Counted from the stretch's first letter, positions 1 through 64,000 are shown. The stretch is 64,000 nt of DNA from Deltaproteobacteria bacterium (GCA_016219175.1 JACRCD010000014.1:1-64000), one strand, 5' to 3'. Translations and numbers: made by a program. The notes: a model not told the origin generated them from the sequence alone.

Positions 1-749
1 TCGTCACTGAACCGGGTGTCAATGAGGATGATGTTGCCGTTTTTGACAAACTCGTGGGAGGAGTAATTCGGCAAATCAGCTTTCACCCAGGCGGGTTCCC
101 CGTCCAGATAAACGCGGACATTGTTGTAGCCCATTTTTTTCGCCAGACCGGCGGAAGTGGTGGACATGCCTCACGTGACCCCGCCGCAATAGAAAACGAG
201 GATTTTGTTCTTGTCCGCGGGCAAAACATTCGCCATCTCTTCCTGCAGCACGGCAACAGGGATGGAAACCGCCCCGGGTAAATGTGATTGGTCATAGCGG
301 CTCGCCGGCCGCGAATCGACCAGCAAGAAATCCGTGCCGCCACCAATGAGTTGCTCCATCTCCTCGGTCTCAATCTCGGTCACGCCTTCCGGAAGTTTAG
401 CGAGTTTGGGTTTGATGACAGTGGCTACCCGGTCCTTGCCGCGCAACTCGTAGATGATAATCGCCGCTGCTTCGTTGACCGCGTACTTAAGGCCGGTCGT
501 CCCGTCATCGATCTTGAGCATGACCGTTTTGGCGCTGTCCCCCTCGTCGACCTCAATCGAGACCGTTTTCGCCTTGTCGGACAACCCGACAATTTTGCCG
601 GTATAGACATTCTCCGCGACCTTCTGCTCGACCGCGGCCGGCGCCGGGATGACGGCCGCTTCCCGAAACCCTTGCAGTTCCGCGCAGCCAACGCCAGACA
701 GTGCGATGATCAGTGACAGGGGCAGCATCTTGGACATGCCTTTTTTCAC
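1..749 (-). CDS. Rhodanese-like selenoprotein, exported (3' end outside window)
   Basis: The reading frame starts at GTG 749, chosen because AAAGGAGG lies five bases upstream. An N-terminal hydrophobic segment (about residues 5-22, ending ALSGVGC) suggests export and possibly lipid anchoring, although the lipobox is imperfect. A rhodanese domain follows (LLVDSRPASRYDQSHLPGA, then FYCGGVT). An in-frame TGA at 171-173 falls exactly where rhodaneses of the type CGGPTCxxS carry their catalytic cysteine, and the downstream codons continue the fold (GMSTTSAGLAKKMGYNNV, VYLDGEPAW). A second rhodanese-like start (NIILIDTR) begins at the window edge. I infer selenocysteine rather than a nonsense mutation because a GGTCT-loop hairpin follows the TGA and no other disruption is present. 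The likely role is periplasmic sulfur or persulfide transfer. The substrate is unknown. Confidence 0.82.
138..173 (-). promoter_or_regulatory. UGA selenocysteine codon plus bacterial SECIS-like hairpin (rhodanese)
   Basis: Reading the minus strand, TGA lies at 173-171. The stem TTCCGCC/GGCGAAA (one mismatch) at 156-138 is closed by the five-base loop GGTCT at 149-145. The loop begins 22 bases after the TGA. This matches the arrangement of bacterial SECIS elements read by SelB, where a GGU-containing apical loop sits about 16-25 bases past the UGA. Confidence 0.75.
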
Positions 750-1076
750 GAGAACCTCCTTTGGGCGGGTGATAAGCATTGTTTTCCAGGGGGGACATCA
801 TTATCAGGAATTCGTATTAAAGATTATTGAACCGCATTGTCAATACAAAATTAAAAACTCCGTTTTCCGTGGAAAATGCCGCCTGGAATGGTGATGCTGA
901 ATCAATGCCGTTAACTTAAGCAGTCTGCCACGGAAACCCCGGGAGGTCCCGGCAGATTAAGAAAAAAAATTCCGTGGTTTCAGAGGGTTCCGTGACCAAA
1001 AGACACTCGGCCCCGAATCATGAACCGAACCTGCCGGCAAATTTCCGCCAGTATGATATGGGTAGAGATGGTGAAT
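750..1076. other. Intergenic region, no gene seen
   Basis: About 330 bases lie upstream of the rhodanese gene and downstream of the response regulator. The part near 780-900 is AT-rich and probably carries the rhodanese promoter. A weak imperfect palindrome near 921-959 (TCTGCC and GGCAGA arms) could serve as a terminator for the regulator gene. No RNA gene or ORF with coding character was recognised. Confidence 0.4.
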
Positions 1077-2165
1077 TTACATCTTTTGCGGAGCGGAGCT
1101 GACTTGATCCTTGCATTCCGCCAGAATCTCACGGAATACGGGCAGGATATTGTAAAAACAGGCATGTATTTCCGGATCAAAATGACTGCCCTTGCCTTCA
1201 TTCATGATCTGCAGCACCTTTTCCTCAGGCATGGCCGCCCGGTAAACCCTGTCGTTGCTCAAGGCGTCATAGACATCGGCGACCGCCACAATGCGGGCCG
1301 CGGCGGGAATGGCCTCACCCCGCAAGCCTTGGGGATATCCGCTGCCATCCCATTTCTCATGGTGAGACAGGGCAATACTGGCTGCCAGCTGCAACAGGGG
1401 AATGGAGGAGCCCCCCAGAATGCGTTCCCCGATTTCGCTGTGCCCCTTGATGATCTGGAATTCATCGGCGGAAAGCTTGCCCGGTTTACGGAGGACCTCG
1501 TCGGGGATGCCGATTTTACCCACATCGTGCATGGGGGCGGCGATCCGTAAATAATCGATGATCTCCTGCTCCCAGCCCAGGGCCTCCGCCATGGCGGCGC
1601 TGTACAGACCCAGCCGTTTGATATGTTCCCCGGTTTCCTCGTCCCGGTAACCGGAGGCGGAAATGAGGCGGAGGGCGATTTCCTCTTCCCGGCGCCGGAT
1701 GTCCCTGGTGCGGTCGCGCACCTCCTGCTCCAGCCTATGCTCATATTCCTTGCTGGCTATGGTCAGGCGGCGGCGCTCCAGGGCATTGACCACATTGATG
1801 ATGAACTCGTTGCGGTCAAAGGGCTTGATCACATAGCCGAAAGCCCCGAGCTGCAAGGTATTGACCGCCGTTTTCCTGTCATCAACAGCAGTTGCCATGA
1901 TCACCGCCGTATCAGGATACACCTCCTTGACGATTTCGAGGAGCTCGATGCCGTTCCGGCCCGGCATCATGATATCGGAGATGATCAGTTCATATTGCTG
2001 TTGCTGAAGCAGATCCAGGGCATCATCCACATTGGTCGCCGTATCGCAGCCGAAGCCCTCTGAGGCCAGCCAGCGTGAAATCATGGTGCCGATTGATTGG
2101 GTATCGTCGACAGCGAGTATTTTCGTTGCGCCAAAACCCTTTGCCTGCTGTTTGTTATCATTCAT
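1077..2165 (-). CDS. Response regulator with HD-GYP c-di-GMP phosphodiesterase output
   Basis: This 362-residue protein has an N-terminal receiver domain (ILAVDDTQSIGTMI; phospho-acceptor Asp in IISDIMMPGRNG near residue 61; conserved Lys in YVIKPFD). A short coiled linker (about 125-165) leads into an HD-GYP domain with the diagnostic MHDVGKIGIPD, the GHSEIGERIL region, SHHEKWDGSGYP and the metal-site Asp in VAVADVYDAL. It is RpfG-like and should hydrolyse c-di-GMP when phosphorylated. No histidine kinase gene is adjacent, so the partner kinase lies elsewhere. Confidence 0.95.
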   Translation of the reverse strand: MNDNKQQAKGFGATKILAVDDTQSIGTMISRWLASEGFGCDTATNVDDALDLLQQQQYELIISDIMMPGRNGIELLEIVKEVYPDTAVIMATAVDDRKTAVNTLQLGAFGYVIKPFDRNEFIINVVNALERRRLTIASKEYEHRLEQEVRDRTRDIRRREEEIALRLISASGYRDEETGEHIKRLGLYSAAMAEALGWEQEIIDYLRIAAPMHDVGKIGIPDEVLRKPGKLSADEFQIIKGHSEIGERILGGSSIPLLQLAASIALSHHEKWDGSGYPQGLRGEAIPAAARIVAVADVYDALSNDRVYRAAMPEEKVLQIMNEGKGSHFDPEIHACFYNILPVFREILAECKDQVSSAPQKM

Positions 2166-2365
2166 TGTTTTTTTGGCCTATTTCGTTGGATTGGATTCTG
2201 CCGCGGTGACACCTGGCAAAGATATAAATGCAGGACGTGCCCTCATTTTTTTACCACAATGTGCTGATCGAAGTAAAGCATATTTGTGTTAGCCAGCAAA
2301 CGACAGCGAAGCTCCCCGGCATGGCGGAATTTATGTTACTGATCGCGGAGTGCGGGGAAAATCCG

Positions 2366-2869
2366 TCAGTTCCGCCGCGGGGGGCCGAGGGGATCGGCAA
2401 AAGGAGCCCGCCCCCCATTTTTGCCCGCCAGAGGGATTTTCCCCGCCTGGTCAAAAGCAAAGGTATGGCCCAGGATGCCGAAGCCGCCAACCTGAATTTT
2501 CCCCGTGAGACGGAAATCGAGTTCCTCGCCGTGCTGGATCTCATTAAAAAACCGGAAAAGATCCGCATAGGCGCTGGCCAGGCGAAGATCCAGAGTGCCG
2601 AACTCACGGGCTCCGATATCCAGCCGGCGCAATGCCTGGCCCGACGAAACCCGCACCCCGTTCAACCGGAGCTCATATTCCACCCCCTCAACACTGAGCG
2701 ACACGTCGTTGGGATTGAACAGCCGGAGATTGGCCACCAGATTGATGTGACTCAGGGTGACCTCATCCATGACGAGCCCCATGAGATTAACCTCCGGGGC
2801 CACGGGCCGCAGGGCGGCGCAGGACGTAAGCAGCAGGGCGGCCAGCAGGCCGAACAGCGCTACGCGCAT
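2366..2869 (-). CDS. LEA14/WHy-domain lipoprotein
   Basis: This 167-residue protein has a clear lipoprotein signal (LLAALLLTSC, Cys near 17), so it is probably anchored in the outer or inner membrane facing the periplasm. The body has the beta-rich late-embryogenesis type 2 (water stress and hypersensitive response) pattern, including NLRLFNPNDVSLSVEGVEYEL and a conserved NPN turn. LEA type 2 lipoproteins are widespread in proteobacteria and their function is undefined. It stands alone between two signalling genes and shows no operon link. Confidence 0.8.
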   Translation of the reverse strand: MRVALFGLLAALLLTSCAALRPVAPEVNLMGLVMDEVTLSHINLVANLRLFNPNDVSLSVEGVEYELRLNGVRVSSGQALRRLDIGAREFGTLDLRLASAYADLFRFFNEIQHGEELDFRLTGKIQVGGFGILGHTFAFDQAGKIPLAGKNGGRAPFADPLGPPRRN

Positions 2870-3112
2870 CTTTTTCTCCCCTCAAAATCCTTATACAAGC
2901 AGAGATTATCGGTATTTATACGCATTATGCCCGAAAAGCACCGCAAATGTCAAAGAGAAAAGCTGTGCAACCTCTGCCCCGCCAGAGCATGGACCAGGGA
3001 ATGCCGGGCGGATGCCCCCTGAAACCCCTTTATCATTTCAGTAAAGAAGCGTATAAATTATTATCGGCATTTATGGGGGCCCTGCCTCATCATTCTGCAT
3101 CGGGACAGCACC

Positions 3113-4339
3113 GTGATCAAAAAAGTAAAGGTAGAAAAACTCAGGCCCGGGATTTTTGTCCACGATTTCAACACCGACTGGAATTCCGGCAATCTCCTCA
3201 CCAATCAGACCCTGATTCGAGACGTCAAAATCATCGACATCCTGCACTCCTGGGGCATCAAGGAGGTCTATATCGATACGGACAAGGGCTTTGACGTCAG
3301 TGACGCCAAGCCGGCCCTCGAGGCGCGGCTGGATACCGATAGCGCCCTGCGGGAGATGGCCAGGGAGAAACCCGCCGCCGCAAGCAATTTCCCCCTCAAG
3401 GAAGAGATCCTCCTGGCCAAAAAGATCAAGAAACAGGCGGTCAATGTCATCATGAAGGCCATGGAAACCGTGCGGGAAGGCAAACCGCTGGAAACGGAAA
3501 ACGCCTATCAGCTCATTGTCCAGATGGAAAAATCCATCGCCCGCAACAGAGATGCCCTTGTCCTGCTGACCAGAATCCGAAGGAAGGATGAGTACACCCT
3601 GATGCATTCCATCAGTGTCGGGGCTTATATCATAAACTTCTGCAACTTCTTCAAGCTGCCGCTGAAACGGACATTGAGCCTGGCCATCGGCGCCTTGTTT
3701 CACGACATCGGCAAAACCAGGATACCGCTGGCCATTTTAAACAAGCCGGGCAAGCTTGACGACAAAGAATTCGCCGAAATGAAGCGGCACTCCCTTTATT
3801 CCGCCGAGATTCTGCAAAACGCCAGGAATTTGCCCCGGGAGGCCTTTGACATGGGTCTGCATCACCATGAACGATACGACGGCACGGGCTACCCGGATGG
3901 CCTGCTGGGCGAGGCCATCAAATCAGGCTCCCAACTCGTGGCCATCGCCGATGTCTATGACGCCATCACCTCGGACAGATGTTACCGCAACGGCATGGAC
4001 AGGGTGGAAGGACTGCGCAAACTCTACGAATGGTGCGAATATCACTTCAACAAGGATCTGACGCATAAATTTATCCGCAGCATCGGGGTTTACCCCATCG
4101 GCACCTGCGTCAGGCTGGAAAGCGGGCGCATCGGCGTGGTGGTGGGCTCCACCGAAAGCATGGCCCAGCCCGTGGTCCGCATCTTTTTTGACGATGAAAA
4201 AAAGAGCGCCGTCGCCGGCCACGATCTTGACCTGTCCAAGACCGATGATCAGGTTGTCGGCTATGAGGAGTCCGATAAATGGGACATCAAGGGCATGAAT
4301 ATCTTTGAGGAAATCACGGCGGATCTTTTCGCCGGCTGA
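3113..4339 (+). CDS. HD-GYP phosphodiesterase with DUF3391 N-terminus
   Basis: This 408-residue protein starts at GTG 3113 (GGGAC upstream). Residues 1-130 match the DUF3391 module often found before HD-GYP domains (KVKVEKLRPGIFVHDFNTDW). The HD-GYP core follows: HSISVGAYIINFC, FHDIGKTRIPLAILNKPGKL, HHHERYDGTGYPDGLLG and IADVYDAITSDRCY, so the metal-binding and catalytic residues are intact. It has no membrane segment or receiver domain. It is a cytoplasmic c-di-GMP hydrolase, the second in this 3 kb stretch, and the extra tail after residue 330 is of unknown function. Confidence 0.93.
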   Translation: MIKKVKVEKLRPGIFVHDFNTDWNSGNLLTNQTLIRDVKIIDILHSWGIKEVYIDTDKGFDVSDAKPALEARLDTDSALREMAREKPAAASNFPLKEEILLAKKIKKQAVNVIMKAMETVREGKPLETENAYQLIVQMEKSIARNRDALVLLTRIRRKDEYTLMHSISVGAYIINFCNFFKLPLKRTLSLAIGALFHDIGKTRIPLAILNKPGKLDDKEFAEMKRHSLYSAEILQNARNLPREAFDMGLHHHERYDGTGYPDGLLGEAIKSGSQLVAIADVYDAITSDRCYRNGMDRVEGLRKLYEWCEYHFNKDLTHKFIRSIGVYPIGTCVRLESGRIGVVVGSTESMAQPVVRIFFDDEKKSAVAGHDLDLSKTDDQVVGYEESDKWDIKGMNIFEEITADLFAG

Positions 4340-4394
4340 TCGCGGCGGGAAAAAGGGCCGGACGCGGATGGGCAGGGTCAGGCAGGGCCGCGGA

Positions 4395-5057
4395 TCACCT
4401 CTTGCCGTGTTCCTGGAGAAAGGCAAGGTACGGCCCGAACAGCTGCTCATAGTCCCGCAATCCCTTGCCCAGGACAACCGCCATTTTCCCCACATCCCGG
4501 TCATTGACCACCAGATTGGCGCTGGCGGCAAGGGCCTGCAGATCATAGCCGGTCTGAAACCGCGGACCGATCAGCACATAATAAATGGAGCGCCTTGCCG
4601 TCATGGGCAGCCATTTCAGGTGCCGATGAAATTCCGATTTCTCCAGGGCAACCCCATCGCCGCCAGTCTGCATGACCACGGCGGCAAAATTGACAAATTT
4701 CATTTTTTCCAGAGCCGCGGTCTCGGAATCAACTGCTTCAACCTGATAGCCGAAATCCTCGAGAACTTCGGCAACGATAGTTTTCGCCTCTCCTTCCGCC
4801 ATGAAAATCATGGCCGCTGGCACATCCTCCATGCGACGCGGCGCATCGTCTTCTCCCTTGCGCAGCCAGCTGATATCCGGGGGCAACGGCGGCTCGGGCA
4901 GCTTGCCGGACGAAGCGGGCGTGACACCGCCTCCCTTGCCCGGCTGGGGTTTTACCTTGGCCACCTCCTGCCGGGGCGGCGCATTTTTTTTCATGATGTC
5001 CGGGAAAAGGTCAAAGGCGCTCTTGCCTGTAATCCCTGATTTACTATCTGCAGCCAT
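4395..5057 (-). CDS. Receiver-like protein of unknown function
   Basis: This 220-residue protein is not assigned to a named family. The first 85 residues are low-complexity and Pro/Lys-rich, with no zinc-binding cysteines. Residues about 85-205 have an alternating alpha/beta pattern like a degenerate response-regulator receiver (IFMAEGEAKTIVAEVLEDFGY, then AAVVMQTGGD in place of the usual phospho-Asp strand). The acidic pocket looks incomplete, so phosphorylation is doubtful. It is convergent with the upstream HD-GYP gene, and a signalling-adaptor role is only a guess. Confidence 0.65.
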   Translation of the reverse strand: MAADSKSGITGKSAFDLFPDIMKKNAPPRQEVAKVKPQPGKGGGVTPASSGKLPEPPLPPDISWLRKGEDDAPRRMEDVPAAMIFMAEGEAKTIVAEVLEDFGYQVEAVDSETAALEKMKFVNFAAVVMQTGGDGVALEKSEFHRHLKWLPMTARRSIYYVLIGPRFQTGYDLQALAASANLVVNDRDVGKMAVVLGKGLRDYEQLFGPYLAFLQEHGKR

Positions 5058-5093
5058 TTTTTCCGTTCATTGCCATGAATTGAGCATTACGAA

Positions 5094-5231
5094 TGAGCCT
5101 CTTGCAAAATGAACTTGTGTGTCATTCCGAACGTAGTGAGGAATCTTTAATTGCCTTGATTTTATTAGATTTCTCCCTTCGGTCGAAATGACAGGAACCA
5201 CTCTTTTGCTTATTTTGCAAGAACCTCGAAT
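5094..5231. repeat. MITE-like palindromic element
   Basis: A nested inverted repeat fills the gap before the cardiolipin synthase gene. The inner arms at 5121-5146 and 5167-5192 (GTCATTCCGAACGTAGTGAG against CTCCCTTCGGTCGAAATGAC) pair imperfectly. The outer arms around 5095-5110 and 5211-5226 share TTGCAAAAT. There is no ORF inside. Similar GTCATTCCGA/TCGAAATGAC arms are common in dispersed bacterial miniature elements. Only this copy was seen in the window. Confidence 0.65.
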
Positions 5232-5374
5232 GCAAGATACCGGCGCATATTTTTAGTTAACTTTTCCGGGCAAGGTCTGTCAAATCAATTCATGCGCCAC
5301 AGGCAGCCATAATACCGCGGCATCCATGTTTCCCATTTTCGGACCAGGTCGGCAGCTGCGTGACGCGGCACGGG

Positions 5375-6583
5375 TCAGACAAACGGATCGCGCCGCTGAA
5401 AACGGCCATGACTCAGGCGGGCGATAAGCTGATCCAGCCGGCTCCAGAACCAGTGGCGCAGCCTGCCCGGCCAGCCCGGCCTGGCCACATCCGCCAGCCT
5501 GATCTCCATGGCTGCCTCGCAGTCGGCGGCAAACATCGTGGCGAACCGCCCGGCAAAGTCCTTGTCAAGTATTTCCTGGTTGCCCTCCAGATTCCAGCGC
5601 AGGTTCCAGCGATCGAAGTTGGACGACCCCAGCGACAGCCAGTCATCGCAGAGCACCGCCTTGTAATGCAGAAAGCGGGGCTGATACTCGAAGATGCGCA
5701 CTCCGGAAAGGAGGAGACGCGGATAGAAACGGCGGCCGATCTGCCGCAGCACGGGATGATCCATGCAGGGACCGGGCAGCAGCACCCGAACATCCACATT
5801 GTTGCGCGCGGCGCTTCTCAGGGCGCGGCGGATTTTGCCCGAAGGCACGAAGTAGGGGGTGGCGAGCCACACCCGCTTTTTCGCTCGCCGGGCATAAATA
5901 AAAAAAGCCCGTTTGATTTCTCGATGGCCCAGGGTGCTGTTGATTGCCACGCGGCCGCGAAGCTGCCCGGCCGCGGCAGGCTGGACAGGAGCAAGAGGCA
6001 GCACGGCGCCGGTCGCGCGGCGCCAGACCTTGCGAAACGACTCCACCCAGTCCGCCACCACGAGCCCTGTCATTTCAAGCATGGTTTCGCGCCAGTGGTT
6101 TTCGGGGGAAACCGCCGGATCGAAGTCATCGGTCAACCCCGTGCCGCCGACAAAGGCGCGGGTCCCATCGACAACCAACAGCTTGCGATGATCACGAAGC
6201 AGCCGGTCCAGATGAAAAAATTGCTGCAGCCGGAAAGGATTGAAATAAGCCAGGGTCAGGTTGGCATGGGACAGACGGCCGGCGTCATGGCTGGTAAGAC
6301 CGAGCGCGCCGAAGGCGTCAAACAGCACCCAGACCTTCACCCCCCGTTCGGCTGCCTGCAGCAGGGCGTCAATAAAACGGTCAGCCACCCGGCCCGACTC
6401 GACCAGATACATCTCAAGCAGGACAAATTCCCGGGCCGTGGCGATGGCCGCCAGCATGGCCGGAAAAAACGAGCCGCCGTCGCCATGCAATTGCGCCAGG
6501 TTCCCGTCTCGCCAGGGAAACCGTTCAGCATGCAGCAACTTTTTCATAGGAGGCGGTTCCGGCCCATGGCAGAATGGCTCCAC
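5375..6583 (-). CDS. Cardiolipin synthase-like phospholipase D protein
   Basis: This protein of about 402 residues carries two HKD phosphodiesterase motifs, HRKLLVVDGTRAFVGGTG near 140 and HYKAVLCDDWLSLGSSNFD near 325, the signature of ClsB/ClsC-type cardiolipin synthases. It lacks N-terminal transmembrane helices, as in ClsB. The start is uncertain: GTG 6583 has AAGG upstream, while an ATG at 6547 begins MKKLLHAERF. The expected reaction is condensation of phosphatidylglycerol with a second phospholipid. The gene follows hisHF by 7 bases but is functionally unrelated. Confidence 0.88.
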   Translation of the reverse strand: MEPFCHGPEPPPMKKLLHAERFPWRDGNLAQLHGDGGSFFPAMLAAIATAREFVLLEMYLVESGRVADRFIDALLQAAERGVKVWVLFDAFGALGLTSHDAGRLSHANLTLAYFNPFRLQQFFHLDRLLRDHRKLLVVDGTRAFVGGTGLTDDFDPAVSPENHWRETMLEMTGLVVADWVESFRKVWRRATGAVLPLAPVQPAAAGQLRGRVAINSTLGHREIKRAFFIYARRAKKRVWLATPYFVPSGKIRRALRSAARNNVDVRVLLPGPCMDHPVLRQIGRRFYPRLLLSGVRIFEYQPRFLHYKAVLCDDWLSLGSSNFDRWNLRWNLEGNQEILDKDFAGRFATMFAADCEAAMEIRLADVARPGWPGRLRHWFWSRLDQLIARLSHGRFQRRDPFV

Positions 6584-6590
6584 CCGGCCT

Positions 6591-8180
6591 TCAGCGGGTC
6601 TCGATCCCCTGGGCGCGGATGTGCTCTTTCACGGCGGCAATGGGCACCTCCCGGCGATGGAAAATCCCGGCGGCCAGGGCCGCCTCCGCCCCGGTCTCGG
6701 CAAAAACCTCCGAGAAATGCTCCACCCGCCCCGCCCCGCTTGAGGCGATGACCGGGATGGTGACCGCCCGGCGCACCTGATTGATCAGCTCCAGATCAAA
6801 GCCTGAGTTGGTGCCGTCCTTGTCAATGCAGTTCAGCAGAATCTCGCCCGCCCCCAGCTCCTGGCAGGTTTTGGCCAGCTGCACCACATCCACGTCGCGC
6901 CCTTCCCGGCCGCCCTTGACCGTGCACTGGTACCAGCAATACTGCTCGCCATTAAGCCCGGGAAAGGCGGTTTTGATGGTGTGGTGCGCTGTCTCCTCCG
7001 GGCTTTTCACGTACACCCGGCGCGGGTCGATGGAGATGACCACGGCCTGGGCGCCATAGACAAAGGAGATCTGCTCAATCGAGCTGTTGCCCGTTTTTGT
7101 GGTGCCGGCCAGATACTCTTCCACCGTGTAGACCGCATCGCTGCCGATGGAGATTTTGTCGGCCCCGCTGCGGAAATATTGCGCGGCCACGTCCAGGGCA
7201 GAATAGCGCTTTCCTTCACTGTCGGTGAACTCGCGGATGCCGCCGCCGATGGTCAACGGCACAAAGACATTCTCCGAGGTTTTCTCCAGCACCTCCAGCA
7301 TGGGCTGATCCTTTAATGGGAAATCGCGGAAACCGGTGATATTGAGAAAGGTGATCTCGTCGGCGCCCTCTTCATAATAGCGGCGGGCGAGCTCCACCGG
7401 CTTGCCCAGGTTGCGAACCTCGCCCTCTTCCCGCACGTCATACTGGTCGCCCTTGGTCACCACCAGATCCCCGTTATCATTGCTGCGCACATCAAGGCAG
7501 GCGATGATCCGCTTGGCGAGCTTTGTCACCCCCTGCCCCGCCGCAACCTTGGCTGGGCACGATACGTTCAGCTCCGAGCCGGCCAGAAAATTCCCGAGAA
7601 TACGCAAGCCCGCCTCTCCGCTTTTTTCTGGGTGAAACTGCACCGCCGCCACCTTGCCCTTCTGCACGCCGCTGACAAACTCCTCGCCGTAATGGGTGGT
7701 GGTCAGCAGCCAGTCCCGGCTTTCCTCATCGAGTCCGGCCCTGAAGGAGTGGACAAAATAGAGTTTTTCCCCTTGATGGCCGTTAAACAGGGAGGACTGC
7801 TTTCTGAGGATGATACCGTTCCAGCCGATCTGCGGCACGGCAAGCGCTGATGTCTCGAACCGTTTGATCTGGCCGGGAATAATGCCAAGCCCCGCCACTC
7901 CGGGCGTCTCCTCGCTCCCTGCAAAAAGGGTCTGCAAACCGAGGCAGATGCCGAGAAACGGCTTATCCGCCCGGAGGTGGGCCAGCAGCGGCTCCACGTA
8001 GCCTAGGCTTGCCAGCCGCGCCATGGCGCTGCCAAAGCTGCCGACGCCGGGGAAGACCAGTTTTTCCGCCCGGCGGATATCATCGGGACAGGTCACGTCC
8101 TGTACCGCAAACCCCAGTTTTTTAATGGCATTGCGCACGCTGCGCACATTGCCCGCCCCGTAATCCAGTAATGTGATCAT
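6591..8180 (-). CDS. hisHF: Imidazole glycerol phosphate synthase, HisH-HisF fusion
   Basis: A single 529-residue chain combines the glutamine amidotransferase HisH and the cyclase HisF. The start is taken at ATG 8180 ([11 protein letters not shown]); a TTG four codons earlier is less likely. Residues 1-200 hold the amidotransferase triad (Cys in [10 protein letters not shown]; His and Glu in [10 protein letters not shown]). From about residue 225 the HisF barrel carries Asp in [12 protein letters not shown] and Asp in [14 protein letters not shown]. The cyclase half has an insertion ([20 protein letters not shown], then PIETIS-like and [17 protein letters not shown]) matching the eukaryotic HIS7 layout rather than usual bacterial HisF. 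It catalyses the PRFAR-to-IGP plus AICAR step of histidine synthesis. No other his gene is adjacent. Confidence 0.93.
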
Positions 8181-8220
8181 CTTTGTACCCAACTATCCTG
8201 AATTTGACTTTTCCGCATGT

Positions 8221-8290
8221 CAGCCATCAGCCATCAGCCATCAGCCATCAGCCATCAGCCATCAGCCATCAGCCATCAGCCATCAGCCAT
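8221..8290. repeat. Perfect 7 bp tandem repeat, 10 copies, in the hisHF leader
   Basis: CAGCCAT is repeated exactly ten times (70 bp, ATGGCTG on the minus strand) between the stop of the kinase-RNase Z gene (8366) and the hisHF start (8180). The unit is not a multiple of three, and each copy places an ATG in a rotating frame on the transcribed strand. Such heptamer arrays are prone to slipped-strand length change. There are no spacers, so it is not a CRISPR. Confidence 0.95.
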
Positions 8291-8365
8291 GATACCTGTC
8301 TTTTCCCCGGCCCGCAACCTTCTTTGCACAGCCGCGCAGGCGGCAAAACAGGAGGGAGGCGCGGA

Positions 8366-10081
8366 TCAGCCGTCGCCCAGCGCCACGATCTTGTCCCCCG
8401 CAGCCGCCACCTCGGCAAAGACCTGCCGCGGATCATCTTCATACCGCCGGGAAAAATGAAAAGGAACCAACAGCTCCGCTCTAGCGGCCTGACCGATTTC
8501 TCCGCAGGCCCGGGCGGTCAGATGGCCGCTCAGCTCGCCATATTTCCGGTCAACCTCAAGAAAACCCGCTTCACAAAACAGGGTATGGGCGCCCTTGGCC
8601 AGTCCCAGCAGTTTGTCGCGGTTGGCCGCCGTATCGCTCAGATCCGTGGCATAGACCAGCTTGCTGGCTGGGGTGATTTGGAGCAGCTCATCCGCCAGTT
8701 GGCCGGCGGGGGTTTGCGAGCCGTCCGGCAGCCGGATCAACGCCTGCCGGTCGCCGGCGGCCAGCCGCTTCTTGAGTTCGCCGAGCCATGGCCCGCCGGC
8801 CGGACAGGCCTCCCCCAACCGTTCCTTGATGACATTCAATTTGGGCGGCAGTTCCAGGCCATAGGCCAGCACCGGGATAGCGCCGTGGGCCAGGGTCACA
8901 GCCCGCACCCGGCACTCCGCATCGTCAAGCAGCAGACCGGACGGGGCAAGACGGGATGCAAGTTCCACCCTGCCTGATTTTCCGGCCTGCAACCCGTAGA
9001 CAACGAGATGGTCGTCATGGAGTTCGCTGACCGCAAAACTTGGCCCGCTCTCGCCGATGCGATCCCAATGGATGCCGTTGATCAGATTGGCGATATGATC
9101 CGCCAGACCCGGCGGACCAAAGAGCCGGCAGGTCGTCAGCACGCCGATGCGGGAGCGCAGCAGCCAGAGAAAACCGCAGATGTGATCAATGTGGGCGTGG
9201 CTGATAAAGACATCCGTGACCTGATGGGCCAGGCGGGCCGACAGCCGCCCGCCGTCACCCAAGTCAAAGAGCAGGGAACGCTTGCGGTTATGGAGACGCA
9301 GATGGACAAGGGGGTCCCCGAAAACCCCGTTAACCAGAATAGCGGTGGCGTCGCCGATGCGCAGCACCGGGCCCGCGCTTTTTTCCAGGGCGACGTACGG
9401 CGCCACATCCGGCGGCATGGAGCGTTGGCGCAAAGCGTTCTTGGGCTTGCATGTCGCAAGCAACCCTTGTCCGTCCCGATAGGCATCGCGGACCAGGAAC
9501 TGGTCGGGGCACTCCTGAAAATCAGCGGCCCGAATCCTGAAAACAGTGGCGCTGACCTCAAGGATTTCACCCATGGCCAGGGTGCGGCCGCCCTTGAGCA
9601 GGCCGATCTGCCGCCCCTGCCAGTCGCGGAACGCCTGCCGGGGCGGCGGGGCGCCGGTCAGCAGGGCGGTGGGTACCGCCAGAGCCCTGGTTTGCGCCTG
9701 ATGCAGATACTCATCCCACATCCGGCTGCGCTGCATGGCCCTCTGCCGCTTGCCGGGCGGATGCGCCCTGGCCGAGGGCTGCACGAAAACAAGCTCGCAG
9801 CCGCTGGTGGCCAGCTCGCTTGCCACGGGCAGCGTATCGATATGGCGGCTGAGCACCAGCACCGTATCGATTCCCGCCGCTTCAACCAGCCCGGTCAGCA
9901 GCTCCGCGCCAGCCACGCCCCGCACCATGCCGGGCGCATCAACCAGCAACAGGCCAGACGGCAGATGCGAGGCCAGGGTTGATTTGCCGCTGCCGCTCTC
10001 GCCGCACAGCAGGAGCCGCCGGTCCGGCCCGGATATCCGGGCTGCGATCAGCTCCGGTGAGTAAAGAATGGAAACATGCAT
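8366..10081 (-). CDS. Clp1/Grc3-like P-loop kinase fused to RNase Z-like metallo-beta-lactamase
   Basis: This 571-residue protein has two parts. Residues 1-200 form a P-loop domain: Walker A GESGSGKST near 28-36, a Walker B-like LLLVDAPGMVRG near 45-57, and a lid-like Arg-rich helix KRQRAMQRSRMWDEYL near 112-127. This layout resembles the Clp1/Grc3 polynucleotide 5'-kinases. From about residue 225 a metallo-beta-lactamase domain carries FISHAHIDHICGF near 295 and later YATDLSDTAANRD and FHFSRRYEDDP, as in RNase Z-type nucleases. The product may couple RNA 5'-end phosphorylation to 3' endonucleolytic cleavage; this is inference. Upstream CheR is 43 bases away, so co-transcription is possible. 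Confidence 0.72.
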   Translation of the reverse strand: MHVSILYSPELIAARISGPDRRLLLCGESGSGKSTLASHLPSGLLLVDAPGMVRGVAGAELLTGLVEAAGIDTVLVLSRHIDTLPVASELATSGCELVFVQPSARAHPPGKRQRAMQRSRMWDEYLHQAQTRALAVPTALLTGAPPPRQAFRDWQGRQIGLLKGGRTLAMGEILEVSATVFRIRAADFQECPDQFLVRDAYRDGQGLLATCKPKNALRQRSMPPDVAPYVALEKSAGPVLRIGDATAILVNGVFGDPLVHLRLHNRKRSLLFDLGDGGRLSARLAHQVTDVFISHAHIDHICGFLWLLRSRIGVLTTCRLFGPPGLADHIANLINGIHWDRIGESGPSFAVSELHDDHLVVYGLQAGKSGRVELASRLAPSGLLLDDAECRVRAVTLAHGAIPVLAYGLELPPKLNVIKERLGEACPAGGPWLGELKKRLAAGDRQALIRLPDGSQTPAGQLADELLQITPASKLVYATDLSDTAANRDKLLGLAKGAHTLFCEAGFLEVDRKYGELSGHLTARACGEIGQAARAELLVPFHFSRRYEDDPRQVFAEVAAAGDKIVALGDG

Positions 10082-10124
10082 GGGAAATGTCCTGCCAGGA
10101 CCGGAATGGCGGCCCCGGCGCCGG

Positions 10125-10955
10125 TTACGGTCCGGTTCTTGTGTGTGCAGCTTTCCGGTAAATCTTCAGGTGCGGACGCAAGGCCTCAAAATCCGCTGCC
10201 GGTTCAGGCAAGTGCTCATGGATGCCGATGACCAGGATGCCGCCGCTGTCGAGCCGGTCCGCCAGCCTCGTCAACATCTTGCGCTGGAGAACCGCGTCAT
10301 AATAGGTAAAGACCAGGTTGCGGCACAAGATAAGCTGAAACGTTCCATCCGGCTGGCTGTGGCGGATGTCCTGGCAGCGGAACTCAACCATGGCGCGCAA
10401 CTCCGGCCTGAGACAAAACAGATCCGCCTCTTGGGTAAAGGCCGCCTCGCGCCAAGGCTCCGGCAGCTCCCGCAGACTGCTCGGAGGATAGCAAGCCCGC
10501 CCTGCTCGCGCCAGCATGGCCGGGTCGCTGTCAGTGGCAATGATCCGGCATTCCAGTCCCGGCACCCCGTCCATAAAGCGCCAGAGCAGGGCCAGGCTGT
10601 AGGGCTCTTCCCCCGAGGCGCAGCCCGCGCACCAGCAGCGCGGGACAGGGCGGCCCCGCTCTTCGGCACGCCGGGCCAGCTCCGGCAGCACCTCCCGGCC
10701 AAGCAGCTCAAACACCCCCCGGTCCCGGCAGAAACGGGAGATCGTGATCCGGCACAAATCATCGAGCACCCGCCACTCGTCCGGGTTGTCCCGCAGATAG
10801 TCCCGGTAGTCGCCAGCCCCGGCAAGACCGAGCTCCCGCAGCCGCCGCTCGACCCGCTTACACGTCTGCCCGCGGACCTTGCGAAACCCCGGCCACCGCA
10901 TATCGAGCTGCGGCAGCGCCCACCTGAGAAGCCACACACAATCGGTGTCCTTCAT
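10125..10955 (-). CDS. CheR-type protein-glutamate methyltransferase
   Basis: This 276-residue SAM-dependent methyltransferase has the CheR arrangement: an all-alpha N-terminal domain (RRLRELGLAGAGDYRDYLR) followed by the Rossmann fold with CAGCASGEEPYSLALL near 123-138, ATDSDPAMLARAG, and FQLILCRNLVFTYYD with the motif Asn-Leu-Val-Phe-Thr-Tyr near 228. It would methylate chemoreceptor glutamates using S-adenosylmethionine. No MCP or other che gene is nearby, so it may be an orphan. The start at 10955 is convergent-free, with 206 bases of probable promoter before it. Confidence 0.9.
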   Translation of the reverse strand: MKDTDCVWLLRWALPQLDMRWPGFRKVRGQTCKRVERRLRELGLAGAGDYRDYLRDNPDEWRVLDDLCRITISRFCRDRGVFELLGREVLPELARRAEERGRPVPRCWCAGCASGEEPYSLALLWRFMDGVPGLECRIIATDSDPAMLARAGRACYPPSSLRELPEPWREAAFTQEADLFCLRPELRAMVEFRCQDIRHSQPDGTFQLILCRNLVFTYYDAVLQRKMLTRLADRLDSGGILVIGIHEHLPEPAADFEALRPHLKIYRKAAHTRTGP

Positions 10956-11161
10956 ACCTGAAAGTATACAATAAACCAGCGGCGACTATCCAGCAGAAGA
11001 CAGACATCCGCCTGCGCGCCCGGTGCAAATGTACCTTGAACTAAAGACCCGCCAATAAAATCGCCAGACAAACACAAACAGATTGACAGCAGCATTTGCT
11101 TTTTCTATGAACAAGAAAACGTCGTTGTTTTCGTGAATCAATCCGTAAATTCGAAATAACA

Positions 11162-12730
11162 ATGGAGCCGCCCCTTGAAAAACCAATGAAACCAATCCGC
11201 GTCTTTATCAGCAGCGTCCAGAAGGAATTCGCCGAAGAACGCGCCGGACTGCGGGATTATCTGCGGGGTGACCCGCTGATGCGCAGATTTTTTGACGTCT
11301 TTCTGTTCGAGGACACTCCGGCCATGGACCGCAGGGCGGATGAACTTTATCTGGAGGAGGTGGAACGGTGCGATATCTATGTGGGACTCTTCGGGGAATC
11401 TTACGGATTTGCGGCGCTGGATGGCTTGTCGCCGACCCACCTCGAATTCCAACGGGCCACCGAGTTGAAAAAACACCGGCTGATTTTTGTCAAGGGGGCC
11501 GAAGAAGCCAACCGCCACCCAAAAATGAAATCATTGATCGAGGAAGCCGCGGGCCAGGTGATCCGCCGACGCTTCGTTTCCCTGGCGGAGCTGATTACCG
11601 GCATCTATGCCAGCCTGGTGGAATACCTGGCGGATAAAGAACTGTTACGTTTCGGCCCCTTTGATGCCTCTCTCTGCCGGGATGCCACCCTGGCCGATCT
11701 CTCCGAGGATAAGGTCCTCTGGTTTCTGAAACGAGCCAGGGCTGCCCGCGGCTTCCCGCTGGATGCGGATGCCGGCATCGAGGCCATTTTGACCCAGTTG
11801 CGTCTGATCAAAAACGGCCTGCCCACCCATGCCGCTATCCTCCTCTTTGCCAGGGAGCCACAACGATTTGTCTATTCCTCCGAGGTGAAATGCGCCCATT
11901 TTCACGGAACCGAGGTGCGCAAGCCCATCCCCTTCTATCAGGTTTATAAGGGAAATCTGTTTGAACTGGTGGACCAGTCCATCAACTTCGTGCTCTCCAA
12001 GATCGACTTGGCCGTAGGCACTCGCGCCAAAGGACCGGAGGCACCGGTAGCCTATGAAATTCCGCCGGAAGTGATCTCCGAGGCGATTGTCAATGCCGTC
12101 GCCCACCGGGATTACACCAGCACAGCCAGTGTGCAGGTGATGCTCTTTGCCGACCGGCTTGAGGTCTGGAATCCCGGTACCCTTTCTCCGGCCCTGACCC
12201 TCCGGACCCTGCGCGAGCCGCACGGCTCCTATCCCGGCAATCCGTTGATCGCCGAGCCTCTCTATCTGACCAAATATATCGAACGCATGGGCACCGGCAT
12301 CCACGACATGATCGAGCGCTGCCGCGAGGCAGGTCTGGCTGAACCTGAATTCAAACTGACCGACGGCTTTGTCACCGTGATTCGCCGGAAGCCTGGAAAG
12401 GCTTTTGAGGCTGTCGGCGGGAAGGTCACTGGTGCGGGTGGGAGCAAGCCGGGACTGGGGGCCCCCGAAGTCACCCCTGAAGTCACCCCCGAAGTCACCC
12501 CCGAAGTCACCCCCGAAGTGAAAAGGATGCTTTCCGTCATGCAAGGGGAAATGACCCGCAGCGAAATCATGAGCAAGCTCGGGCTAACAGACGAGAAACA
12601 CTTCCGGAAACACTACCAGCAAATCTGCATAAGGCTGGGGCTGATTGAGATGACCATCCCGGACAAGCCCCGCAGCAGCAAACAGAAATACCGGCTGACG
12701 GAGAAAGGGCAACGCCTTTTTATTGAATAA
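11162..12730 (+). CDS. DUF4062 protein with RecG-like HATPase domain
   Basis: This protein of up to 522 residues has an N-terminal DUF4062 domain (RVFISSVQKEFAEERAGLRD, then CDIYVGLFGESYG), a TIR/SIR2-like alpha/beta module. The central AlbA/RecG-like ATPase segment has IPPEVISEAIVNAVAHRDY near 300 and YIERMGTGIHDMIE near 375, typical of COG2865 proteins. A Pro-Glu-Val-Thr repeat linker (436-454) and a winged-helix C-terminus (EIMSKLGLTDEKHFRKHY) follow. ATG 11186 (MKPIRVF) is an equally good start. This family often sits in defence islands, and here it opens one, but its activity is unknown. Confidence 0.85.
   Translation: MEPPLEKPMKPIRVFISSVQKEFAEERAGLRDYLRGDPLMRRFFDVFLFEDTPAMDRRADELYLEEVERCDIYVGLFGESYGFAALDGLSPTHLEFQRATELKKHRLIFVKGAEEANRHPKMKSLIEEAAGQVIRRRFVSLAELITGIYASLVEYLADKELLRFGPFDASLCRDATLADLSEDKVLWFLKRARAARGFPLDADAGIEAILTQLRLIKNGLPTHAAILLFAREPQRFVYSSEVKCAHFHGTEVRKPIPFYQVYKGNLFELVDQSINFVLSKIDLAVGTRAKGPEAPVAYEIPPEVISEAIVNAVAHRDYTSTASVQVMLFADRLEVWNPGTLSPALTLRTLREPHGSYPGNPLIAEPLYLTKYIERMGTGIHDMIERCREAGLAEPEFKLTDGFVTVIRRKPGKAFEAVGGKVTGAGGSKPGLGAPEVTPEVTPEVTPEVTPEVKRMLSVMQGEMTRSEIMSKLGLTDEKHFRKHYQQICIRLGLIEMTIPDKPRSSKQKYRLTEKGQRLFIE
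12467..12520 (+). repeat. In-gene 12 bp repeat encoding (PEVT)n linker
   Basis: Four consecutive near-identical 12-mers (GAAGTCACCCCC, the first with T at the last base) plus a partial fifth encode a Pro-Glu-Val-Thr repeat between the ATPase and winged-helix domains. The units keep frame, so copy-number change would only lengthen or shorten a flexible linker. Confidence 0.9.
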
Positions 12731-12965
12731 GGGTGATTTGCTGATAACTTTTAAGAAATCAGGCAGCGGTTTCCTGCGGGGGAAGGCAATTACGGATTGT
12801 TCCCCGGACTCTGTCGGAAGCTAATCCAGCGACTCAGCCCAATGATCGACTTTTGGCAAGATGGAAACTCAGATGAGAATCAAATTCCGGTTTTTCTCTT
12901 CATTATTTTCGGTTTCCTGGACAGATTAAATTTGTCCCATTTTTTTTTGCGCTTTTCAGGAATAA

Positions 12966-13421
12966 ATGCGAACCTACTCAAAAGACATGAACCAAAAAAC
13001 AAACCTATGGGGCGGAAGCGCCGCTGGTGGCGGCTTGAATTTTCAATCGTGTGTATCGGCTATCGCTGCTGTACATATGGCCCGAGGAACACCCATCCTT
13101 TGGCTCAAAGACGTTGCAGTCGATATCCCAACTTCTCTTTCCGCAGAGACAGGCGGCCCCGGCGATGATATACGCGTAGAGTTCCAAGATGGCTCATTGG
13201 CGGAGATCCAGGCTAAGAAAGGGATCAGAAAGGGCTACAAATTGTGGGATAGCTTGCTCAAGCTTGCCATGGGCCTCGACTCTGGCGAAATCTCATACGG
13301 TGTTCTAGCCGTTTGCCCGAACACCAGCAAAAAAACGCTATGCTGCAATGATGATACTTTCCGCTCCATACTCGACGTTGGAAGAAACCCAGCAGTATGG
13401 GGAGCGAATGCTAAAGGATGA
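12966..13421 (+). pseudogene. Truncated N-terminal fragment of a large nuclease/NTPase-type defence protein
   Basis: About 144-151 residues (ATG 12966 or 12987) begin with a Gly-rich GGSAAGGGLNFQSCVSAIAA segment, followed by DDIRVEF and AEIQAKKGIRKGYKLWD. The D...QxK spacing resembles PD-(D/E)xK-type nuclease domains (DUF4297/Cap4-like) that head large STAND or Avs-type ATPases. The frame stops after about 145 residues; just downstream a different frame stays open to about 13484, suggesting a frameshift plus 3' deletion. The ATPase part is missing, so this is probably a dead remnant. Family placement is by motif only. Confidence 0.5.
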
Positions 13422-13506
13422 CGAGGCAGATATAAGGGAGCGAACGCATAAAATCTTGAAGCTCCGCCAAACTGACAACATATAATGTTTTGTCGCAATA
13501 CGGCAA

Positions 13507-13770
13507 ATGAGCAAAAAAAATATGCACCCCTTCTTCATAGACACCCACGCCCATCTCTGCGACCGGGCCTTTGATCAGGACCGGGAGGAGGTGATCCTGC
13601 GAGCCCAGCAAGCCGGGGTGGGAACCATCGTCGTTGTCGGCGAGAACTTGGAGGATGCCCGCCGCCCTGCCGGCCGTGGAGGTGTTTTTTTCTTCTCCGC
13701 GCCGCCGTCCCTTGTTCCCCCCCTCAGAGACAGAAGCTGGTCAAACACCTGCCTCCTTTCCCCAGCATGA
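13507..13770 (+). pseudogene. tatD copy A, internally deleted remnant
   Basis: The start (MHPFFIDTHAHLCDRAFDQD, ATG 13522) is plainly TatD-like with the metal-binding H-x-H. After the segment ENLEDARR it jumps to sequence matching the middle of the intact tatD at 16532 (around its ALPGLEAGFFFSVPPS), removing about 120 codons and shifting frame. Homology ends near 13765. It is the most diverged of three copies in the island and cannot encode a working nuclease. Confidence 0.85.
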
Positions 13771-13812
13771 AGGAAGCCTTTGGTGAAGCGTAAAAAGATG
13801 GGGATGACGTTT

Positions 13813-14235
13813 TTACAGCGCCCACGGATTGAAGATTTGGGGGTAAGACGTGAAATCCTTCTCGTTGCGGGTGACGATGGTGAGGCCGTGGCATTGGGCT
13901 GTGGCCATGAGCAGCGCGTCCATCACCGGCAGGGGCTGGCCGGCGAGTTCGGCGCGGGCGGCGATCTGCGCCCAGACCCGGAGCGCGGTGGTGTCAAGCG
14001 GCAGGATACGCCCGCTAAAGCGCTGCTCCACCATGCCCAACCAGGAGGTAAGTTTCCGGCTGCGCCCCGGGTCGGCTGCCGTCAGCTTGATGATGCCCTT
14101 TTCGATCTCGCCCAGACTGATGACGCTCATAAAAAGACTTTCCTCGTCCTGCTCGTCCAGCCAGGCGATGACGTGGGGCGCGGGAACCTTCCGGGCGTAT
14201 TCGGAAAGCACGCAGGTGTCGAGCAGCCAGCTCAT
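13813..14235 (-). CDS. vapC: PIN-domain toxin, VapC/FitB type
   Basis: This 140-residue PIN ribonuclease has the acidic residues in place: Asp in WLLDTCVLSE, Glu in ISLGEIEKGI, Asp in PVMDALLMATA and Asp near RNEKDF. VapC toxins cleave tRNA or rRNA and are held inactive by the antitoxin. Its start overlaps the antitoxin stop by four bases, so the pair is translationally coupled. It lies antisense between two tatD fragments. Confidence 0.93.
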   Translation of the reverse strand: MSWLLDTCVLSEYARKVPAPHVIAWLDEQDEESLFMSVISLGEIEKGIIKLTAADPGRSRKLTSWLGMVEQRFSGRILPLDTTALRVWAQIAARAELAGQPLPVMDALLMATAQCHGLTIVTRNEKDFTSYPQIFNPWAL

Positions 14236-14483
14236 AGTTCGATGTCGCGGCCGGTATCGCGGCTGCGGGAAAGGTCGAGGTCGTCAATGGCAAGGTCAGG
14301 GCGCAGCAGCGCGCTGGAGAGCTTGCCCCGCGGGCGGGTGAGCCGGGCGTATTCTTCCACCGAAACCACCACCGCCACGGGCTTGCCGTGCACCGTCACC
14401 ACCTGGGCGTCGCCGCCCGCCGCCCGTTTGATGAGCCGGCTCAAGTTGCCCTTTGCTTCCTGCAGTTGCCATTCGCTGTGCAT
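14232..14483 (-). CDS. Phd/YefM-type antitoxin
   Basis: This 83-residue protein has the Phd/YefM fold signature (LQEAKGNLSRLIKRA, then HGKPVAVVVSVEEYARL) and a charged C-terminal tail that would wrap the PIN toxin. It is encoded first in the operon, overlapping the toxin start. A good ribosome-binding site (GGAGGGG) precedes ATG 14483. It probably represses its own promoter through the palindrome at 14498-14520. Confidence 0.92.
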   Translation of the reverse strand: MHSEWQLQEAKGNLSRLIKRAAGGDAQVVTVHGKPVAVVVSVEEYARLTRPRGKLSSALLRPDLAIDDLDLSRSRDTGRDIEL

Positions 14484-14497
14484 AATGCCCCCTCCTT

Positions 14498-14520
14498 ATT
14501 CTGGTCTGTCTGGTCAGAAT
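14498..14520 (-). promoter_or_regulatory. Palindromic operator/promoter of the PIN toxin-antitoxin pair
   Basis: ATTCTG and CAGAAT arms are separated by 11 bases, just upstream of the antitoxin start. On the minus strand a TATTAT box at the outer edge is a candidate -10. The site is placed where Phd-type antitoxins bind for autoregulation. Confidence 0.55.
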
Positions 14521-14545
14521 ATAATACAAACCCGGCAGACAGGCA

Positions 14546-14959
14546 ATGGTTAACTTCCTCACAGACACCCACGCCCATCTCTGCGACCAGGCCTTTGATC
14601 AGGACCGGCGGGAGGTGATCAACAGGGCGCAAAAAGCCGGGGTCAAGGCAATCGTCCTTGTCGGCGAAACCCTGGACGACGCCAAGCGCAACCTGGCCCT
14701 GGCCGGAGAGTACCCCTGCCTGAAAGCGGCGGCGGGATTGTATCCGGAGTACGCGGACCTGGAGGAGGCGGAGCGGCTGATCGCTTTCATCCGCAATCAG
14801 CCGAGGAGCTTTTCTGCCATCGGCGAGGTGGGGCTTGATTTTTGGATTGCCAAGGAGGAAGAGGCCAGAGAGCTACAGCGCGTTGTTTTCCGCAAATTTA
14901 TCGAACTGGCCGGCGAGCTTGACCTGCCGCTCAATGTCCATTCCCGGTCCGCCTGGTAA
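14546..14959 (+). pseudogene. tatD copy B, 3'-truncated
   Basis: The first 135 codons are nearly identical to the intact tatD at 16532, including FLTDTHAHLCDQAFDQD and the metal-site Glu in AIGEVGLDFW. Homology begins at the start codon region and ends abruptly near 14953, where the frame gains a Trp and a stop. About 117 C-terminal residues, with remaining metal ligands, are lost, so the product is unlikely to be active. High nucleotide identity to copy C suggests a recent duplication. Confidence 0.9.
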
Positions 14960-15031
14960 CCCTTAACACGGCGAACCGGGGATATGCATTTCAATATAAT
15001 GATTGTGTTTTATTTTCATCCTGTTATTCTC

Positions 15032-15050
15032 TATTCTAGAATCTAGAATA
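15032..15050. promoter_or_regulatory. Perfect 19 bp palindrome upstream of the AbiE-like pair
   Basis: TATTCTAGA and TCTAGAATA arms (9 bp each, perfect) flank a single central A, 14 bases before the start of the winged-helix gene. This is a typical position for an autoregulatory operator bound by the helix-turn-helix antitoxin. Confidence 0.7.
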
Positions 15051-15063
15051 AGGAACATCGGTT

Positions 15064-15594
15064 ATGCTAAAATCGCAGGATATTTTCATACTGCTTAAAC
15101 TTGTAGTCATGGGTTCGCGACCGTGGTCATATGCCGGTCTGGCCGTGGAACTGGGAATGAGCCCTTCACAATTGCATGCGGCAATTAAGCGCCTATTGGC
15201 CGCCCAACTCGCCATGCGGCAGGAAGAAAGGATCGTGCCGCATTTACGCAATCTCGAGGAATTTCTTCTCCATGGACTCAAATACGTCTTCCGGGCCGAA
15301 CGGGGGGAATTGACCAGGGGGATGCCAACCGCCCATGCGGCTCCTCCCCTCGCGCAAATGATCGTTGCCACCGCCACGGAGCTCCCCCCGGTCTGGCCGG
15401 ACCCGGAGGGCGAGATGCGAGGAATGTCCTTTCTGCCTCTCTATAAGCTGGCTCCCAAGGCGGCACGGACAGATGAAAATCTCTATGAACTCCTGGCCCT
15501 GGTGGATGTCTTGCGCAGTGGTCGGGCCAGGGAACGGGAGATCGCCGCAAAAGAGCTGAAAAAGCGGTTGGAACACTATGCAGCGGCTCAATAA
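15064..15594 (+). CDS. Winged-helix protein, putative AbiEi-like antitoxin
   Basis: This 176-residue protein has an N-terminal winged helix (SYAGLAVELGMSPSQLHAAI near 23-42) followed by a helical region. It overlaps the nucleotidyltransferase gene by 17 bases and lies just after a perfect palindrome. AbiEi and related antitoxins have this shape and repress their own operon. The role is inferred from context and is not backed by a strong family match. Confidence 0.7.
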   Translation: MLKSQDIFILLKLVVMGSRPWSYAGLAVELGMSPSQLHAAIKRLLAAQLAMRQEERIVPHLRNLEEFLLHGLKYVFRAERGELTRGMPTAHAAPPLAQMIVATATELPPVWPDPEGEMRGMSFLPLYKLAPKAARTDENLYELLALVDVLRSGRAREREIAAKELKKRLEHYAAAQ

Positions 15595-16288
15595 CCCCAA
15601 TATTCAAATTCTGGAGACTGCGGTTCAGCATCTGGGTGTTTTGATCGACCGATTGGTTTTTCTCGGAGGATGCGCCACAGGTCTGCTGCTCACTGATATG
15701 GCTGCGCCGCCGATTCGTCATACCCAGTATGTGGATGTCATCACCGAAGTGGCAACCTTGGCGGACTATTATCGTCTGGCGGAACAATTACGCGAGCACG
15801 GCTTTCAGGAGGACTCCAGCGAGAATGCCCCGATTTGCCGTTGGAAAGCCGGCGGCATCCTTCTGGATGTCATGCCGACGAATCCGGCCTTGCTTGGTTT
15901 TGGCAGCACCTGGTATCAGGAGGCCCATGAGACAGCAACATTGCAGACCTTGCCATCCGGAAAACGCATCCGCATGATCACGGCGCCATATTTTCTTGCG
16001 TGCAAATTTGCTGCCTTCGACGGCCGGGGAAACGGGGACTTTTTAATGAGCCACGACATGGAAGATATCGTGGCAGTGCTGGACGGCAGGCCGGAGGTGA
16101 TGAACGAGACAGGGCAGGCTCCTGACGTATTACGGAAACATCTGGCCGGGAGGTTCCGGACTCTACTGGATAATGCCCGTTTCCGGGAGGCCCTTTCCGG
16201 CCATATGCCTGGAGATCCGGCGAGCCAGGCGAGAGTGCCGTTAATCCTGGATCGTATCAGGAAAATTGCGGCATTGGGAAAAACATGA
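15578..16288 (+). CDS. Nucleotidyltransferase, putative AbiEii-like toxin
   Basis: This 236-residue protein has nucleotidyltransferase features: FLGGCATGLLL near 28-38, then IRHTQYVDVI near 47-56 carrying the metal-site Asp, and ILLDVMPT near 86 as the third acidic strand. Together with the upstream winged-helix gene it resembles type IV or related AbiE-like toxin-antitoxin modules. The second acidic residue of the D-x-D motif appears replaced (D-V-I), so catalysis should be checked. Confidence 0.75.
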   Translation: MQRLNNPNIQILETAVQHLGVLIDRLVFLGGCATGLLLTDMAAPPIRHTQYVDVITEVATLADYYRLAEQLREHGFQEDSSENAPICRWKAGGILLDVMPTNPALLGFGSTWYQEAHETATLQTLPSGKRIRMITAPYFLACKFAAFDGRGNGDFLMSHDMEDIVAVLDGRPEVMNETGQAPDVLRKHLAGRFRTLLDNARFREALSGHMPGDPASQARVPLILDRIRKIAALGKT

Positions 16289-16344
16289 CAGGCACGGCTG
16301 CAACATTACGGCTGTCGATGGGATGAGTTGGTGTGATTGTGTTG

Positions 16345-16499
16345 AGGTATGGAACTGACGATATCAGGGCATGTGACGCAAGACAGATTGTTTTATCAAT
16401 TGGAAAAAATGGACAATCCAATGGCTGGAAGGCGTCCTGCTCGTCCAGCCAGTCAATGATGATACCATGAAAATCCTGCTTGCAATGCTGGATTTTCAT
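16345..16499 (-). pseudogene. Decayed PIN-toxin remnant
   Basis: On the minus strand, a segment reading IIIDWLDEQD followed by FFPIDKTICLASHAL aligns with two separated parts of the VapC at 13813 (VIAWLDEQD and ILPLDTTALRVWAQI), with the intervening region deleted. No antitoxin remains. Its position upstream of tatD copy C mirrors vapC upstream of copy B. The match is short, so the call is tentative. Confidence 0.45.
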
Positions 16500-16531
16500 G
16501 GCGGCAATGCAACTTCAAATGAACCAAGAAA

Positions 16532-17293
16532 ATGCTCCCATTTCTCACAGACACCCACGCCCACCTCTGCGACCAGGCCTTTGATCAGGACCGGCGGGAG
16601 GTGATCAGCAGGGCGCAAAAAGCCGGGGTCAAGACAATCGTCCTTGTCGGCGAGACCCTGGAGGATGCCCGCCGCAACCTGGCCCTGGCCGGAGAGTACC
16701 CCTGCCTGAAAGCGGCGGCGGGATTGTATCCGGGGTATGCGGACCTGGAGGAGGCGGAACGGCTGGTCAATTTTATCCGCAGTCAGCCGGGGAGCTTTTC
16801 CGCCATCGGCGAGGTGGGGCTTGATTTCTGGATTGCCAAGGAGGAAGAGGCCAGGGAGCTACAGCGCGTTGTTTTCCGCAAATTTATCGACCTGGCCGGC
16901 GAGCGTGACCTACCGCTGAATGTCCACTCCCGGTCCGCCGGCCGCCAAGCCGTGGCCCTGCTGCTTGAACAGGGGGCAAAGCGGGTGCAGATGCATGCCT
17001 TTGACGGCAAGTATTCCGCCGCTTTGCCGGGCTTGGAGGCAGGCTTTTTCTTTTCCGTGCCGCCGTCCATTGTCCGTTCCCCCCAGAAACAGAAACTGGT
17101 CAAACACCTGCCTCTCTCCTGTCTGCTGGTGGAAAGCGACAGCCCGGTCCTTGGCCCCGAGCCGGGGCAAAGAAACGAACCCGCCAATATCCTGACGGCC
17201 GTGCGGGCCATTGCCCAACTCAAAAATATCGACCCGGAAGCGGTGCGCGAAGCAGTGCGGGAAAACACCCGCGGACTGTATGGCGATCTCTAA
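16532..17293 (+). CDS. tatD: TatD-family metal-dependent nuclease (intact copy C)
   Basis: This 253-residue TatD-type amidohydrolase-fold protein is complete: H-x-H in DTHAHLCDQ near residues 8-10, Glu in AIGEVGLDFW near 92, His in PLNVHSRSAG near 130, His in VQMHAFDGK near 153 and Asp in LVESDSPVLGP near 202. TatD proteins act as 3'-5' exonucleases on DNA or RNA. It is the only full copy of three in the island, and the sequence upstream of its start differs from that of copies A and B. Confidence 0.95.
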   Translation: MLPFLTDTHAHLCDQAFDQDRREVISRAQKAGVKTIVLVGETLEDARRNLALAGEYPCLKAAAGLYPGYADLEEAERLVNFIRSQPGSFSAIGEVGLDFWIAKEEEARELQRVVFRKFIDLAGERDLPLNVHSRSAGRQAVALLLEQGAKRVQMHAFDGKYSAALPGLEAGFFFSVPPSIVRSPQKQKLVKHLPLSCLLVESDSPVLGPEPGQRNEPANILTAVRAIAQLKNIDPEAVREAVRENTRGLYGDL

Positions 17294-17335
17294 GCCGTTG
17301 TCAATAAATTACTGTAACACGCCATGCGTGGCAAC

Positions 17336-17396
17336 GGCATAAAGGGCCGTAGAGGCAATATCAAATCTGTAATGGTTATTTTATAACGGTCCCTAA
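17336..17396. repeat. 61 bp dispersed palindromic repeat, copy 1
   Basis: The element runs from GGCATAAAGGGCCGTAG to CGGTCCCTAA and has self-complementary ends. It aligns over its full 61 bases, without gaps, to the element at 27907-27967. It lies just after the tatD stop. Confidence 0.7.
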
Positions 17397-17426
17397 TCAG
17401 CCGCAACCCGTCTCCGGCCGTTGCCC

Positions 17427-17693
17427 TTATGAAAAGGAATAATGTTTGCGGATCGGCTTCTTCACCGACCACTTGCAGTCAAGCCCCTGGGGGAAGGTAA
17501 CGAAATCGCCGGGCCTGATGACCACCCCTTCCTGCGCCGTCTTCACGGTCACTTCACCCTCCAGGATATAGCACTGTTCCCGCTGGTCATAATGCCAGTC
17601 AAAGGTGGATGGTTCGCATTCCCAGATCGGCCACTCTTCTATCTTTCTGGCTTGCAGTTCCGCTTGCGGCAGCTTTTCGATGATAATTTTCAT
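17427..17693 (-). CDS. Small cupin-domain protein
   Basis: This 88-residue single cupin barrel has YILEGEVTVK (motif 1) and GDFVTFPQGLDCKWSV (motif 2). It resembles DUF861/EutQ-like small cupins often annotated as putative enzymes or stress proteins. The first motif lacks the usual His pair, which weakens metal binding. No substrate can be inferred. Confidence 0.85.
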   Translation of the reverse strand: MKIIIEKLPQAELQARKIEEWPIWECEPSTFDWHYDQREQCYILEGEVTVKTAQEGVVIRPGDFVTFPQGLDCKWSVKKPIRKHYSFS

Positions 17694-17726
17694 GATTGTC
17701 TCGTTGGTCGCTCTCTTATGGTTGAT

Positions 17727-17746
17727 GACTTTTTAAGACGCCATCA
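17727..17746. repeat. Short copy of the ACGCCATCA repeat motif
   Basis: GACTTTTTAAGACGCCATCA closely resembles the right arm of the element at 48614-48729 (CTTTTTACGACGCCATCA). It overlaps the stop of the downstream hypothetical gene. Confidence 0.5.
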
Positions 17747-18142
17747 TGGTTTATGCAATTCCTTTCTCAGCTTCGCCTCGATCTCGGCAAACTGCTCGTT
17801 TCTCTTTCTGGACAATTCCTCCTGGATGGCTTCCACCTTTTTGTTCTTATCCTGCTGTTTCTTCTGGAATTCCGCCAACTCATGGGCCAGATCGTTCTTT
17901 TTCTCGCCCCGGGGAATCTCTTCAATCCGGCGATGGTCGTCGACAAAGAGCTTCCAGCCGAAGGCCGCCTCCACGGTGCGCACAATGCCCTTTTCCCTCA
18001 GTTTGCGGCACAAGGCATAGCCGGCCTCCGCGGACATGGCAATCATGGCGCTGGTTTCTTCAACGGTCGGCGGCCGTTTCTGCTGGTGCTCAAAAACGCG
18101 GATGGCTGCTACAAAAAGATGCGCTTCCTCATACTGATCCAT
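17744..18142 (-). CDS. Hypothetical protein with helix-turn-helix and coiled coil
   Basis: This 132-residue protein is not assigned to a family. Residues 1-55 look like a winged or marR-like helix-turn-helix (RPPTVEETSAMIAMSAEAGY, then CRKLREKGIVRTVEAAF). Residues 80-130 are a highly charged coiled coil. It has no membrane segment. The structure suggests a DNA-binding or scaffold protein, but no function is known. Confidence 0.75.
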   Translation of the reverse strand: MDQYEEAHLFVAAIRVFEHQQKRPPTVEETSAMIAMSAEAGYALCRKLREKGIVRTVEAAFGWKLFVDDHRRIEEIPRGEKKNDLAHELAEFQKKQQDKNKKVEAIQEELSRKRNEQFAEIEAKLRKELHKP

Positions 18143-18327
18143 AGCTATGCCCTCATGATCCCTTGTTCTTTAACCGGCCCTTTTCATCCTGCCCGCTTCA
18201 CCTTTCGGGCTCCACATAACCCCTTCTTTCTTCTTGCCATTGCCGGGCCCGTTGCGCAAGGGGAACGTGCAAAAAATTTTCGCCAGCCGTCTTTTATGCC
18301 CAGCCGCGTGGCCGGTTTGGGGAGGGC

Positions 18328-18364
18328 AAAAAAAAGGCCCGCAAACCCAGGCGGGTTGCGGACC
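18328..18364 (-). terminator. Intrinsic terminator downstream of tRNA-Ala
   Basis: On the minus strand a GC-rich hairpin (GGTCCGCAACCC paired with GGGTTTGCGGGCC, one bulge) is followed by eight T residues. It lies 45 bases after the tRNA-Ala 3' end. Confidence 0.85.
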
Positions 18365-18408
18365 AGATTCCTGATTATTGAGCCCGGCTGCCCCGGATAC
18401 TATCAACA

Positions 18409-18484
18409 TGGTGGAGCTGAGGGGGCTCGAACCCCTGGCCTACGCATTGCGAACGCGTCGCTCTCCCAGCTGAGCTACAGCCCC
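18409..18484 (-). tRNA. tRNA-Ala (anticodon CGC)
   Basis: A complete cloverleaf is present: acceptor GGGGCTG/CAGCTCC containing the G3-U70 pair that identifies alanine tRNAs, a D arm, an anticodon loop TTCGCAA giving CGC (codon GCG), a T arm with GGTTCGAACC, and an encoded CCA end. A terminator follows. Confidence 0.96.
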
Positions 18485-18552
18485 ATATTTTTCATAAACC
18501 ACAGCGCGCCTGTTTCGTCAATGACATGTTAACCAGGCGGCCTTGATTTTTC

Positions 18553-20769
18553 TTAAAACCGGTAGTCGATCCGGGCGATAACCGTTTGCGGCGCGGCCGG
18601 GGTGTACTTTACAACACCGCTGGTGTCCTTTGTCACTTCATTGGCGAACTGCTTGTCAAAAAGGTTTTCAACATTCACCCGGAAATCAAAATGGTCCCAT
18701 TCATAGCCGGCCATGAGGCTGGTGACAAAATCATAGCCGTCATATTTTTCCGTGTTGGCATTATCCATATAATAGGAACCCCAGGAGGTGGACAGCACGC
18801 TGCATTTGAAACCCGACTCGTGGCGGTAGCGCAAACCCAGAGAATACTGATGCCGAGGTACATAGGGGAGCTGATTGTTGCCGCGGTCCATGTTGACCGC
18901 CGCCGCTCCATAACCCACCGGTTCGCTGAATTCTTCAAAGATGTAGTCCGTATAGGAATAGCCGCCATCAAGCGTCAAACCCGGCAGCAGCCCCAGGGTG
19001 CCGGCAAATTCGAAACCACGCTTGTCGGTTTCCCCGGCATTGACATACTCGGTAATGCCGCCCTGCAGCACCTTGGCCACCTCATTTTTGACCGGCGAAT
19101 AGTAGATGGCGGTATCAAACGACCAGATTTTTCCCCTGCCTTTCAGGCCCGTTTCATAACTTTTCACCTTGACCAGGTCGAGATCGGGGTTTTCGCTGAT
19201 CTCGCCTTCGGTCGGGGTCTGCACCCCTGACGAGGCGCTGGCAAAAACGTGCAGCGTGTCAATCAGCTTGTAGGACAAACCGATGCGCGGGCTCACGGCG
19301 TCATATTGTTTGTCGACATCGCCCTCTACCGGCGCGGCGAAATCAATGTATTTGCCCCTGGACCAGTTGTATTCACCCCAGCTGGTGGATTTGATATCAA
19401 AATCCACGCTGTCATAGCGCAGGCCGATATCCAGAATGGTCCGGTCGGTCGGGCGCAGCGATTCCTGGAGATACACCCCCCAAAGCATGGTTTCCCTGGT
19501 CTCGACCTCCTGCAGATCGCCGGCATTATCCGAGAGCACTGCGCTGATCCTGCCGCTCGGCCCCGGGATGGTGGAGAATTCAGCGTATTTGTAGTAATCG
19601 GTATCCTGATCGTCGAAACGCCCCGTCACTCCGGAGGTCAGGGTGCCCTGCATGCCGGCCAGGGCATGGCGGTAATTCATCTGCAGATCCGCGCCGCCAA
19701 GGGTTGTGTCGGCATCGTTGATGCGGCCGGTTACCGGGTGATGGTGCTCCCAGGTGTTGAGATAGACCAGGGGAATAAACTCGAACTCCCCGATTTCCTT
19801 GGTCAGCTTGGAACTGAAAAAATAGGATTTTGAATAGCGGCCGGAATACTGCCAGGGACCGTCTGTTTCATCGGCCGCGCCGGTCCGGCGGTACTGCTTG
19901 AACTGCTCTTCGTTGAGGGAGCCCGGCAGCTGGAGGTCCGCCTTGCTGTAACTGATCATATTCTCCCAGACCGAGCCGTCTTCCAGCACCACGGCCGGCT
20001 GCAGGCTGGCCTGGGTGGTGGAAAACTCGTTCCAGCGCCGCCAGGAGTTATCGGATTCGCGCCGGCTGATGCTGCCCAGATAATACAATTTTTCGGCGAC
20101 ATCGTCGGCATAGGAGAAGTGATACCCCCTGGTGTCATATTCACCGGCCTGCAGCCGCAGATCGCCGCCACTGCGCTCCAGCGGGCTTTTGGAGATGATA
20201 TTGATCACACCGCCGGCGGCATTGGCCCCCCAGAGGGTGGAATTGGGCCCCTTGACCACCTCGATCCGCTCAATGAGCTGGGTATCGATCATGTCGAGCC
20301 GGGTGAAGCTGTCCGGGTCGGTGACCGGCACCCCATCCCGCAAGACCATGATTTCCCGCACCCCGTAGGGGGCCTTCAGGCCGGCGCCCCTGATGATCAG
20401 CCTGGAATCATAGCCCTGGTTGCCGGACTCGATCAGCACGCCCGGGGTGCCGATCAAGGCCTCCTTGATATTGAACTGTTTCGTCGCGTCGATGGCCTCG
20501 CTGTCGATAACCGTTACACTGGCCGGCACCTCGGCGGTTTTGCGTTCAATGCGGGTGGCGGTGACACTGACCTCGTCGAGTTCAAGCTGTACATCCTCGG
20601 GCTCCGTTTCCTCGGCCGCAAGCGGGCCGGCCAGGGTCAGCACCAGGGCTGCCGCAGCCAGATAGCGGCCGGGACGGATGAGCGGGTGGGACAGGATCTT
20701 TTTCCCGGTTGCAAAACGTTGGGCACTCTCCGGCCCATGGGTCTTTGCCAATGTGTCTGGACCTTTCAA
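18553..20769 (-). CDS. TonB-dependent outer-membrane receptor
   Basis: This 738-residue protein starts at TTG 20769, supported by AGGAGG seven bases upstream. A signal peptide (about 35-51, LAAAALVLTLAGPLAAEE) precedes a TonB-box-like segment (DEVSVTATRI), a plug domain (PASVTVIDSEAI, IIRGAG, VVKGPNSTLWGANAAGGVIN) and a 22-strand-type barrel ending in the aromatic IDYRF. Ligand specificity cannot be read from sequence. It is the last gene of an operon with its own TonB, ExbB and ExbD, so uptake is probably dedicated to the substrate handled by the upstream reductive enzymes. Confidence 0.95.
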   Translation of the reverse strand: MKGPDTLAKTHGPESAQRFATGKKILSHPLIRPGRYLAAAALVLTLAGPLAAEETEPEDVQLELDEVSVTATRIERKTAEVPASVTVIDSEAIDATKQFNIKEALIGTPGVLIESGNQGYDSRLIIRGAGLKAPYGVREIMVLRDGVPVTDPDSFTRLDMIDTQLIERIEVVKGPNSTLWGANAAGGVINIISKSPLERSGGDLRLQAGEYDTRGYHFSYADDVAEKLYYLGSISRRESDNSWRRWNEFSTTQASLQPAVVLEDGSVWENMISYSKADLQLPGSLNEEQFKQYRRTGAADETDGPWQYSGRYSKSYFFSSKLTKEIGEFEFIPLVYLNTWEHHHPVTGRINDADTTLGGADLQMNYRHALAGMQGTLTSGVTGRFDDQDTDYYKYAEFSTIPGPSGRISAVLSDNAGDLQEVETRETMLWGVYLQESLRPTDRTILDIGLRYDSVDFDIKSTSWGEYNWSRGKYIDFAAPVEGDVDKQYDAVSPRIGLSYKLIDTLHVFASASSGVQTPTEGEISENPDLDLVKVKSYETGLKGRGKIWSFDTAIYYSPVKNEVAKVLQGGITEYVNAGETDKRGFEFAGTLGLLPGLTLDGGYSYTDYIFEEFSEPVGYGAAAVNMDRGNNQLPYVPRHQYSLGLRYRHESGFKCSVLSTSWGSYYMDNANTEKYDGYDFVTSLMAGYEWDHFDFRVNVENLFDKQFANEVTKDTSGVVKYTPAAPQTVIARIDYRF

Positions 20770-20829
20770 GATATTCCTCCTAATCAGTTGCGGTTGCTGG
20801 TTAAAAAAAAGCGGATCCGACTCCGTACT

Positions 20830-21648
20830 TCAACTCAAGCTGTAGACCACCGGCACGATCAGTTCCGCCCGGACCGGGGGGCAAGGGAATGGCTCCAATT
20901 TTTTAATGGTGGTCACGGCGTTGTTATCCAGAACCTCGAATCCGGAACTTTTAACGATGTGGAGATCCGCCACCCGGCCGTTTTCGCAGATGATAAAGGA
21001 AACGAGAACCTTGCCTTCCCAGCCTTTTTTCCGGGCCAGCAGGGGGTAGCTGATATTCCGTTGAATTCCTTCCTTGATATGGATGAAATGCGCCTTCACA
21101 TACCGCTCGCCTGCCTCGGCTGCCCCGGAGCCGCTCTCCTCCGGGACGGCGGGGGCCGGCGCGGGAGAGAGCGCGCCGGAGGGGGAGTCGGGATTCTCGG
21201 GCGGAGAGGCGGCATCCGGGGCTGTCGAGGCAAGCTGTTGATTGCTGTCATTATTGTTTTCCGGGTTCCCTGCCCCTTCTGTTACTGCCGGGGAAGGGGC
21301 CATGACCGGCTTGGTTTGCGGGAGTTCCGCCGGCGTTTCTGCGGATTGCCGGATACTTTTTTTTCTGACTGGTGTTATTTCCGGGACCACCGCGGGTTTC
21401 GGCGCCACGACCCGCGGCTCGGGGGGCAATGGCGGTTGCTTGGCCACCGTTTCCGGCTGCGGCGCTGCCGGCGGCGCCACGCTCGGCCTGTTCTCTCCCG
21501 GGGCGGGCGGTGCTGTTTTGGTTATGGAGAAATCGATGACCAGGGTTTTGGGCGGTTCCCGCAACAGCCCTCCTAGGGAGAGCAGGGAGAGGAGCAAGGC
21601 CCCATGTAGGAAAACGGACCCGCTCATGCCTCGCGTCATATTGCTCAT
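20830..21648 (-). CDS. tonB: TonB energy-transducing protein
   Basis: This 272-residue protein has an N-terminal membrane anchor (about 9-28), a long Pro-rich periplasm-spanning region, and a C-terminal TonB domain with ISYPLLARKKGWEGKVLVSF near 196-215 and VVYSLS at the end. It would couple proton-motive force from ExbBD to the receptor encoded 60 bases downstream. It overlaps exbD by four bases. Confidence 0.93.
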   Translation of the reverse strand: MSNMTRGMSGSVFLHGALLLSLLSLGGLLREPPKTLVIDFSITKTAPPAPGENRPSVAPPAAPQPETVAKQPPLPPEPRVVAPKPAVVPEITPVRKKSIRQSAETPAELPQTKPVMAPSPAVTEGAGNPENNNDSNQQLASTAPDAASPPENPDSPSGALSPAPAPAVPEESGSGAAEAGERYVKAHFIHIKEGIQRNISYPLLARKKGWEGKVLVSFIICENGRVADLHIVKSSGFEVLDNNAVTTIKKLEPFPCPPVRAELIVPVVYSLS

Positions 21649-22025
21649 AAGGCCGCCTCGGTTTGCAGGGTTACGGCCGTAAAGCCCAGTCCCTTGACCA
21701 GATCCATGACATCGATAAAGACCTGCAGGGCGATATGGCGGTCGGCCCGGATGGTGACGGGCCTTGTCCTGGCGAGTGCTTCCAGGGAACCGCGCAAAGC
21801 AGCCAGGGTCGTTGGTCTGGAATCAAACAACAGGTTGCCCTGGCGGTCAATTTCAATAAAGGCGGCCCGCGGGGATTCCCGGCTGGAACTTGCCGCCTTG
21901 GGCAACTCCACCGGCAAGGAGCCAACCACAATAAAGGTTGAGGTGGCCAGGACAATGGTCAGCAGCACCAGCATGACGTCAACCAGGGGAATGACATTGA
22001 TCGTGTCAAATTCCTTTTCGTTCAT
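21645..22025 (-). CDS. exbD: ExbD-type biopolymer transport protein
   Basis: This 126-residue protein has one N-terminal transmembrane helix carrying the conserved membrane Asp (INVIPLVDVMLVLLTIVL) and a small periplasmic domain (AAFIEIDRQGNLLFDS). It forms the proton channel with ExbB. Its start lies inside the exbB 3' end (20 base overlap), so the two are translationally coupled. Confidence 0.95.
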   Translation of the reverse strand: MNEKEFDTINVIPLVDVMLVLLTIVLATSTFIVVGSLPVELPKAASSSRESPRAAFIEIDRQGNLLFDSRPTTLAALRGSLEALARTRPVTIRADRHIALQVFIDVMDLVKGLGFTAVTLQTEAAL

Positions 22026-22440
22026 CCAGGATCTCCCATTGCATGATCAGCACCTTCACCCGGCGCAGCAGCAGGTTGTAAATGGTCACCGCCGGAATGG
22101 CGACCAGGAGCCCCATGGCCGTGACCTTCAAGGCCAGGGCCAGTCCGACCATGATCTTGCCGGTATCCATGAAGCCGCTTTGGCCCATGTTGTAAAAGGT
22201 CAGCATGATGCCGAGCACCGTGCCCAGCAGCCCCATATAGGGGGCATTGCTGCCGATGCTGGCGATCAGGTGCATTTTTTCGGTCAAGCGCAGTTCCAGG
22301 CTTTTCCGGCAGTCAAAGTCCGCCAGTTTCACCTTGCGGAAAAAAAGATGCCGTTCAATGCCGATGGCCACGGAGACGATACTCATGCTAAGCAACAGAC
22401 CTATGATGCCGTAATCAATCAGATATTTAAGCCATTCCAT
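22006..22440 (-). CDS. exbB: ExbB/TolQ-type proton channel protein (short)
   Basis: This 144-residue MotA/TolQ/ExbB-family protein has the expected helices, including GSNAPYMGLLGTVLGIMLTF and GLALALKVTAMGLLVAIPAV. It is shorter than typical ExbB (about 240 residues), lacking the long N-terminal extension. It lies between the dehydratase activator and exbD in one operon. Confidence 0.93.
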   Translation of the reverse strand: MEWLKYLIDYGIIGLLLSMSIVSVAIGIERHLFFRKVKLADFDCRKSLELRLTEKMHLIASIGSNAPYMGLLGTVLGIMLTFYNMGQSGFMDTGKIMVGLALALKVTAMGLLVAIPAVTIYNLLLRRVKVLIMQWEILDERKGI

Positions 22441-22443
22441 CTC

Positions 22444-23250
22444 CTACTCTCCCGCGGCGCGGCAAAAATCCATGGCCAGCAGCGCTGCTCCGAAGGCGGT
22501 GGTGATCTGGGGAGCCTCCGGCACCAGCAGCGGTTGCATCAATTCATCCTCCAGGGCCTCGACCAGCCCGCTGTTTAAGGCCGGTCCGCCGTCGAAAAAC
22601 ACGGCGCCATGGATGCCCAGCCGCTTGGCCAGCCGTCCGACCCGCCGGGCGATGGAGTAATGAATGCCGGCCACCACTTCGGCCTTGCCGTGGCCGTGGG
22701 CCAGGAGACTGATGATCTCCGATTCGGCAAATACCGTGCAGGTGCTGTTGATGGTGAGCGGCGCGCCTGTTGCCAGGGCGTGACAGAATCCCAGTTCATC
22801 CACCTCCATTTCCAGATTGCGCGCCGTCATTTCCAGGAAACGGCCGGTGCCTGCCGCGCATTTATCGTTCATGACAAAGTTGATGACATTGCCGTTCTCA
22901 TCCAGGGCGATGACCTTCAGATCCTGGCCGCCGATATTGATAATGGTCCTGACCGAATCGTGCGGCTCGCCAAGCTTCCTGGCGCCCACGGCGTTGGCGC
23001 TGATCTCGCTCACCACGTCATCCGCTTCCCTGAACAGTTTGCGGCCGTAACCGGTGGCCACGACCCCCTCAACCTCTTGCCGCTTTATGCCGTGGCGGTC
23101 GAGCAGGGCCTGAAAGGCGGTGGTGGTGTTCCGGCGAAAATGGCTGCCGGACGGGGTGATCAAATCACCCACCTGCTGCTCATCGGCATCGACAAGGACA
23201 ATTTTGATCGTGGTGGAGCCGATATCGATACCGGCAAAATATGTTTTCAT
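22444..23250 (-). CDS. ATP-dependent activator of 2-hydroxyacyl-CoA dehydratase/double-cubane family
   Basis: This 268-residue ASKHA-fold ATPase of the BadF/HgdC family has GIDIGSTTIKIVLVDAD at the N-terminus, NIGGQDLKVI, MNDKCAAGTGRFLE near 128-141 and TCTVFAESEI near 168-177. The two cysteines in these last motifs bind the inter-subunit [4Fe-4S] cluster in HgdC. It uses ATP to push an electron at very low potential to a partner, here the gene directly upstream. Four-base overlap with that gene indicates a stable pair. Confidence 0.93.
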   Translation of the reverse strand: MKTYFAGIDIGSTTIKIVLVDADEQQVGDLITPSGSHFRRNTTTAFQALLDRHGIKRQEVEGVVATGYGRKLFREADDVVSEISANAVGARKLGEPHDSVRTIINIGGQDLKVIALDENGNVINFVMNDKCAAGTGRFLEMTARNLEMEVDELGFCHALATGAPLTINSTCTVFAESEIISLLAHGHGKAEVVAGIHYSIARRVGRLAKRLGIHGAVFFDGGPALNSGLVEALEDELMQPLLVPEAPQITTAFGAALLAMDFCRAAGE

Positions 23251-24515
23251 TTTCTTCTCTTCCTTGCTTTGATGGACTCTATGAAGGCCTCGATCCTGGT
23301 GGACAGCTGGCCAAGATCCTCGGGGCTGTAATCGGTTTCAAGATACAACATGGGAATACCGGCCGCGCTCAGCGCCTTGCCCACCTGCCGCTGTTCCATC
23401 TCATAGGGCAGACAACCGGCCAAGGCGTGATAGACCACGCCATCCACCGCGAATTTTTCCGTAAGTTCCATGATTTTGCGCAGCCGGTCCCGGTTTGCGG
23501 TCAGACAGGGACAGGTGCATGGCTTGAGCGATCTGTCCGCCACCGCTCCCACCATTTCATCCAGGGTCCCCTCATCATAGGAGACCGCATCATAGAGCAG
23601 GCGGGAAGAGGAACAGACCTCATCGGTGACGATAACCGCCCCGGCCTGCTCAACCAACAATGGCACCTTGAGGTTCGGGAAAACCGGCGGCGAACCGGTG
23701 AGCAGCAGCCGCGGCGCCAGACGCTTGCCCGCCGGCATGGCATTCTTCCGCCGCTGCTCAAGCTCTGCAATCAGTTGGGTGACAGCCGCGCACCAACTAT
23801 CGTGTTCCATCAGGAACCAGCCATTGGTCACCAGCATGGCGTCCTTGCCGAGCAGAAGAGGAGGGTCCGTCCGCCGCAGTTCATGCAGCTTTCTGAACAG
23901 CCATGAGCCCTGCTGTACCTTGCCGATGCCGGCCCGCATGGATTGGCGGGTGATTTTCCGGCCGGTGATACCGCCCAGGTCAAGGGCAAACTGCTTGACC
24001 GACTCCTGCCAGTAGAAACGGGCGACATCACTCTCCTTGGCCGGCGGCATCTCCAGGGCGTAGACCGGAAAGCCCATGTCCGTAAGAAAATCCACTGATT
24101 TTTTCTTCTGATCACAGGTGGTGGGGATGACGACGCTTTTCAGGGCGTCACCCCATAATGCCCGGTTGACATGCAGCATGCCCACCGTCGCCTTGACCAG
24201 GGGACACGATTTTGCCGGCATGAACTCAGCCCCCGCCTGCTCGTAGGCATAGGCGCCGCTGCACAGCCTGAGCGGCGTCGCCCCCGCGGCATGGATCAAC
24301 TCAAGGGGCGCTTGGGCGCACATGACGCCGATGATGGGCTTTGCCTCAGGCAACGAGTGATTGCCGGTAAATAACGCGCTGAAAAATTGATAAAATAAGG
24401 ACATGGCCGCCGGATTGTCCGGAAAGTCAGCCAATCGCTGCAGGGTCTCCCGCGCCTCCATGGCGAGATGACGCATGGTGCTCTTCCCCAATCTGGCAAA
24501 ACGTTCATTTTCCAT
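23247..24515 (-). CDS. 2-hydroxyacyl-CoA dehydratase subunit/double-cubane cluster-type protein
   Basis: The start MENERFARLG at 24515 gives 422 residues. It belongs to the HgdB superfamily: PLELIHAAGATPLRLCSGAY near 70-90, FMPAKSCPLVKATVG near 98-112, TTCDQKKK near 132-139, PVYALEMP and LYLETDY at the C-terminus. Cluster-ligand candidates are C66, C85, C104, C134 and later Cys. Only one HgdB-like subunit is present, as in double-cubane cluster proteins (ATP-driven reductases), rather than the two subunits of true dehydratases. The substrate is unknown; the TonB context suggests an imported compound. Confidence 0.85.
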   Translation of the reverse strand: MENERFARLGKSTMRHLAMEARETLQRLADFPDNPAAMSLFYQFFSALFTGNHSLPEAKPIIGVMCAQAPLELIHAAGATPLRLCSGAYAYEQAGAEFMPAKSCPLVKATVGMLHVNRALWGDALKSVVIPTTCDQKKKSVDFLTDMGFPVYALEMPPAKESDVARFYWQESVKQFALDLGGITGRKITRQSMRAGIGKVQQGSWLFRKLHELRRTDPPLLLGKDAMLVTNGWFLMEHDSWCAAVTQLIAELEQRRKNAMPAGKRLAPRLLLTGSPPVFPNLKVPLLVEQAGAVIVTDEVCSSSRLLYDAVSYDEGTLDEMVGAVADRSLKPCTCPCLTANRDRLRKIMELTEKFAVDGVVYHALAGCLPYEMEQRQVGKALSAAGIPMLYLETDYSPEDLGQLSTRIEAFIESIKARKRRK

Positions 24516-25491
24516 TAGCGCGTTTTCCCATCCGTTTAAAAAATCCCGCCTCGGTGGACTCATAGACCGGCAGCCCGAGAAAGCTGACCTTGAGACACCC
24601 TTCCTCGGGACACGCCTCCACGCATTTCAGGCACATCATGCAATCATCCTTAACCATATTTTTGCTGGTCACATCATCGGCAATGGATCGCAGACCGACA
24701 TCACAGGCCCGGTAGCAGTTGCCGCAGCGGGTGCATTTGGCGCCATCCTTGCCCAAACGGAGCAGGGCCGCCTTGGCAAACAGATAATGCAAGGCGCTCA
24801 TGGGACAGAACAGGCAGAAAAACCGCTTTTTCACAAAGGAGCCCGCCAAAAAAATACCGGTGACCGCCATGCCGAGCGCGGTCAAGATCATTTTGGTCCT
24901 GGAGCTGAAATCAATGGCCAGCTGGGAAAAATCCCCGTTAAAGAGCGGCAGCACGGTTCTGCCCGGACAGATCATGCAGAACGGCACGCTGAAATCCTCA
25001 TTGAGCCGGGGCAGGCCGAACACGGAGTTGCCCATGCCCATGGGGATGAGGATGAGAAGCGCCAGCAGGACATACTTGATGACCGAGAGTTTCCTAAACA
25101 GCGGTTCCCCATAGGTGCTGTAGCGGATGCGTAATTTGCGGCGCAGCATGGTGATCCAGTCCTGCAGGGTCCCCAGGGGGCAGACAAAACCGCACCAGGC
25201 CTTGTTTAAGAGCAGAAAAAAACCGATAAAGGTCAACAGGCCGATGGCGACGCCAATGCCGCGCCCGGTGAAAAGCTGTTTCCAGGGCAGGGCCATCTGG
25301 TGCTGAAAGCCCATCAGGTAGCAGGAACCGCCCCGCTGCTCGTTGAAAACGCAGGAAAAGGCGGGGAGCTGGTCGCCGATATTAATGGCCAGATACCCGC
25401 CGTAAACCAAAAGCAGGAAGGCCCCCATTTGAAAATAAAAACGGAAGCGGCTCAGGTTCAGCTTGTTTACCGCCCGGCGCAGGCTATTCAT
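24505..25491 (-). CDS. NapH/CcoG-like membrane 4Fe-4S ferredoxin
   Basis: This 328-residue protein has about five membrane helices and NapH-type cysteine motifs: WCGFVCPLG and FCLFCPMSA facing the membrane surface, then a C-terminal 2[4Fe-4S] ferredoxin (CTRCGNCYRACDVG and CMMCLKCVEACPEEG). It probably passes electrons from the quinone pool or a soluble donor toward the dehydratase activator. It overlaps the upstream gene by 8 bases and the dehydratase-like gene by 11 bases. Confidence 0.88.
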   Translation of the reverse strand: MNSLRRAVNKLNLSRFRFYFQMGAFLLLVYGGYLAINIGDQLPAFSCVFNEQRGGSCYLMGFQHQMALPWKQLFTGRGIGVAIGLLTFIGFFLLLNKAWCGFVCPLGTLQDWITMLRRKLRIRYSTYGEPLFRKLSVIKYVLLALLILIPMGMGNSVFGLPRLNEDFSVPFCMICPGRTVLPLFNGDFSQLAIDFSSRTKMILTALGMAVTGIFLAGSFVKKRFFCLFCPMSALHYLFAKAALLRLGKDGAKCTRCGNCYRACDVGLRSIADDVTSKNMVKDDCMMCLKCVEACPEEGCLKVSFLGLPVYESTEAGFFKRMGKRANGK

Positions 25492-26515
25492 CGATCTTCA
25501 CCTTTCGATAGGGTTTCCGTCGTCTATCCCGGTAGAGGAAGACCCCGAAGCCGCTAATTGTCATGGACAGGGCAGCGATCAGCAGGCCGGCGGACCAGGA
25601 GGAGTAATCCTGCCTGGCTGGTTCGTAATGCCAGGAATAGGTGGAAATGGAGCGCACCCGGTCATAGGGCTGGCCATTATGCATGCCGCCCCGCTCTTCC
25701 CCGTATTCCGCCTCCAGGGTGAAGTTGGCCCGGTGTTTCCGGCTGAATTCCGTCCAGCGCCGGGGATAATAGTCACGGATCAGCTGCAGGGAGGCGCGGC
25801 CGTCATTATCGGTGATCACCTTTTTCCGCCACCCGTTTTCGGAGGTCAAGGTCACCACTGCCCCGGAAACAGTGCGTCCCGCGGACATCACCATGATCCG
25901 GAGGACATCCCCTGACGTGACCCTGGAATGAAAATTTGCGTCCCACAGGTCCTGGACGACAATCTCCAAGGGGACCGCTTCGCAGGACTGGGCCATGATC
26001 CGCAGCAGATCAAATTTGTGTTTGTGGCCCCAGCCGCAATTGTGGTGCAGGGTTGTCCACTTGGCTGTGCGGATCACCAGTTCATGATCCTGGACCCGCT
26101 GGTCCGTGACATAAACATTGTTGGCGCCGTGAAAAGGGCCGTCGCCCAAAGGGGTGGCAAAGGAGATGCTCGAAGTTGCCTTGAAATCCGCTTCAAGCCG
26201 GTCAATCTTGCCGCTTGGCCTCAGGACACAGGCCGTGGCGCCGGAAGCAAGGTCGTCGCTGTTCAGCCAGTAGGTACGCCGCGGTTGCGGCCGATGCTCC
26301 GACTCCTGCACCGGTCCTCTTCCTCCTCCGGCGGCGGGCGCATCATGATCGCAGTCGGCCCCGCCGGAAGGTGCGGGTGCTTGCAAGGACAGGGCCAGGG
26401 GCTGGATGGTGTTGGCCCGACTGGGGTTTGCGAACAGGAGGAGCATAGCGGCGAGCAGGGTTGTTTTCCGCCAGCCATGCTGCGGGTCGTGATTTTTTCG
26501 TTTCATTCCGGTCAT
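25484..26515 (-). CDS. Periplasmic NikK/DUF4198-like protein with C-terminal anchor
   Basis: This 343-residue protein begins with a signal peptide (about 15-34, LLAAMLLLFANPSRA). It has a His-rich stretch (WTTLHHNCGWGHKHKFD near 155-171), a carboxypeptidase-regulatory-like Ig fold (VSGAVVTLTSENGWRKKVIT) and one C-terminal membrane helix near 311-331. This resembles NikK/DUF4198 components linked to nickel or cobalt uptake, and the His cluster could bind metal. The family link is by architecture rather than strong identity. It is the first gene of the eight-gene operon. Confidence 0.65.
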   Translation of the reverse strand: MTGMKRKNHDPQHGWRKTTLLAAMLLLFANPSRANTIQPLALSLQAPAPSGGADCDHDAPAAGGGRGPVQESEHRPQPRRTYWLNSDDLASGATACVLRPSGKIDRLEADFKATSSISFATPLGDGPFHGANNVYVTDQRVQDHELVIRTAKWTTLHHNCGWGHKHKFDLLRIMAQSCEAVPLEIVVQDLWDANFHSRVTSGDVLRIMVMSAGRTVSGAVVTLTSENGWRKKVITDNDGRASLQLIRDYYPRRWTEFSRKHRANFTLEAEYGEERGGMHNGQPYDRVRSISTYSWHYEPARQDYSSWSAGLLIAALSMTISGFGVFLYRDRRRKPYRKVKIDE

Positions 26516-26826
26516 ATTTTCTCTTTTTTATCAAGCAGATCACAAAGGGCGGTGGCTGCCTCGTTGAAGCCGAATGGGACATGAGAAAAATGACTTTACA
26601 ATTCCTGCGCCAACACCCCTGCGGCATATTGTCGCAGGGGTGCCCTTTCCCTCATTGGTTCAGAAATGAGACAGGTGTGGCAGTGGATTATAAAAGGAAG
26701 TTGGCTGGGAGAAAAAAGGAGAAGGCATCAGGCTGAGACAAGTCCTGTGAGACAGGATTGTTGTACCACGCAGCAGGACTCGTCCCGGAGAAGGAAAGAG
26801 GATCAGCCGTGAAATTTTACCATTAA
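26516..26826 (-). promoter_or_regulatory. Structured leader of the TonB/dehydratase operon
   Basis: This 311 bp gene-free stretch lies upstream of the operon. It holds a perfect 10 bp stem with a 9 base loop at 26614-26642 (CACCCCTGCG...CGCAGGGGTG). A second hairpin near 26732-26755 (TCCTGT...ACAGGA) and a repeated CTTCTCC/CTGATCC segment are also present. The arrangement could be a metal or cofactor-sensing leader RNA or tandem operators. I could not match it to a known riboswitch class. Confidence 0.4.
26614..26642. promoter_or_regulatory. Perfect stem-loop in operon leader
   Basis: CACCCCTGCG and CGCAGGGGTG pair perfectly around a 9 base loop. No T-run follows on either strand, so it is not a simple intrinsic terminator. 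It sits about 100 bases before the first gene of the minus-strand operon. Confidence 0.6.
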
Positions 26827-27891
26827 TTAATCGGCCCGAGGGCGCATAAAAGCTTCTACATCTTCCGGGCTGGTAATTTCCGCTGCCGCCTTTTCCCGGA
26901 CCGAGGGGAATGTCTCGGCAGGGGAATCCAGCCAGCAGAGGATATCTTTCCAGACGACCTCGGCCTGCAGATCCCTGAGCAGCATGTGATAGCCGTTTTC
27001 ATAGACAAGAAGCCGCTGCGGCTCTGCAAATCGGCCCTGAACCCTTTTCTGGAAAACCTCCGCCATGGGTGTGGGCGGAATAATCTCATCCCTGGCCCCA
27101 TAGAGAAAAAGAACCTTTCTGTTGAAGCGGGCCGCGGCTGCATAGGCCCCGTCCATCAGATTCGCCAGGCCGTCGATGGCGTCAAGGCGCGATTCCTTGA
27201 TGACCAGCGGGTCACGGCCCAAGGCCTTCAGCATCTCCTTATTGTCGGAGGGGGTGATGTCGAGCCCTTTTGAGGTCACCCGCAACCAGGGCATGATCCG
27301 CCTCCCCAGCCAGAGCGCCCAGCGCTGATAAAACGGCATGGTGGTGCGTGACCAGACCGCCGGGGCGACCAGAATCACCCCGTCCCCCGGCAGGGGATTT
27401 TCCGGGCGGTCGGCTGTCATGATCACCGCGCCGCCCATGCTGTCCCCGAGCAGGTAGAGCGGGACATCCGGATGACGCTTTTGCACCAGGGCAATGATGG
27501 TCCGGAGGTCCTCGCCCATGGACTCATGACCGCACCATTTACCCCGGTGCGGGGCGCCCCCGAACCCCCGCTGATCATAAGCATAAACGCCGATGCCCTC
27601 GCTGTTGAACCACAGGGCGGCATCCTTAATAAAATTGCCATAGTCGTTATAACCGTGCAGGCAGATAAGCACGGCCCGTGGCTGCTCAGGCGGCAGCCAG
27701 GTCTTCAGCGGCAGCTCGCTGCCGTCAAAAGTGATGAATAGGGTGTCTGTCAATCGAGGTTCCGCTGACATCTTCTCCAAAACCGCCTCCTGCGGCGCAC
27801 AGGCCCACAACAGACAGCCCGCCAATAAAATCAGCACTGATCGCGTCAACGTTATTCTCACTAAGCCGCTGTCACAATATAACATCGTCAT
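26827..27891 (-). CDS. Alpha/beta hydrolase lipoprotein (monoglyceride lipase-like)
   Basis: The start is placed at ATG 27891 (GGGA upstream, about 354 residues), because the longer frame runs into a palindromic repeat. A lipoprotein signal (ILLAGCLLWAC) anchors it. The serine hydrolase core has ICLHGYNDYGNF (oxyanion), GDSMGG near 165 (nucleophile Ser), FLYGARDEIIPP (acid) and ENGYHMLLRD (His), as in S33 aminopeptidase or monoacylglycerol lipase-like enzymes. The likely substrate is an ester or lipid at the membrane. It may share transcription with the downstream operon but is separated by a 311 bp leader. Confidence 0.85.
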   Translation of the reverse strand: MTMLYCDSGLVRITLTRSVLILLAGCLLWACAPQEAVLEKMSAEPRLTDTLFITFDGSELPLKTWLPPEQPRAVLICLHGYNDYGNFIKDAALWFNSEGIGVYAYDQRGFGGAPHRGKWCGHESMGEDLRTIIALVQKRHPDVPLYLLGDSMGGAVIMTADRPENPLPGDGVILVAPAVWSRTTMPFYQRWALWLGRRIMPWLRVTSKGLDITPSDNKEMLKALGRDPLVIKESRLDAIDGLANLMDGAYAAAARFNRKVLFLYGARDEIIPPTPMAEVFQKRVQGRFAEPQRLLVYENGYHMLLRDLQAEVVWKDILCWLDSPAETFPSVREKAAAEITSPEDVEAFMRPRAD

Positions 27892-27906
27892 TAAATTCCC
27901 ATGAGC

Positions 27907-27967
27907 GGCATAAGGAGCCGTAACGAAATAGGTATAAATGTCCAAGTTATTTCATAACGGCTCCTAA
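27907..27967. repeat. 61 bp dispersed palindromic repeat, copy 2
   Basis: This element has complementary ends (AGGAGCCGTAACGAAATA and TATTTCATAACGGCTCCT, 16 of 18 paired) and aligns gap-free with the copy at 17336-17396. It covers the upstream edge of the hydrolase gene and shortens its usable start. Confidence 0.75.
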
Positions 27968-28269
27968 CCTGCTATGGCTGTCCGGCTGGACAACTCCCGC
28001 TCCTTAACATCAAAATAGGATACCTCATTTGCCAGGACATTTCAGGGGATTTTCCAGCTGGTTCCTTTTTTCCTGGCCCGTTGCCATTATCTGCAACCAT
28101 GCCCCACAACAGAAAAACGATTAATCCGTCTTTTATTACGAATTATTACCAATACATTGTCTTAATCGTTTTATTTGGCGATTTACTATTAATATAATTT
28201 CAGATTGAAAATCGTAATATTTGACGATATATTATCAATTAAAGATATAAATCGACAAAAGAGGCGATT
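27968..28269 (+). promoter_or_regulatory. AT-rich promoter/operator region of hipBA
   Basis: No gene was seen in this roughly 300 bp stretch. The last 130 bases are very AT-rich, with several TCG/CGA half-site-like words (TCGTAATATTTGACGA near 28209-28224, and CGATTTAC). A HipB-type antitoxin could bind here. Half-site spacing is too irregular for a firm call. Confidence 0.4.
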
Positions 28270-28620
28270 ATGTATATTTCAAATCTGTTGACAGATGCTG
28301 CCATTCTTGCGGAAATAGGCAAGCGCATTGCGCGTTGCCGGCTTGACCGCCAGTTGACCCAGGCGGATATGGCCGAGCAGGCCGGGGTGTCCAAACGCAC
28401 CGTTGAGCGCATTGAAGCCGGCGCCTCGGCACAGATATCGACAATCATCCGGATTTTGCGGGCTCTAAATCTCTTGCCGGGCGTGGAGCGCCTGATTCCC
28501 GAGCCAGGACCCAGGCCGATGGAGCTGCTGAAGCTGAAGGGCAAGGAGCGCCAGCGGGCCTCCGCGCCCCGCAAGGTGAAACAAAGCGGCAAGGGATGGA
28601 CCTGGGGTGACGGCGCATGA
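28270..28620 (+). CDS. hipB: HipB-like antitoxin
   Basis: This 116-residue XRE-family protein has a helix-turn-helix (LTQADMAEQAGVSKRTVERI near 36-55). It is followed by a Lys/Arg-rich tail (about 85-116) that could contact HipA. GAGGCG lies before ATG 28270. The last bases overlap hipA by four. It would repress the operon and neutralise the kinase. Confidence 0.92.
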   Translation: MYISNLLTDAAILAEIGKRIARCRLDRQLTQADMAEQAGVSKRTVERIEAGASAQISTIIRILRALNLLPGVERLIPEPGPRPMELLKLKGKERQRASAPRKVKQSGKGWTWGDGA

Positions 28621-29924
28621 GTACCGTTGCCGAGGTCAGACTCTGGGGCCGCACCATTGGCGCGGTTTCCCTTGCTGACGGCGCTGAAATTGCCGCCTTT
28701 GAGTACGATCCGGCCTTTGCCGCGAGCGGCATAGAGATCTCGCCGCTCATGATGCCGCTTGCCGGCAGGGTTTACACCTTTCCCGCACTCTCCCGGCAGA
28801 CCTTCCACGGGCTGCCGGGGCTGCTGGCCGATTCGCTGCCGGACAAGTTCGGCAATACCCTTATTGACGCCTGGCTCGCCAGCCAGGGACGGAGTCCGCA
28901 ATCGTTCACCGCCGTGGAACGCCTCTGCTATACAGGCACACGCGGCATGGGCGCCCTGGAATTCGCGCCGGCAACCGGCCCCAAGGCCCGGCTGGCCAAC
29001 CGTATTCAGATAGACACCCTTGTCGAGCTCGCCTCCCAGGTGCTTACGCATCGCAATAATCTACACGCGTCATTTGCCGGCAAACCCAGGGACCAAACGC
29101 TGAAAGATCTCCTGCGGGTCGGCACCTCGGCCGGCGGCGCCAGGGCCAAGGCCATTATCGCCTGGAATCCCTCGACCAATGAGGTCCGTTCCGGACAGGT
29201 CCCGGCCGGACAGGGGTTCGATTACTGGCTGCTCAAATTTGATGGAGTCAGCGGCAATAAGGACAAGGAACTCGAAGACCCGAAAGGATATGGTCTTATT
29301 GAGTATGCCTATGCAAAAATGGCAACTGCTGCCGGCATCACCATGAGCCAGTGCCGGCTATTCGAAGAAAACGGCAGGCGCCACTTTATGACCCGGCGTT
29401 TCGACCGGCTGGCCTACGGCGAAAAACTCCATATGCAGTCGCTTTGCGCCCTGGCGCACTATGACTATAATCTCGCTGGCGCCTACGCTTACGAACTGGC
29501 CCTTCTCGTCATCAGACAGCTCGGCTTGCCGATGAGTGCCGTCGAGGAGATGTTCCGCCGCATGGTCTTTAACATCATTACCCGCAACCAGGACGATCAT
29601 ACGAAAAACATCGCCTTCCTGATGGATAAGTCCGGAGCCTGGTCCCTCGCCCCCGCCTTTGATATGACATACAGCTTCAATCCTTCCGGAGCGTGGACCG
29701 CAAGCCATCAGATGACCATGAACTCCAAACGCGACAACTTCACCCTGGCAGACTTCAAGACCTGCGCCAAAACCGCCTCGATGAAGCGCGGCAGGGCCGA
29801 GACTATTGTCCGCGAGGTGTTGGCAACGGTTTCCCGCTGGCGGGATTATGCCGACGCGGCAGGTGTTCCAGGCGCCTGGCGGGAGCAGATTCAGAGCACC
29901 CTGCGGCTGGATGGTTTCAGGTAG
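28617..29924 (+). CDS. hipA: HipA-like Ser/Thr kinase toxin
   Basis: This 435-residue protein has the HipA couple/kinase domains: an N-terminal HipA_N region (SPLMMPLAGRVYTFPAL, FHGLPGLLADSLPDKFG), a Gly-rich segment (GTSAGGARAKAIIAW), the phosphate-binding Lys in FDYWLLKFD, and the catalytic NQDDHTKNIAF and APAFDMTYSF motifs. HipA phosphorylates glutamyl-tRNA synthetase and induces persistence. It forms a two-gene operon with hipB. Confidence 0.95.
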   Translation: MSTVAEVRLWGRTIGAVSLADGAEIAAFEYDPAFAASGIEISPLMMPLAGRVYTFPALSRQTFHGLPGLLADSLPDKFGNTLIDAWLASQGRSPQSFTAVERLCYTGTRGMGALEFAPATGPKARLANRIQIDTLVELASQVLTHRNNLHASFAGKPRDQTLKDLLRVGTSAGGARAKAIIAWNPSTNEVRSGQVPAGQGFDYWLLKFDGVSGNKDKELEDPKGYGLIEYAYAKMATAAGITMSQCRLFEENGRRHFMTRRFDRLAYGEKLHMQSLCALAHYDYNLAGAYAYELALLVIRQLGLPMSAVEEMFRRMVFNIITRNQDDHTKNIAFLMDKSGAWSLAPAFDMTYSFNPSGAWTASHQMTMNSKRDNFTLADFKTCAKTASMKRGRAETIVREVLATVSRWRDYADAAGVPGAWREQIQSTLRLDGFR

Positions 29925-30045
29925 GGCAGCCTGCTTTTGCCTGTAAATTTTCGCGGCTCGACCCGAATTCTCCAGTGCCCTCGTTTCTTACATATTGTTT
30001 TTCAGACGGATTTGTTTTAAGCAGAGAATGTGCATCGTTGCCAAC

Positions 30046-30135
30046 GGAGAGGTGTCAGAGCGGCCGAATGAGCCGGACTCGAAATCCGGTATACCCGTGA
30101 GGGTATCGTGGGTTCAAATCCCACCCTCTCCGCCA
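30046..30135 (+). tRNA. tRNA-Ser (anticodon CGA)
   Basis: A long-variable-arm tRNA with acceptor GGAGAGG/CCTCTCC, D arm, anticodon stem CCGGA/TCCGG with loop CTCGAAA giving CGA (codon UCG), a variable arm (ATACCCGTGAGGGTAT), GGTTCAAATCC T arm, G73 and encoded CCA. All stems pair. Confidence 0.96.
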
Positions 30136-30255
30136 TTAATTCCCTTACCTTCCACCCCCGCCACGGCAACGCTTTGCAGGCAGGTATTGCCGCAGCTGGC
30201 TGTCCTGCATATTTTATTTGCACTCCACAAGTGAAATCATTCGGAGAATGTACCC

Positions 30256-30909
30256 ATGAAAGTGCTCGGGATATCAGGTTCCCCCATCAAAAACAGCACC
30301 ACGGACCGCGCGGTCAAGATGGTCATGGAGGCTACCATGGCCCGCAAACAGTGGTTTTACAAGCTGAGCGATTATACAATAAGCCCTTGCAACGCCTGCT
30401 TGGGCTGCGTGGAAAGCAACCGCTGCGTCATTAACGACGATGGCGTCATGCTGGCGGAAAAGGCCTTCAAGGCGGATGTCATCATTATCGGCGGTTATAC
30501 CCCCTACTCCTCTCTGGACAGCCGCACCAAGGCCTTTCTGGAACGCCTCTACCCCCTGCGACACCGCCATGGCCTGATGACCGGCAAGCCCGGGGCCGCG
30601 GTTGTTACCTGCGCCATTCCGCAGGGCAAGCAGGACATGCCGCCGGCCTGCGAAAACGGCCTCCAGGCCATTCAGAACTATATGATGGAAGAAGGCATGC
30701 GCTACGTGGGCGGCGTTGCCGTGCTCGGCAATGTCCCCTGCGTCAAATGCGGGACCGGCGTCCAATGTCAGCTTTCGGGGCTCAAGATGATCCACGGCCC
30801 GGATGCAACCGTGGAGAAAGTGGGCATCAACACCCTGGAGGACAACCCGGAAACCGTTGCCGCCTTGAAAAAACTCGGCCAGGATCTTGCGGCAGCCCGC
30901 GGCAAGTAG
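30256..30909 (+). CDS. Flavodoxin-fold NAD(P)H-dependent FMN reductase-like protein
   Basis: This 217-residue protein begins with a flavodoxin-type phosphate-binding loop (VLGISGSPIKNSTTD) and has CNACLGCVESNRC near 45-57, a cysteine pattern typical of iron-sulfur flavoproteins. A further VKCGTGVQC pair lies at 160-168. Iron-sulfur flavoproteins use FMN and a [4Fe-4S] cluster for redox transfer in anaerobes. GGAGAATG precedes the start. The electron partner is unknown. Confidence 0.82.
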   Translation: MKVLGISGSPIKNSTTDRAVKMVMEATMARKQWFYKLSDYTISPCNACLGCVESNRCVINDDGVMLAEKAFKADVIIIGGYTPYSSLDSRTKAFLERLYPLRHRHGLMTGKPGAAVVTCAIPQGKQDMPPACENGLQAIQNYMMEEGMRYVGGVAVLGNVPCVKCGTGVQCQLSGLKMIHGPDATVEKVGINTLEDNPETVAALKKLGQDLAAARGK

Positions 30910-31066
30910 GGGGAGACGGCGGTCTGCCGGGAAGCGGCGCCCCGCTGAATTTTCACCCCTGGACGTATTACTGTTTTCCTCTGCCCGCGATTGACAGAAA
31001 AGAGACATTGATTTAATATCCACTGCTTATTTTTATAGTCAGTCACCGAATCAGACGAGGAAAACC

Positions 31067-32293
31067 ATGATCACCATAAATGAAAATTATCTCAAACTGC
31101 AGGCTTCGTACCTGTTTTCCGATATAGCCAAGCGCGTGGCCTCCTTTCAGCAGGCCCATCCGGACAGGGATATCATCCGGCTGGGCATCGGCGATGTCAC
31201 CCGGGCCCTGCCCGCGGCCTGCATCGAGGCCCTGCACGCCGCCACGGACGAGATGGCCGCGGACGCATCCTTCCGCGGTTATGGGCCGGAACAGGGCTAC
31301 GGTTTCCTGCGCGAGGCCATCGCCGAAAACGATTTCCGGGCCCGGGGGGCGGATGTCAATGCGGATGAGATCTTTGTCAGCGACGGCGCCAAGTGCGACA
31401 CCGGCAACATCCAGGAGATCTTCTCCACCACTATCAAAATCGCCATTCCCGACCCTGTCTACCCCGTCTATCTGGATACCAACGTCATGGCCGGCCGCAC
31501 CGGCATATTCGCCGACGGCCGCTATCAGGGACTCTGTTACCTCGACTCGGTCCGGGAAAACAACTATGTGCCGCGCCTGCCTTCGGAAGCGGTGGATCTC
31601 ATCTATCTCTGCTTCCCCAACAACCCCACCGGCTCCACCATCTCCAAGGAGCAGCTGCGGACATGGGTTGATTACGCCCGGGAAAACCGCGCCGTCATCC
31701 TCTTTGATGCGGCCTACGAGGCCTTTATCCGCGATGAATCCCTGCCCAGGTCGATTTACGAGGTGGAGGGCGCCAGAGAGGTGGCCATCGAGTTCAGGAG
31801 CTATTCGAAAACCGCGGGCTTCACCGGCACCCGCTGCGCTTACACGGTGGTGCCCAAGGAGTGCGTAGCCTATGACAGCCAGGGCAACAGACAGCTTCTC
31901 CACCCCCTGTGGAACCGGCGTCACTGCACCAAGTTCAACGGCGTCTCCTATCCGATCCAGAAAGCGGCGGCCGCTGTCTACAGTGAGGCCGGCAAGAAAC
32001 AGGTCAGAGAGCTGACCGACTACTACCTGCGCAACGCCGCTCTCATCAAAAAAGAGATCACCGCACTCGGCTTTGACTCGGTGGGCGGCGACAATGCCCC
32101 CTACATCTGGATTGACGGCCAGGGCCGGGACTCATGGGAGTTTTTCGATATGCTGCTGAACAAGGCCAGCGTGGTCTGCACGCCGGGCTCCGGTTTCGGC
32201 CGCTGCGGCCAGGGCTATATCAGGTTGTCCGCCTTCAACAGCTATGAAAATGTGCAGAAAGCCATGGCGAGGATCAAACAGGCTTTGCTGTAA
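31067..32293 (+). CDS. dapL: LL-diaminopimelate aminotransferase
   Basis: This 408-residue class I/II PLP aminotransferase has [12 protein letters not shown] near 43-54, [17 protein letters not shown] near 75-91, [10 protein letters not shown] near 184-193 and the PLP-Lys in [15 protein letters not shown] near 243-257. It converts tetrahydrodipicolinate directly to LL-diaminopimelate, a one-step lysine/peptidoglycan route used by many deltaproteobacteria and plants. No other dap gene is beside it. Confidence 0.95.
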
Positions 32294-32299
32294 GGGGTG

Positions 32300-33400
32300 T
32301 CATGCCCACGGGTTCAGCTCGCAACAGATGGCGGCAATTTTTGCCGCCTGTTTTTCAATGCTCGCGGCAAGGGCAAACTGCACCAGGGCGCGCTGGAGAT
32401 TCTGTTCGGCGGATAATGTTTTAAAATAGATATTGCCCTCAAGATAATCGGTGAAAAAACGGAGCCCCAGCTCAAAGGCGATCACCCGCAGCCCGTCATA
32501 AAAATAGTCATAATCATGGGAGGTCAGAAAACCACCGGCCTCGGCCACATAACCTTGGAGAATGGCCCGGCACCGTTCCGTATCGAAAAAAACCTCCCCG
32601 GGGGAGCTCTCTTCGCCCGCCCTGTTGCAGCATGAGCGCAGGCAGTCGCCCACATCATACTGGATAAGGCCGGGCTTCACCGTGTCAAGATCGATCAGAC
32701 TGACAGCCTTGCCGCTTTCTTCGTCAAAAAGGAAATTGCTGAGCTTGGGGTCGCCGTGAATAGGGCGGAGCGTAAGCTTCCCCGCGCTGCGTCCAGCCTC
32801 CAGCACCCCGGCTTGCGCTCTCCGCCTGGCAATAAAATCATGACAGAAGACAATGTCAGGGGAGGCGGCATGGCGCCCGGCTTGCGCCACCCTGTCATAG
32901 TGGCCGAGATAGCGGGGAGTAATGTGAAATCCGGGCAGGGTGTCATGGAGCCGCGCCGGGTCGAGATCGCTGATGAGCCGGTGAAAGCGCCCCAGGGCCA
33001 GGCCAACCTCCCGGGCCTGGGAAACATTCTCCATTGTGTCAAAACTTCTGGTCTTGGCAATATACCGCAGCACCCGCCAGCACGAGCCGTCACCGTCCCG
33101 GTAAAAGTCCCGGCCGTCAAGGGTCTGGTGCAGTCCGGGCAGGCGCCAGCCGCGCTCCGGCTCCTGACGCAGTTTGCCTTCCACATGATCGAACAGAACC
33201 CGCATGTTCTCCATTATCCATTCCGGGTGAGCAAAAACCGCGGAACTGATGCGCTGCAGAATGAAACTCTGCCCCCCTGCTCCGGAAGTTTTCACCAGAA
33301 AGGTGTCGTTGACCTTCCCTGTGCCGTGTGGCTCCATGCCCGCAATTTCCAGAGGCGGGAAAAATCGCGCCGCCACTGGAAGAACATTATCCGTCATCAT
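32300..33400 (-). CDS. APH-fold kinase, N-acetylhexosamine 1-kinase-like
   Basis: This 366-residue phosphotransferase of the APH/choline kinase fold has the catalytic IHGDPKLSNFLFDEESGKAV near 217-236 and SLIDLDTVKPGLIQYDVGDC near 237-256, closely resembling NahK. The Asp in HGDPK is the catalytic base and IDLD supplies the metal ligand. It would phosphorylate a sugar or amino-sugar. No LNB/GNB pathway neighbour supports the exact substrate. It converges with dapL. Confidence 0.8.
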   Translation of the reverse strand: MMTDNVLPVAARFFPPLEIAGMEPHGTGKVNDTFLVKTSGAGGQSFILQRISSAVFAHPEWIMENMRVLFDHVEGKLRQEPERGWRLPGLHQTLDGRDFYRDGDGSCWRVLRYIAKTRSFDTMENVSQAREVGLALGRFHRLISDLDPARLHDTLPGFHITPRYLGHYDRVAQAGRHAASPDIVFCHDFIARRRAQAGVLEAGRSAGKLTLRPIHGDPKLSNFLFDEESGKAVSLIDLDTVKPGLIQYDVGDCLRSCCNRAGEESSPGEVFFDTERCRAILQGYVAEAGGFLTSHDYDYFYDGLRVIAFELGLRFFTDYLEGNIYFKTLSAEQNLQRALVQFALAASIEKQAAKIAAICCELNPWA

Positions 33401-33506
33401 TTTTCGCCTTATTTTTTCCGTTGAGATGTTTTTTTTATCTTTACTTCTGCTTTTTTATTTGAGTATAAGTTTATTTACTTATCAAAAAAAAAACGCAAAA
33501 GGGAAC

Positions 33507-34310
33507 ATGAAACGAAGAAAAAACAACACCATCCTGCCGTCCCCCATATGGCTCTTGTTTTTCCCGCTGCTTGCCCAGCTTTTATTGTCTTCAGGCTGCA
33601 GCACCATTTCTCCCCCCCCCGCTGAAACAAGCATTGACCTTCAATCATCCCATAGCCTCAGGTTGGGTTACACCATCCAGGCCGGCGCCTTCACCGACGT
33701 GGAGCAGGCCGCGCGCTTGAGCAGAACCCTGGAAAAGCAGGGATTGAACGCCTATTATTTCCGGCATGACTCCGGGCTCTACAAAGTACGCTTCGGCAAT
33801 TACCCGACCCCGGAAGAGGCCAGCCGCCAGGCGGAAAACCTGCTGCGGGCCGGCATTATCGCTGATTATTATCTTGTCCGGCCTGAATCCTACGCCATGG
33901 CGAAAAAAAATGAACTGGGCGAGGACTACCTGAGGGAGCAACTGTTTGATACCGCCTGCGAATTTCTTGGTATCTGCTATAAATGGGGAGGCGTCTCCCA
34001 GGATGAAGGATTTGATTGCAGCGGGTTGACCATGGCCGTCTATCAGTTAAACGGCCTTGACCTGCCCCGCACCTCGAAGAGCCAGTTCCATACCGGCAAA
34101 CCGGTCAAAAAAGACGAACTCAAAAAAGGTGATCTGGTCTTTTTCGCCACCAAGGGGGGTAAAAAAATCACCCATGTCGGCATTTACGCGGGAGACAACA
34201 CCTTTATTCACGCCCCCAGGAAAGGCAAGCAGATCCAGACCGCCTCGCTTGACAAGGGCTACTTTAAAGACCGCTTCGTCGGGGCCAGAACGTATCTGAG
34301 CGACAGTTAA
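33507..34310 (+). CDS. SPOR-NlpC/P60 lipoprotein peptidoglycan hydrolase
   Basis: The start is ATG 33507 (GGGA upstream), giving 267 residues, because the longer frame has no support. A lipoprotein signal (LLLSSGCSTIS) precedes a SPOR domain (LGYTIQAGAFTDVEQAARLS near 52-71). The C-terminal NlpC/P60 domain has Cys in DEGFDCSGLTM, His in KKITHVGIYAG and His in NTFIHAPRK. It should cleave the peptide part of peptidoglycan, with SPOR steering it to denuded glycans at division sites. Confidence 0.9.
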   Translation: MKRRKNNTILPSPIWLLFFPLLAQLLLSSGCSTISPPPAETSIDLQSSHSLRLGYTIQAGAFTDVEQAARLSRTLEKQGLNAYYFRHDSGLYKVRFGNYPTPEEASRQAENLLRAGIIADYYLVRPESYAMAKKNELGEDYLREQLFDTACEFLGICYKWGGVSQDEGFDCSGLTMAVYQLNGLDLPRTSKSQFHTGKPVKKDELKKGDLVFFATKGGKKITHVGIYAGDNTFIHAPRKGKQIQTASLDKGYFKDRFVGARTYLSDS

Positions 34311-34822
34311 TTGGTTCGGATGCCGAAGCAAGCAATATCCGCCAGCAGCACCCGCACCTCGGCTGGTATGCCCTGTCCGGCGCAGTATGCACTGTTCAGT
34401 TGCGCCAGCTCCGCATTAAAGGGATCAATAAAAAGCAGCTCGTCCTGGGAAAATTCGTAAAGATCGCTGAAGTTCAGCGGACAGGCTGATACTTCAACAG
34501 TCTGTCTTGCATGATCCACATAGGCGATGGGCAGACCGTGGGTCCGGCAGATAAGCGGCCTGCTCGGATAGATCGCGCAGAGTGAATCAAGCAGAAAAGG
34601 ACAGGGGGATTCGCCGCTGTTATGCCGTATCCGCATTCTCAGCCCCTCGTCAAGCCGGGCAACGGCATGGCGAAGCATGGCCGCCTCCAGCGGCAGCACC
34701 GATGACAGCGTGCAGCAGCCGCGGCAGCCAGCCCTGCACTGCAAGCGTTTCTGATGAACCCCCTTTTCCAGGGCCTGCGCCACTTCGTCAACCCGACGGA
34801 TCAGCTCACTGTATTCCCGCAT
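34307..34822 (-). CDS. YkgJ-family cysteine-cluster protein
   Basis: The start is ATG 34822, because AAGGAGG lies six bases before it; this gives 171 residues. Cys-rich motifs CRAGCRGCC near 29-37, CPFLLDSLCAIYPSRPLICR near 73-92 and later Cys match the CxxxCxxCC zinc- or iron-binding YkgJ family. Its role is unclear (possible Fe-S or metal chaperone). The 3' end overlaps the NlpC/P60 stop by four bases on the opposite strand. Confidence 0.8.
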   Translation of the reverse strand: MREYSELIRRVDEVAQALEKGVHQKRLQCRAGCRGCCTLSSVLPLEAAMLRHAVARLDEGLRMRIRHNSGESPCPFLLDSLCAIYPSRPLICRTHGLPIAYVDHARQTVEVSACPLNFSDLYEFSQDELLFIDPFNAELAQLNSAYCAGQGIPAEVRVLLADIACFGIRTN

Positions 34823-35324
34823 GAAATCCCTCCTTGCCGTCAATCTCCCCCCCCTCCGCGCACCTGGCCCCGTATAACTGCTCATTGCCCTCATCCTTCT
34901 TTTCTCCGCTACAGCATACCGTACAGGCCATAGGGCAACCGTCGCGGTGAACCCATTGTAACGGACAATGCCAAAAAAATCTTTTCCTTACGCATATTTT
35001 TATTTGCTTTTTAGGTAATTACACATATAATGTCAAATTATAGGTAGTTATACGTATACGCTCTAATCTGTCGTCCAGTTGCGCTTCAAAATTCCGGAAC
35101 GGGAAGCAAGCGCTGAGCGGTTATCACGTATAAATAAAATGCCGACAAGCGGCAAATTCGGCGAAAACCCGCGCGGATGTTGACTCCGTTTTGAAAATGG
35201 TATTTCATGTATTTTCAGAAAGGATTGAAATGCGTGGTTGCTTGCCTATGAGATACGGTTCGGTTTCTCCATGCCGGATTTCATTTTTTTCCCTCACTTG
35301 TCATAAACAAGAAAGGAGGTTTCA
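34823..35324 (+). promoter_or_regulatory. Intergenic region with direct repeats upstream of fdh operon
   Basis: This 500 bp stretch has no gene. At 35012-35029 and 35041-35058 lie two 18 bp direct repeats (TAGGTAATTACACATATA and TAGGTAGTTATACGTATA; 15 of 18 identical), start to start 29 bases apart. They are candidates for a regulator site. AAAGGAGG at 35313-35320 before ATG 35325 is the fdh ribosome-binding site. Confidence 0.55.
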
Positions 35325-38300
35325 ATGGGAGTATCACGAAGGGATTTTCTCAAACTGTCAGGCGGCACCGTTCTGGTCTCCTCGCTTGGAGTCAACCTCG
35401 ACCCCGCAAAGGCCTATGCCAAGGAATTGAGGATCAAAAACGCCAAGCAGACCACGACGATCTGTCCCTATTGTTCCGTTGGGTGCGGGCTCATCGTTCA
35501 CACGGCAGACGGAAAGGTCATCAACACCGAAGGCGACCCTGATCATCCGGTCAGCGAGGGAACGCTCTGCTCCAAGGGCGCTTCCATCATGCAGATGGCG
35601 AACAACGACACCCGCGTCAAGAAACCGATGTACCGGGAGCCCGGCGGCGCGGCGTGGAAGGAAGTGGAATGGGACTGGGCGCTGGACAGAATCGCCCGCC
35701 TCGTCAAAGACGCCCGGGACAAGAACTTCAAGACGGTCTCCAAGGCCAAAGTAAAGGAGAAACAGCCCGACGGCACGGAGCTTGAGGTTGAAAAAGAGTT
35801 CGTGGTCAACCGGACGGACGGTATCGCCCATATCGGCAGCGCTGCCTGTGACAACGAGGAGTGCTACCTGATGCAGAAACTGATGAGGTCATGGGGCCTG
35901 GTGTACATAGAACACCAGGCGCGTATTTGACACTCCGCAACTGTTGCGGCTCTGGCAGAGTCGTTCGGACGCGGTGCAATGACAAACCACTGGATCGACC
36001 TGAAAAACGCCGATGTCATCCTGGCCATGGGCTCGAATCCAGCCTCAAACCATCCTATTTCCATGAAGTGGATCATGCGCGCCCGGGAAAAGGGCGGCAA
36101 GCTTATCTGTGTTGATCCGCGCTTTACCCAGACCGCCGCGAAAGCAGACCTGTATGCCCCGCTCCGTTCAGGGACCGATATCGCCTTCCTGGGCGGCATG
36201 ATCAACTACATCCTGGAAAAGAACCTCTATTTCAAGGAATACGTTGTCAACTACACCAACGCCGCGTTCCTGGTGAGCCCTGACTTCAAGGGGCCGGCTG
36301 AGCTGGATGGCCTGTTCTCCGGATACAACGAGAAGAAACGGAACTACGACAAGACGACCTGGTCCTACCAGAAAGACGAGAGCGGCATAGCCCTGAAGGA
36401 TCCCACCCTGGAAGACCCGAACTGCGTGTTCCAGCTCCTCAAAAAACACTATGCCCGTTACACCCTGGACAAGGTAACGAACATCACCGGCACGCCCAAG
36501 GACAAACTGGAGGCAGTGTACGAGCTCTACGGCTCCACCGGCAAACCTGACCGGGTCGGGACCGAGTGCTACGCCATGGGCTGGACCCAGCACACCGTCG
36601 GCACCCAGAACATCAGAGCCATGACCATCGTCCAGATGCTGCTCGGCAACATGGGCATGGCCGGCGGCGGCATCAACGCCATGCGCGGCGAATCCAACGT
36701 GCAGGGCTCAACGGACCAGGGCCTCCTGTTCCATATCCTGCCCGGCTACAACCCGGTGCCCAACGCGTCCCTGCCTGACCTCGCGACGTACATCGAGAAG
36801 AACACCCCGACCACCAAGGAACCGCGCAGCGTCAACTGGTGGTCCAACCGCCCCAAGTACATCACCAGTTACCTCAAGGCCATTTACGGGGCGGCGGCAA
36901 CCAAGGAGAATGATTTCGGCTACGGCTGGCTGCCGAAGCTGGACGTGGGCCAGAACGGTTCGTGGCTCATGCTCTTCGACAGGATGCATCAGGGCCAGTT
37001 CGAGGGCTTCTTTGCCTGGGGGCAGAACCCGGCTTGCTCGGGGGCGAATTCCAACAAGACGCGCGCGGCCCTGGCCAAGCTCAAGTGGATGGTGAACGTC
37101 AACCTTTACGACAACGAAACCGGTTCCTTCTGGCGCGGTCCCGGCATGAACCCCAAGGACGTCCAGACCGAGGTGTTCATGCTGCCCTGCTGCTCCTCGG
37201 TGGAGAAAGAGGGAAGTATCTCCAACTCCGGGCGGATGGCGCAGTGGCGCTACAAGGCCGTTGAACCCGTCGGCCAGTCAATGGCCGACGCGGAGATAGC
37301 GAACGAACTGTATTTCAAGGTCAAGGAACTCTACAAGAAGGAAGGGGGCGCCTTTCCCGATCCCATCCTGAACCTGACCTGGGACTACGGCGAAAAAGAC
37401 GCGGCGGGCAAGGTCAAGCACATTGATATCCATGCCGTGGCCAAGGAGATCAACGGCTACTTTCTCGAGGACGTGTACGACACGAAGGTGGAGCCGCCCA
37501 AGCTCATCGGCAAGAAAGGGGATCTGGTCACGAGCTTCCCCTCTCTGCAGGCCGACGGCACCACCTCCTGCGGGAACTGGATCTACTGTAATTCCTATAT
37601 CCTGAAGGACGGCAAGGAAGTCAACATGATGGCGCGCCGGGGCAAGGATGACCCAACCGGCCTCGGGCTCTACCCGGGATGGGCCTGGGCGTGGCCGGTG
37701 AACCGAAAGATCATCTACAACCGGGCCTCGGTGGACCTGCAGGGAAATCCCTGGGATCCGAAACGGCCGCTCCTCAAATGGAACGAGGCGGAGAAAAAAT
37801 GGGTGGGCGATGTCCCCGACGGACCGGCTCCGCCCATGGGCACCGACGGCAAGTTCCCCTTCATCATGAAGCCGGACGGCGTCGCCTCGATTTTCGGCCC
37901 GGGTCTCAACGAAGGGCCGTTCCCGGAGCATTACGAGGCCCTGGAGTGTCCGCTCGAGGAAAACTCCATGTCCAAGCAACGGATCAACCCGACCATCAAA
38001 ATCTTCGGCGGCGAGTCGGATGCCTTTTACTCCTGCGACTCGCGCTACCCCTTTGTTGCGACCACCTACCGGGCGTCGGAGCACTGGCAGACCGGCTGCA
38101 TGACGCGGCACTGCTCCTGGCTGCTGGAAATGCAGCCCCAGAACTTCGTGGAGATAAGCGTGGAACTGGCAAAAGAGCTGGGGATTAAAAACGGCGAGAA
38201 GGTCATTGTTGTCTCCGGCCGTGGCGAGGTGGAAGCGGTGGCGATGGTCTCCGAACGGTTCAAGCCCTTCAAGTTGGAGAACTCCACCGTCCACCAGGTC

Positions 38301-38444
38301 GGTCTGACCTGGCATTTCGGCTGGCAGTTCCCCGAGGACGGCAGCGGCTTCGACAGCGCAAACCTGCTTACGCCGACCGTGGGCGACGCGAACACAATGA
38401 TACCCGAGTCGAAGGCCTTCATGGTCAACGTTCGAAAGGCATAG
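35325..38444 (+). CDS. fdnG: Formate dehydrogenase catalytic subunit, selenocysteine-containing, Tat-exported
   Basis: The gene has 1040 codons, interrupted in frame by TGA at 35928-35930 (codon 202). The N-terminus carries a Tat signal (SRRDFLKLSGG). A [4Fe-4S] site follows (CPYCSVGCG). The TGA lies in EHQARI-U-HSATVAALAESFGRGAMTNHW, aligning with the Sec residue of FdnG/FdoG, so it codes for selenocysteine, not a stop. The bis-MGD domain follows (RDRAFAM-type motifs replaced by GMAGGGINAMRGESNVQG). It oxidises formate in the periplasm, using W or Mo. It forms an operon with iron-sulfur and cytochrome b subunits. Confidence 0.96.
35928..35968 (+). promoter_or_regulatory. UGA selenocysteine codon plus SECIS-like hairpin (formate dehydrogenase)
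   Basis: After TGA 35928-35930 the RNA can pair CCG-AA and CTGTT (35935-35945) with GGCAG and TTCGG (35954-35968), leaving a GGCUCU-containing loop at 35948-35953. The loop position, about 18 bases past the UGA, fits bacterial SECIS geometry. Confidence 0.72.
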
Positions 38445-38454
38445 GGGGTGAACC

Positions 38455-39222
38455 ATGGCAAACGATAACACGAAAAACCGTAAAGCGATCCTGGTTACCC
38501 CGGAGGTCTGCATCGGCTGCCGGGCCTGCCAGGTGGCCTGCAAATCCTGGAACCAGCTGCCGGGCATCAAGACCAAAAACAACGGCACGTACCAGAACCC
38601 GCCTGACCTGGCGAGTGCGGCATTCAACATCATCCGCTACAGCGAGGTGCCGTCCGACAAAAATCCCGTGCGCTGGCTCTTTGTCAGCAGGCGGTGCATG
38701 CACTGTGACGACGCGGGCTGCATGAAGATCTGCCCCGCTCCCGGCGCCCTGTACAGAACGAAGGAAGGGGCGGTGGCCTTTGATCGCGACAAATGCATCG
38801 GCTGCAAGCTCTGCGTCAACGCCTGCCCCTTCGATGTGCCCCGTTACGATGTGGAGGGCAAGGTGACAAAATGCCATCTCTGCTTCGACCGGATCGACGC
38901 GGGAATGCAACCGGCCTGCGTCAAGACCTGCCCCACCGGCGCGCTCAGGTTCGGCGACCGGGCTGAGCTCATCAGTACCGCCAAAAAAGATGGCTTCAAC
39001 ACAATTTACGGCGAACAGGACTTGGGCGGCCTTGGTTCGATCTACGCGTTCAAGGATGCGCCGAAGCTCTACGGAATGAAGGATGATCCGGCTATCCCGT
39101 CCAGTGTGATCTTCTGGCACACGGTTCTGAAGCCTTTTGCCGTGGCAGGTCTGGGCGGCGTGGTTGCCGCCGCGGCGATCCACTATCTGACGGTAGGCCC
39201 CCACAAGGATGAGGAGGAGTGA
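38455..39222 (+). CDS. fdnH: Formate dehydrogenase iron-sulfur (beta) subunit
   Basis: This 255-residue protein has four [4Fe-4S] ferredoxin motifs: CIGCRACQVACKSW near 17-30, CMHCDDAGCMKICP near 82-95, CIGCKLCVNACPFD near 115-128 and CHLCFDRIDAGMQPACVKTC near 141-160. A C-terminal membrane helix (about 223-242) anchors it. It relays electrons from the Sec subunit to the cytochrome b subunit. GGGGGTGAACC precedes the start, ten bases after fdnG. Confidence 0.95.
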   Translation: MANDNTKNRKAILVTPEVCIGCRACQVACKSWNQLPGIKTKNNGTYQNPPDLASAAFNIIRYSEVPSDKNPVRWLFVSRRCMHCDDAGCMKICPAPGALYRTKEGAVAFDRDKCIGCKLCVNACPFDVPRYDVEGKVTKCHLCFDRIDAGMQPACVKTCPTGALRFGDRAELISTAKKDGFNTIYGEQDLGGLGSIYAFKDAPKLYGMKDDPAIPSSVIFWHTVLKPFAVAGLGGVVAAAAIHYLTVGPHKDEEE

Positions 39223-39223
39223 T

Positions 39224-39829
39224 ATGGCAGAGATGGTAAGAAAATCAAGTTCTGATGAAATCATCAACCACTGGATTATGGCCCTGAGCTGTATCCTGCT
39301 GATTATCTCCGGATACGGCTTCCTGTTCCAGATAGAGGGTATCGGCTCCCTGTTCGGGGGTTTCAATGCCATGAAAACCGTGCATAATTGGCTGGGCGTG
39401 GTCTTTGTTTTGTCGCTGCTCTACTCCATGGGCCATTATTTCAAGGATGCCCTTGAATACGACGACGACGACCGGCAATGGTTCAAGGTGGCGGGAGGAT
39501 ACCTTTCCCACAAGGTGAAGGTCCCGCCGATGGGGAAATACAATCCCGGCCAGAAGCTTTACTATCTGGCCATTCTGGCAGCCGGAATCGCCATCGCCCT
39601 CTCGGGGTTCGCCATCTGGCTCATCCAGGATAATGCGGGCCTGATACTTTTAGCCCATCTGGTTCACAATCTGGCGTTCTGCATCTTTATTATCGCCGTG
39701 CCGGTCCATATCTATCTCGGCACCCTGGCAAACCCCGGCACGTTCCAGATCATGGTGAACGGCATGGTGCCGCTGGAGCTCGCCAGGAAGAGATATCCCA
39801 AGTGGATGAAAGCGGCCGGGAAGATGTAA
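39224..39829 (+). CDS. fdnI: Formate dehydrogenase cytochrome b (gamma) subunit
   Basis: The start is ATG 39224 (GAGGAG five bases upstream), giving 201 residues. It has four membrane helices and the heme-ligand His residues expected for FdnI-type cytochrome b: INHWIMALSCILLI near 15-28, TVHNWLGVVFVLSLLYSMGHYF near 53-74 and LVHNLAFCIFIIAVPVHIYLG near 148-168. It passes electrons to the quinone pool. The gene overlaps neither neighbour but is spaced two bases after fdnH. Confidence 0.92.
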   Translation: MAEMVRKSSSDEIINHWIMALSCILLIISGYGFLFQIEGIGSLFGGFNAMKTVHNWLGVVFVLSLLYSMGHYFKDALEYDDDDRQWFKVAGGYLSHKVKVPPMGKYNPGQKLYYLAILAAGIAIALSGFAIWLIQDNAGLILLAHLVHNLAFCIFIIAVPVHIYLGTLANPGTFQIMVNGMVPLELARKRYPKWMKAAGKM

Positions 39830-39859
39830 CCGGGCCTCTATCAATATTATCACAAGGAG

Positions 39860-39888
39860 AGAGGGGAGACCGCGGTCTCCCCTCTTTT
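39860..39888 (+). terminator. Perfect palindromic terminator between fdnI and the selenoprotein gene
   Basis: AGAGGGGAGACC and GGTCTCCCCTCT form a perfect palindrome with a CG centre, followed by TTT. It could lower, without abolishing, read-through from fdh into the DsbA-like gene eight bases later. Confidence 0.75.
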
Positions 39889-39895
39889 GTCAAAT

Positions 39896-40498
39896 ATGAT
39901 GAAAAAGACTTTGCCGATCCTGATCGCCTTTGTTTTTTTGTTTCTCCTCGGCCTGGCGCATGCAGAGGAGAAGAGGATCGAAGTCCCGGTCGGCGACTCT
40001 CCTGCCCTGGGGCCGGCTGATGCGCCGGTGACGATCATAGAGTTCATTGATTTCCAGTGACCGCACTGCGTGGCGGCCGGTCCGACCGTCAAGCAGATCC
40101 TGCGGACTTACCCCGGCAAGATCCGGCTGGTGATCAAAAACTATCCTTATAAATACCGTGATTTTGCCCGGATCGCCGCCGAGGCGTCGCTTGCGGCAAG
40201 GGATCAGGGCAAATACTGGGAGATGCACGATATTTTGATCACCCGCTCGCCGAAGCTCGATCGGGCCAGCCTGATCAGTTATGCCGGGGAGCTGGGCCTT
40301 GATGTAAAAACATTCACCGAATCCATTGACAACAGCCGTCACGCCAAGGAAATTGATCGTGATTTGCAGCTTGCCGAGTCAATAGACCTCTACAACACGC
40401 CAACCTTTTACATCAATGGCCGGCAAGTTGTTGGAGAGCGGCCATTCGACTATTTCAAAAAGATTATCGACGAACAATTAAACAAGACTGCAAGGTGA
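39896..40498 (+). CDS. DsbA-like selenoprotein with U-P-H-C active site, exported
   Basis: The gene starts at ATG 39896 and encodes 200 residues if TGA 40058-40060 (codon 55) is read as selenocysteine. A signal peptide (KTLPILIAFVFLFLLGLAHA) precedes EVPVGDSPALGPADAPVTII, the normal DsbA-family lead-in. The active site reads EFIDFQ-U-P-H-C, replacing the first Cys of the thioredoxin CPHC motif. The thioredoxin fold then continues with the cis-Pro YNTPTFYING near 164-173. A frame without Sec would begin mid-domain without a signal, so read-through is strongly supported. It is probably a periplasmic thiol oxidoreductase or isomerase; partner unknown. Confidence 0.9.
40058..40091 (+). promoter_or_regulatory. 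UGA selenocysteine codon plus SECIS-like hairpin (DsbA-like)
   Basis: TGA 40058-40060 is followed by ten bases, then a six-pair stem TGGCGG/CCGTCA (one G-U) closing the loop CCGGTCCGA at 40077-40085. The loop holds GGTC about 18 bases past the UGA, as in bacterial SECIS elements. Confidence 0.75.
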
Positions 40499-40502
40499 CG
40501 GG

Positions 40503-41561
40503 ATGAGAAAAGCAGCTTGGCTAATCTTCTTCGTGCTCCTCTGTCTGCCGGTAACCGCGGCCGCCGGCCACCTGGAGCCGGCCAGGGATGTCCCGATCCC
40601 CGTGCAGAACCCCCAGACGGCCGCCAAGGTTGAACTTGGCAAGAAGCTTTTCTTCGATCGGCGCTTGTCCGGCGACGGCACCATGAACTGTGGAACTTGC
40701 CACGATCCCGGGCAGGGCTTCAGCGACGGACTCGATATCTCGCTGAACTATCCCACGACCCGCAACTGGCGCAACTCCCCCACCCTGATCAACGTCGCCT
40801 TCCAGAAATACCTGTTCCATGACGGCCGGGCGGCAACCCTTGAGGAGCAGGCGCTGTTTCCGATGATGTCGGCCTTCGAGATGAACCAGAACCTGGACTT
40901 CATGGAGGAAGAGATCCGTACCGTGCCGGAATATGTAGCAGAGTTCACGGAGGTCTTCGGCGACGGGGACGTGACCCGGGAACGCATCGCCATGGCGATT
41001 GCCGCATTCGAGCGGACCCTCATCTCGCTTGATGCCCCGCTCGACCGGTTCCTGGCCGGGGACTCGAGCGCTCTTTCGCCGCAAGCGCTGAAAGGGTATG
41101 AAATATTCACGGGCAAGGGGAAGTGTTCCGAGTGCCATTTCGGCGTCAATCTGGCTGACGACCGGTTCCATGTTCTCCATGTCCAGGAGAACCCGGAACA
41201 CCTGAAAGACCCACGGATTGCGGCGACCCGCCGGTTCGTCGCCAAGGTCTATCATTTCGAGGAATATCGCACCCTGGCCGAGGACCCCGGCCGCTACCTC
41301 ATCACCAAGGACCGCAAGGATTGGAAGGCCTTCAAAACCCCAACGCTTCGGGAAATAGCCGGGACTGCCCCCTACATGCACAACGGGATTTACGCGACCC
41401 TGGCCGAGGTGATCGAATTTTTCAATGCCGGAGGCGGGATGGGCAACCCCGTGCTGAAGCCCCTGCGGCTCACATCCTTGGAAAAGGAAGAGCTCCGAGT
41501 TTTTCTTGAACAAGGATTGACCGGGGCTCCAATCACCTTTGTCCACCCCAAAATACCATAA
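40503..41561 (+). CDS. Di-heme cytochrome c peroxidase (CCP/MauG family)
   Basis: This 352-residue exported protein (signal about 1-21) has two CXXCH heme motifs: CGTCHDPGQGF near 63-73 and CSECHFG near 210-216. It also has LNRTLISLDAPLDRF-like and THGP-type C-terminal (PTLREIAGTAPYMHNGIY) motifs typical of bacterial cytochrome c peroxidases. It would reduce hydrogen peroxide in the periplasm with electrons from c-type cytochromes. It follows the selenoprotein gene by four bases and so is probably co-transcribed. Confidence 0.92.
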   Translation: MRKAAWLIFFVLLCLPVTAAAGHLEPARDVPIPVQNPQTAAKVELGKKLFFDRRLSGDGTMNCGTCHDPGQGFSDGLDISLNYPTTRNWRNSPTLINVAFQKYLFHDGRAATLEEQALFPMMSAFEMNQNLDFMEEEIRTVPEYVAEFTEVFGDGDVTRERIAMAIAAFERTLISLDAPLDRFLAGDSSALSPQALKGYEIFTGKGKCSECHFGVNLADDRFHVLHVQENPEHLKDPRIAATRRFVAKVYHFEEYRTLAEDPGRYLITKDRKDWKAFKTPTLREIAGTAPYMHNGIYATLAEVIEFFNAGGGMGNPVLKPLRLTSLEKEELRVFLEQGLTGAPITFVHPKIP

Positions 41562-41569
41562 GGAGAACC

Positions 41570-42340
41570 ATGACCACGGATATTCAGACTTTGATCGAAC
41601 AACGGCCGCACCTCAAGGACCCGCTGGAGCTTTACGCCAAATGGCAGCGCTTTCACCATAAGGCTGGCGAACTTTTGCCGAAAAAGGGCCCGGCCATGTC
41701 GCCGGAGGATGGCAGGGCATATTCGCGAGAAAGCGCGGGTGCTGTTTTTCGATTGTTTGCTTCCATCTTCGGCCTGCAGGGAGAGGATTTTAAACCGCTG
41801 CTGCAGGCACTGGAAGCCGGTGAAATTGACTTCATGCGGTTTCCCCTTGACGAGTTTCCCGCTATTTCCTCCCTTCCTTGCAGCGAAGATGAGCTGACCT
41901 CAATCCTCTTTCTGCTCAGCAGGCCTTACTTTATGGCACGGCGGGAGGCCTACCCCCTGGACGGCAGGCAGTGGGAGAATGGACGCTGCCCCCTCTGCTC
42001 GGCGCGGGCGGCGCTCTCATCCATCGTGGAAGGCCCCCTTCGCCGCCTGCATTGCTCCTTCTGCGGCACCTGCGGCCCATACCGGTTCATCGGTTGTCCC
42101 ACCTGTGAAACCGAGGATGCGACAAAGCTTAACACCATCATGTCCGAGGGTGAACCTGGATACCGGATAGTCACCTGTGATGCGTGTCAGACCTATGTGA
42201 AGGTCGTGGAGAGTTCGGTTCTCAAGGAGATGACATTGGACCTGGCGGATATGGTAAGTCTCCCGCTCGACATCGTGGCCCAGGGAAAAGGATTCCAGCG
42301 CATGGCGCCCAACCCGATCAGCTTGAAGAAGATCGAATAA
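41570..42340 (+). CDS. fdhE: FdhE-type formate dehydrogenase accessory protein
   Basis: This 256-residue protein has paired CXXC metal-binding motifs near 143-210 (CPLCSARA, CSFCGTCG, CPTCET, CDACQT), as in FdhE rubredoxin-like iron proteins. FdhE is needed for maturation of exported formate dehydrogenases, acting on the catalytic subunit before Tat export. A ribosome-binding site (AAGGAGAA) precedes ATG 41570. It is eight bases after the peroxidase gene. Confidence 0.9.
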   Translation: MTTDIQTLIEQRPHLKDPLELYAKWQRFHHKAGELLPKKGPAMSPEDGRAYSRESAGAVFRLFASIFGLQGEDFKPLLQALEAGEIDFMRFPLDEFPAISSLPCSEDELTSILFLLSRPYFMARREAYPLDGRQWENGRCPLCSARAALSSIVEGPLRRLHCSFCGTCGPYRFIGCPTCETEDATKLNTIMSEGEPGYRIVTCDACQTYVKVVESSVLKEMTLDLADMVSLPLDIVAQGKGFQRMAPNPISLKKIE

Positions 42341-42361
42341 CGCCAGCACCTCAAATCCGGG

Positions 42362-43132
42362 CTACAGGATGATCCGTTCCGGATGGGTGAAGGCATTGAG
42401 CCTTTCCGGCCGGGCATAGCCGATAAGGGTCGCCCCTGCCCGATCGGCTATGGCCACCCCCAAGGAAGAGGGTGAGGTTCGTGACATGATAATCGGAATA
42501 CCGATACGGGCGCATTTCAAAACCATATCCGAGGTGAGCCTTCCGGTTGTGTAGACAGCCGCGCGGGCCGGAGCCCTGCCCAGCAGAATGGCGCCCATGA
42601 TTTTATCCACTGCATTGTGCCGCCCGACATCCTCGAAAAAAGCCCTGAGTTTTCCATCGGCCCAGAGACCGCAGCCGTGTACGCAGTGGGTCTCCTGGTT
42701 AAGCGTGGAGGCCTGCAGGACCTGAAGAATAAAGTCCTTAATCTCGGGAAAGCTGATCGTGCATTCCAAGAGTGGTTTAAAAGCCCCGGTCAACATCTCT
42801 TTTGAGATCTTGCCCGTGCCGCCGCAGCCCGACGTGATGATCACTTCCTTCGGCTCCATGCTCTCCACATCGGCGTAAACGGAGATACGTCCTTCAGGGC
42901 AGACAAGAACTTCCTTCACCTCCCCGGGGGCTTTTATATATCCCTGGCCAAAGAGGAAGCCGACGCCGAACTCTTCCAGCCCCACCGGCAGAACCATTGA
43001 AGCTCCGATCGTCACATCGTTGAGGGCAACCGTATAGGGGGTCTCGATGGCCAGTTTTTCTTCCTGTTGCACGTAGCCGTCCGCGGAAATCACGGTTGAC
43101 AGGTATGGGAGTATTACTTTGTCTTTCATCAC
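42362..43132 (-). CDS. fdhD: FdhD sulfur carrier for formate dehydrogenase
   Basis: This 256-residue FdhD-family protein has the GEPFVVA-like fold and a single CGG motif (IITSGCGGTGKIS near 96-108) in place of the CxxC of E. coli FdhD. Further conserved features are FEDVGRHNAVDKIMG near 166-180 and GRLTSDMVLKC. FdhD transfers sulfur from a cysteine desulfurase to bis-MGD, activating the enzyme. It ends a minus-strand operon of molybdopterin genes that converges on fdhE. Confidence 0.95.
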   Translation of the reverse strand: MMKDKVILPYLSTVISADGYVQQEEKLAIETPYTVALNDVTIGASMVLPVGLEEFGVGFLFGQGYIKAPGEVKEVLVCPEGRISVYADVESMEPKEVIITSGCGGTGKISKEMLTGAFKPLLECTISFPEIKDFILQVLQASTLNQETHCVHGCGLWADGKLRAFFEDVGRHNAVDKIMGAILLGRAPARAAVYTTGRLTSDMVLKCARIGIPIIMSRTSPSSLGVAIADRAGATLIGYARPERLNAFTHPERIIL

Positions 43133-43137
43133 GGCCG

Positions 43138-45060
43138 TTACTGTCTGTACATAATCTTGCCGCAGTCCCTGAGATCATACCCGCCGAGCGCGAGAATCTC
43201 CTGATGGAATGCCTCGTTTGACTCCATCAGCTCAAGAAGGGCCATCATCTTCGGGTCGCCGATGAATTGTTCCGGGATAATAAGATCGTAGCGCTCCTCA
43301 GCTACCGGAATAAAATCCAGATCCAGCGCCTTTGCCGCGGCCAGGATCCCCATGCCGGTATCAACCGCGCCACTGGCCACCGCCGCCGCAACACTCATGT
43401 GGGTATATTCTTCATGGGCATAGCCCCGGATCCTATCAGGAGCGATACCTGTCTCCCTCAAGATTTTGTCGGTGAGAAGCCGGGTCCCGGCGCCCGCTTG
43501 GCGGTTGATGAAAAGCAAGCCGTTCTCGGAGATATCCGCGAAACTTTTGATATTTTTCGGGTTGTTTTTTTGAACGATCAATCCCTGCTGCCGGTAACAG
43601 AGGTTGATAAGCCGCAGCGGCAGGGCCGGCAAAAAGCGTTTGATGAAGGAGATATTGTATTCACCGGTCTCCTCGTCAAGCAGATGACAACCAGCAAGAT
43701 GCGCTTCGTTGCGGCGGATAGCCATGATACCGCCCATGGAGCCGACATGGGCGGACGAAATGCGGATGATGGGGCGTTTTCTGTGCAACCGGTTGGCGAT
43801 CAGATCCAGGATGTTGTCATGGCTGCCGATAAAAACCAGGGTGGAGTCAACCTCCACCTTTGGCCTGACCAACTCAATGGCCACTTTTTCCCCGGCCCCG
43901 ACGCCTTCACTGCCTGCCGGGATGGTCAGGATACCGTCGGCGCGGACAAGGGACATAACCGCTCCCGCCCCTTTGCCCGACGGAGTGGCCATCAAGGTTC
44001 CTCCGACATTGCCGAGCGTGACCCGGACGAACTGATCAACGCCCATGGACGAATGCAAGGGCCTGGACATGGTGGCCTCAATGATCCGCGGCGCGGGATC
44101 TTCCATGCCCAGAAATCCGGCGATCATCTCGCGGACAAAAAGACGCAGCGTCAGGAGCGCGGAGACGGGATAGCCGGGCAGCCCGATCACCGGGGTGTTG
44201 TTGACAATGGCCAGAATCACCGGTTTTCCCGGTTTGATCGCCACCCCATGGACCATGATCCTGCCCAGATCGGCCAGCACCATGGCGGTAAAATCCTTGG
44301 TCCCGGCCGAGGCGCCGGCGTTCAGGATGACGATGTCGTTTTCCCGGGTAGCCGCAAGGATTACCTGGCGCAGGCTCTGCGGATCATCAGCCACAGGGTT
44401 GGCCCGATGAGCGTCAGCCCCCCATTCCCGCAGGGAGCCTGCTAAGATGCGGGAGTTGAATTCGACGATCAGCCCGGGTTTAGCGGGTTCCCCGGGCTGA
44501 ATCAGTTCCCCGCCGGTTGGGATGACCACGGCCTTCGGATTCCGCTTGACCATGATCTCGGTTACCCCGGCGGCCAGCATCGCCCCTTGATCGATGGGGC
44601 GAATCCTGTGGCCTTCGGGCAGGATCAGTTCCGTGGCGACGATATCCTCGCCGATGGTCCGTACATGCTGCCACGGAGTGGCCGGCATGGCGAGTTCAAC
44701 CTCGGTCTCGCTCAGCTGATGGACATCCTCGATCATCACCACCGCGTTGAACCCCGGGGGCAGGGCATTGCCGGTGTTCACGGGCTGGTAACGCCCCTTT
44801 TGCAACCGGACAGGGGCTGTGTCGCTGGCCCCGGCAAGGTCTTCGAAGTGCACGGCAATACCGTCCATCGCGGCCGCATTGTAGGACGGAGAGGATGTCA
44901 GGGCATAGACCGGGGCGGCAGTGAGCCGGCCCAGGCAATCATCCACCTTGACGGATTCCACCGGCGATTGAGCAAAGAAACCATTTTCAATAAGGGCCTG
45001 GCGCCAGAGGCGTTTTGCCTCGTCCAGCGGTTTATTGGCGATATAGATAGTTCGTTTCAT
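43138..45060 (-). CDS. moeA: MoeA fused to periplasmic-binding-like domain
   Basis: This 640-residue protein joins MoeA (residues 1-405: AMDGIAVHFEDL, ASAGTKDFTAMVLADLG, GLPGYPVSALLTL) to a C-terminal type 2 periplasmic-binding-like domain (about 415-640: AHVGSMGGIMAIRRNEAHL, GLIVQKNNPKNIKSFAD, FINRQAGAGTRLL). MoeA inserts Mo or W into adenylated molybdopterin. The C-terminal domain is homologous to the sensor domain of the regulator at 49628-50575, so it may bind the metal oxyanion or a pterin. It overlaps the next moeA by four bases. Confidence 0.92.
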   Translation of the reverse strand: MKRTIYIANKPLDEAKRLWRQALIENGFFAQSPVESVKVDDCLGRLTAAPVYALTSSPSYNAAAMDGIAVHFEDLAGASDTAPVRLQKGRYQPVNTGNALPPGFNAVVMIEDVHQLSETEVELAMPATPWQHVRTIGEDIVATELILPEGHRIRPIDQGAMLAAGVTEIMVKRNPKAVVIPTGGELIQPGEPAKPGLIVEFNSRILAGSLREWGADAHRANPVADDPQSLRQVILAATRENDIVILNAGASAGTKDFTAMVLADLGRIMVHGVAIKPGKPVILAIVNNTPVIGLPGYPVSALLTLRLFVREMIAGFLGMEDPAPRIIEATMSRPLHSSMGVDQFVRVTLGNVGGTLMATPSGKGAGAVMSLVRADGILTIPAGSEGVGAGEKVAIELVRPKVEVDSTLVFIGSHDNILDLIANRLHRKRPIIRISSAHVGSMGGIMAIRRNEAHLAGCHLLDEETGEYNISFIKRFLPALPLRLINLCYRQQGLIVQKNNPKNIKSFADISENGLLFINRQAGAGTRLLTDKILRETGIAPDRIRGYAHEEYTHMSVAAAVASGAVDTGMGILAAAKALDLDFIPVAEERYDLIIPEQFIGDPKMMALLELMESNEAFHQEILALGGYDLRDCGKIMYRQ

Positions 45061-46322
45061 AGATAAAGGGTAACCTCGACTTCAGTATCCTGGGTGAACC
45101 CCTGGCTGTCTTCGTCGATCAAAAAATAGCCATGAGCGCGGGAAATGGTCGTTATCGCGCCTGATTTTCCTAAAACCGGATCGGCAACCCAGCCGGTTGC
45201 GGCACGCGACAATTGCACGCGAATGAGATCACGCCTCCCCGGCGCCGAGTTGATGTTTCTTGCCAGGCGGGCAAGCACGACAGCCCGGGGAAAAACGTCC
45301 GGGGCGGCAAGACCGGAGAGGCGGCGGATGGTTGGCTCAACGAATAATTCGAAACAGACCATGGCCGAGACCGGATGGCCGGGCAGGCCAAAGATCGGAG
45401 TTGTCCCGGTAAGGCCGATAATAATCGGTTTCCCCGGTTTCAAGGCCACCCCGTGCACCAGGATGCCTGGATTCCCGAGGGAGGCAATGGCCTGCTCGCC
45501 CAGATCGCGCATTCCTACCGAGCTGCCCCCCGAGAAGAGGACAAGATCATTTTCGCTAACCGCCTTTTCCACCGCCGGGAAAAAAATTTCCTTCCGGTCG
45601 GAGACGATCCCATACAGGGTCGCCTTGGCCCCAGCCCTCCTGATAAGAGCGGAAAGTGTTATCCCGTTAATATCCCGAACCTTCCCGGGAGGCGGCACTT
45701 CAGTGTGCGGGACGATTTCATCCCCGGTGGAAAGAACCCCAACCGTGAGCCGGCGGCACACCTCGACCTGGTCCAGGCCAAGGCCCGCCAGCAGGCCGAG
45801 GTCTTGGGGCCGCAAGCGGTGACCGGCAGGCAGGGCCTGGCCGTTTTTGCCAATATCTTCGCCCGGGGCAATCAGGTTCGCGCCGACGCCGGCGGCTTTG
45901 ACGATTTCGATCATGGATTCGTCGATGGGCACGGTGTGTTCCAGCATGACCACGGCATCGGTTCCGGGCGGCAGCAGTCCCCCAGTGGGAATCTGGGCGC
46001 AGCAACCCCGTTCGATCATCTGGGCCGGCTGTTCTCCCATGGCTATCTTGCCGGTGATTCGCAGATACACCGGCATGGATTCGCTGGCCCCAAAGGTATC
46101 GACCGCCTGAACCGCAAATCCATCCATCGTTGATCTGGCATGGGTGGGCAGATCTTCCGGGGAGACGATCCGTCCGGCGGTAATGCGGTCCAGGGCCGAA
46201 GCAAGCGGCACCGTATCCGTTTGAGGTGCAACCGTACCCAGCCGGGCAAGCAGTATCGCCAGGGCCTCATCCACCCGGGTAAGCCCCTGGCGTCCGAGCA
46301 TATCACGTATAACTTTAGGCAT
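45057..46322 (-). CDS. moeA: MoeA molybdopterin molybdenumtransferase
   Basis: This 421-residue protein has the canonical MoeA layout: STMDGFAVQAVDTFG near 63-77, IPTGGLLPPGTDAVVMLEHT near 110-129, STGDEIVP near 202, SGGSSVGMRDLG near 274-285 and GLPGHPVSAM near 315-324. No extra C-terminal domain is present. It is a separate isoform from the fused MoeA. In Mo/W-using anaerobes different MoeA isoforms are thought to favour one metal, but that is not readable here. Confidence 0.93.
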   Translation of the reverse strand: MPKVIRDMLGRQGLTRVDEALAILLARLGTVAPQTDTVPLASALDRITAGRIVSPEDLPTHARSTMDGFAVQAVDTFGASESMPVYLRITGKIAMGEQPAQMIERGCCAQIPTGGLLPPGTDAVVMLEHTVPIDESMIEIVKAAGVGANLIAPGEDIGKNGQALPAGHRLRPQDLGLLAGLGLDQVEVCRRLTVGVLSTGDEIVPHTEVPPPGKVRDINGITLSALIRRAGAKATLYGIVSDRKEIFFPAVEKAVSENDLVLFSGGSSVGMRDLGEQAIASLGNPGILVHGVALKPGKPIIIGLTGTTPIFGLPGHPVSAMVCFELFVEPTIRRLSGLAAPDVFPRAVVLARLARNINSAPGRRDLIRVQLSRAATGWVADPVLGKSGAITTISRAHGYFLIDEDSQGFTQDTEVEVTLYL

Positions 46323-46380
46323 AAGCCGCCCTGCTCCTCAGACAGATGGAATCCGGAATGACCAAGGGGATAAAAATTGT

Positions 46381-47034
46381 TTATTTATCAAGCTTGATCC
46401 TGATATCGATCTCGGAGGCATCGGCGGAAAATTTCAACGAATCGATAAACCCGACAAGAGTCCCGGCCAACACCTCCTGGACGAAGGGCTTCAGCGGAAT
46501 ATTATTGCCATTCACCAGGAGTGATACACTGCTGGAGGTTTTTCTCCCGTCCTTTAAGAACCTCTTGCGGATAAAGGCGGCAATCTCTTGCGCCTGATCC
46601 AGGCGAAAGACATATTCACCGGCAATATCCAGGTTGGTGGCCACCGCGATAACGCCATGGACCTCGTTACGCAGCATCTGGTTCTTGTCGAGCACCACTT
46701 CGATTTTCGAGATGCGCCTGGCCTCTGTAAACCCCTCCCCGATAATGATATCCACATCGGGAAAATAGCGATGGGCCAGAGTGGTCAAGGAGAGATTGCT
46801 GTTTTTTGTCTGGAGAACCATCTGATCAGGGGCGACAAAGAGTACCGAATCCGCTCCGGCCTGCCGGTGTTTGCCGGTGTCCGACCCGGAAGTGTCGAAA
46901 ACCACCCCTCGCTCATTGCTCGATTTAACGACAGCCACCTTGTAACCAAAGGCCTTCAGGTGACTGACCACCTGGGTGGCAAGGGTGTTTTTTCCGCTGT
47001 CATGCCAGCCGATAAATGTAATGATTGCCGCCAT
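46381..47034 (-). CDS. mobB: MobB-like GTP-binding protein (copy 1)
   Basis: The start is set at ATG 47034 (GAGGGA seven bases upstream), giving 217 residues. The P-loop FIGWHDSGKNTLATQV near 6-21 carries GxxxxGK-T, with IIGEGFTEARRISKIEVV as the MobB-specific segment. The last 50 residues (LLVNGNNIPLKPFVQEVLAG) form an added small domain shared with the second mobB. MobB helps convert MoCo to bis-MGD with MobA. Confidence 0.9.
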   Translation of the reverse strand: MAAIITFIGWHDSGKNTLATQVVSHLKAFGYKVAVVKSSNERGVVFDTSGSDTGKHRQAGADSVLFVAPDQMVLQTKNSNLSLTTLAHRYFPDVDIIIGEGFTEARRISKIEVVLDKNQMLRNEVHGVIAVATNLDIAGEYVFRLDQAQEIAAFIRKRFLKDGRKTSSSVSLLVNGNNIPLKPFVQEVLAGTLVGFIDSLKFSADASEIDIRIKLDK

Positions 47035-47156
47035 TGTCATTCCCTCTGAATATAAACGGGCTCCACAAGCCTGGAACCCGCCACTGATCACACTCTCATC
47101 TAGATTTTATACTCGAAAGAGAGGAAATTCACAACCATGTCAGCTAATGCCTTGCA

Positions 47157-47834
47157 TCATAAACAATATTTGTCTTCATCCTTGCGCTCTGACAGTCTGC
47201 CGTGCTTAAGCACGAGGCCGGCATGGGCCAGCCTGCGGCCCTGTTCCAGATAGTGGGTGGAAAAGATAATGGAGGTGTTATGCTCCCGGTTCATCCTGTC
47301 AAGAATCTGTATGATTTTCTCCTGATTTTCCTCATCGACATTGGCGCTGGGTTCGTCGCAGAGCAGAACCTCGGGACGCACGGCCAGAGCCATGGCCAGG
47401 GCCACCCGCTTGGTTTCTCCGCCGGAAAGCCTTTCCGCCTCGGCGTCGTAAAAGCCCGCCATGCCGACCAGGGCCAACACCTCACGGACCCGGTCGATCC
47501 TTTCCTGACGGGCAGCACCACGGACTTTCAGCCCGAATTCAACATTTTTCCAAACAGGCCCGGTGAAGAGGATCGGATACTGATCAACCATCACGACCCT
47601 CCGCCGCAGACTCAGCAGGGGCTGCTTACTGTCGTTGATTTGCGCGCCCTGGAAATAAATTTCTCCGGCGGTTGGGCGGTCGAGAAAAGCCAGGATATTG
47701 AGCAAGGTAGTCTTGCCCGCCCCATTCGGACCGACCAGGGCATAGATTCTACCGGCTTCGATCTCAAGATGCGGCAGATCCAGCACCTTGCCCCCCTTGT
47801 GTTCGCGGATCACATCCCGCAGCTCATACAACAT
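47157..47834 (-). CDS. tupC: Tungstate ABC transporter ATPase
   Basis: This 225-residue ABC ATPase has Walker A GPNGAGKTTLLN near 35-46, the Q-loop region VMVDQYPILF, signature LSGGETKRVALAMAL near 136-150 and Walker B VLLCDEP near 157-163. Its context with TupA- and TupB-like genes assigns it to tungstate import. It overlaps tupB by 11 bases. Confidence 0.9.
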   Translation of the reverse strand: MLYELRDVIREHKGGKVLDLPHLEIEAGRIYALVGPNGAGKTTLLNILAFLDRPTAGEIYFQGAQINDSKQPLLSLRRRVVMVDQYPILFTGPVWKNVEFGLKVRGAARQERIDRVREVLALVGMAGFYDAEAERLSGGETKRVALAMALAVRPEVLLCDEPSANVDEENQEKIIQILDRMNREHNTSIIFSTHYLEQGRRLAHAGLVLKHGRLSERKDEDKYCL

Positions 47835-48528
47835 CGGTTTTAATTCTTCCCTGAAAAAAGTGAAAGAGCATGTTCAGCCCAAAGGCAATGGTCATCAGGG
47901 TCAGCCCCAACGCCACCGCCAGAACAAACTCGCCCTTGTCGTATTCCAGCGCCATGGCGGTGGTCATTGTCCGGGTAAAGCCCTTGGCATTGCCACCCAG
48001 CATCATGCTGATGCCAATCTCGGCGATAACCCGGCCAAAAGCCGCAATAACAGCGGCACAGATGCCAAAACGGGCTTCCCTGAGAATAACAAAGGCCACC
48101 TGGGTATCGTTAGCGCCAAGGGTCAGGGCCGTTTTGCGGTACCTGGAGTCAATGCGGCTGATCGCCGCCAGAACCAGGGAGGTAACCAGCGGCGTCACCA
48201 GAATGACCTGCCCGATAATCATCGCCGTCTGGGTATATAACAGATCAAGGGGGCCAAAAATGCCCCGGCGGGAGATAAAGGCATAGACCAGCAGGCCGAT
48301 CACCACAGTGGGCAAGGCCAACAGGGTGTTCAGCAGAGTGAGCAGCAAGCGCTTGCCGCGAAAATTGCCATGGGCGATAAAAAAACCAGCCGGCACCCCG
48401 AAGAGTGAGGCAACAAGAGTGGAAATACCGCTGACCTGCAGCGACACCCGGATTATGGAGAGCAATTCGGGGTCCCAGGCGACGAGCAACAGAAGTGCTG
48501 ATTGAATACTATCAATAAGAAGATCCAT
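47824..48528 (-). CDS. tupB: Tungstate ABC transporter permease
   Basis: This 234-residue permease has about five membrane helices and the EAA-like loop (RKTALTLGANDTQVAFVILREAR near 131-153, then GRVIAEIGISMMLGG). It is typical of the TupB/ModB family. It is separated from tupA by a terminator and a repeat, so tupA can be made in excess. Confidence 0.9.
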   Translation of the reverse strand: MDLLIDSIQSALLLLVAWDPELLSIIRVSLQVSGISTLVASLFGVPAGFFIAHGNFRGKRLLLTLLNTLLALPTVVIGLLVYAFISRRGIFGPLDLLYTQTAMIIGQVILVTPLVTSLVLAAISRIDSRYRKTALTLGANDTQVAFVILREARFGICAAVIAAFGRVIAEIGISMMLGGNAKGFTRTMTTAMALEYDKGEFVLAVALGLTLMTIAFGLNMLFHFFQGRIKTDVV

Positions 48529-48570
48529 CTGATCCAGCCCGGCTGATCCGTGAAGTCAGCATTACAAACG

Positions 48571-48602
48571 AAAAAAGGGAGAAGCGCGAGGCCACTTCTC
48601 CC
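48571..48602 (-). terminator. Intrinsic terminator between tupA and tupB
   Basis: On the minus strand GGGAGAAG pairs with CTTCTCCC around a ten-base loop, followed by six T residues. This would partially stop transcripts after tupA and set binding protein above permease level, a common arrangement in binding-protein transporters. Confidence 0.82.
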
Positions 48603-48613
48603 CGGTTATATCC

Positions 48614-48729
48614 CGACGCCATCAATATTGATAATCTCGTAAAAAGTCACCTCGAAGCTCCCAGATGGCTAAATAAAAAGTTTGATATACAAGGCGTAGA
48701 TCGGGCTTTTTACGACGCCATCAAATATT
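48614..48729. repeat. MITE-like element between tupA and tupB
   Basis: Inverted arms TCGTAAAAAG (48637-48646) and CTTTTTACGA (48706-48715) are flanked by near-direct repeats GACGCCATCAATATT and GACGCCATCAAATATT. There is no ORF. The right end overlaps the tupA stop codon. A partial related motif is at 17727-17746. Confidence 0.6.
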
Positions 48730-49624
48730 ACTTGATCACATCGGGAAAAAACAACTGTTTGCCTTCAAGGAGATAGCCGCCGATCAGTTTCTGACCAGGC
48801 GCGCCGGTGAGCCAATCAACAAACTGCATGGTCATATCATACTTGACATGGGGAAACTTGGCGGGATTGACCGGAATAATCCCGTAAGGATTGGCCAGTG
48901 TCGCATCTCCTTCCACCAGAATCTCGAGCCCGATTGCCGGTTTTTTCCCGTATTTATAAGCGATATAGGTGCCTCGGTCGGATATGGTATACGCCTGTTT
49001 TTCGTCGGCAAAGGTCAGCGTCTTGCCCATCCCCTGACCGATGGAGAAATACCAGTCTTGGGAATCCGCCGGACTCTGGCTGGCGACCTCGACATCTTTT
49101 CCGTCCTTGCTCATTGTCAGTTTCTTGTCAGCCATGGCCACCCCGCTGGCCTTCCAGACTTCCAGCTCCTTGGTATGCGTGCCGCTGTCATCGCCGCGTG
49201 AAATAAATGGCGCCTTCGCCCCGGCAATCTTTTTCAGGGCCGCGGGAGACTCCGTTATCCCTTTGATTCCGGCCGGGTCAGCGGCAGGCCCGAGAAGGAC
49301 AAAGTCATTATGCATTACCGGATACCGCTTGGCGCCAAAGCCGTCTTCGACAAATTTCATCTCCCGTTCCACGGCGTGCACAAAGATCACATCAACATTG
49401 CCATCCTCACCATCCTTGATAGCGGCTCCAGTTCCTTTGGCGACAACCTTGACCTTGATCCCGGTATCCTTTTCAAAGGCCGGCAGCAGGATATCAAGAA
49501 GGCCGGAAGATTCGGTGCTGGTAGTGGTTGACATCTTCAGCACCTTGTCCTCGGCAAGGACAGCCGTTGTGAAAACCGCACCAAGTAGACATACCCCCAT
49601 AATTGCTAGCATTCTTTGCATCAT
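48728..49624 (-). CDS. tupA: Tungstate-binding periplasmic protein
   Basis: This 298-residue exported protein (signal about 1-24) contains the TupA hallmark TTTSTESSGLLDILLPAF near 33-50. It also has the anion-binding segment FISRGDDSGTHTKELEVWKA near 139-158 and GQGMGKTLTFADEKQAY. TupA binds tungstate with very high affinity and poorly binds molybdate. It precedes the permease and ATPase in the minus-strand operon. Confidence 0.92.
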   Translation of the reverse strand: MMQRMLAIMGVCLLGAVFTTAVLAEDKVLKMSTTTSTESSGLLDILLPAFEKDTGIKVKVVAKGTGAAIKDGEDGNVDVIFVHAVEREMKFVEDGFGAKRYPVMHNDFVLLGPAADPAGIKGITESPAALKKIAGAKAPFISRGDDSGTHTKELEVWKASGVAMADKKLTMSKDGKDVEVASQSPADSQDWYFSIGQGMGKTLTFADEKQAYTISDRGTYIAYKYGKKPAIGLEILVEGDATLANPYGIIPVNPAKFPHVKYDMTMQFVDWLTGAPGQKLIGGYLLEGKQLFFPDVIK

Positions 49625-49627
49625 GTC

Positions 49628-50575
49628 CTACCCCTTATTTCTGAAATTATCAGGATACAGCATTTGCCCGCAGAGGGACAAATCATAACCGACAAATGTC
49701 TGGGCCAAATTTTTGAATTCCTCCTCATGCAGAAAACTAAGAAAACTTTGAATGCCTCGTTCAAAAAAACGCTCCTGGCTGATCAGCAGATCAAACCGTT
49801 CCCAGCGTAAAGAGATGAAATCCAGATCAAGCAGACCGGCAACGGCACGGATGGCTGGAGCGGCATCGGCCCGCCCGGCAAGGACCTCGAGCCCGGCATC
49901 GAGATGCCGGGGCACTTCGTTATGGTAGCCGGCAATATCGGCGATCGAGATCTCCGATCCGGATATTTCATAGTCCAGCAGCAGTCTGGTTCCCGTGCCA
50001 AGCGGACGGTTGACGATACGGACATCGTGCCGGGCGAAATCGCTGACCGATCGGATTCCCTTAGGATTGCCTTTCTGAACCAGGAATCCCTGTTCCCTCT
50101 GGCTGAAATTGATAAAAACCGGTGATCTGTCGAACTCCTGGTCGGCAAAAGTGAAATTGTATTCATTTTTTTCATTCTGCAGGAGATGACAGACGCCGAT
50201 ATGACAAATACCGCGGCGCAGGCTGTTCAGCCCTCCCATGCTGCCCAGATTGGCGAAAAAGGGCACAATGTCCTTGTGGTTGGCATGAAAGAGAGAAAGG
50301 GTTCTTTGGAATAAAGGGTCGTCGCTGCCGGCAATGAGCAAAATTCCGCTGTCTGACGAAAGTCCGATTTCCGATTTTTTGTAATTGAGGATATGCGAAT
50401 CAAGCCATTCTTCGACCAGCCGGCGGGGGAAAAGCCACTTCCCGGTGATTTTAGTCGCCGGTAATCCCTTGTCGCTCACCAGCGAATACACCATCTTCTC
50501 GTTGATGCTGAGGAGATCGGCAACCTCTTTGGTTGTTAGAAATGTAGCAATCCTGAGGGTCTTCATCCTTCTCAT
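49628..50575 (-). CDS. Helix-turn-helix regulator with periplasmic-binding-like sensor domain
   Basis: This 315-residue protein starts with an excisionase/MerR-type helix-turn-helix (FLTTKEVADLLSINEKMVYS near 13-32). Residues 80-315 are a type 2 binding-like domain (NLGSMGGLNSLRRGICHIG, GFLVQKGNPKGIRSVSDFA, IVNRPLGTGTRLLLD) clearly related to the C-terminal part of the fused MoeA. Its stop is four bases from the tupA start, so it probably controls the tungstate/molybdopterin operon. The ligand is unproven; tungstate, molybdate or a pterin is plausible. Confidence 0.82.
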   Translation of the reverse strand: MRRMKTLRIATFLTTKEVADLLSINEKMVYSLVSDKGLPATKITGKWLFPRRLVEEWLDSHILNYKKSEIGLSSDSGILLIAGSDDPLFQRTLSLFHANHKDIVPFFANLGSMGGLNSLRRGICHIGVCHLLQNEKNEYNFTFADQEFDRSPVFINFSQREQGFLVQKGNPKGIRSVSDFARHDVRIVNRPLGTGTRLLLDYEISGSEISIADIAGYHNEVPRHLDAGLEVLAGRADAAPAIRAVAGLLDLDFISLRWERFDLLISQERFFERGIQSFLSFLHEEEFKNLAQTFVGYDLSLCGQMLYPDNFRNKG

Positions 50576-51026
50576 CCGTACAAGGGTTGAATCGAATAGG
50601 GCAAATAATCATGGGTCAAACAGCTTGTCAATAAAATGCACCCCAGCAGAGTAAAAACGACCCTGAATAACCGAAAGCAACATCTGCGGATACGACCTCG
50701 CCTCTCGTTCCAAGCCAAACATTTGAGATAGGTTAAAAAAATGGATAGCAAAGCACCATTTTTTTAGGCAGGAACCGGAAGTGTCATCATGGAGAGAATT
50801 CTGACCGGAAGATGCACCAGAGGGCTCAGTGAAGGGAGGCAAATGATGATTGCGGAGGAATTTTCGAAGTCTCCGGGATATTGCGGCCCATAAAGATAAA
50901 TTTTACCGCGGACCTCTCATTGATATCCCGAGGATAAAATATCAACATAACACGGACTTTGGGCGAGCAGCACGGAGACCCCCTCCTAGAAGTATCTCCG
51001 CACACTCCCCCCATGTCCGGGCAAGG
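50576..51026. other. Intergenic region upstream of the tup regulator
   Basis: About 450 bp lie between the regulator start and the carboxymuconolactone decarboxylase-like gene stop. The first 130 bases are AT-rich and probably hold the promoter of the tungstate operon. No convincing palindrome, RNA gene or coding ORF was found. Confidence 0.4.
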
Positions 51027-51377
51027 CTACTTTTTTTTCTGGCTTTTTTTCTTCGGTGCAGGGTCTTTTGACTGGTCCAGAACTTCTGAAACCCAGCCCA
51101 TGGACACGATCATGTTGGGAAAACCGGTCAGCGTCAGTGCCATCAGCACGCAGTGCCGGATTTCCTCCGGGGTGGCGCCGGCGGCCAGTGCCTTACGCAC
51201 GGACGACATCACCCCCCCTCGGGAATTGGCCCCGATAGCGATACCCAGTTTCACCAGGTTCTGAGCCTTGGCATCCAGGGGGCCGCATTCCCGGCAACTT
51301 TGCCCCAGTTCCTGGTACTGTTTCTGGATTTCCGGGTATGTCTGGATAAAGCCTTCGTAGGTTTTGGGGAGATACAT
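51027..51377 (-). CDS. Carboxymuconolactone decarboxylase/AhpD-like protein
   Basis: The start is ATG 51377 (CGGAGG seven bases upstream), giving 116 residues. The fold matches CMD/AhpD-like proteins: LDAKAQNLVKLGIAIGANSRGG near 36-57, ATPEEIRHCVLMALTLTG near 69-86. The typical CXXC redox pair is replaced by a single Cys in HCVLM, with CRECG nearer the N-terminus. Activity is therefore uncertain. It stands alone between molybdopterin genes. Confidence 0.82.
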   Translation of the reverse strand: MYLPKTYEGFIQTYPEIQKQYQELGQSCRECGPLDAKAQNLVKLGIAIGANSRGGVMSSVRKALAAGATPEEIRHCVLMALTLTGFPNMIVSMGWVSEVLDQSKDPAPKKKSQKKK

Positions 51378-51730
51378 TGATTTTCCTCCGAGTATGAGTG
51401 ATGGGGGTATTGCAAAAATTCCGTTTTCCATGCCGTGGCAATGTATTTGCGCGATAGAGATAAACCCCGTGTAAAATTATATATCCCAAGCACTTGAAAA
51501 AAACAAGGTCATCTCTGGTAGACCCCGATTTCAGGACAGCAGCTCACGGTGTACGCTATCATAAGGAGAGAAAAGCGATAGGCATGCCGCCATCGCCAGC
51601 CAGCCGATCAATCCGCCCGGACACTAACTGTTGCGCTTCCTGGCTAACTCTGCTAAAAAGTTGTAACTATCCGCGCGGTTCACTGCGCGTCTCCTTGCCG
51701 CAAACCCGCTCTTTTTTTTGAGGATTCGCC
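51378..51730 (+). other. Intergenic region upstream of the second mobB-moeA pair
   Basis: About 350 bp without a gene. A small hairpin (CTATC...GATAG near 51557-51586) and a GC-rich segment ending in eight T residues (near 51680-51720) could form a leader or weak terminator. I could not match a molybdenum-cofactor riboswitch by its conserved core. Confidence 0.35.
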
Positions 51731-52387
51731 ATGCCCCACCAGATCGTCACCTTCATCGGTTGGCACAACAGCGGCAAGACCACCCTGGCCACCCAGGTGG
51801 TGAAACATCTGAAAGCGGACGGTTACCGGGTCGCGGTCATCAAATCAAGCAAGGAGACCGGCATTGTTTTTGATGCCCCGGGAACCGACACGGACAAATA
51901 CCGGCAGGCGGGCGCTGACGGTATTCTCTTTGTCGCCCCAGACCAGATGGCGCTCATGACCCAAAACGACCATCTCCCGCTTGCCACCCTGGCCCGCCGC
52001 TATTTTCCTGATGTTGATATTGTCATCGGTGAAGGGTTTAAGACGGCGAGCCATGTCGCCAAAATCGAGGTGGTGCGCGACAGCGGACAATTCCTGCTGG
52101 GCAAGGTGGAAGGTATTATCGCTGTTGCCACGGATCAGGACATTGCCTGTGACCGCATCTTCGCTCTCGACGAAAGCCGCGAGATCGCCTCCTTTATTAA
52201 AGAAAGGTTTCTGCTGAACACCGGGAAAAACACGGACAAAACCGTGCTGCTGGTAAACGGTCACATGATACCTCTTGAGGAATTTGCCCAGGAAGCGCTG
52301 GCCGGCACGGTGGCCGGTTTTGTCAAGACCCTCAGTCTTACTGAAGACGCGCGGGATATTGAACTGCGCATTAAGCTTAACGGTTAG
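51731..52387 (+). CDS. mobB: MobB-like GTP-binding protein (copy 2)
   Basis: This 218-residue protein is a close paralogue of the mobB at 46381. It has the P-loop FIGWHNSGKTTLATQV near 7-22, IVIGEGFKTASHVAKIEVV near 97-115, and the same added C-terminal segment (LLVNGHMIPLEEFAQEALAG). A GAGG site lies seven bases before ATG 51731. It pairs with the following moeA. Confidence 0.92.
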   Translation: MPHQIVTFIGWHNSGKTTLATQVVKHLKADGYRVAVIKSSKETGIVFDAPGTDTDKYRQAGADGILFVAPDQMALMTQNDHLPLATLARRYFPDVDIVIGEGFKTASHVAKIEVVRDSGQFLLGKVEGIIAVATDQDIACDRIFALDESREIASFIKERFLLNTGKNTDKTVLLVNGHMIPLEEFAQEALAGTVAGFVKTLSLTEDARDIELRIKLNG

Positions 52388-52410
52388 CCCAACCTTCTCC
52401 CCCGCGTGTT

Positions 52411-53649
52411 ATGAAGGATTTTTTTCATCTGATCAGCGCAAGCAAATTTGCGGAACTCTTTAACCACTTCACGGAACTTGAGGCGGAAATGATCCCGCTG
52501 CCCGCTGCCCTGGGGAGATTTCTGGCCCGCGACATCACCGCGCCAGTCGCCCTTCCCCCCTTTTCCCGCTCCACCATGGACGGCTATGCCGTCAGAGCCA
52601 ACGACACCTTCGGCTGCAGCGCAACAGCCCCTGCGCTGTTAACCGTTAAAGGTGAGATTGCCATGGGTCGTTCAGGGCGGCACATTGCCCTGAACCCGGG
52701 CCAGACGGCCCGTATCCTGACCGGCGGCGAACTGGCCGAAAACGCCGATAGCGTGGTCATGATCGAATACACCAGACCGCTTGACCAGACGACCGTTGCC
52801 GTCCTCAGCCCCGTGGCTCCAGGGGAGAATGTCATCCGCCACGGCGCCGACTTTCAGCAAGGGGAGACAATACTCACCAAGGGCAGGCGGCTGCGGCCCC
52901 AGGACCTTGGCGCCCTGGCCGGACTGGGGGTCATGGAAGTTGCCGTCTGCAAACGGCCTGTTGTGGCCATTATCAGCACGGGCGACGAATTGGCAAGCCA
53001 TGACCGGGAGCTTGACCCCGGCCAGATCAGGGATATCAATACCACGACCTTGACCGCCCTGGTAAATGAGGCCGGGGGCATTGCCCTGCCGCTCGGCATC
53101 ACCCGCGATAATTTTGCCGAACTGCTCCATGCCTGCCGCACGGCAATTGCCAGGCCGGTGGACATGCTGCTCCTCTCGGGCGGCAGCTCGGCGGGCAAAC
53201 GGGATTTCACCCTGGCCGTCTTTAAGGAACTTGATCAGACAGGACTCCTGGCCCGCGGCGTGGCCCTCCGTCCTGAAAAACCGACCATCCTGGCCCAACA
53301 TGATAATTGCGCCCTGTTTGGCCTGCCCGGCCATGTCGATTCAGCCATGGTGGTTTTTTACCTCTTTGTCCGGCCACTCTTGCACCGGCTCTGCGGGGCT
53401 TGCAACGCGGGCCTGCAACGCATTGTCGCCAAGGCCGGGGAGAAGATTCCGTCGGCTGGCGGCCGGGAGGGCCATGTGCGGGTACGGTTGGAACAGCGGG
53501 CTGACAGCCTGTTGCCTGTGGCCTGGCCGGTTTACGGCGGGGCCGGCCTGATAAAACCCCTGGTTACCGCGGACGGACTGCTCATCATTGATCGGAACCG
53601 CGACGGAGTCAATAAGGGCGAACAGGCGGAGGTACTACTCTTCCCGTGA
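52411..53649 (+). CDS. moeA: MoeA molybdopterin metal-insertion protein (third isoform)
   Basis: This 412-residue MoeA has STMDGYAVRANDTFG near 56-70, ISTGDELASHD near 190-200, SGGSSAGKRDFTLAVF near 256-271 and GLPGHVDSAMVVFYLF near 305-320. The usual GLPGNPVS motif is altered to GLPGHVDS. It is the third MoeA in 11 kb, 23 bases after mobB copy 2. Confidence 0.92.
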   Translation: MKDFFHLISASKFAELFNHFTELEAEMIPLPAALGRFLARDITAPVALPPFSRSTMDGYAVRANDTFGCSATAPALLTVKGEIAMGRSGRHIALNPGQTARILTGGELAENADSVVMIEYTRPLDQTTVAVLSPVAPGENVIRHGADFQQGETILTKGRRLRPQDLGALAGLGVMEVAVCKRPVVAIISTGDELASHDRELDPGQIRDINTTTLTALVNEAGGIALPLGITRDNFAELLHACRTAIARPVDMLLLSGGSSAGKRDFTLAVFKELDQTGLLARGVALRPEKPTILAQHDNCALFGLPGHVDSAMVVFYLFVRPLLHRLCGACNAGLQRIVAKAGEKIPSAGGREGHVRVRLEQRADSLLPVAWPVYGGAGLIKPLVTADGLLIIDRNRDGVNKGEQAEVLLFP

Positions 53650-53713
53650 AATCCGTGTACGCCGGCAGAGGGCCTTGGAATCGCACCCCGTTCGGCCCGC
53701 CGGACTCCCGTCC

Positions 53714-55081
53714 CTATTGACCAAGCCCCAGGAGGATGAGCAACTCGTACGAAAGCGCGGCCACCAGGCCGGCGGCGGGCAGGGTCAGGACCCAGGCCAT
53801 GACCATGCTCTGGGCGACACCCCAGCGGACGGCGGACAGCCGCTTACTGGCGCCAACCCCGAAGATGCTGCCGGAGATGACATGGGTGGTGCTCACCGGC
53901 ATACCGAAATGGCTGGTCACAAACAAGACGATGGCGGACGATGTCTCGGCGGCAAAACCGTGCACCGGCTCCAGGCGGATTATTTTATGCCCCATGGTCT
54001 TGATGATACGCCAGCCCCCCACGGATGTCCCCAGGGCCATGGCTGCCGCGCAGGAAAACACCACCCATTTGGGCACCACGGGTTCCGGTAGAATCCGGGC
54101 GGAGACCAGGGCCATGGTGATGATGCCCATGCTTTTCTGGGCATCGTTAAGACCATGGGTAAAGGCCATGGCTGCCGCGGAAAGGATCTGCAGGTGGCGA
54201 AAACTGGCGCTGACGCGGTCCGGATGAACGTGGGCCAGGGTTTTGAAGATACCGCCCATCAAAATAAAGCCGAGGATGAAACCCATGGCCGGAGAACCCA
54301 CCAGGGGAATGAGAATCTTGTGGACAATGCCGTTCCAGAGAACAAACGGCAGCCCGCCGTGGATAATGGCTGCTCCGCATAATCCGCCGATCAGGGCATG
54401 GGAGGAACTGCTGGGAATGCCGAATTTCCAGGTAATCAGGTTCCAGGCGATGGCGCCAAGGATGCCGGCCAGGATGACCACCTGGAAGAGGTGCTGGTTG
54501 GAGGCCAGCTCATCGGCGTAGGCATTTTCCAGCAGTAAACGGTTCGTGTTGCGTAATTCCTCGGGTTTCAGCTTTCCGGAATTCCGCGCTTTCGCCACTG
54601 TTTTCTCCGGCAATGGTATCCCGGCAAACCGCTCCGCCGCATAAAAATCAACCTGCCTGATGACGCTGTTCAAGTCATCCACCATGGCGGCCAGCAATTC
54701 CCGGGCAGGAGGGTCCGACAACACCGTATATTGTTCGAGCAACTGCCTGGTTGCGGGTGAAAGGTGTCCGGCCAGATACCCGGAAACCGGGTCAGCGGGA
54801 TTCTTCAGCTTGGCGGCGAACGCCGCCGGCTGATGGATATCCACGGCCTGGAAGCGGGCCGTATCGATCAAGCCGCTGGCCACCGTTATCGCCACCTGGG
54901 TGGCGACCAGGGCGCCGACAAAATTCAGGCAGGCCGCCATGGCAATGGCCTGGCGCGGCGAGAGCACCCGGGTCGAGACGACCGTGGCGATGGCGTTGGC
55001 CGTATCGTGAAAACCGTTGATATAGTCGAAGACCAGCGCCCCTATCACAACCAGCACGACCAGCAGCGACACCTCAAGCAT
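53714..55081 (-). CDS. pit: Pit-type low-affinity phosphate permease
   Basis: This 455-residue PiT-family transporter has the duplicated signatures YINGFHDTANAIATVVSTR near 25-43 and FTHGLNDAQKSMGIITMAL near 307-325. A hydrophilic insertion (about 75-195) separates the first helices from the rest. It should import phosphate with H+ or Na+. It overlaps the DUF47 partner by eight bases. Confidence 0.93.
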   Translation of the reverse strand: MLEVSLLVVLVVIGALVFDYINGFHDTANAIATVVSTRVLSPRQAIAMAACLNFVGALVATQVAITVASGLIDTARFQAVDIHQPAAFAAKLKNPADPVSGYLAGHLSPATRQLLEQYTVLSDPPARELLAAMVDDLNSVIRQVDFYAAERFAGIPLPEKTVAKARNSGKLKPEELRNTNRLLLENAYADELASNQHLFQVVILAGILGAIAWNLITWKFGIPSSSSHALIGGLCGAAIIHGGLPFVLWNGIVHKILIPLVGSPAMGFILGFILMGGIFKTLAHVHPDRVSASFRHLQILSAAAMAFTHGLNDAQKSMGIITMALVSARILPEPVVPKWVVFSCAAAMALGTSVGGWRIIKTMGHKIIRLEPVHGFAAETSSAIVLFVTSHFGMPVSTTHVISGSIFGVGASKRLSAVRWGVAQSMVMAWVLTLPAAGLVAALSYELLILLGLGQ

Positions 55082-55703
55082 ACTTCACGACCACGCTTTC
55101 GATAATATTGGCGACATCCTCGCATTTATCCACCGCCGTCTCTATCCGATCGTATATCTCCTTCCATTTAATGACGTTAATCGGATCGGCGTCCGGGGCG
55201 TTAAGCAGACCGGCAAGGGCTTTGCGGAACGCGGCGTCATGCTCGTTTTCGATCTGATGGATACGGATGAAAAGACCCTGGACCGCATCCCGATTGGGCC
55301 TGGTGCGGAGTGAGCTCACCGCCTCAAGCATGGCTTCGGTGATTTGCACCAGCATCGCGACTAAAGCTTCCATATCAGGGCGTGGTTGGGTGAGCTGATA
55401 GAGCGCCATCCTGCCACTGCAGCCCTCAATGCGGTCGGTCACGTCGTCCAGCTCCCCGGACAGGGCATGCAGGTCTTCTTTATCCAGCGGGGTGACAAAG
55501 GTACTATCGATCTTTCTGGCCAGCTCATGGGTAATATGGTCGGCCTCGCTCTCTATCTCCTTGATCCGCGCCGCGTATTCGGCAAGATTGCCGAAGTCAT
55601 TGAACAACCGGTAAAATTCCTTGGCCGCGCTGACTGCCGCATTCGCCTGTTTTTCAAGCAACTCGTAGAAGATATGTTTCTTGCTCATTCCTGGTAAACG
55701 CAC
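55074..55703 (-). CDS. DUF47/PhoU-like accessory protein of Pit
   Basis: This 209-residue all-alpha protein of the DUF47 (TIGR00153) family has EIESEADHITHELARKIDST near 49-68 and DDVTDRIEGCSGRM near 86-99. DUF47 genes lie next to pit genes in many bacteria and probably tune phosphate uptake. The start GTG/ATG 55703 gives a slightly long N-terminus; MSKKHIFYELL at 55688 is also plausible. Confidence 0.9.
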   Translation of the reverse strand: MRLPGMSKKHIFYELLEKQANAAVSAAKEFYRLFNDFGNLAEYAARIKEIESEADHITHELARKIDSTFVTPLDKEDLHALSGELDDVTDRIEGCSGRMALYQLTQPRPDMEALVAMLVQITEAMLEAVSSLRTRPNRDAVQGLFIRIHQIENEHDAAFRKALAGLLNAPDADPINVIKWKEIYDRIETAVDKCEDVANIIESVVVKYA

Positions 55704-55940
55704 AGTTTCAGCTCCTTAACAAAGTAAAAGGGACGGAGGTCATTTGTCTGATGCAGGCGCGGGAGGCTCTCCCGGCGTTGGGGCAAAAGCATATCGTATT
55801 TTTAAAAAAAGGGCTTCATTTTTTCACTGCGGGGTTCGGACCGCATATCATTGGTCTCGCCTTCATTTCACAAATGACCATGAATGCATGGAGTTGCAGA
55901 GCCGGCCGGCAACACGAAGAAAAAAATACGCCTTTGTTTT

Positions 55941-57431
55941 TCACTGTTCCGCCTCGTCGCTCCTTGGTTCCACCGGCAGGGTGATGGTAAAGGTCACTCC
56001 TTTCCCATCCGGATTGTTCGCCACGGCAATACTGCCGCCGTTATGCTGCTCGATGAGACGCTTGGTGATGGCCAGGCCGAGTCCGGTTCCCTGCGGCTTG
56101 GTGGTAAAAAACGGGTTGAATATTTCCTCAAGCGCTTTGCTCTCTATGCCTTTGCCGTTATCGGCAATGGAAATTCGCACGGTCCCCTGCGCGGCTTGGC
56201 GGGTCTGTATGGTTATAACCCCTGGCCGCTCAGAGATGGAGGAGGTGGCGTCCATGGCATTGAGAATCAGGTTCAAAAAAATTTGTTGCAGCTGGCCGGG
56301 ATCAGCAACGATATGCGGCAGGCCGGGACTGAAATCCTTGACGAATTCGATTTGCCTGGCCGGACTTTTTTCCTTATTCCGCGGGGTTTTCAGGGAAAAA
56401 CGGGCGGATTTAATCGTTGCTTCCAGGATCTGGTTGACATCCAGGGAAACCATCTCCGGTTTGGGGGGGCGGGCGTAGTTGAGCAGTCCTTTGAGCAGGG
56501 CAGTGATTCTGTCAATTTCCTTGATGACCCGGTGCAGAACTTCTTTGTCCTCGGAGTCAAGAGGTGAATCCTGGCTGAGAACCTCCATGGATACCTTGAT
56601 GCCGGCCATGGGGTTTTTTATTTCATGGGCCATGCCGGCCGCAAGTTCACCCACCACGGCCAGACGTTCCGTTTCCTGTAATTTATTACACTGATCCTTC
56701 AGGGAAGCGGCCATCTCATTGAACGACTCGGCCAACTCGCCAAACTCATCAGCTAATTTTTTCTCTATCCGGTATTCCAGCTTGCCTGCTTTGATTTTCC
56801 GCGTTGCGCCCAACAGTTCCGTGACGGGCTTGGTAATGCTTCTGATGAAATACAGGGAGATGAGGATGCCTACGAAGAATGCAAAAGTCAGGGTAGCTAT
56901 CAATATATTTTTCGAGGCAGCCACTTCCGCCATGGCCGCCGTTGTTTTTTGCCGCAGGGCGTCGTTGGCGGTCATGGCCATCCACTGCGACTTCTCAATG
57001 ATCCTGTCCCCGATATCGGCCGCAAAGGTCTGCAGCCTCTTGATCCTTTGCTCGTCCGCCGTGGACGTTATGAAGTAACTGAGCGCCTCCTGGTACTGCT
57101 CGGTCAGCTCCTGCAAATGAAGGATTTCCTGCTCCACCCGCGGCACATGATGGCATTCCGTACATGTTTTTGCCCGGTCACGGAGTTTGAGGACATTATC
57201 CACGATGATGTCCAACTCCTTGCCGAACAATGTGCCGGTAGTATACAGATTTGACTGGACCGTCTGGACGTTGATGACCAGATCCTGCCTGATAACCTCC
57301 ACCTTGTGCAGGGTAAGCAGAGCGGTAAGATTGGCGGTTGTCGTGTTGATAATGTGCAGGGTGGTGACGATACCGGCGAAAAACAGTAAAAAAAGAATAA
57401 AGAAGGAGATGATAATTTTTTTCTTCATCAC
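55941..57431 (-). CDS. Sensor histidine kinase with periplasmic c-type heme motif
   Basis: This 496-residue kinase has membrane helices near 6-26 and 176-196 and a periplasmic domain between them. A CXXCH heme-binding motif (CTECH, C90-H94) lies in that domain. A HAMP domain, HisKA (GELAAGMAHEIKNPMAGI, His 269) and HATPase (LILNAMDATSS, ADNGKGI, GTGLGLAIT) follow. The covalent heme could sense redox state, NO or CO. It overlaps the PhnD-like gene by four bases. No response regulator is in the operon. Confidence 0.93.
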   Translation of the reverse strand: MMKKKIIISFFILFLLFFAGIVTTLHIINTTTANLTALLTLHKVEVIRQDLVINVQTVQSNLYTTGTLFGKELDIIVDNVLKLRDRAKTCTECHHVPRVEQEILHLQELTEQYQEALSYFITSTADEQRIKRLQTFAADIGDRIIEKSQWMAMTANDALRQKTTAAMAEVAASKNILIATLTFAFFVGILISLYFIRSITKPVTELLGATRKIKAGKLEYRIEKKLADEFGELAESFNEMAASLKDQCNKLQETERLAVVGELAAGMAHEIKNPMAGIKVSMEVLSQDSPLDSEDKEVLHRVIKEIDRITALLKGLLNYARPPKPEMVSLDVNQILEATIKSARFSLKTPRNKEKSPARQIEFVKDFSPGLPHIVADPGQLQQIFLNLILNAMDATSSISERPGVITIQTRQAAQGTVRISIADNGKGIESKALEEIFNPFFTTKPQGTGLGLAITKRLIEQHNGGSIAVANNPDGKGVTFTITLPVEPRSDEAEQ

Positions 57432-58345
57432 TCTTTTCCGTGTTCCGCTGTGCCTGGCAAGGCCTCCAGCGCCATGGCTTCCACCGTGGCAAAATCCGCT
57501 TTACTCGACTCGATGAACCGCAGGGCCTCAAACTGATTGAGAACATTTTGCCCTTGAGGCGTTTTGTCCATCCGCAACAGGACTTCACTCAACCTTGCCC
57601 GTAAATCCCCGGCAATTTCATTTTTTATGCAGAGGGTGATCTCGGGGACCTTTGGGGATCGGGCAATGATAGACAACTCCTGGGCAATTGACGGGTCATT
57701 GTCAACCAGTTTGTCAAAAACCGTATTTTTCGCCGCGCCGATATCGGCCCTGCCATCAAGTACCGCAAAAATCGTTGAGGCATGGCTGCCGGAATAAATA
57801 AATCGATTAAAATATTTTTCAGGGTCCGTAATGCCGCGCTGCCGCAAATAGGCCAGGGGGAAGAGGTAGCCTTCCATTGTTGCCGGGTCGACGAAGACGA
57901 TGCTTTTCCCCTCCATATCCTTGACGTCGCGTATGCCGCTGTCTTTGCGCACAAAGATATATCCCTGCGCCGTTGACTCCCCGTTTCGATTGACCGGGTT
58001 GGCTACGGGTTGCAAATCCAACTCCCTGATCCCCATGGTAGCGGTATAAGAGGTGAGAAACGCTCCATCCAGATTAAGGGATTTAAACCGTTTGATCACT
58101 TCACCATAGCGGCTCATGATGGTGAGATTGACCTTGACGCCAAGCTGACCGGAAAGATAGCCGGCTAAAGCGCGATAGCGTTCCATCTGCTTAAAAATGT
58201 TGTGCTCGGGCTCGATGCCGATCAGCAGTTCCTCTGTCTGCCCGGCTGCCGAAACAGGCAGGGCTGCCAGGGCGGTAAGACACATGAGCCCCCAGGCAAT
58301 AAGCCATCTTGTGACACCATGCGCCGACAGAGGCCACCGTCTCAT
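57428..58345 (-). CDS. PhnD/SsuA-type solute-binding protein
   Basis: This 305-residue exported protein (signal about 12-34) matches the phosphate/phosphonate-type binding family: SYTATMGIRELDLQPVANPV near 98-117, DMEGKSIVFVDPATMEGYLFP near 143-163, DIGAAKNTVFDKLV near 200-213. No permease or ATPase is linked, so it may feed ligand information to the kinase rather than serve transport. Confidence 0.85.
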   Translation of the reverse strand: MRRWPLSAHGVTRWLIAWGLMCLTALAALPVSAAGQTEELLIGIEPEHNIFKQMERYRALAGYLSGQLGVKVNLTIMSRYGEVIKRFKSLNLDGAFLTSYTATMGIRELDLQPVANPVNRNGESTAQGYIFVRKDSGIRDVKDMEGKSIVFVDPATMEGYLFPLAYLRQRGITDPEKYFNRFIYSGSHASTIFAVLDGRADIGAAKNTVFDKLVDNDPSIAQELSIIARSPKVPEITLCIKNEIAGDLRARLSEVLLRMDKTPQGQNVLNQFEALRFIESSKADFATVEAMALEALPGTAEHGKE

Positions 58346-59283
58346 TTTATTACCTCGGTCGCTTCAATGAGCAGATTGATGGGGAAGGTAATGCCGAGAT
58401 GTTTAGCCGCCACCAGATTAAACACCAGCTCCGTATCCCGGAAAGTATGGGAGGCAATGTTGCCGGGCTTTTCACCAAGCAGAATTTGTGTTGCCATTTC
58501 AGCCGCCGTTTCTCCCTGCAAATGAGCGGGTTGAAACAGGGTCATCACCACCCCGGCTTCCGAAAAGTCCGGAAAGATATCCGCCGTGGGAATCTTTTCT
58601 TTACGAAGAATCTCCATGATATCCTCAAGCAGCAGATGGACAAGCGAGCTTCCTGTAATGAAGACGGCATCCCAGTTTTTTGTCTTCAGCTTATCCAGGT
58701 CAACGCGCGACCGGATATCAATTTCCTCAGCCTTTATGCCCTGCTGGGCAGCAAGCTCTTTCATTGTTTCGTATTGACGAACGGAATCCTCCTCAACGCT
58801 GCTGAAGACGATACCAAGGGTATTGACGGCTTTGAAGCCTTTGAAATATCTGATAATGCTGGACAGAGGCACCTTAAAACCGCAACCTGTCACATTCTTA
58901 CCGGCAACGGCGGCCTGGTCGGGTTCGTACAACCCGGCGTAGACCAAGGGAATGCGGCTTTTTTCGTGGATGACGGCCTGGGCGGCGGGAGCACCGTAGG
59001 TCACGATCAGGTCCACATCAAACGCTATGAGCTTGCGGGCGGCATTGCTCCAGGATATGGCATTCGGAAAAGGTCGTTGCAGGATAATCTCGATTTTTTC
59101 ACCGCCGGCGGTCCTTCGGCCCAGCTCGGCGATAAAGCGCTCGTGCATTGCTCCATAATAAGGGATATCGCCGGTCAGGATGACGCCGATGCGTTTTTGG
59201 GCGTGGGCATCCGGCGGCGCGGCGGCGAGGACGACAAGCGCGGCAAACAGTATGCTCAGCAACGGGCGGAGTAAAGTATTCAA
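58342..59283 (-). CDS. ABC-type substrate-binding protein (PF04392-like)
   Basis: This 313-residue exported protein (signal ending AHA) has the ABC sugar/amino-acid-type binding fold seen in TrpX/PF04392 proteins: GVILTGDIPYYGAM near 32-45, VTYGAPAAQAVI near 92-103, VYAGLYEPDQAAV near 112-124 and IPTADIFPDFSEAGVV near 226-241. As with the PhnD-like protein, no transporter genes are present. It overlaps the PhnD-like gene by four bases. Confidence 0.8.
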   Translation of the reverse strand: MNTLLRPLLSILFAALVVLAAAPPDAHAQKRIGVILTGDIPYYGAMHERFIAELGRRTAGGEKIEIILQRPFPNAISWSNAARKLIAFDVDLIVTYGAPAAQAVIHEKSRIPLVYAGLYEPDQAAVAGKNVTGCGFKVPLSSIIRYFKGFKAVNTLGIVFSSVEEDSVRQYETMKELAAQQGIKAEEIDIRSRVDLDKLKTKNWDAVFITGSSLVHLLLEDIMEILRKEKIPTADIFPDFSEAGVVMTLFQPAHLQGETAAEMATQILLGEKPGNIASHTFRDTELVFNLVAAKHLGITFPINLLIEATEVIK

Positions 59284-59284
59284 T

Positions 59285-61282
59285 TTAAAAATACCTTTTT
59301 AGTCTCAAGGTGGTGGTGAATACATTGCCGTCCAACAGGCCGTACGCCCTGTCATCATAAATATCCAGGTAGGATCTGAGCCCGAGGTCCCACTCCTTGG
59401 AAAGCTTTTTGATAATCTCAAAAGACAAGTCGATTTCCGAGGCCTTCAAGGCTGAAAACGAGGAAAGGGAAAATGGCGCGCCACCCACGACATCGTCATA
59501 GCCGGCTTCCCCCTCAAGCAAGGTGTAAGTCAGGCCACCACTCAGGGTAATATCTTCCCGCGGCAGGTAATGAAGCGCCAAGGAGAACGAGTTTGATTCA
59601 TCGGAATAGGGAACACCGGCATCTATATAAGGCAGATCAGGGATGTTTTCCATGAGCCATTTCCCGTAAGCCAGATCCTGTTCAACATCCCAGCGCTGAT
59701 AGAACCAGCTGGCCGTCAGGGATACGGTGGGGGAAAGCTCGGTCGACAGGCTGGCGAGAAACTGATCACGCTGCCCGTCTCTTTCGCCGGTCTCCAGCAG
59801 CAGCGCAGGGGAAGGATTGAGATAATGCAGACCATCGCGCTCCGTTACGGACAGGATGTATTCCAGATAGACGTTGAGCCAGGACGTCGGCGTGCAGGTC
59901 GTGGTCAACCGCAGCTTGTTGGAGTTATCCGGGCTGTTATTATAGGCCGGATGGCTGTAATTTTTGTATTCATAGCTGGCCTTTACCTTGACCCTGTCCA
60001 GGGGTTTGGCGTGCGCCGTGAGATTAATGGTGTGGATATCGGTTTGCTCCGGCACCGCCACCCATTCAGCGAAATCCGTCCGCTCGAGCTGGGAAAATTC
60101 ATAGGTGCCGAAAAGAGAAAGGATGTTCAATGGCCTGTACCGTGTGGACAGGGAAAAGACGTCCCTGTCATAGGAAATGCCCTCCCGCACCGCATAGTTT
60201 ACCGTATTGTTCAGCCCGGTGAGGGTAACGGTCTCGGGAGTGTCCATATCCAGATCCTTGTGCCGGTACTTGAAGAAGAGGCCAATGAGCGGATCGGGTA
60301 TCCAGCTGAAATCAAAGGCCCCCTTCCAGGTGGTGGATTCCGTCAGGCTATAGTTGTTCTTCTGCCGCAGATTGCTGAGGGTGGCCGCGGCTACAATGCC
60401 GCCGGTATAGGACGAGTGCAGCTTTACGGAATTGGCCGCTGATTCGGTTTCCGGGACAACATTATGCGGATAGGTGTCGGCGGGCCTGGAAAGATCGGCG
60501 GAAGCGGGATATAAATCATAAAGAATATCGTGGCGCCCCGGATTAAACTCGTCCTGATCGTGGGCATATTCAATCTCGACCGGACCGACATGACTGTTGG
60601 CCCCAAGCTTGAGCGCGTTCGACCTCCAGTCGATATCGCGTGATTGCGAAGTGATATTGAGCTGATCAAAATCTCCCAGCAAAAAACGCTGCTGAACCTT
60701 GCCGTCCTGCTCAACGTGGCGGTTGTTTAAAAAGGTGTGAAACGGGAAATCCGCGGCCTTGAGCCTGAGCGACAGCAGATTGCTGGTAAAATCGGTATAA
60801 TAGCTGCCCGCCGCGTTGCGGTCGGTGTAGACGAGACCGGGCGGCTCCCCGGGCAACTGATAGTTCAGATGATCAAGATTATGGTGAGCGCCGACCAGAA
60901 TGTCTCTGAAAAGAAGCAAATCCTGATAAGCGAAACCGGCATCCGTATAAAAATCATAATTGCTGAGAAACTCGGCATTGGCGTGATAGCGGTAGGGAAG
61001 GGGACAGGAGAGCAGGTCCAGACCAAAGGTGAGAGAGGAATGAGGGTAAATATATTCCGCCGCTTTCAGCGAATCCTCGCTGGAGAACCATCTGTATCCC
61101 AGGAAATAGTCCCCTTCCGTCTCGTAATAGACACCCGGTTCTTCCTTCTCCGGGGTGACGGTTGGCCCGGCGGCAGGGGTTGATTCCGCGTTTTCAGCCG
61201 CCATGCCGGGGAAAACCCCGCAGCAGAGAGCCAACCAGACAACAGAAACATTCAAGATACAATGCCTTTTATTGTATCTCAT
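59285..61282 (-). CDS. MtrB/PioB-like outer-membrane beta-barrel
   Basis: This 665-residue protein has a signal peptide (about 10-30) and alternating amphipathic strands to the C-terminus, ending in the aromatic LKRYF. Its length and repeated DxRSNALKLGANSHVG- and HALHYLPR-like strands suit an MtrB/PioB-type porin. It immediately follows the decaheme gene with a four-base overlap, the usual porin-cytochrome order. Identification rests mainly on context, because barrel sequences diverge. A CXXC motif typical of gammaproteobacterial MtrB was not seen. Confidence 0.75.
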   Translation of the reverse strand: MRYNKRHCILNVSVVWLALCCGVFPGMAAENAESTPAAGPTVTPEKEEPGVYYETEGDYFLGYRWFSSEDSLKAAEYIYPHSSLTFGLDLLSCPLPYRYHANAEFLSNYDFYTDAGFAYQDLLLFRDILVGAHHNLDHLNYQLPGEPPGLVYTDRNAAGSYYTDFTSNLLSLRLKAADFPFHTFLNNRHVEQDGKVQQRFLLGDFDQLNITSQSRDIDWRSNALKLGANSHVGPVEIEYAHDQDEFNPGRHDILYDLYPASADLSRPADTYPHNVVPETESAANSVKLHSSYTGGIVAAATLSNLRQKNNYSLTESTTWKGAFDFSWIPDPLIGLFFKYRHKDLDMDTPETVTLTGLNNTVNYAVREGISYDRDVFSLSTRYRPLNILSLFGTYEFSQLERTDFAEWVAVPEQTDIHTINLTAHAKPLDRVKVKASYEYKNYSHPAYNNSPDNSNKLRLTTTCTPTSWLNVYLEYILSVTERDGLHYLNPSPALLLETGERDGQRDQFLASLSTELSPTVSLTASWFYQRWDVEQDLAYGKWLMENIPDLPYIDAGVPYSDESNSFSLALHYLPREDITLSGGLTYTLLEGEAGYDDVVGGAPFSLSSFSALKASEIDLSFEIIKKLSKEWDLGLRSYLDIYDDRAYGLLDGNVFTTTLRLKRYF

Positions 61283-62301
61283 CGGATAAACCTCCCCCCT
61301 CCCGCGGTTGACGGCACATCAGACCCATGGATGGTGGAGTGACAGTCCGTGCAGCGCGTATAAAAGGCCCTGGCCCTCTCGGCGGAAATACTACCGCCCT
61401 CCTCCTTGTTTATTCTGTGGCCCTCATGGCACTGGAGGCACAAAAAAGGCTCCCGCGCGTTGAGGAGTTTGCTGTTAACCGAACCATGCGGGCTGTGACA
61501 GTTGAGACAGTTTTCCACCACATCGGCATGTTCATAAAGGAACGGACCTCTCTTGTCCGGATGACACTGGACGCAGGTTTCCTTGATACCGTCCTGCAGC
61601 AGCCCCTGGTCGGCGAACCCTCCATGCGGGTTGTGGCAGTCCACGCAAAATACCCTCCCTTCCTTGAGGGGATGATGGCTCGGCATGGAAAACTGGGCCT
61701 GGGCGGACTGATGGCAGGTAAAACAAAGTTGGCCCGAGGCCAGGGGGGTAACCTTTAAATCAGGACCGGCGTGCACATTATGGCAGGCAAAGCAGGATAC
61801 TTCGTTGACGGCATGGAGTCCGGCATTCCAGTTATGCAGGTTAAACGTGGCGTTGGCCGTGTGGCACTTGAGACAGATGAGCGACTGGGCCGTGGCCGGC
61901 AGGCTTTTTAAGTCGATCAATGTCTGGAAATCACACGCGGTCCTGATGCCTTTTCCGGCGTTCGTCTCAACCAGCTCCGGGGTCAGTCCCTTGACGGCCA
62001 GGCTGCCGGGGCCATGGCAGGATTCACAGTCCACCAGGGGCATGCCGGAATCCTTTTGCAGCTGGGCGCCCATGGTGCTGGCGTCAAAGGCCAGCCTCAG
62101 CCGGTCATGCTCATGACAGGCGGCAAGACAGTTTTGAGTGCCGATGTAATCGGCATCAAGGTTGCCGACAATCATCTTCTCATATTCACGGATCGGCAGA
62201 ATCGTCTTTGATTCCTTTAAGCCGGCGCATCCGCTCAGGAAGGCAAGCAATGCCATCATGGTCAGGAATGATTCGCGCAGCTGGTGTTCCCTGGTAAACA
62301 T
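61279..62301 (-). CDS. Decaheme c-type cytochrome lipoprotein (MtrA/DmsE-like)
   Basis: The start is ATG 62301 (AGAGGT six bases upstream), giving 340 residues. A lipobox (LAFLSGC, Cys near 25) anchors it. It has nine CXXCH motifs plus one CXXXCH (CLAACH), ten hemes in all, with the repeated CHxPH-type spacing (CHNPHGG, CHSPHGS) of DmsE/MtrA proteins. It would carry electrons across the outer membrane when embedded in the barrel encoded downstream. Confidence 0.92.
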   Translation of the reverse strand: MFTREHQLRESFLTMMALLAFLSGCAGLKESKTILPIREYEKMIVGNLDADYIGTQNCLAACHEHDRLRLAFDASTMGAQLQKDSGMPLVDCESCHGPGSLAVKGLTPELVETNAGKGIRTACDFQTLIDLKSLPATAQSLICLKCHTANATFNLHNWNAGLHAVNEVSCFACHNVHAGPDLKVTPLASGQLCFTCHQSAQAQFSMPSHHPLKEGRVFCVDCHNPHGGFADQGLLQDGIKETCVQCHPDKRGPFLYEHADVVENCLNCHSPHGSVNSKLLNAREPFLCLQCHEGHRINKEEGGSISAERARAFYTRCTDCHSTIHGSDVPSTAGGGRFIR

Positions 62302-62554
62302 TGCGGACCTCTTATGCCCTGCATTGCCAAGAAGGTACTGGCGCCAAGAAAATACCTTATCCAGCAAAGGCGGCCAAGCTGATCAGAATTGATAATGGGT
62401 AATTGCTTTTCCGTCCGGCAAAAAATCCCGCCGCCGGGCAAAAGCATCTTCAGATTCATCCTATTGAATCCCCCCTGATCTGTCAATTACTCATGAGAGA
62501 TTCCCCTTGCGAGACATGCCTTGCCCCAGTGACAGGCAGCGCCATGGAAGATCA

Positions 62555-64000
62555 TCATTTAACGGTACAGATGCCGCGGATGGCGTTGCAGGCCTTGCTG
62601 AACAGCTTTTCCAGCCAGTCGTCGCCGGCGATTTTGTCCCCCGGCAGACTGCCGCACTGCGCGCAACGGCGCAACCGGGCCCGGCAACGCATGATTTTTC
62701 TGGCTGAGGTAACGTAGGTGGCATGGCTCCAGGTGAGCGGGGAAACGGACAGAGGTTTGCCGTTGTCGGGATTGACCTGCTCGGCGAGTACGCCCGAGGG
62801 CAGGGCGTGGTCCGCCACCCAGGCCAGGATGGCGATGGCTTTTTGCAGATCCTCTTCCTGGCGGGCGGAGCCGGTCAGATAGTCCGCATACCAGAGGGTG
62901 CAGATAAACCAGGGATTGCCCGGATAGCGGGGGTTGACCCGATGATAGGCATCTCCCTCGTAACGCGCCATGCCGCCCACCTCATTGTTGAGCCAGAGCG
63001 TTTTGCGCATGGCCTCCATGGTGGCCGTTACCCTGGGATCATCAGGGCCATAGAGACCAAAGGCAAAGAGCCCCCAGAGACTGGCGTCCAGGGTGTCATC
63101 ATACACCAGCTCCCCCTGCCCGTTTCTCGACACCATGCGGCAGAAACGGTTCAGCTCCGGACGCCAAAGATACCTGGAGGCCGCATCGCGGATGGCCGCC
63201 GCGGCGTGCTGGTAGCGCTCCGCCCGTTCAGTTTCGCCAAAGACCGTGCAGAACAGTGAGGCGGCGGTGAGGCCGCCGAACACGGCGCCGGTGGTAAAGG
63301 AGAGCATGCCGCGCCGCTCCTCCCAGAGATCGTAGGAAGCGGCGGGCAACCCGGTTTCCGCGTCGATGTAGGCGCGGAGAAAATCCGCCGCGTTCTTGAT
63401 GATGGGCCGGTAAAAGGGCTTGATGAACTCGATGTCGCGGTAGATGACGAAATGGTTCCACAGGGCCCACAGCACCAGAGCCGTTTCGTCCTCCTGGATC
63501 GGCAACTGCGCCTCGCCGCCCGTTGACCAGGGATGCCACGACGAGGCCAGGGTGGTGTCCGGGTTGAATTTGTGCAGAAAATACCCTTCGTCCTCAATGA
63601 CCCGGGAGGCGAAGCGGTAAAACTGCTGGGCCGTCGCCGGGTAGCCGGCCACGTCCAGGGCGTGGGCCACCAGGGCCCCGTCCCGCGGCCAGACATAGGA
63701 ATAGGTATCGCGGTTGAACAGGATCACGTCGGAGTCATTGGCGGCCAGAATGCCGCCCTCCCAGTCGATCTGGGTATTTAAAATGAGCAGGCTGCGGCGG
63801 TAGAGCCCGGCCACCTTGTCCGGAAAGAGATCCAGGGACGGCGTCTCCTTATTGATCCACAGATTCCAGTAATCCATGGTGCGATTAAGCAGGGTAAGCG
63901 GGGATTTATGCTTGATCAGCCGGTCGAGACGCTGGACATCATCCCATTTTTCCCCGGCCGCCAGCCAGTAATACGCCTTCTGGCTTGAGGTGGCCGCAAG
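62555..64000 (-). CDS. GH15-family glycoside hydrolase (glucoamylase-like), 5' end outside window
   Basis: The frame is open to the window edge (482 codons), so the N-terminus is missing. The visible part has WPRDGALVAHALDVAGYPAT, DETALVLWALWNHF, YDLWEERRG and a C-terminal LTWSHATYVTSAR, features of the (alpha/alpha)6-barrel GH15 glucoamylase/glucodextranase family. The catalytic base Glu lies in WEERRG. It probably releases glucose from alpha-glucan or trehalose. The tail (CRARLRRCAQCG) is Cys-rich and unusual. Confidence 0.88.
   Translation of the reverse strand, partial: LAATSSQKAYYWLAAGEKWDDVQRLDRLIKHKSPLTLLNRTMDYWNLWINKETPSLDLFPDKVAGLYRRSLLILNTQIDWEGGILAANDSDVILFNRDTYSYVWPRDGALVAHALDVAGYPATAQQFYRFASRVIEDEGYFLHKFNPDTTLASSWHPWSTGGEAQLPIQEDETALVLWALWNHFVIYRDIEFIKPFYRPIIKNAADFLRAYIDAETGLPAASYDLWEERRGMLSFTTGAVFGGLTAASLFCTVFGETERAERYQHAAAAIRDAASRYLWRPELNRFCRMVSRNGQGELVYDDTLDASLWGLFAFGLYGPDDPRVTATMEAMRKTLWLNNEVGGMARYEGDAYHRVNPRYPGNPWFICTLWYADYLTGSARQEEDLQKAIAILAWVADHALPSGVLAEQVNPDNGKPLSVSPLTWSHATYVTSARKIMRCRARLRRCAQCGSLPGDKIAGDDWLEKLFSKACNAIRGICTVK

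Follow-up and report, generated by a model that had tools for sequence, protein, structure and literature searches.

A predicted MtrAB-type electron conduit of Desulfobulbales encoded together with an AioX-like binding protein and a heme-motif sensor kinase

The 64,000-nucleotide stretch of DNA analysed here (the window; GCA_016219175.1, JACRCD010000014.1:1-64000, from a Deltaproteobacteria bacterium) contains a five-gene operon, transcribed on the minus strand from 62300 to 55941, which encodes a multiheme cytochrome, an outer-membrane barrel, two periplasmic binding proteins (SBP and X) and a sensor histidine kinase (S). The reading that we favour, with a probability of about 0.6, is that this is an electron conduit with a co-encoded redox or ligand sensor, the kinase of which acts on the regulator of nanowire cytochromes encoded elsewhere in the genome. 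A single transcript would then specify both an MtrAB-type outer-membrane conduit and a periplasmic sensor for it.

All five reading frames are open, and their order and coordinates agree with the first-pass annotation, which was made from the window sequence and had proposed that the five genes are translationally coupled and that no permease or ATPase accompanies them. Both proposals hold. The cytochrome and barrel genes overlap by ATGA, as do those of SBP and X, a gap of 1 nt separates the barrel gene from that of SBP, and the X and kinase genes overlap by TGATG; the SBP and X genes share exactly 4 nt in each of the 16 operons that have both of them intact. Neither a permease nor an ATPase is encoded within the operon or adjoining it, the neighbours being a GH15 gene upstream and genes for a DUF47 protein and a PiT phosphate transporter downstream. 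We note that the latter two (53714-55703) form an ordinary pair.

The first gene (61279-62300, minus strand) begins with an ATG at 62300, immediately preceded by AAGAGG, and its product falls within the MtrA/DmsE family of c-type cytochromes (TIGR03508, 258.6 bits against a cut-off of 192.2) and carries a lipobox, LSGC, that predicts a lipoprotein. It has nine CXXCH motifs and a single CX3CH, the atypical first motif CLAACH (62113-62130, minus strand; NCLAACH with its preceding residue), and the earlier description of it as decaheme is right as to family, while the number holds only if heme is attached at the CX3CH site as well. The NCLxxCH form is kept in nearly all of the relatives seen, with one exception (L105). 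The second gene product (59285-61282, minus strand) matches the MtrB/PioB family PF11854 weakly, at 28 bits over a cut-off of 23, and is below the cut-off of the TIGR03509 subfamily (25.5 versus 240.05 bits). Despite this weak sequence match, its AlphaFold (AF2) model (pLDDT 84) aligns with MtrB (6R2Q_B) at a Z score of 24.1 and an rmsd of 3.1 Å over 550 residues, and the next-best fold, at 14.6, is almost ten units lower. On the strength of the model we assign it the same fold as MtrB, as had been suggested, placing it outside the curated TIGR03509 subfamily. A TonB-dependent receptor was considered and rejected, siderophore receptors scoring about 14 versus 24 for MtrB. The cytochrome and barrel would together form an MtrAB-type porin-cytochrome conduit for putative electron transfer across the outer membrane; the decaheme lipoprotein, seated inside the barrel, would shuttle electrons between the periplasm and the surface.

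As in MtrCAB, DmsEF and PioAB, an MtrA/DmsE-family cytochrome gene lies beside and in the same orientation as one for an MtrB-fold barrel; unlike those systems, the cytochrome here is predicted to be a lipoprotein and its first heme motif is CX3CH. The operon encodes no MtrC-like surface multiheme cytochrome, and its other three genes are those of the PF04392-type SBP, the AioX-like X and kinase S. The Geobacter-type GSU2203/GSU2204 models are among the nearest NCBIfam models for the cytochrome and barrel, but the window proteins score under their curated cut-offs (238.9 versus 325 bits and 71.5 versus 350 bits, respectively). Members of the GSU2203/GSU2204 clade have ten CXXCH motifs, a CXXCH in the barrel and often an in-frame TGA, and genes for SBP, X and the kinase do not adjoin them in the loci inspected.

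A search for the PhnD family, to which X belongs, over 58 relatives recovered members at 34-77% identity, separated by a clear gap from a background of less than 30%, and gene order was inspected around these and around relatives of the barrel. The complete five-gene operon is present at 15 loci in five families of the order Desulfobulbales (f1, f4, f11, f12 and f13), which comprises sulfur-cycling relatives of cable bacteria; three further operons each have one gene broken or uncalled, and pieces at contig edges are seen in f3, f7 and f15. A contig scan with very specific patterns returned 12 loci, all from near relatives, and the wider sample comes from the broader genome search. Named hits include metagenome-assembled genomes (MAGs) labelled Desulfurivibrio, Desulfobulbaceae and Desulfocapsa, among others. 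Recurrence across families excludes chance, and the pairwise distances of the five proteins correlate (r 0.84-0.95), which is the pattern that joint inheritance of the five genes would leave. The central proposal of the first-pass annotation, that the conduit is joined to a sensory unit and is not a standard porin-cytochrome set, was to stand or fall with synteny in relatives; it stands, the binding proteins and kinase being part of the complete operon and kept with the cytochrome in all five families. No account of the five-gene operon turned up in a literature search on conduits combined with binding proteins, kinases, heme or nanowires. Among other neighbours, an NrfA-like cytochrome (PF02335, seven CXXCH motifs) is encoded after the conduit operon on the same strand in one MAG (L041:5856-7502), and an ammonium transporter gene lies beside a conduit operon in one genome (L131:3233-4447) and beside a regulator/OmcS-like cluster in a different one (L199:12067-13716).

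The fourth gene (57428-58345, minus strand) encodes X, a PhnD/AioX-like periplasmic binding protein (PF12974, 196 bits), whose best solved relatives are AioX (8ED5/6ESV; 27% identity), then PtxB and ArrX. The 23 conduit X proteins form one group in a tree (support 0.68). Of the AioX pocket, X retains Tyr88 and His192, while Cys106 is replaced by Thr, Tyr131 by Ala, Ser163 by Glu and Asp210 by Lys; among the conduit relatives the Cys106 position is Thr, Ser or Asn, such that the arsenite-binding cysteine is absent, and in relatives the Tyr131 position is Ser or Thr. Phosphonate and arsenite were both rejected as ligands on these grounds, and because of the misfit we claim no ligand for X. AioX, ArxX and ArrX have been described as sensory proteins, and the ligand-bound X is thought to activate S, and S then R (PMC5908839). 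The arrangement here is similar to AioXSR, ArrXSR and ArxXSR in that a PhnD-like X gene overlaps the gene of a kinase, and from its sequence the X-S pair looks like the front end of an XSR system, but it does not fit an arsenite sensor.

Kinase S (55941-57428, minus strand; ATG at 57428, with a GTG at 57431 also possible) has a transmembrane segment, a periplasmic domain, a second transmembrane segment, and HAMP, HisKA and HATPase domains. No response regulator is encoded in the window operon or adjoining the kinase gene, and in this clade S lacks one of its own. The periplasmic domain is predicted to fold as a four-helix bundle, with a single CTECHH between its helices 2 and 3 that includes the heme-c motif CTECH (residues 90-94; 57150-57164, minus strand), of which C90, C93 and H94 are invariant in 28 aligned kinases; H95 is present in 94% of 50 motif-bearing sensors, a set selected by the motif itself. 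The earlier label of a heme-type kinase is supported at the level of the motif, which predicts covalent attachment of heme. The kinase model has a pTM of just 0.41, at which the axial heme ligand cannot be named, and the matches listed in a fold search include kinase cores only, with no solved structure for the sensor. Sensing had been placed at the cell surface, and this we revise, since the sensor is located in the inner membrane, from which it would read the periplasm. In relatives from f3, f7, f11, f12 and f15 the same sensor is joined to a longer kinase (about 745 aa in total), and the one that was scanned (L131) is a hybrid with PAS and receiver domains. We also note three X-kinase pairs of the same families (L075, L077 and L078) in which the kinases lack a CXXCH.

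Several known sensors share parts of this design. AioS has no cysteine at all, unlike S with its heme-c motif. In TtrS and ThsS a PhnD-like domain fused to the kinase serves to sense a respiratory sulfur oxyanion. The window operon shares the PhnD-like domain and gives a weak NF040750 hit, but X is not fused to the kinase, and the sensor domain of S is a predicted helical bundle with a heme motif. The Cache domains of the DUF3365/Tll0287 type (PMC12889525) and the PAS domains of Geobacter GSU0582 and GSU0935 (PMC3460858) likewise place a covalent-heme motif in the extracytoplasmic part of a transducer; they differ from the four-helix bundle predicted here, the gene of which lies beside that of a binding protein.

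A paralogous cluster in the same genome (L039), referred to as heme-XSR, has its own X, its own S and, alongside these, an NtrC-type regulator (G000:C36) of the kind missing from the window operon. This regulator is AioR-like and of the sigma-54 type (32% identity to AioR), and the cluster further encodes an NHL protein along with a cytochrome that has triheme c7-type domains. Two hexaheme proteins encoded there are OmcS-like, and one of them matches OmcS (6EF8) at 1.8e-60. Identity between the window S and the paralogous XSR kinase is 24% for the sensor, against 67% for the DHp (HisKA) segment (56454-56669, minus strand) and 58% for the catalytic domain, and the same pattern of low sensor and high core identity is repeated in six other genomes. 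The sensor of S is closest to those of other conduit kinases, and its transmitter to those of heme-XSR kinases. The sensor tree places every conduit kinase in a single group (support 94), and the AU test rejects a grouping of short conduit with XSR sensors (p-AU 1e-50). For the core, by contrast, it rejects a single conduit clade (p-AU 1e-4) and does not reject a grouping of short conduit with XSR cores. These p values are descriptive because the groups were named after the FastTree trees had been viewed. The conflict between the trees indicates a transmitter exchange, by which kinase S seems to have been rewired onto the nanowire regulator. An orthologue of the regulator (63-100% identity) occurs in 11 of the 12 short-kinase genomes searched, and in the twelfth (G245) its frame is split; none was found in the two hybrid-kinase genomes tested, whose kinases have a receiver domain of their own, nor in G058, which is 72% complete and in which the kinase is not on the contig. 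Cytochromes with 22 and 26 CXXCH motifs are encoded near the heme-XSR clusters of two f4 genomes (L200 and L201).

A plausible wiring is that X controls S through the periplasmic heme-c bundle, by itself or jointly with the heme state of S, as AioX does for AioS, and that S, having a transmitter of the heme-XSR type, most likely phosphorylates the NtrC-type regulator of the paralogous system, which with sigma-54 would act on NHL and OmcS-like cytochrome genes. Use of the conduit, or an electron-acceptor signal, would in this way be coupled to production of surface nanowire cytochromes. The likely target of S is the regulator of the separate OmcS-like locus and not the conduit operon, ahead of which no sigma-54-type promoter rises above background. 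The strongest evidence for this wiring, as a genetic argument, comes from G008 and G033, which have the regulator and OmcS-like genes with no adjacent X or S, and in each of which the one heme-sensor kinase of the family that was found is the conduit kinase. The fuller proposal, that a heme-c kinase under the control of an AioX-like protein responds to the state of the conduit or of its acceptor and that transmitter exchange allows joint tuning with the nanowire cytochromes, is more tentative, and we put it slightly below even odds.

The hybrid-kinase relatives count against a nanowire regulator as the target, since they would send their output to the fused receiver domain, and an XSR cluster complete with X and S persists in the window's genome, such that the conduit S might only compete there or act as a phosphatase. 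It could be instead that X and S are a local sensor for the conduit operon, or for other genes through an unlinked regulator, and that the likeness to XSR transmitters reflects ancestry with no cross-talk. AioXSR and related systems do regulate adjacent respiratory genes (PMC5908839), and signalling of the hybrids to their own receiver, together with a conduit operon that lacks a sigma-54-type promoter, fits this explanation. We nonetheless consider it unlikely, though deserving some weight, given the conflict between sensor and core trees, a regulator orthologue that occurs with short kinases and was not found with hybrids, and the two genomes, G008 and G033, in which the regulator has no other kinase of the S type.

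In 10 of 12 clusters the NHL gene, OmcS-like genes or both have sigma-54-type sites ahead of them that score at least 26, for which the background is 9 per 64 kb per strand; a clear site was not found in the L198 and L200 clusters, and none at this score precedes the neighbouring triheme-domain cytochrome genes or the conduit operons. Simple enumeration gave no activator-binding palindrome common to the regions that precede the sigma-54 sites, and no shared activator-binding site linking the conduit operon to the nanowire-cluster regulator was found. One of the genomes (G024) is that of Desulfurivibrio alkaliphilus, in which both published qPCR primers for DA_402 match exactly. This OmcS-like gene, at L069:5911-7206, is preceded by TGGCACGCCGTTTGCT at a distance of 182 nt, and a heme-XSR cluster begins about 2.3 kb away. 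Its expression is reported to increase more than 100-fold in iron-oxide respiration coupled to sulfide oxidation (PMC12545173). Searching the main text of that study for regulator terms gave no match, and the heme-XSR cluster near DA_402 is not mentioned there; the D. alkaliphilus evidence covers this cluster and DA_402, not the five-gene operon. The interval L069:5911-9124 contains two OmcS-like genes, DA_402 included, each behind a near-consensus sigma-54 site.

The third gene (58342-59283, minus strand, TTG start) encodes SBP, a PF04392 (ABC_sub_bind) periplasmic binding protein identified by profile (111 bits) and synteny, which follows the barrel in every clade relative with downstream sequence. 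At 13 distant barrel loci, from the same class (L134-L140) and the same phylum (L172-L177), SBP is kept and the cytochrome is called in 12 (not in L172), and all are without X and S. Since the cytochrome, barrel and SBP occur alone in other classes, SBP belongs to the conduit core, as a probable periplasmic partner, whereas the X-S pair is confined to the conduit of the Desulfobulbales. Two binding proteins are present, as had been reported, but they are not of one kind: judged by sequence and gene context, SBP is the older conduit part and X is half of an AioXS-like sensor pair. Following SBP is an MtrC-like cytochrome with 12-13 hemes in L134 and L136, a methyl-accepting chemotaxis protein (MCP) in L175 and a receiver-domain protein in L174 and L177. 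MCP genes just downstream of the trio are seen in two distant genomes (L134:13561-15273 and L175:11801-14176). The neighbours of the trio in other classes (L173-L177) were considered as co-functional and set aside; those inspected seem mostly to be housekeeping, receiver-domain or MCP genes, and we read no function from them.

That SBP is inseparable from the cytochrome and barrel, at loci that lack X-S as well, and that the operon has no permease, might suggest that SBP and X are part of the electron path, for example as carriers of a redox shuttle or metal complex, and that S merely reports on X. This is doubtful, as SBP has no heme motif and the gene that follows it is often a signalling gene (X-S, the receivers of L174 and L177, or the MCP of L175), which favours sensing over a role in the electron path.

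Proteins of the PF04392 and PF12974 types are mostly transport receptors, and orphan receptors can share permeases. That SBP and X are ordinary receptors serving ABC permeases elsewhere in the genome is nevertheless very improbable, given that PhnE, the permease searched for, is below its curated cut-off in seven of ten operon-bearing genomes, including the 98.4% complete genome of the window (best match 20 bits, cut-off 216.7), that the overlap with the kinase gene is conserved and that two sensory proteins, AioX and ArrX, are among the solved structures nearest to X.

Under our preferred reading of a conduit with its own sensor, these observations bear on how bacteria that respire extracellularly sense solid acceptors and choose to build conduits and cytochrome nanowires. 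They provide a named and conserved set of sensor, kinase and regulator in the Desulfobulbales, including the heme-XSR cluster beside DA_402. They also show that a PF04392 binding protein consistently accompanies one clade of conduits in different classes, an association of which we found no description in a literature search.
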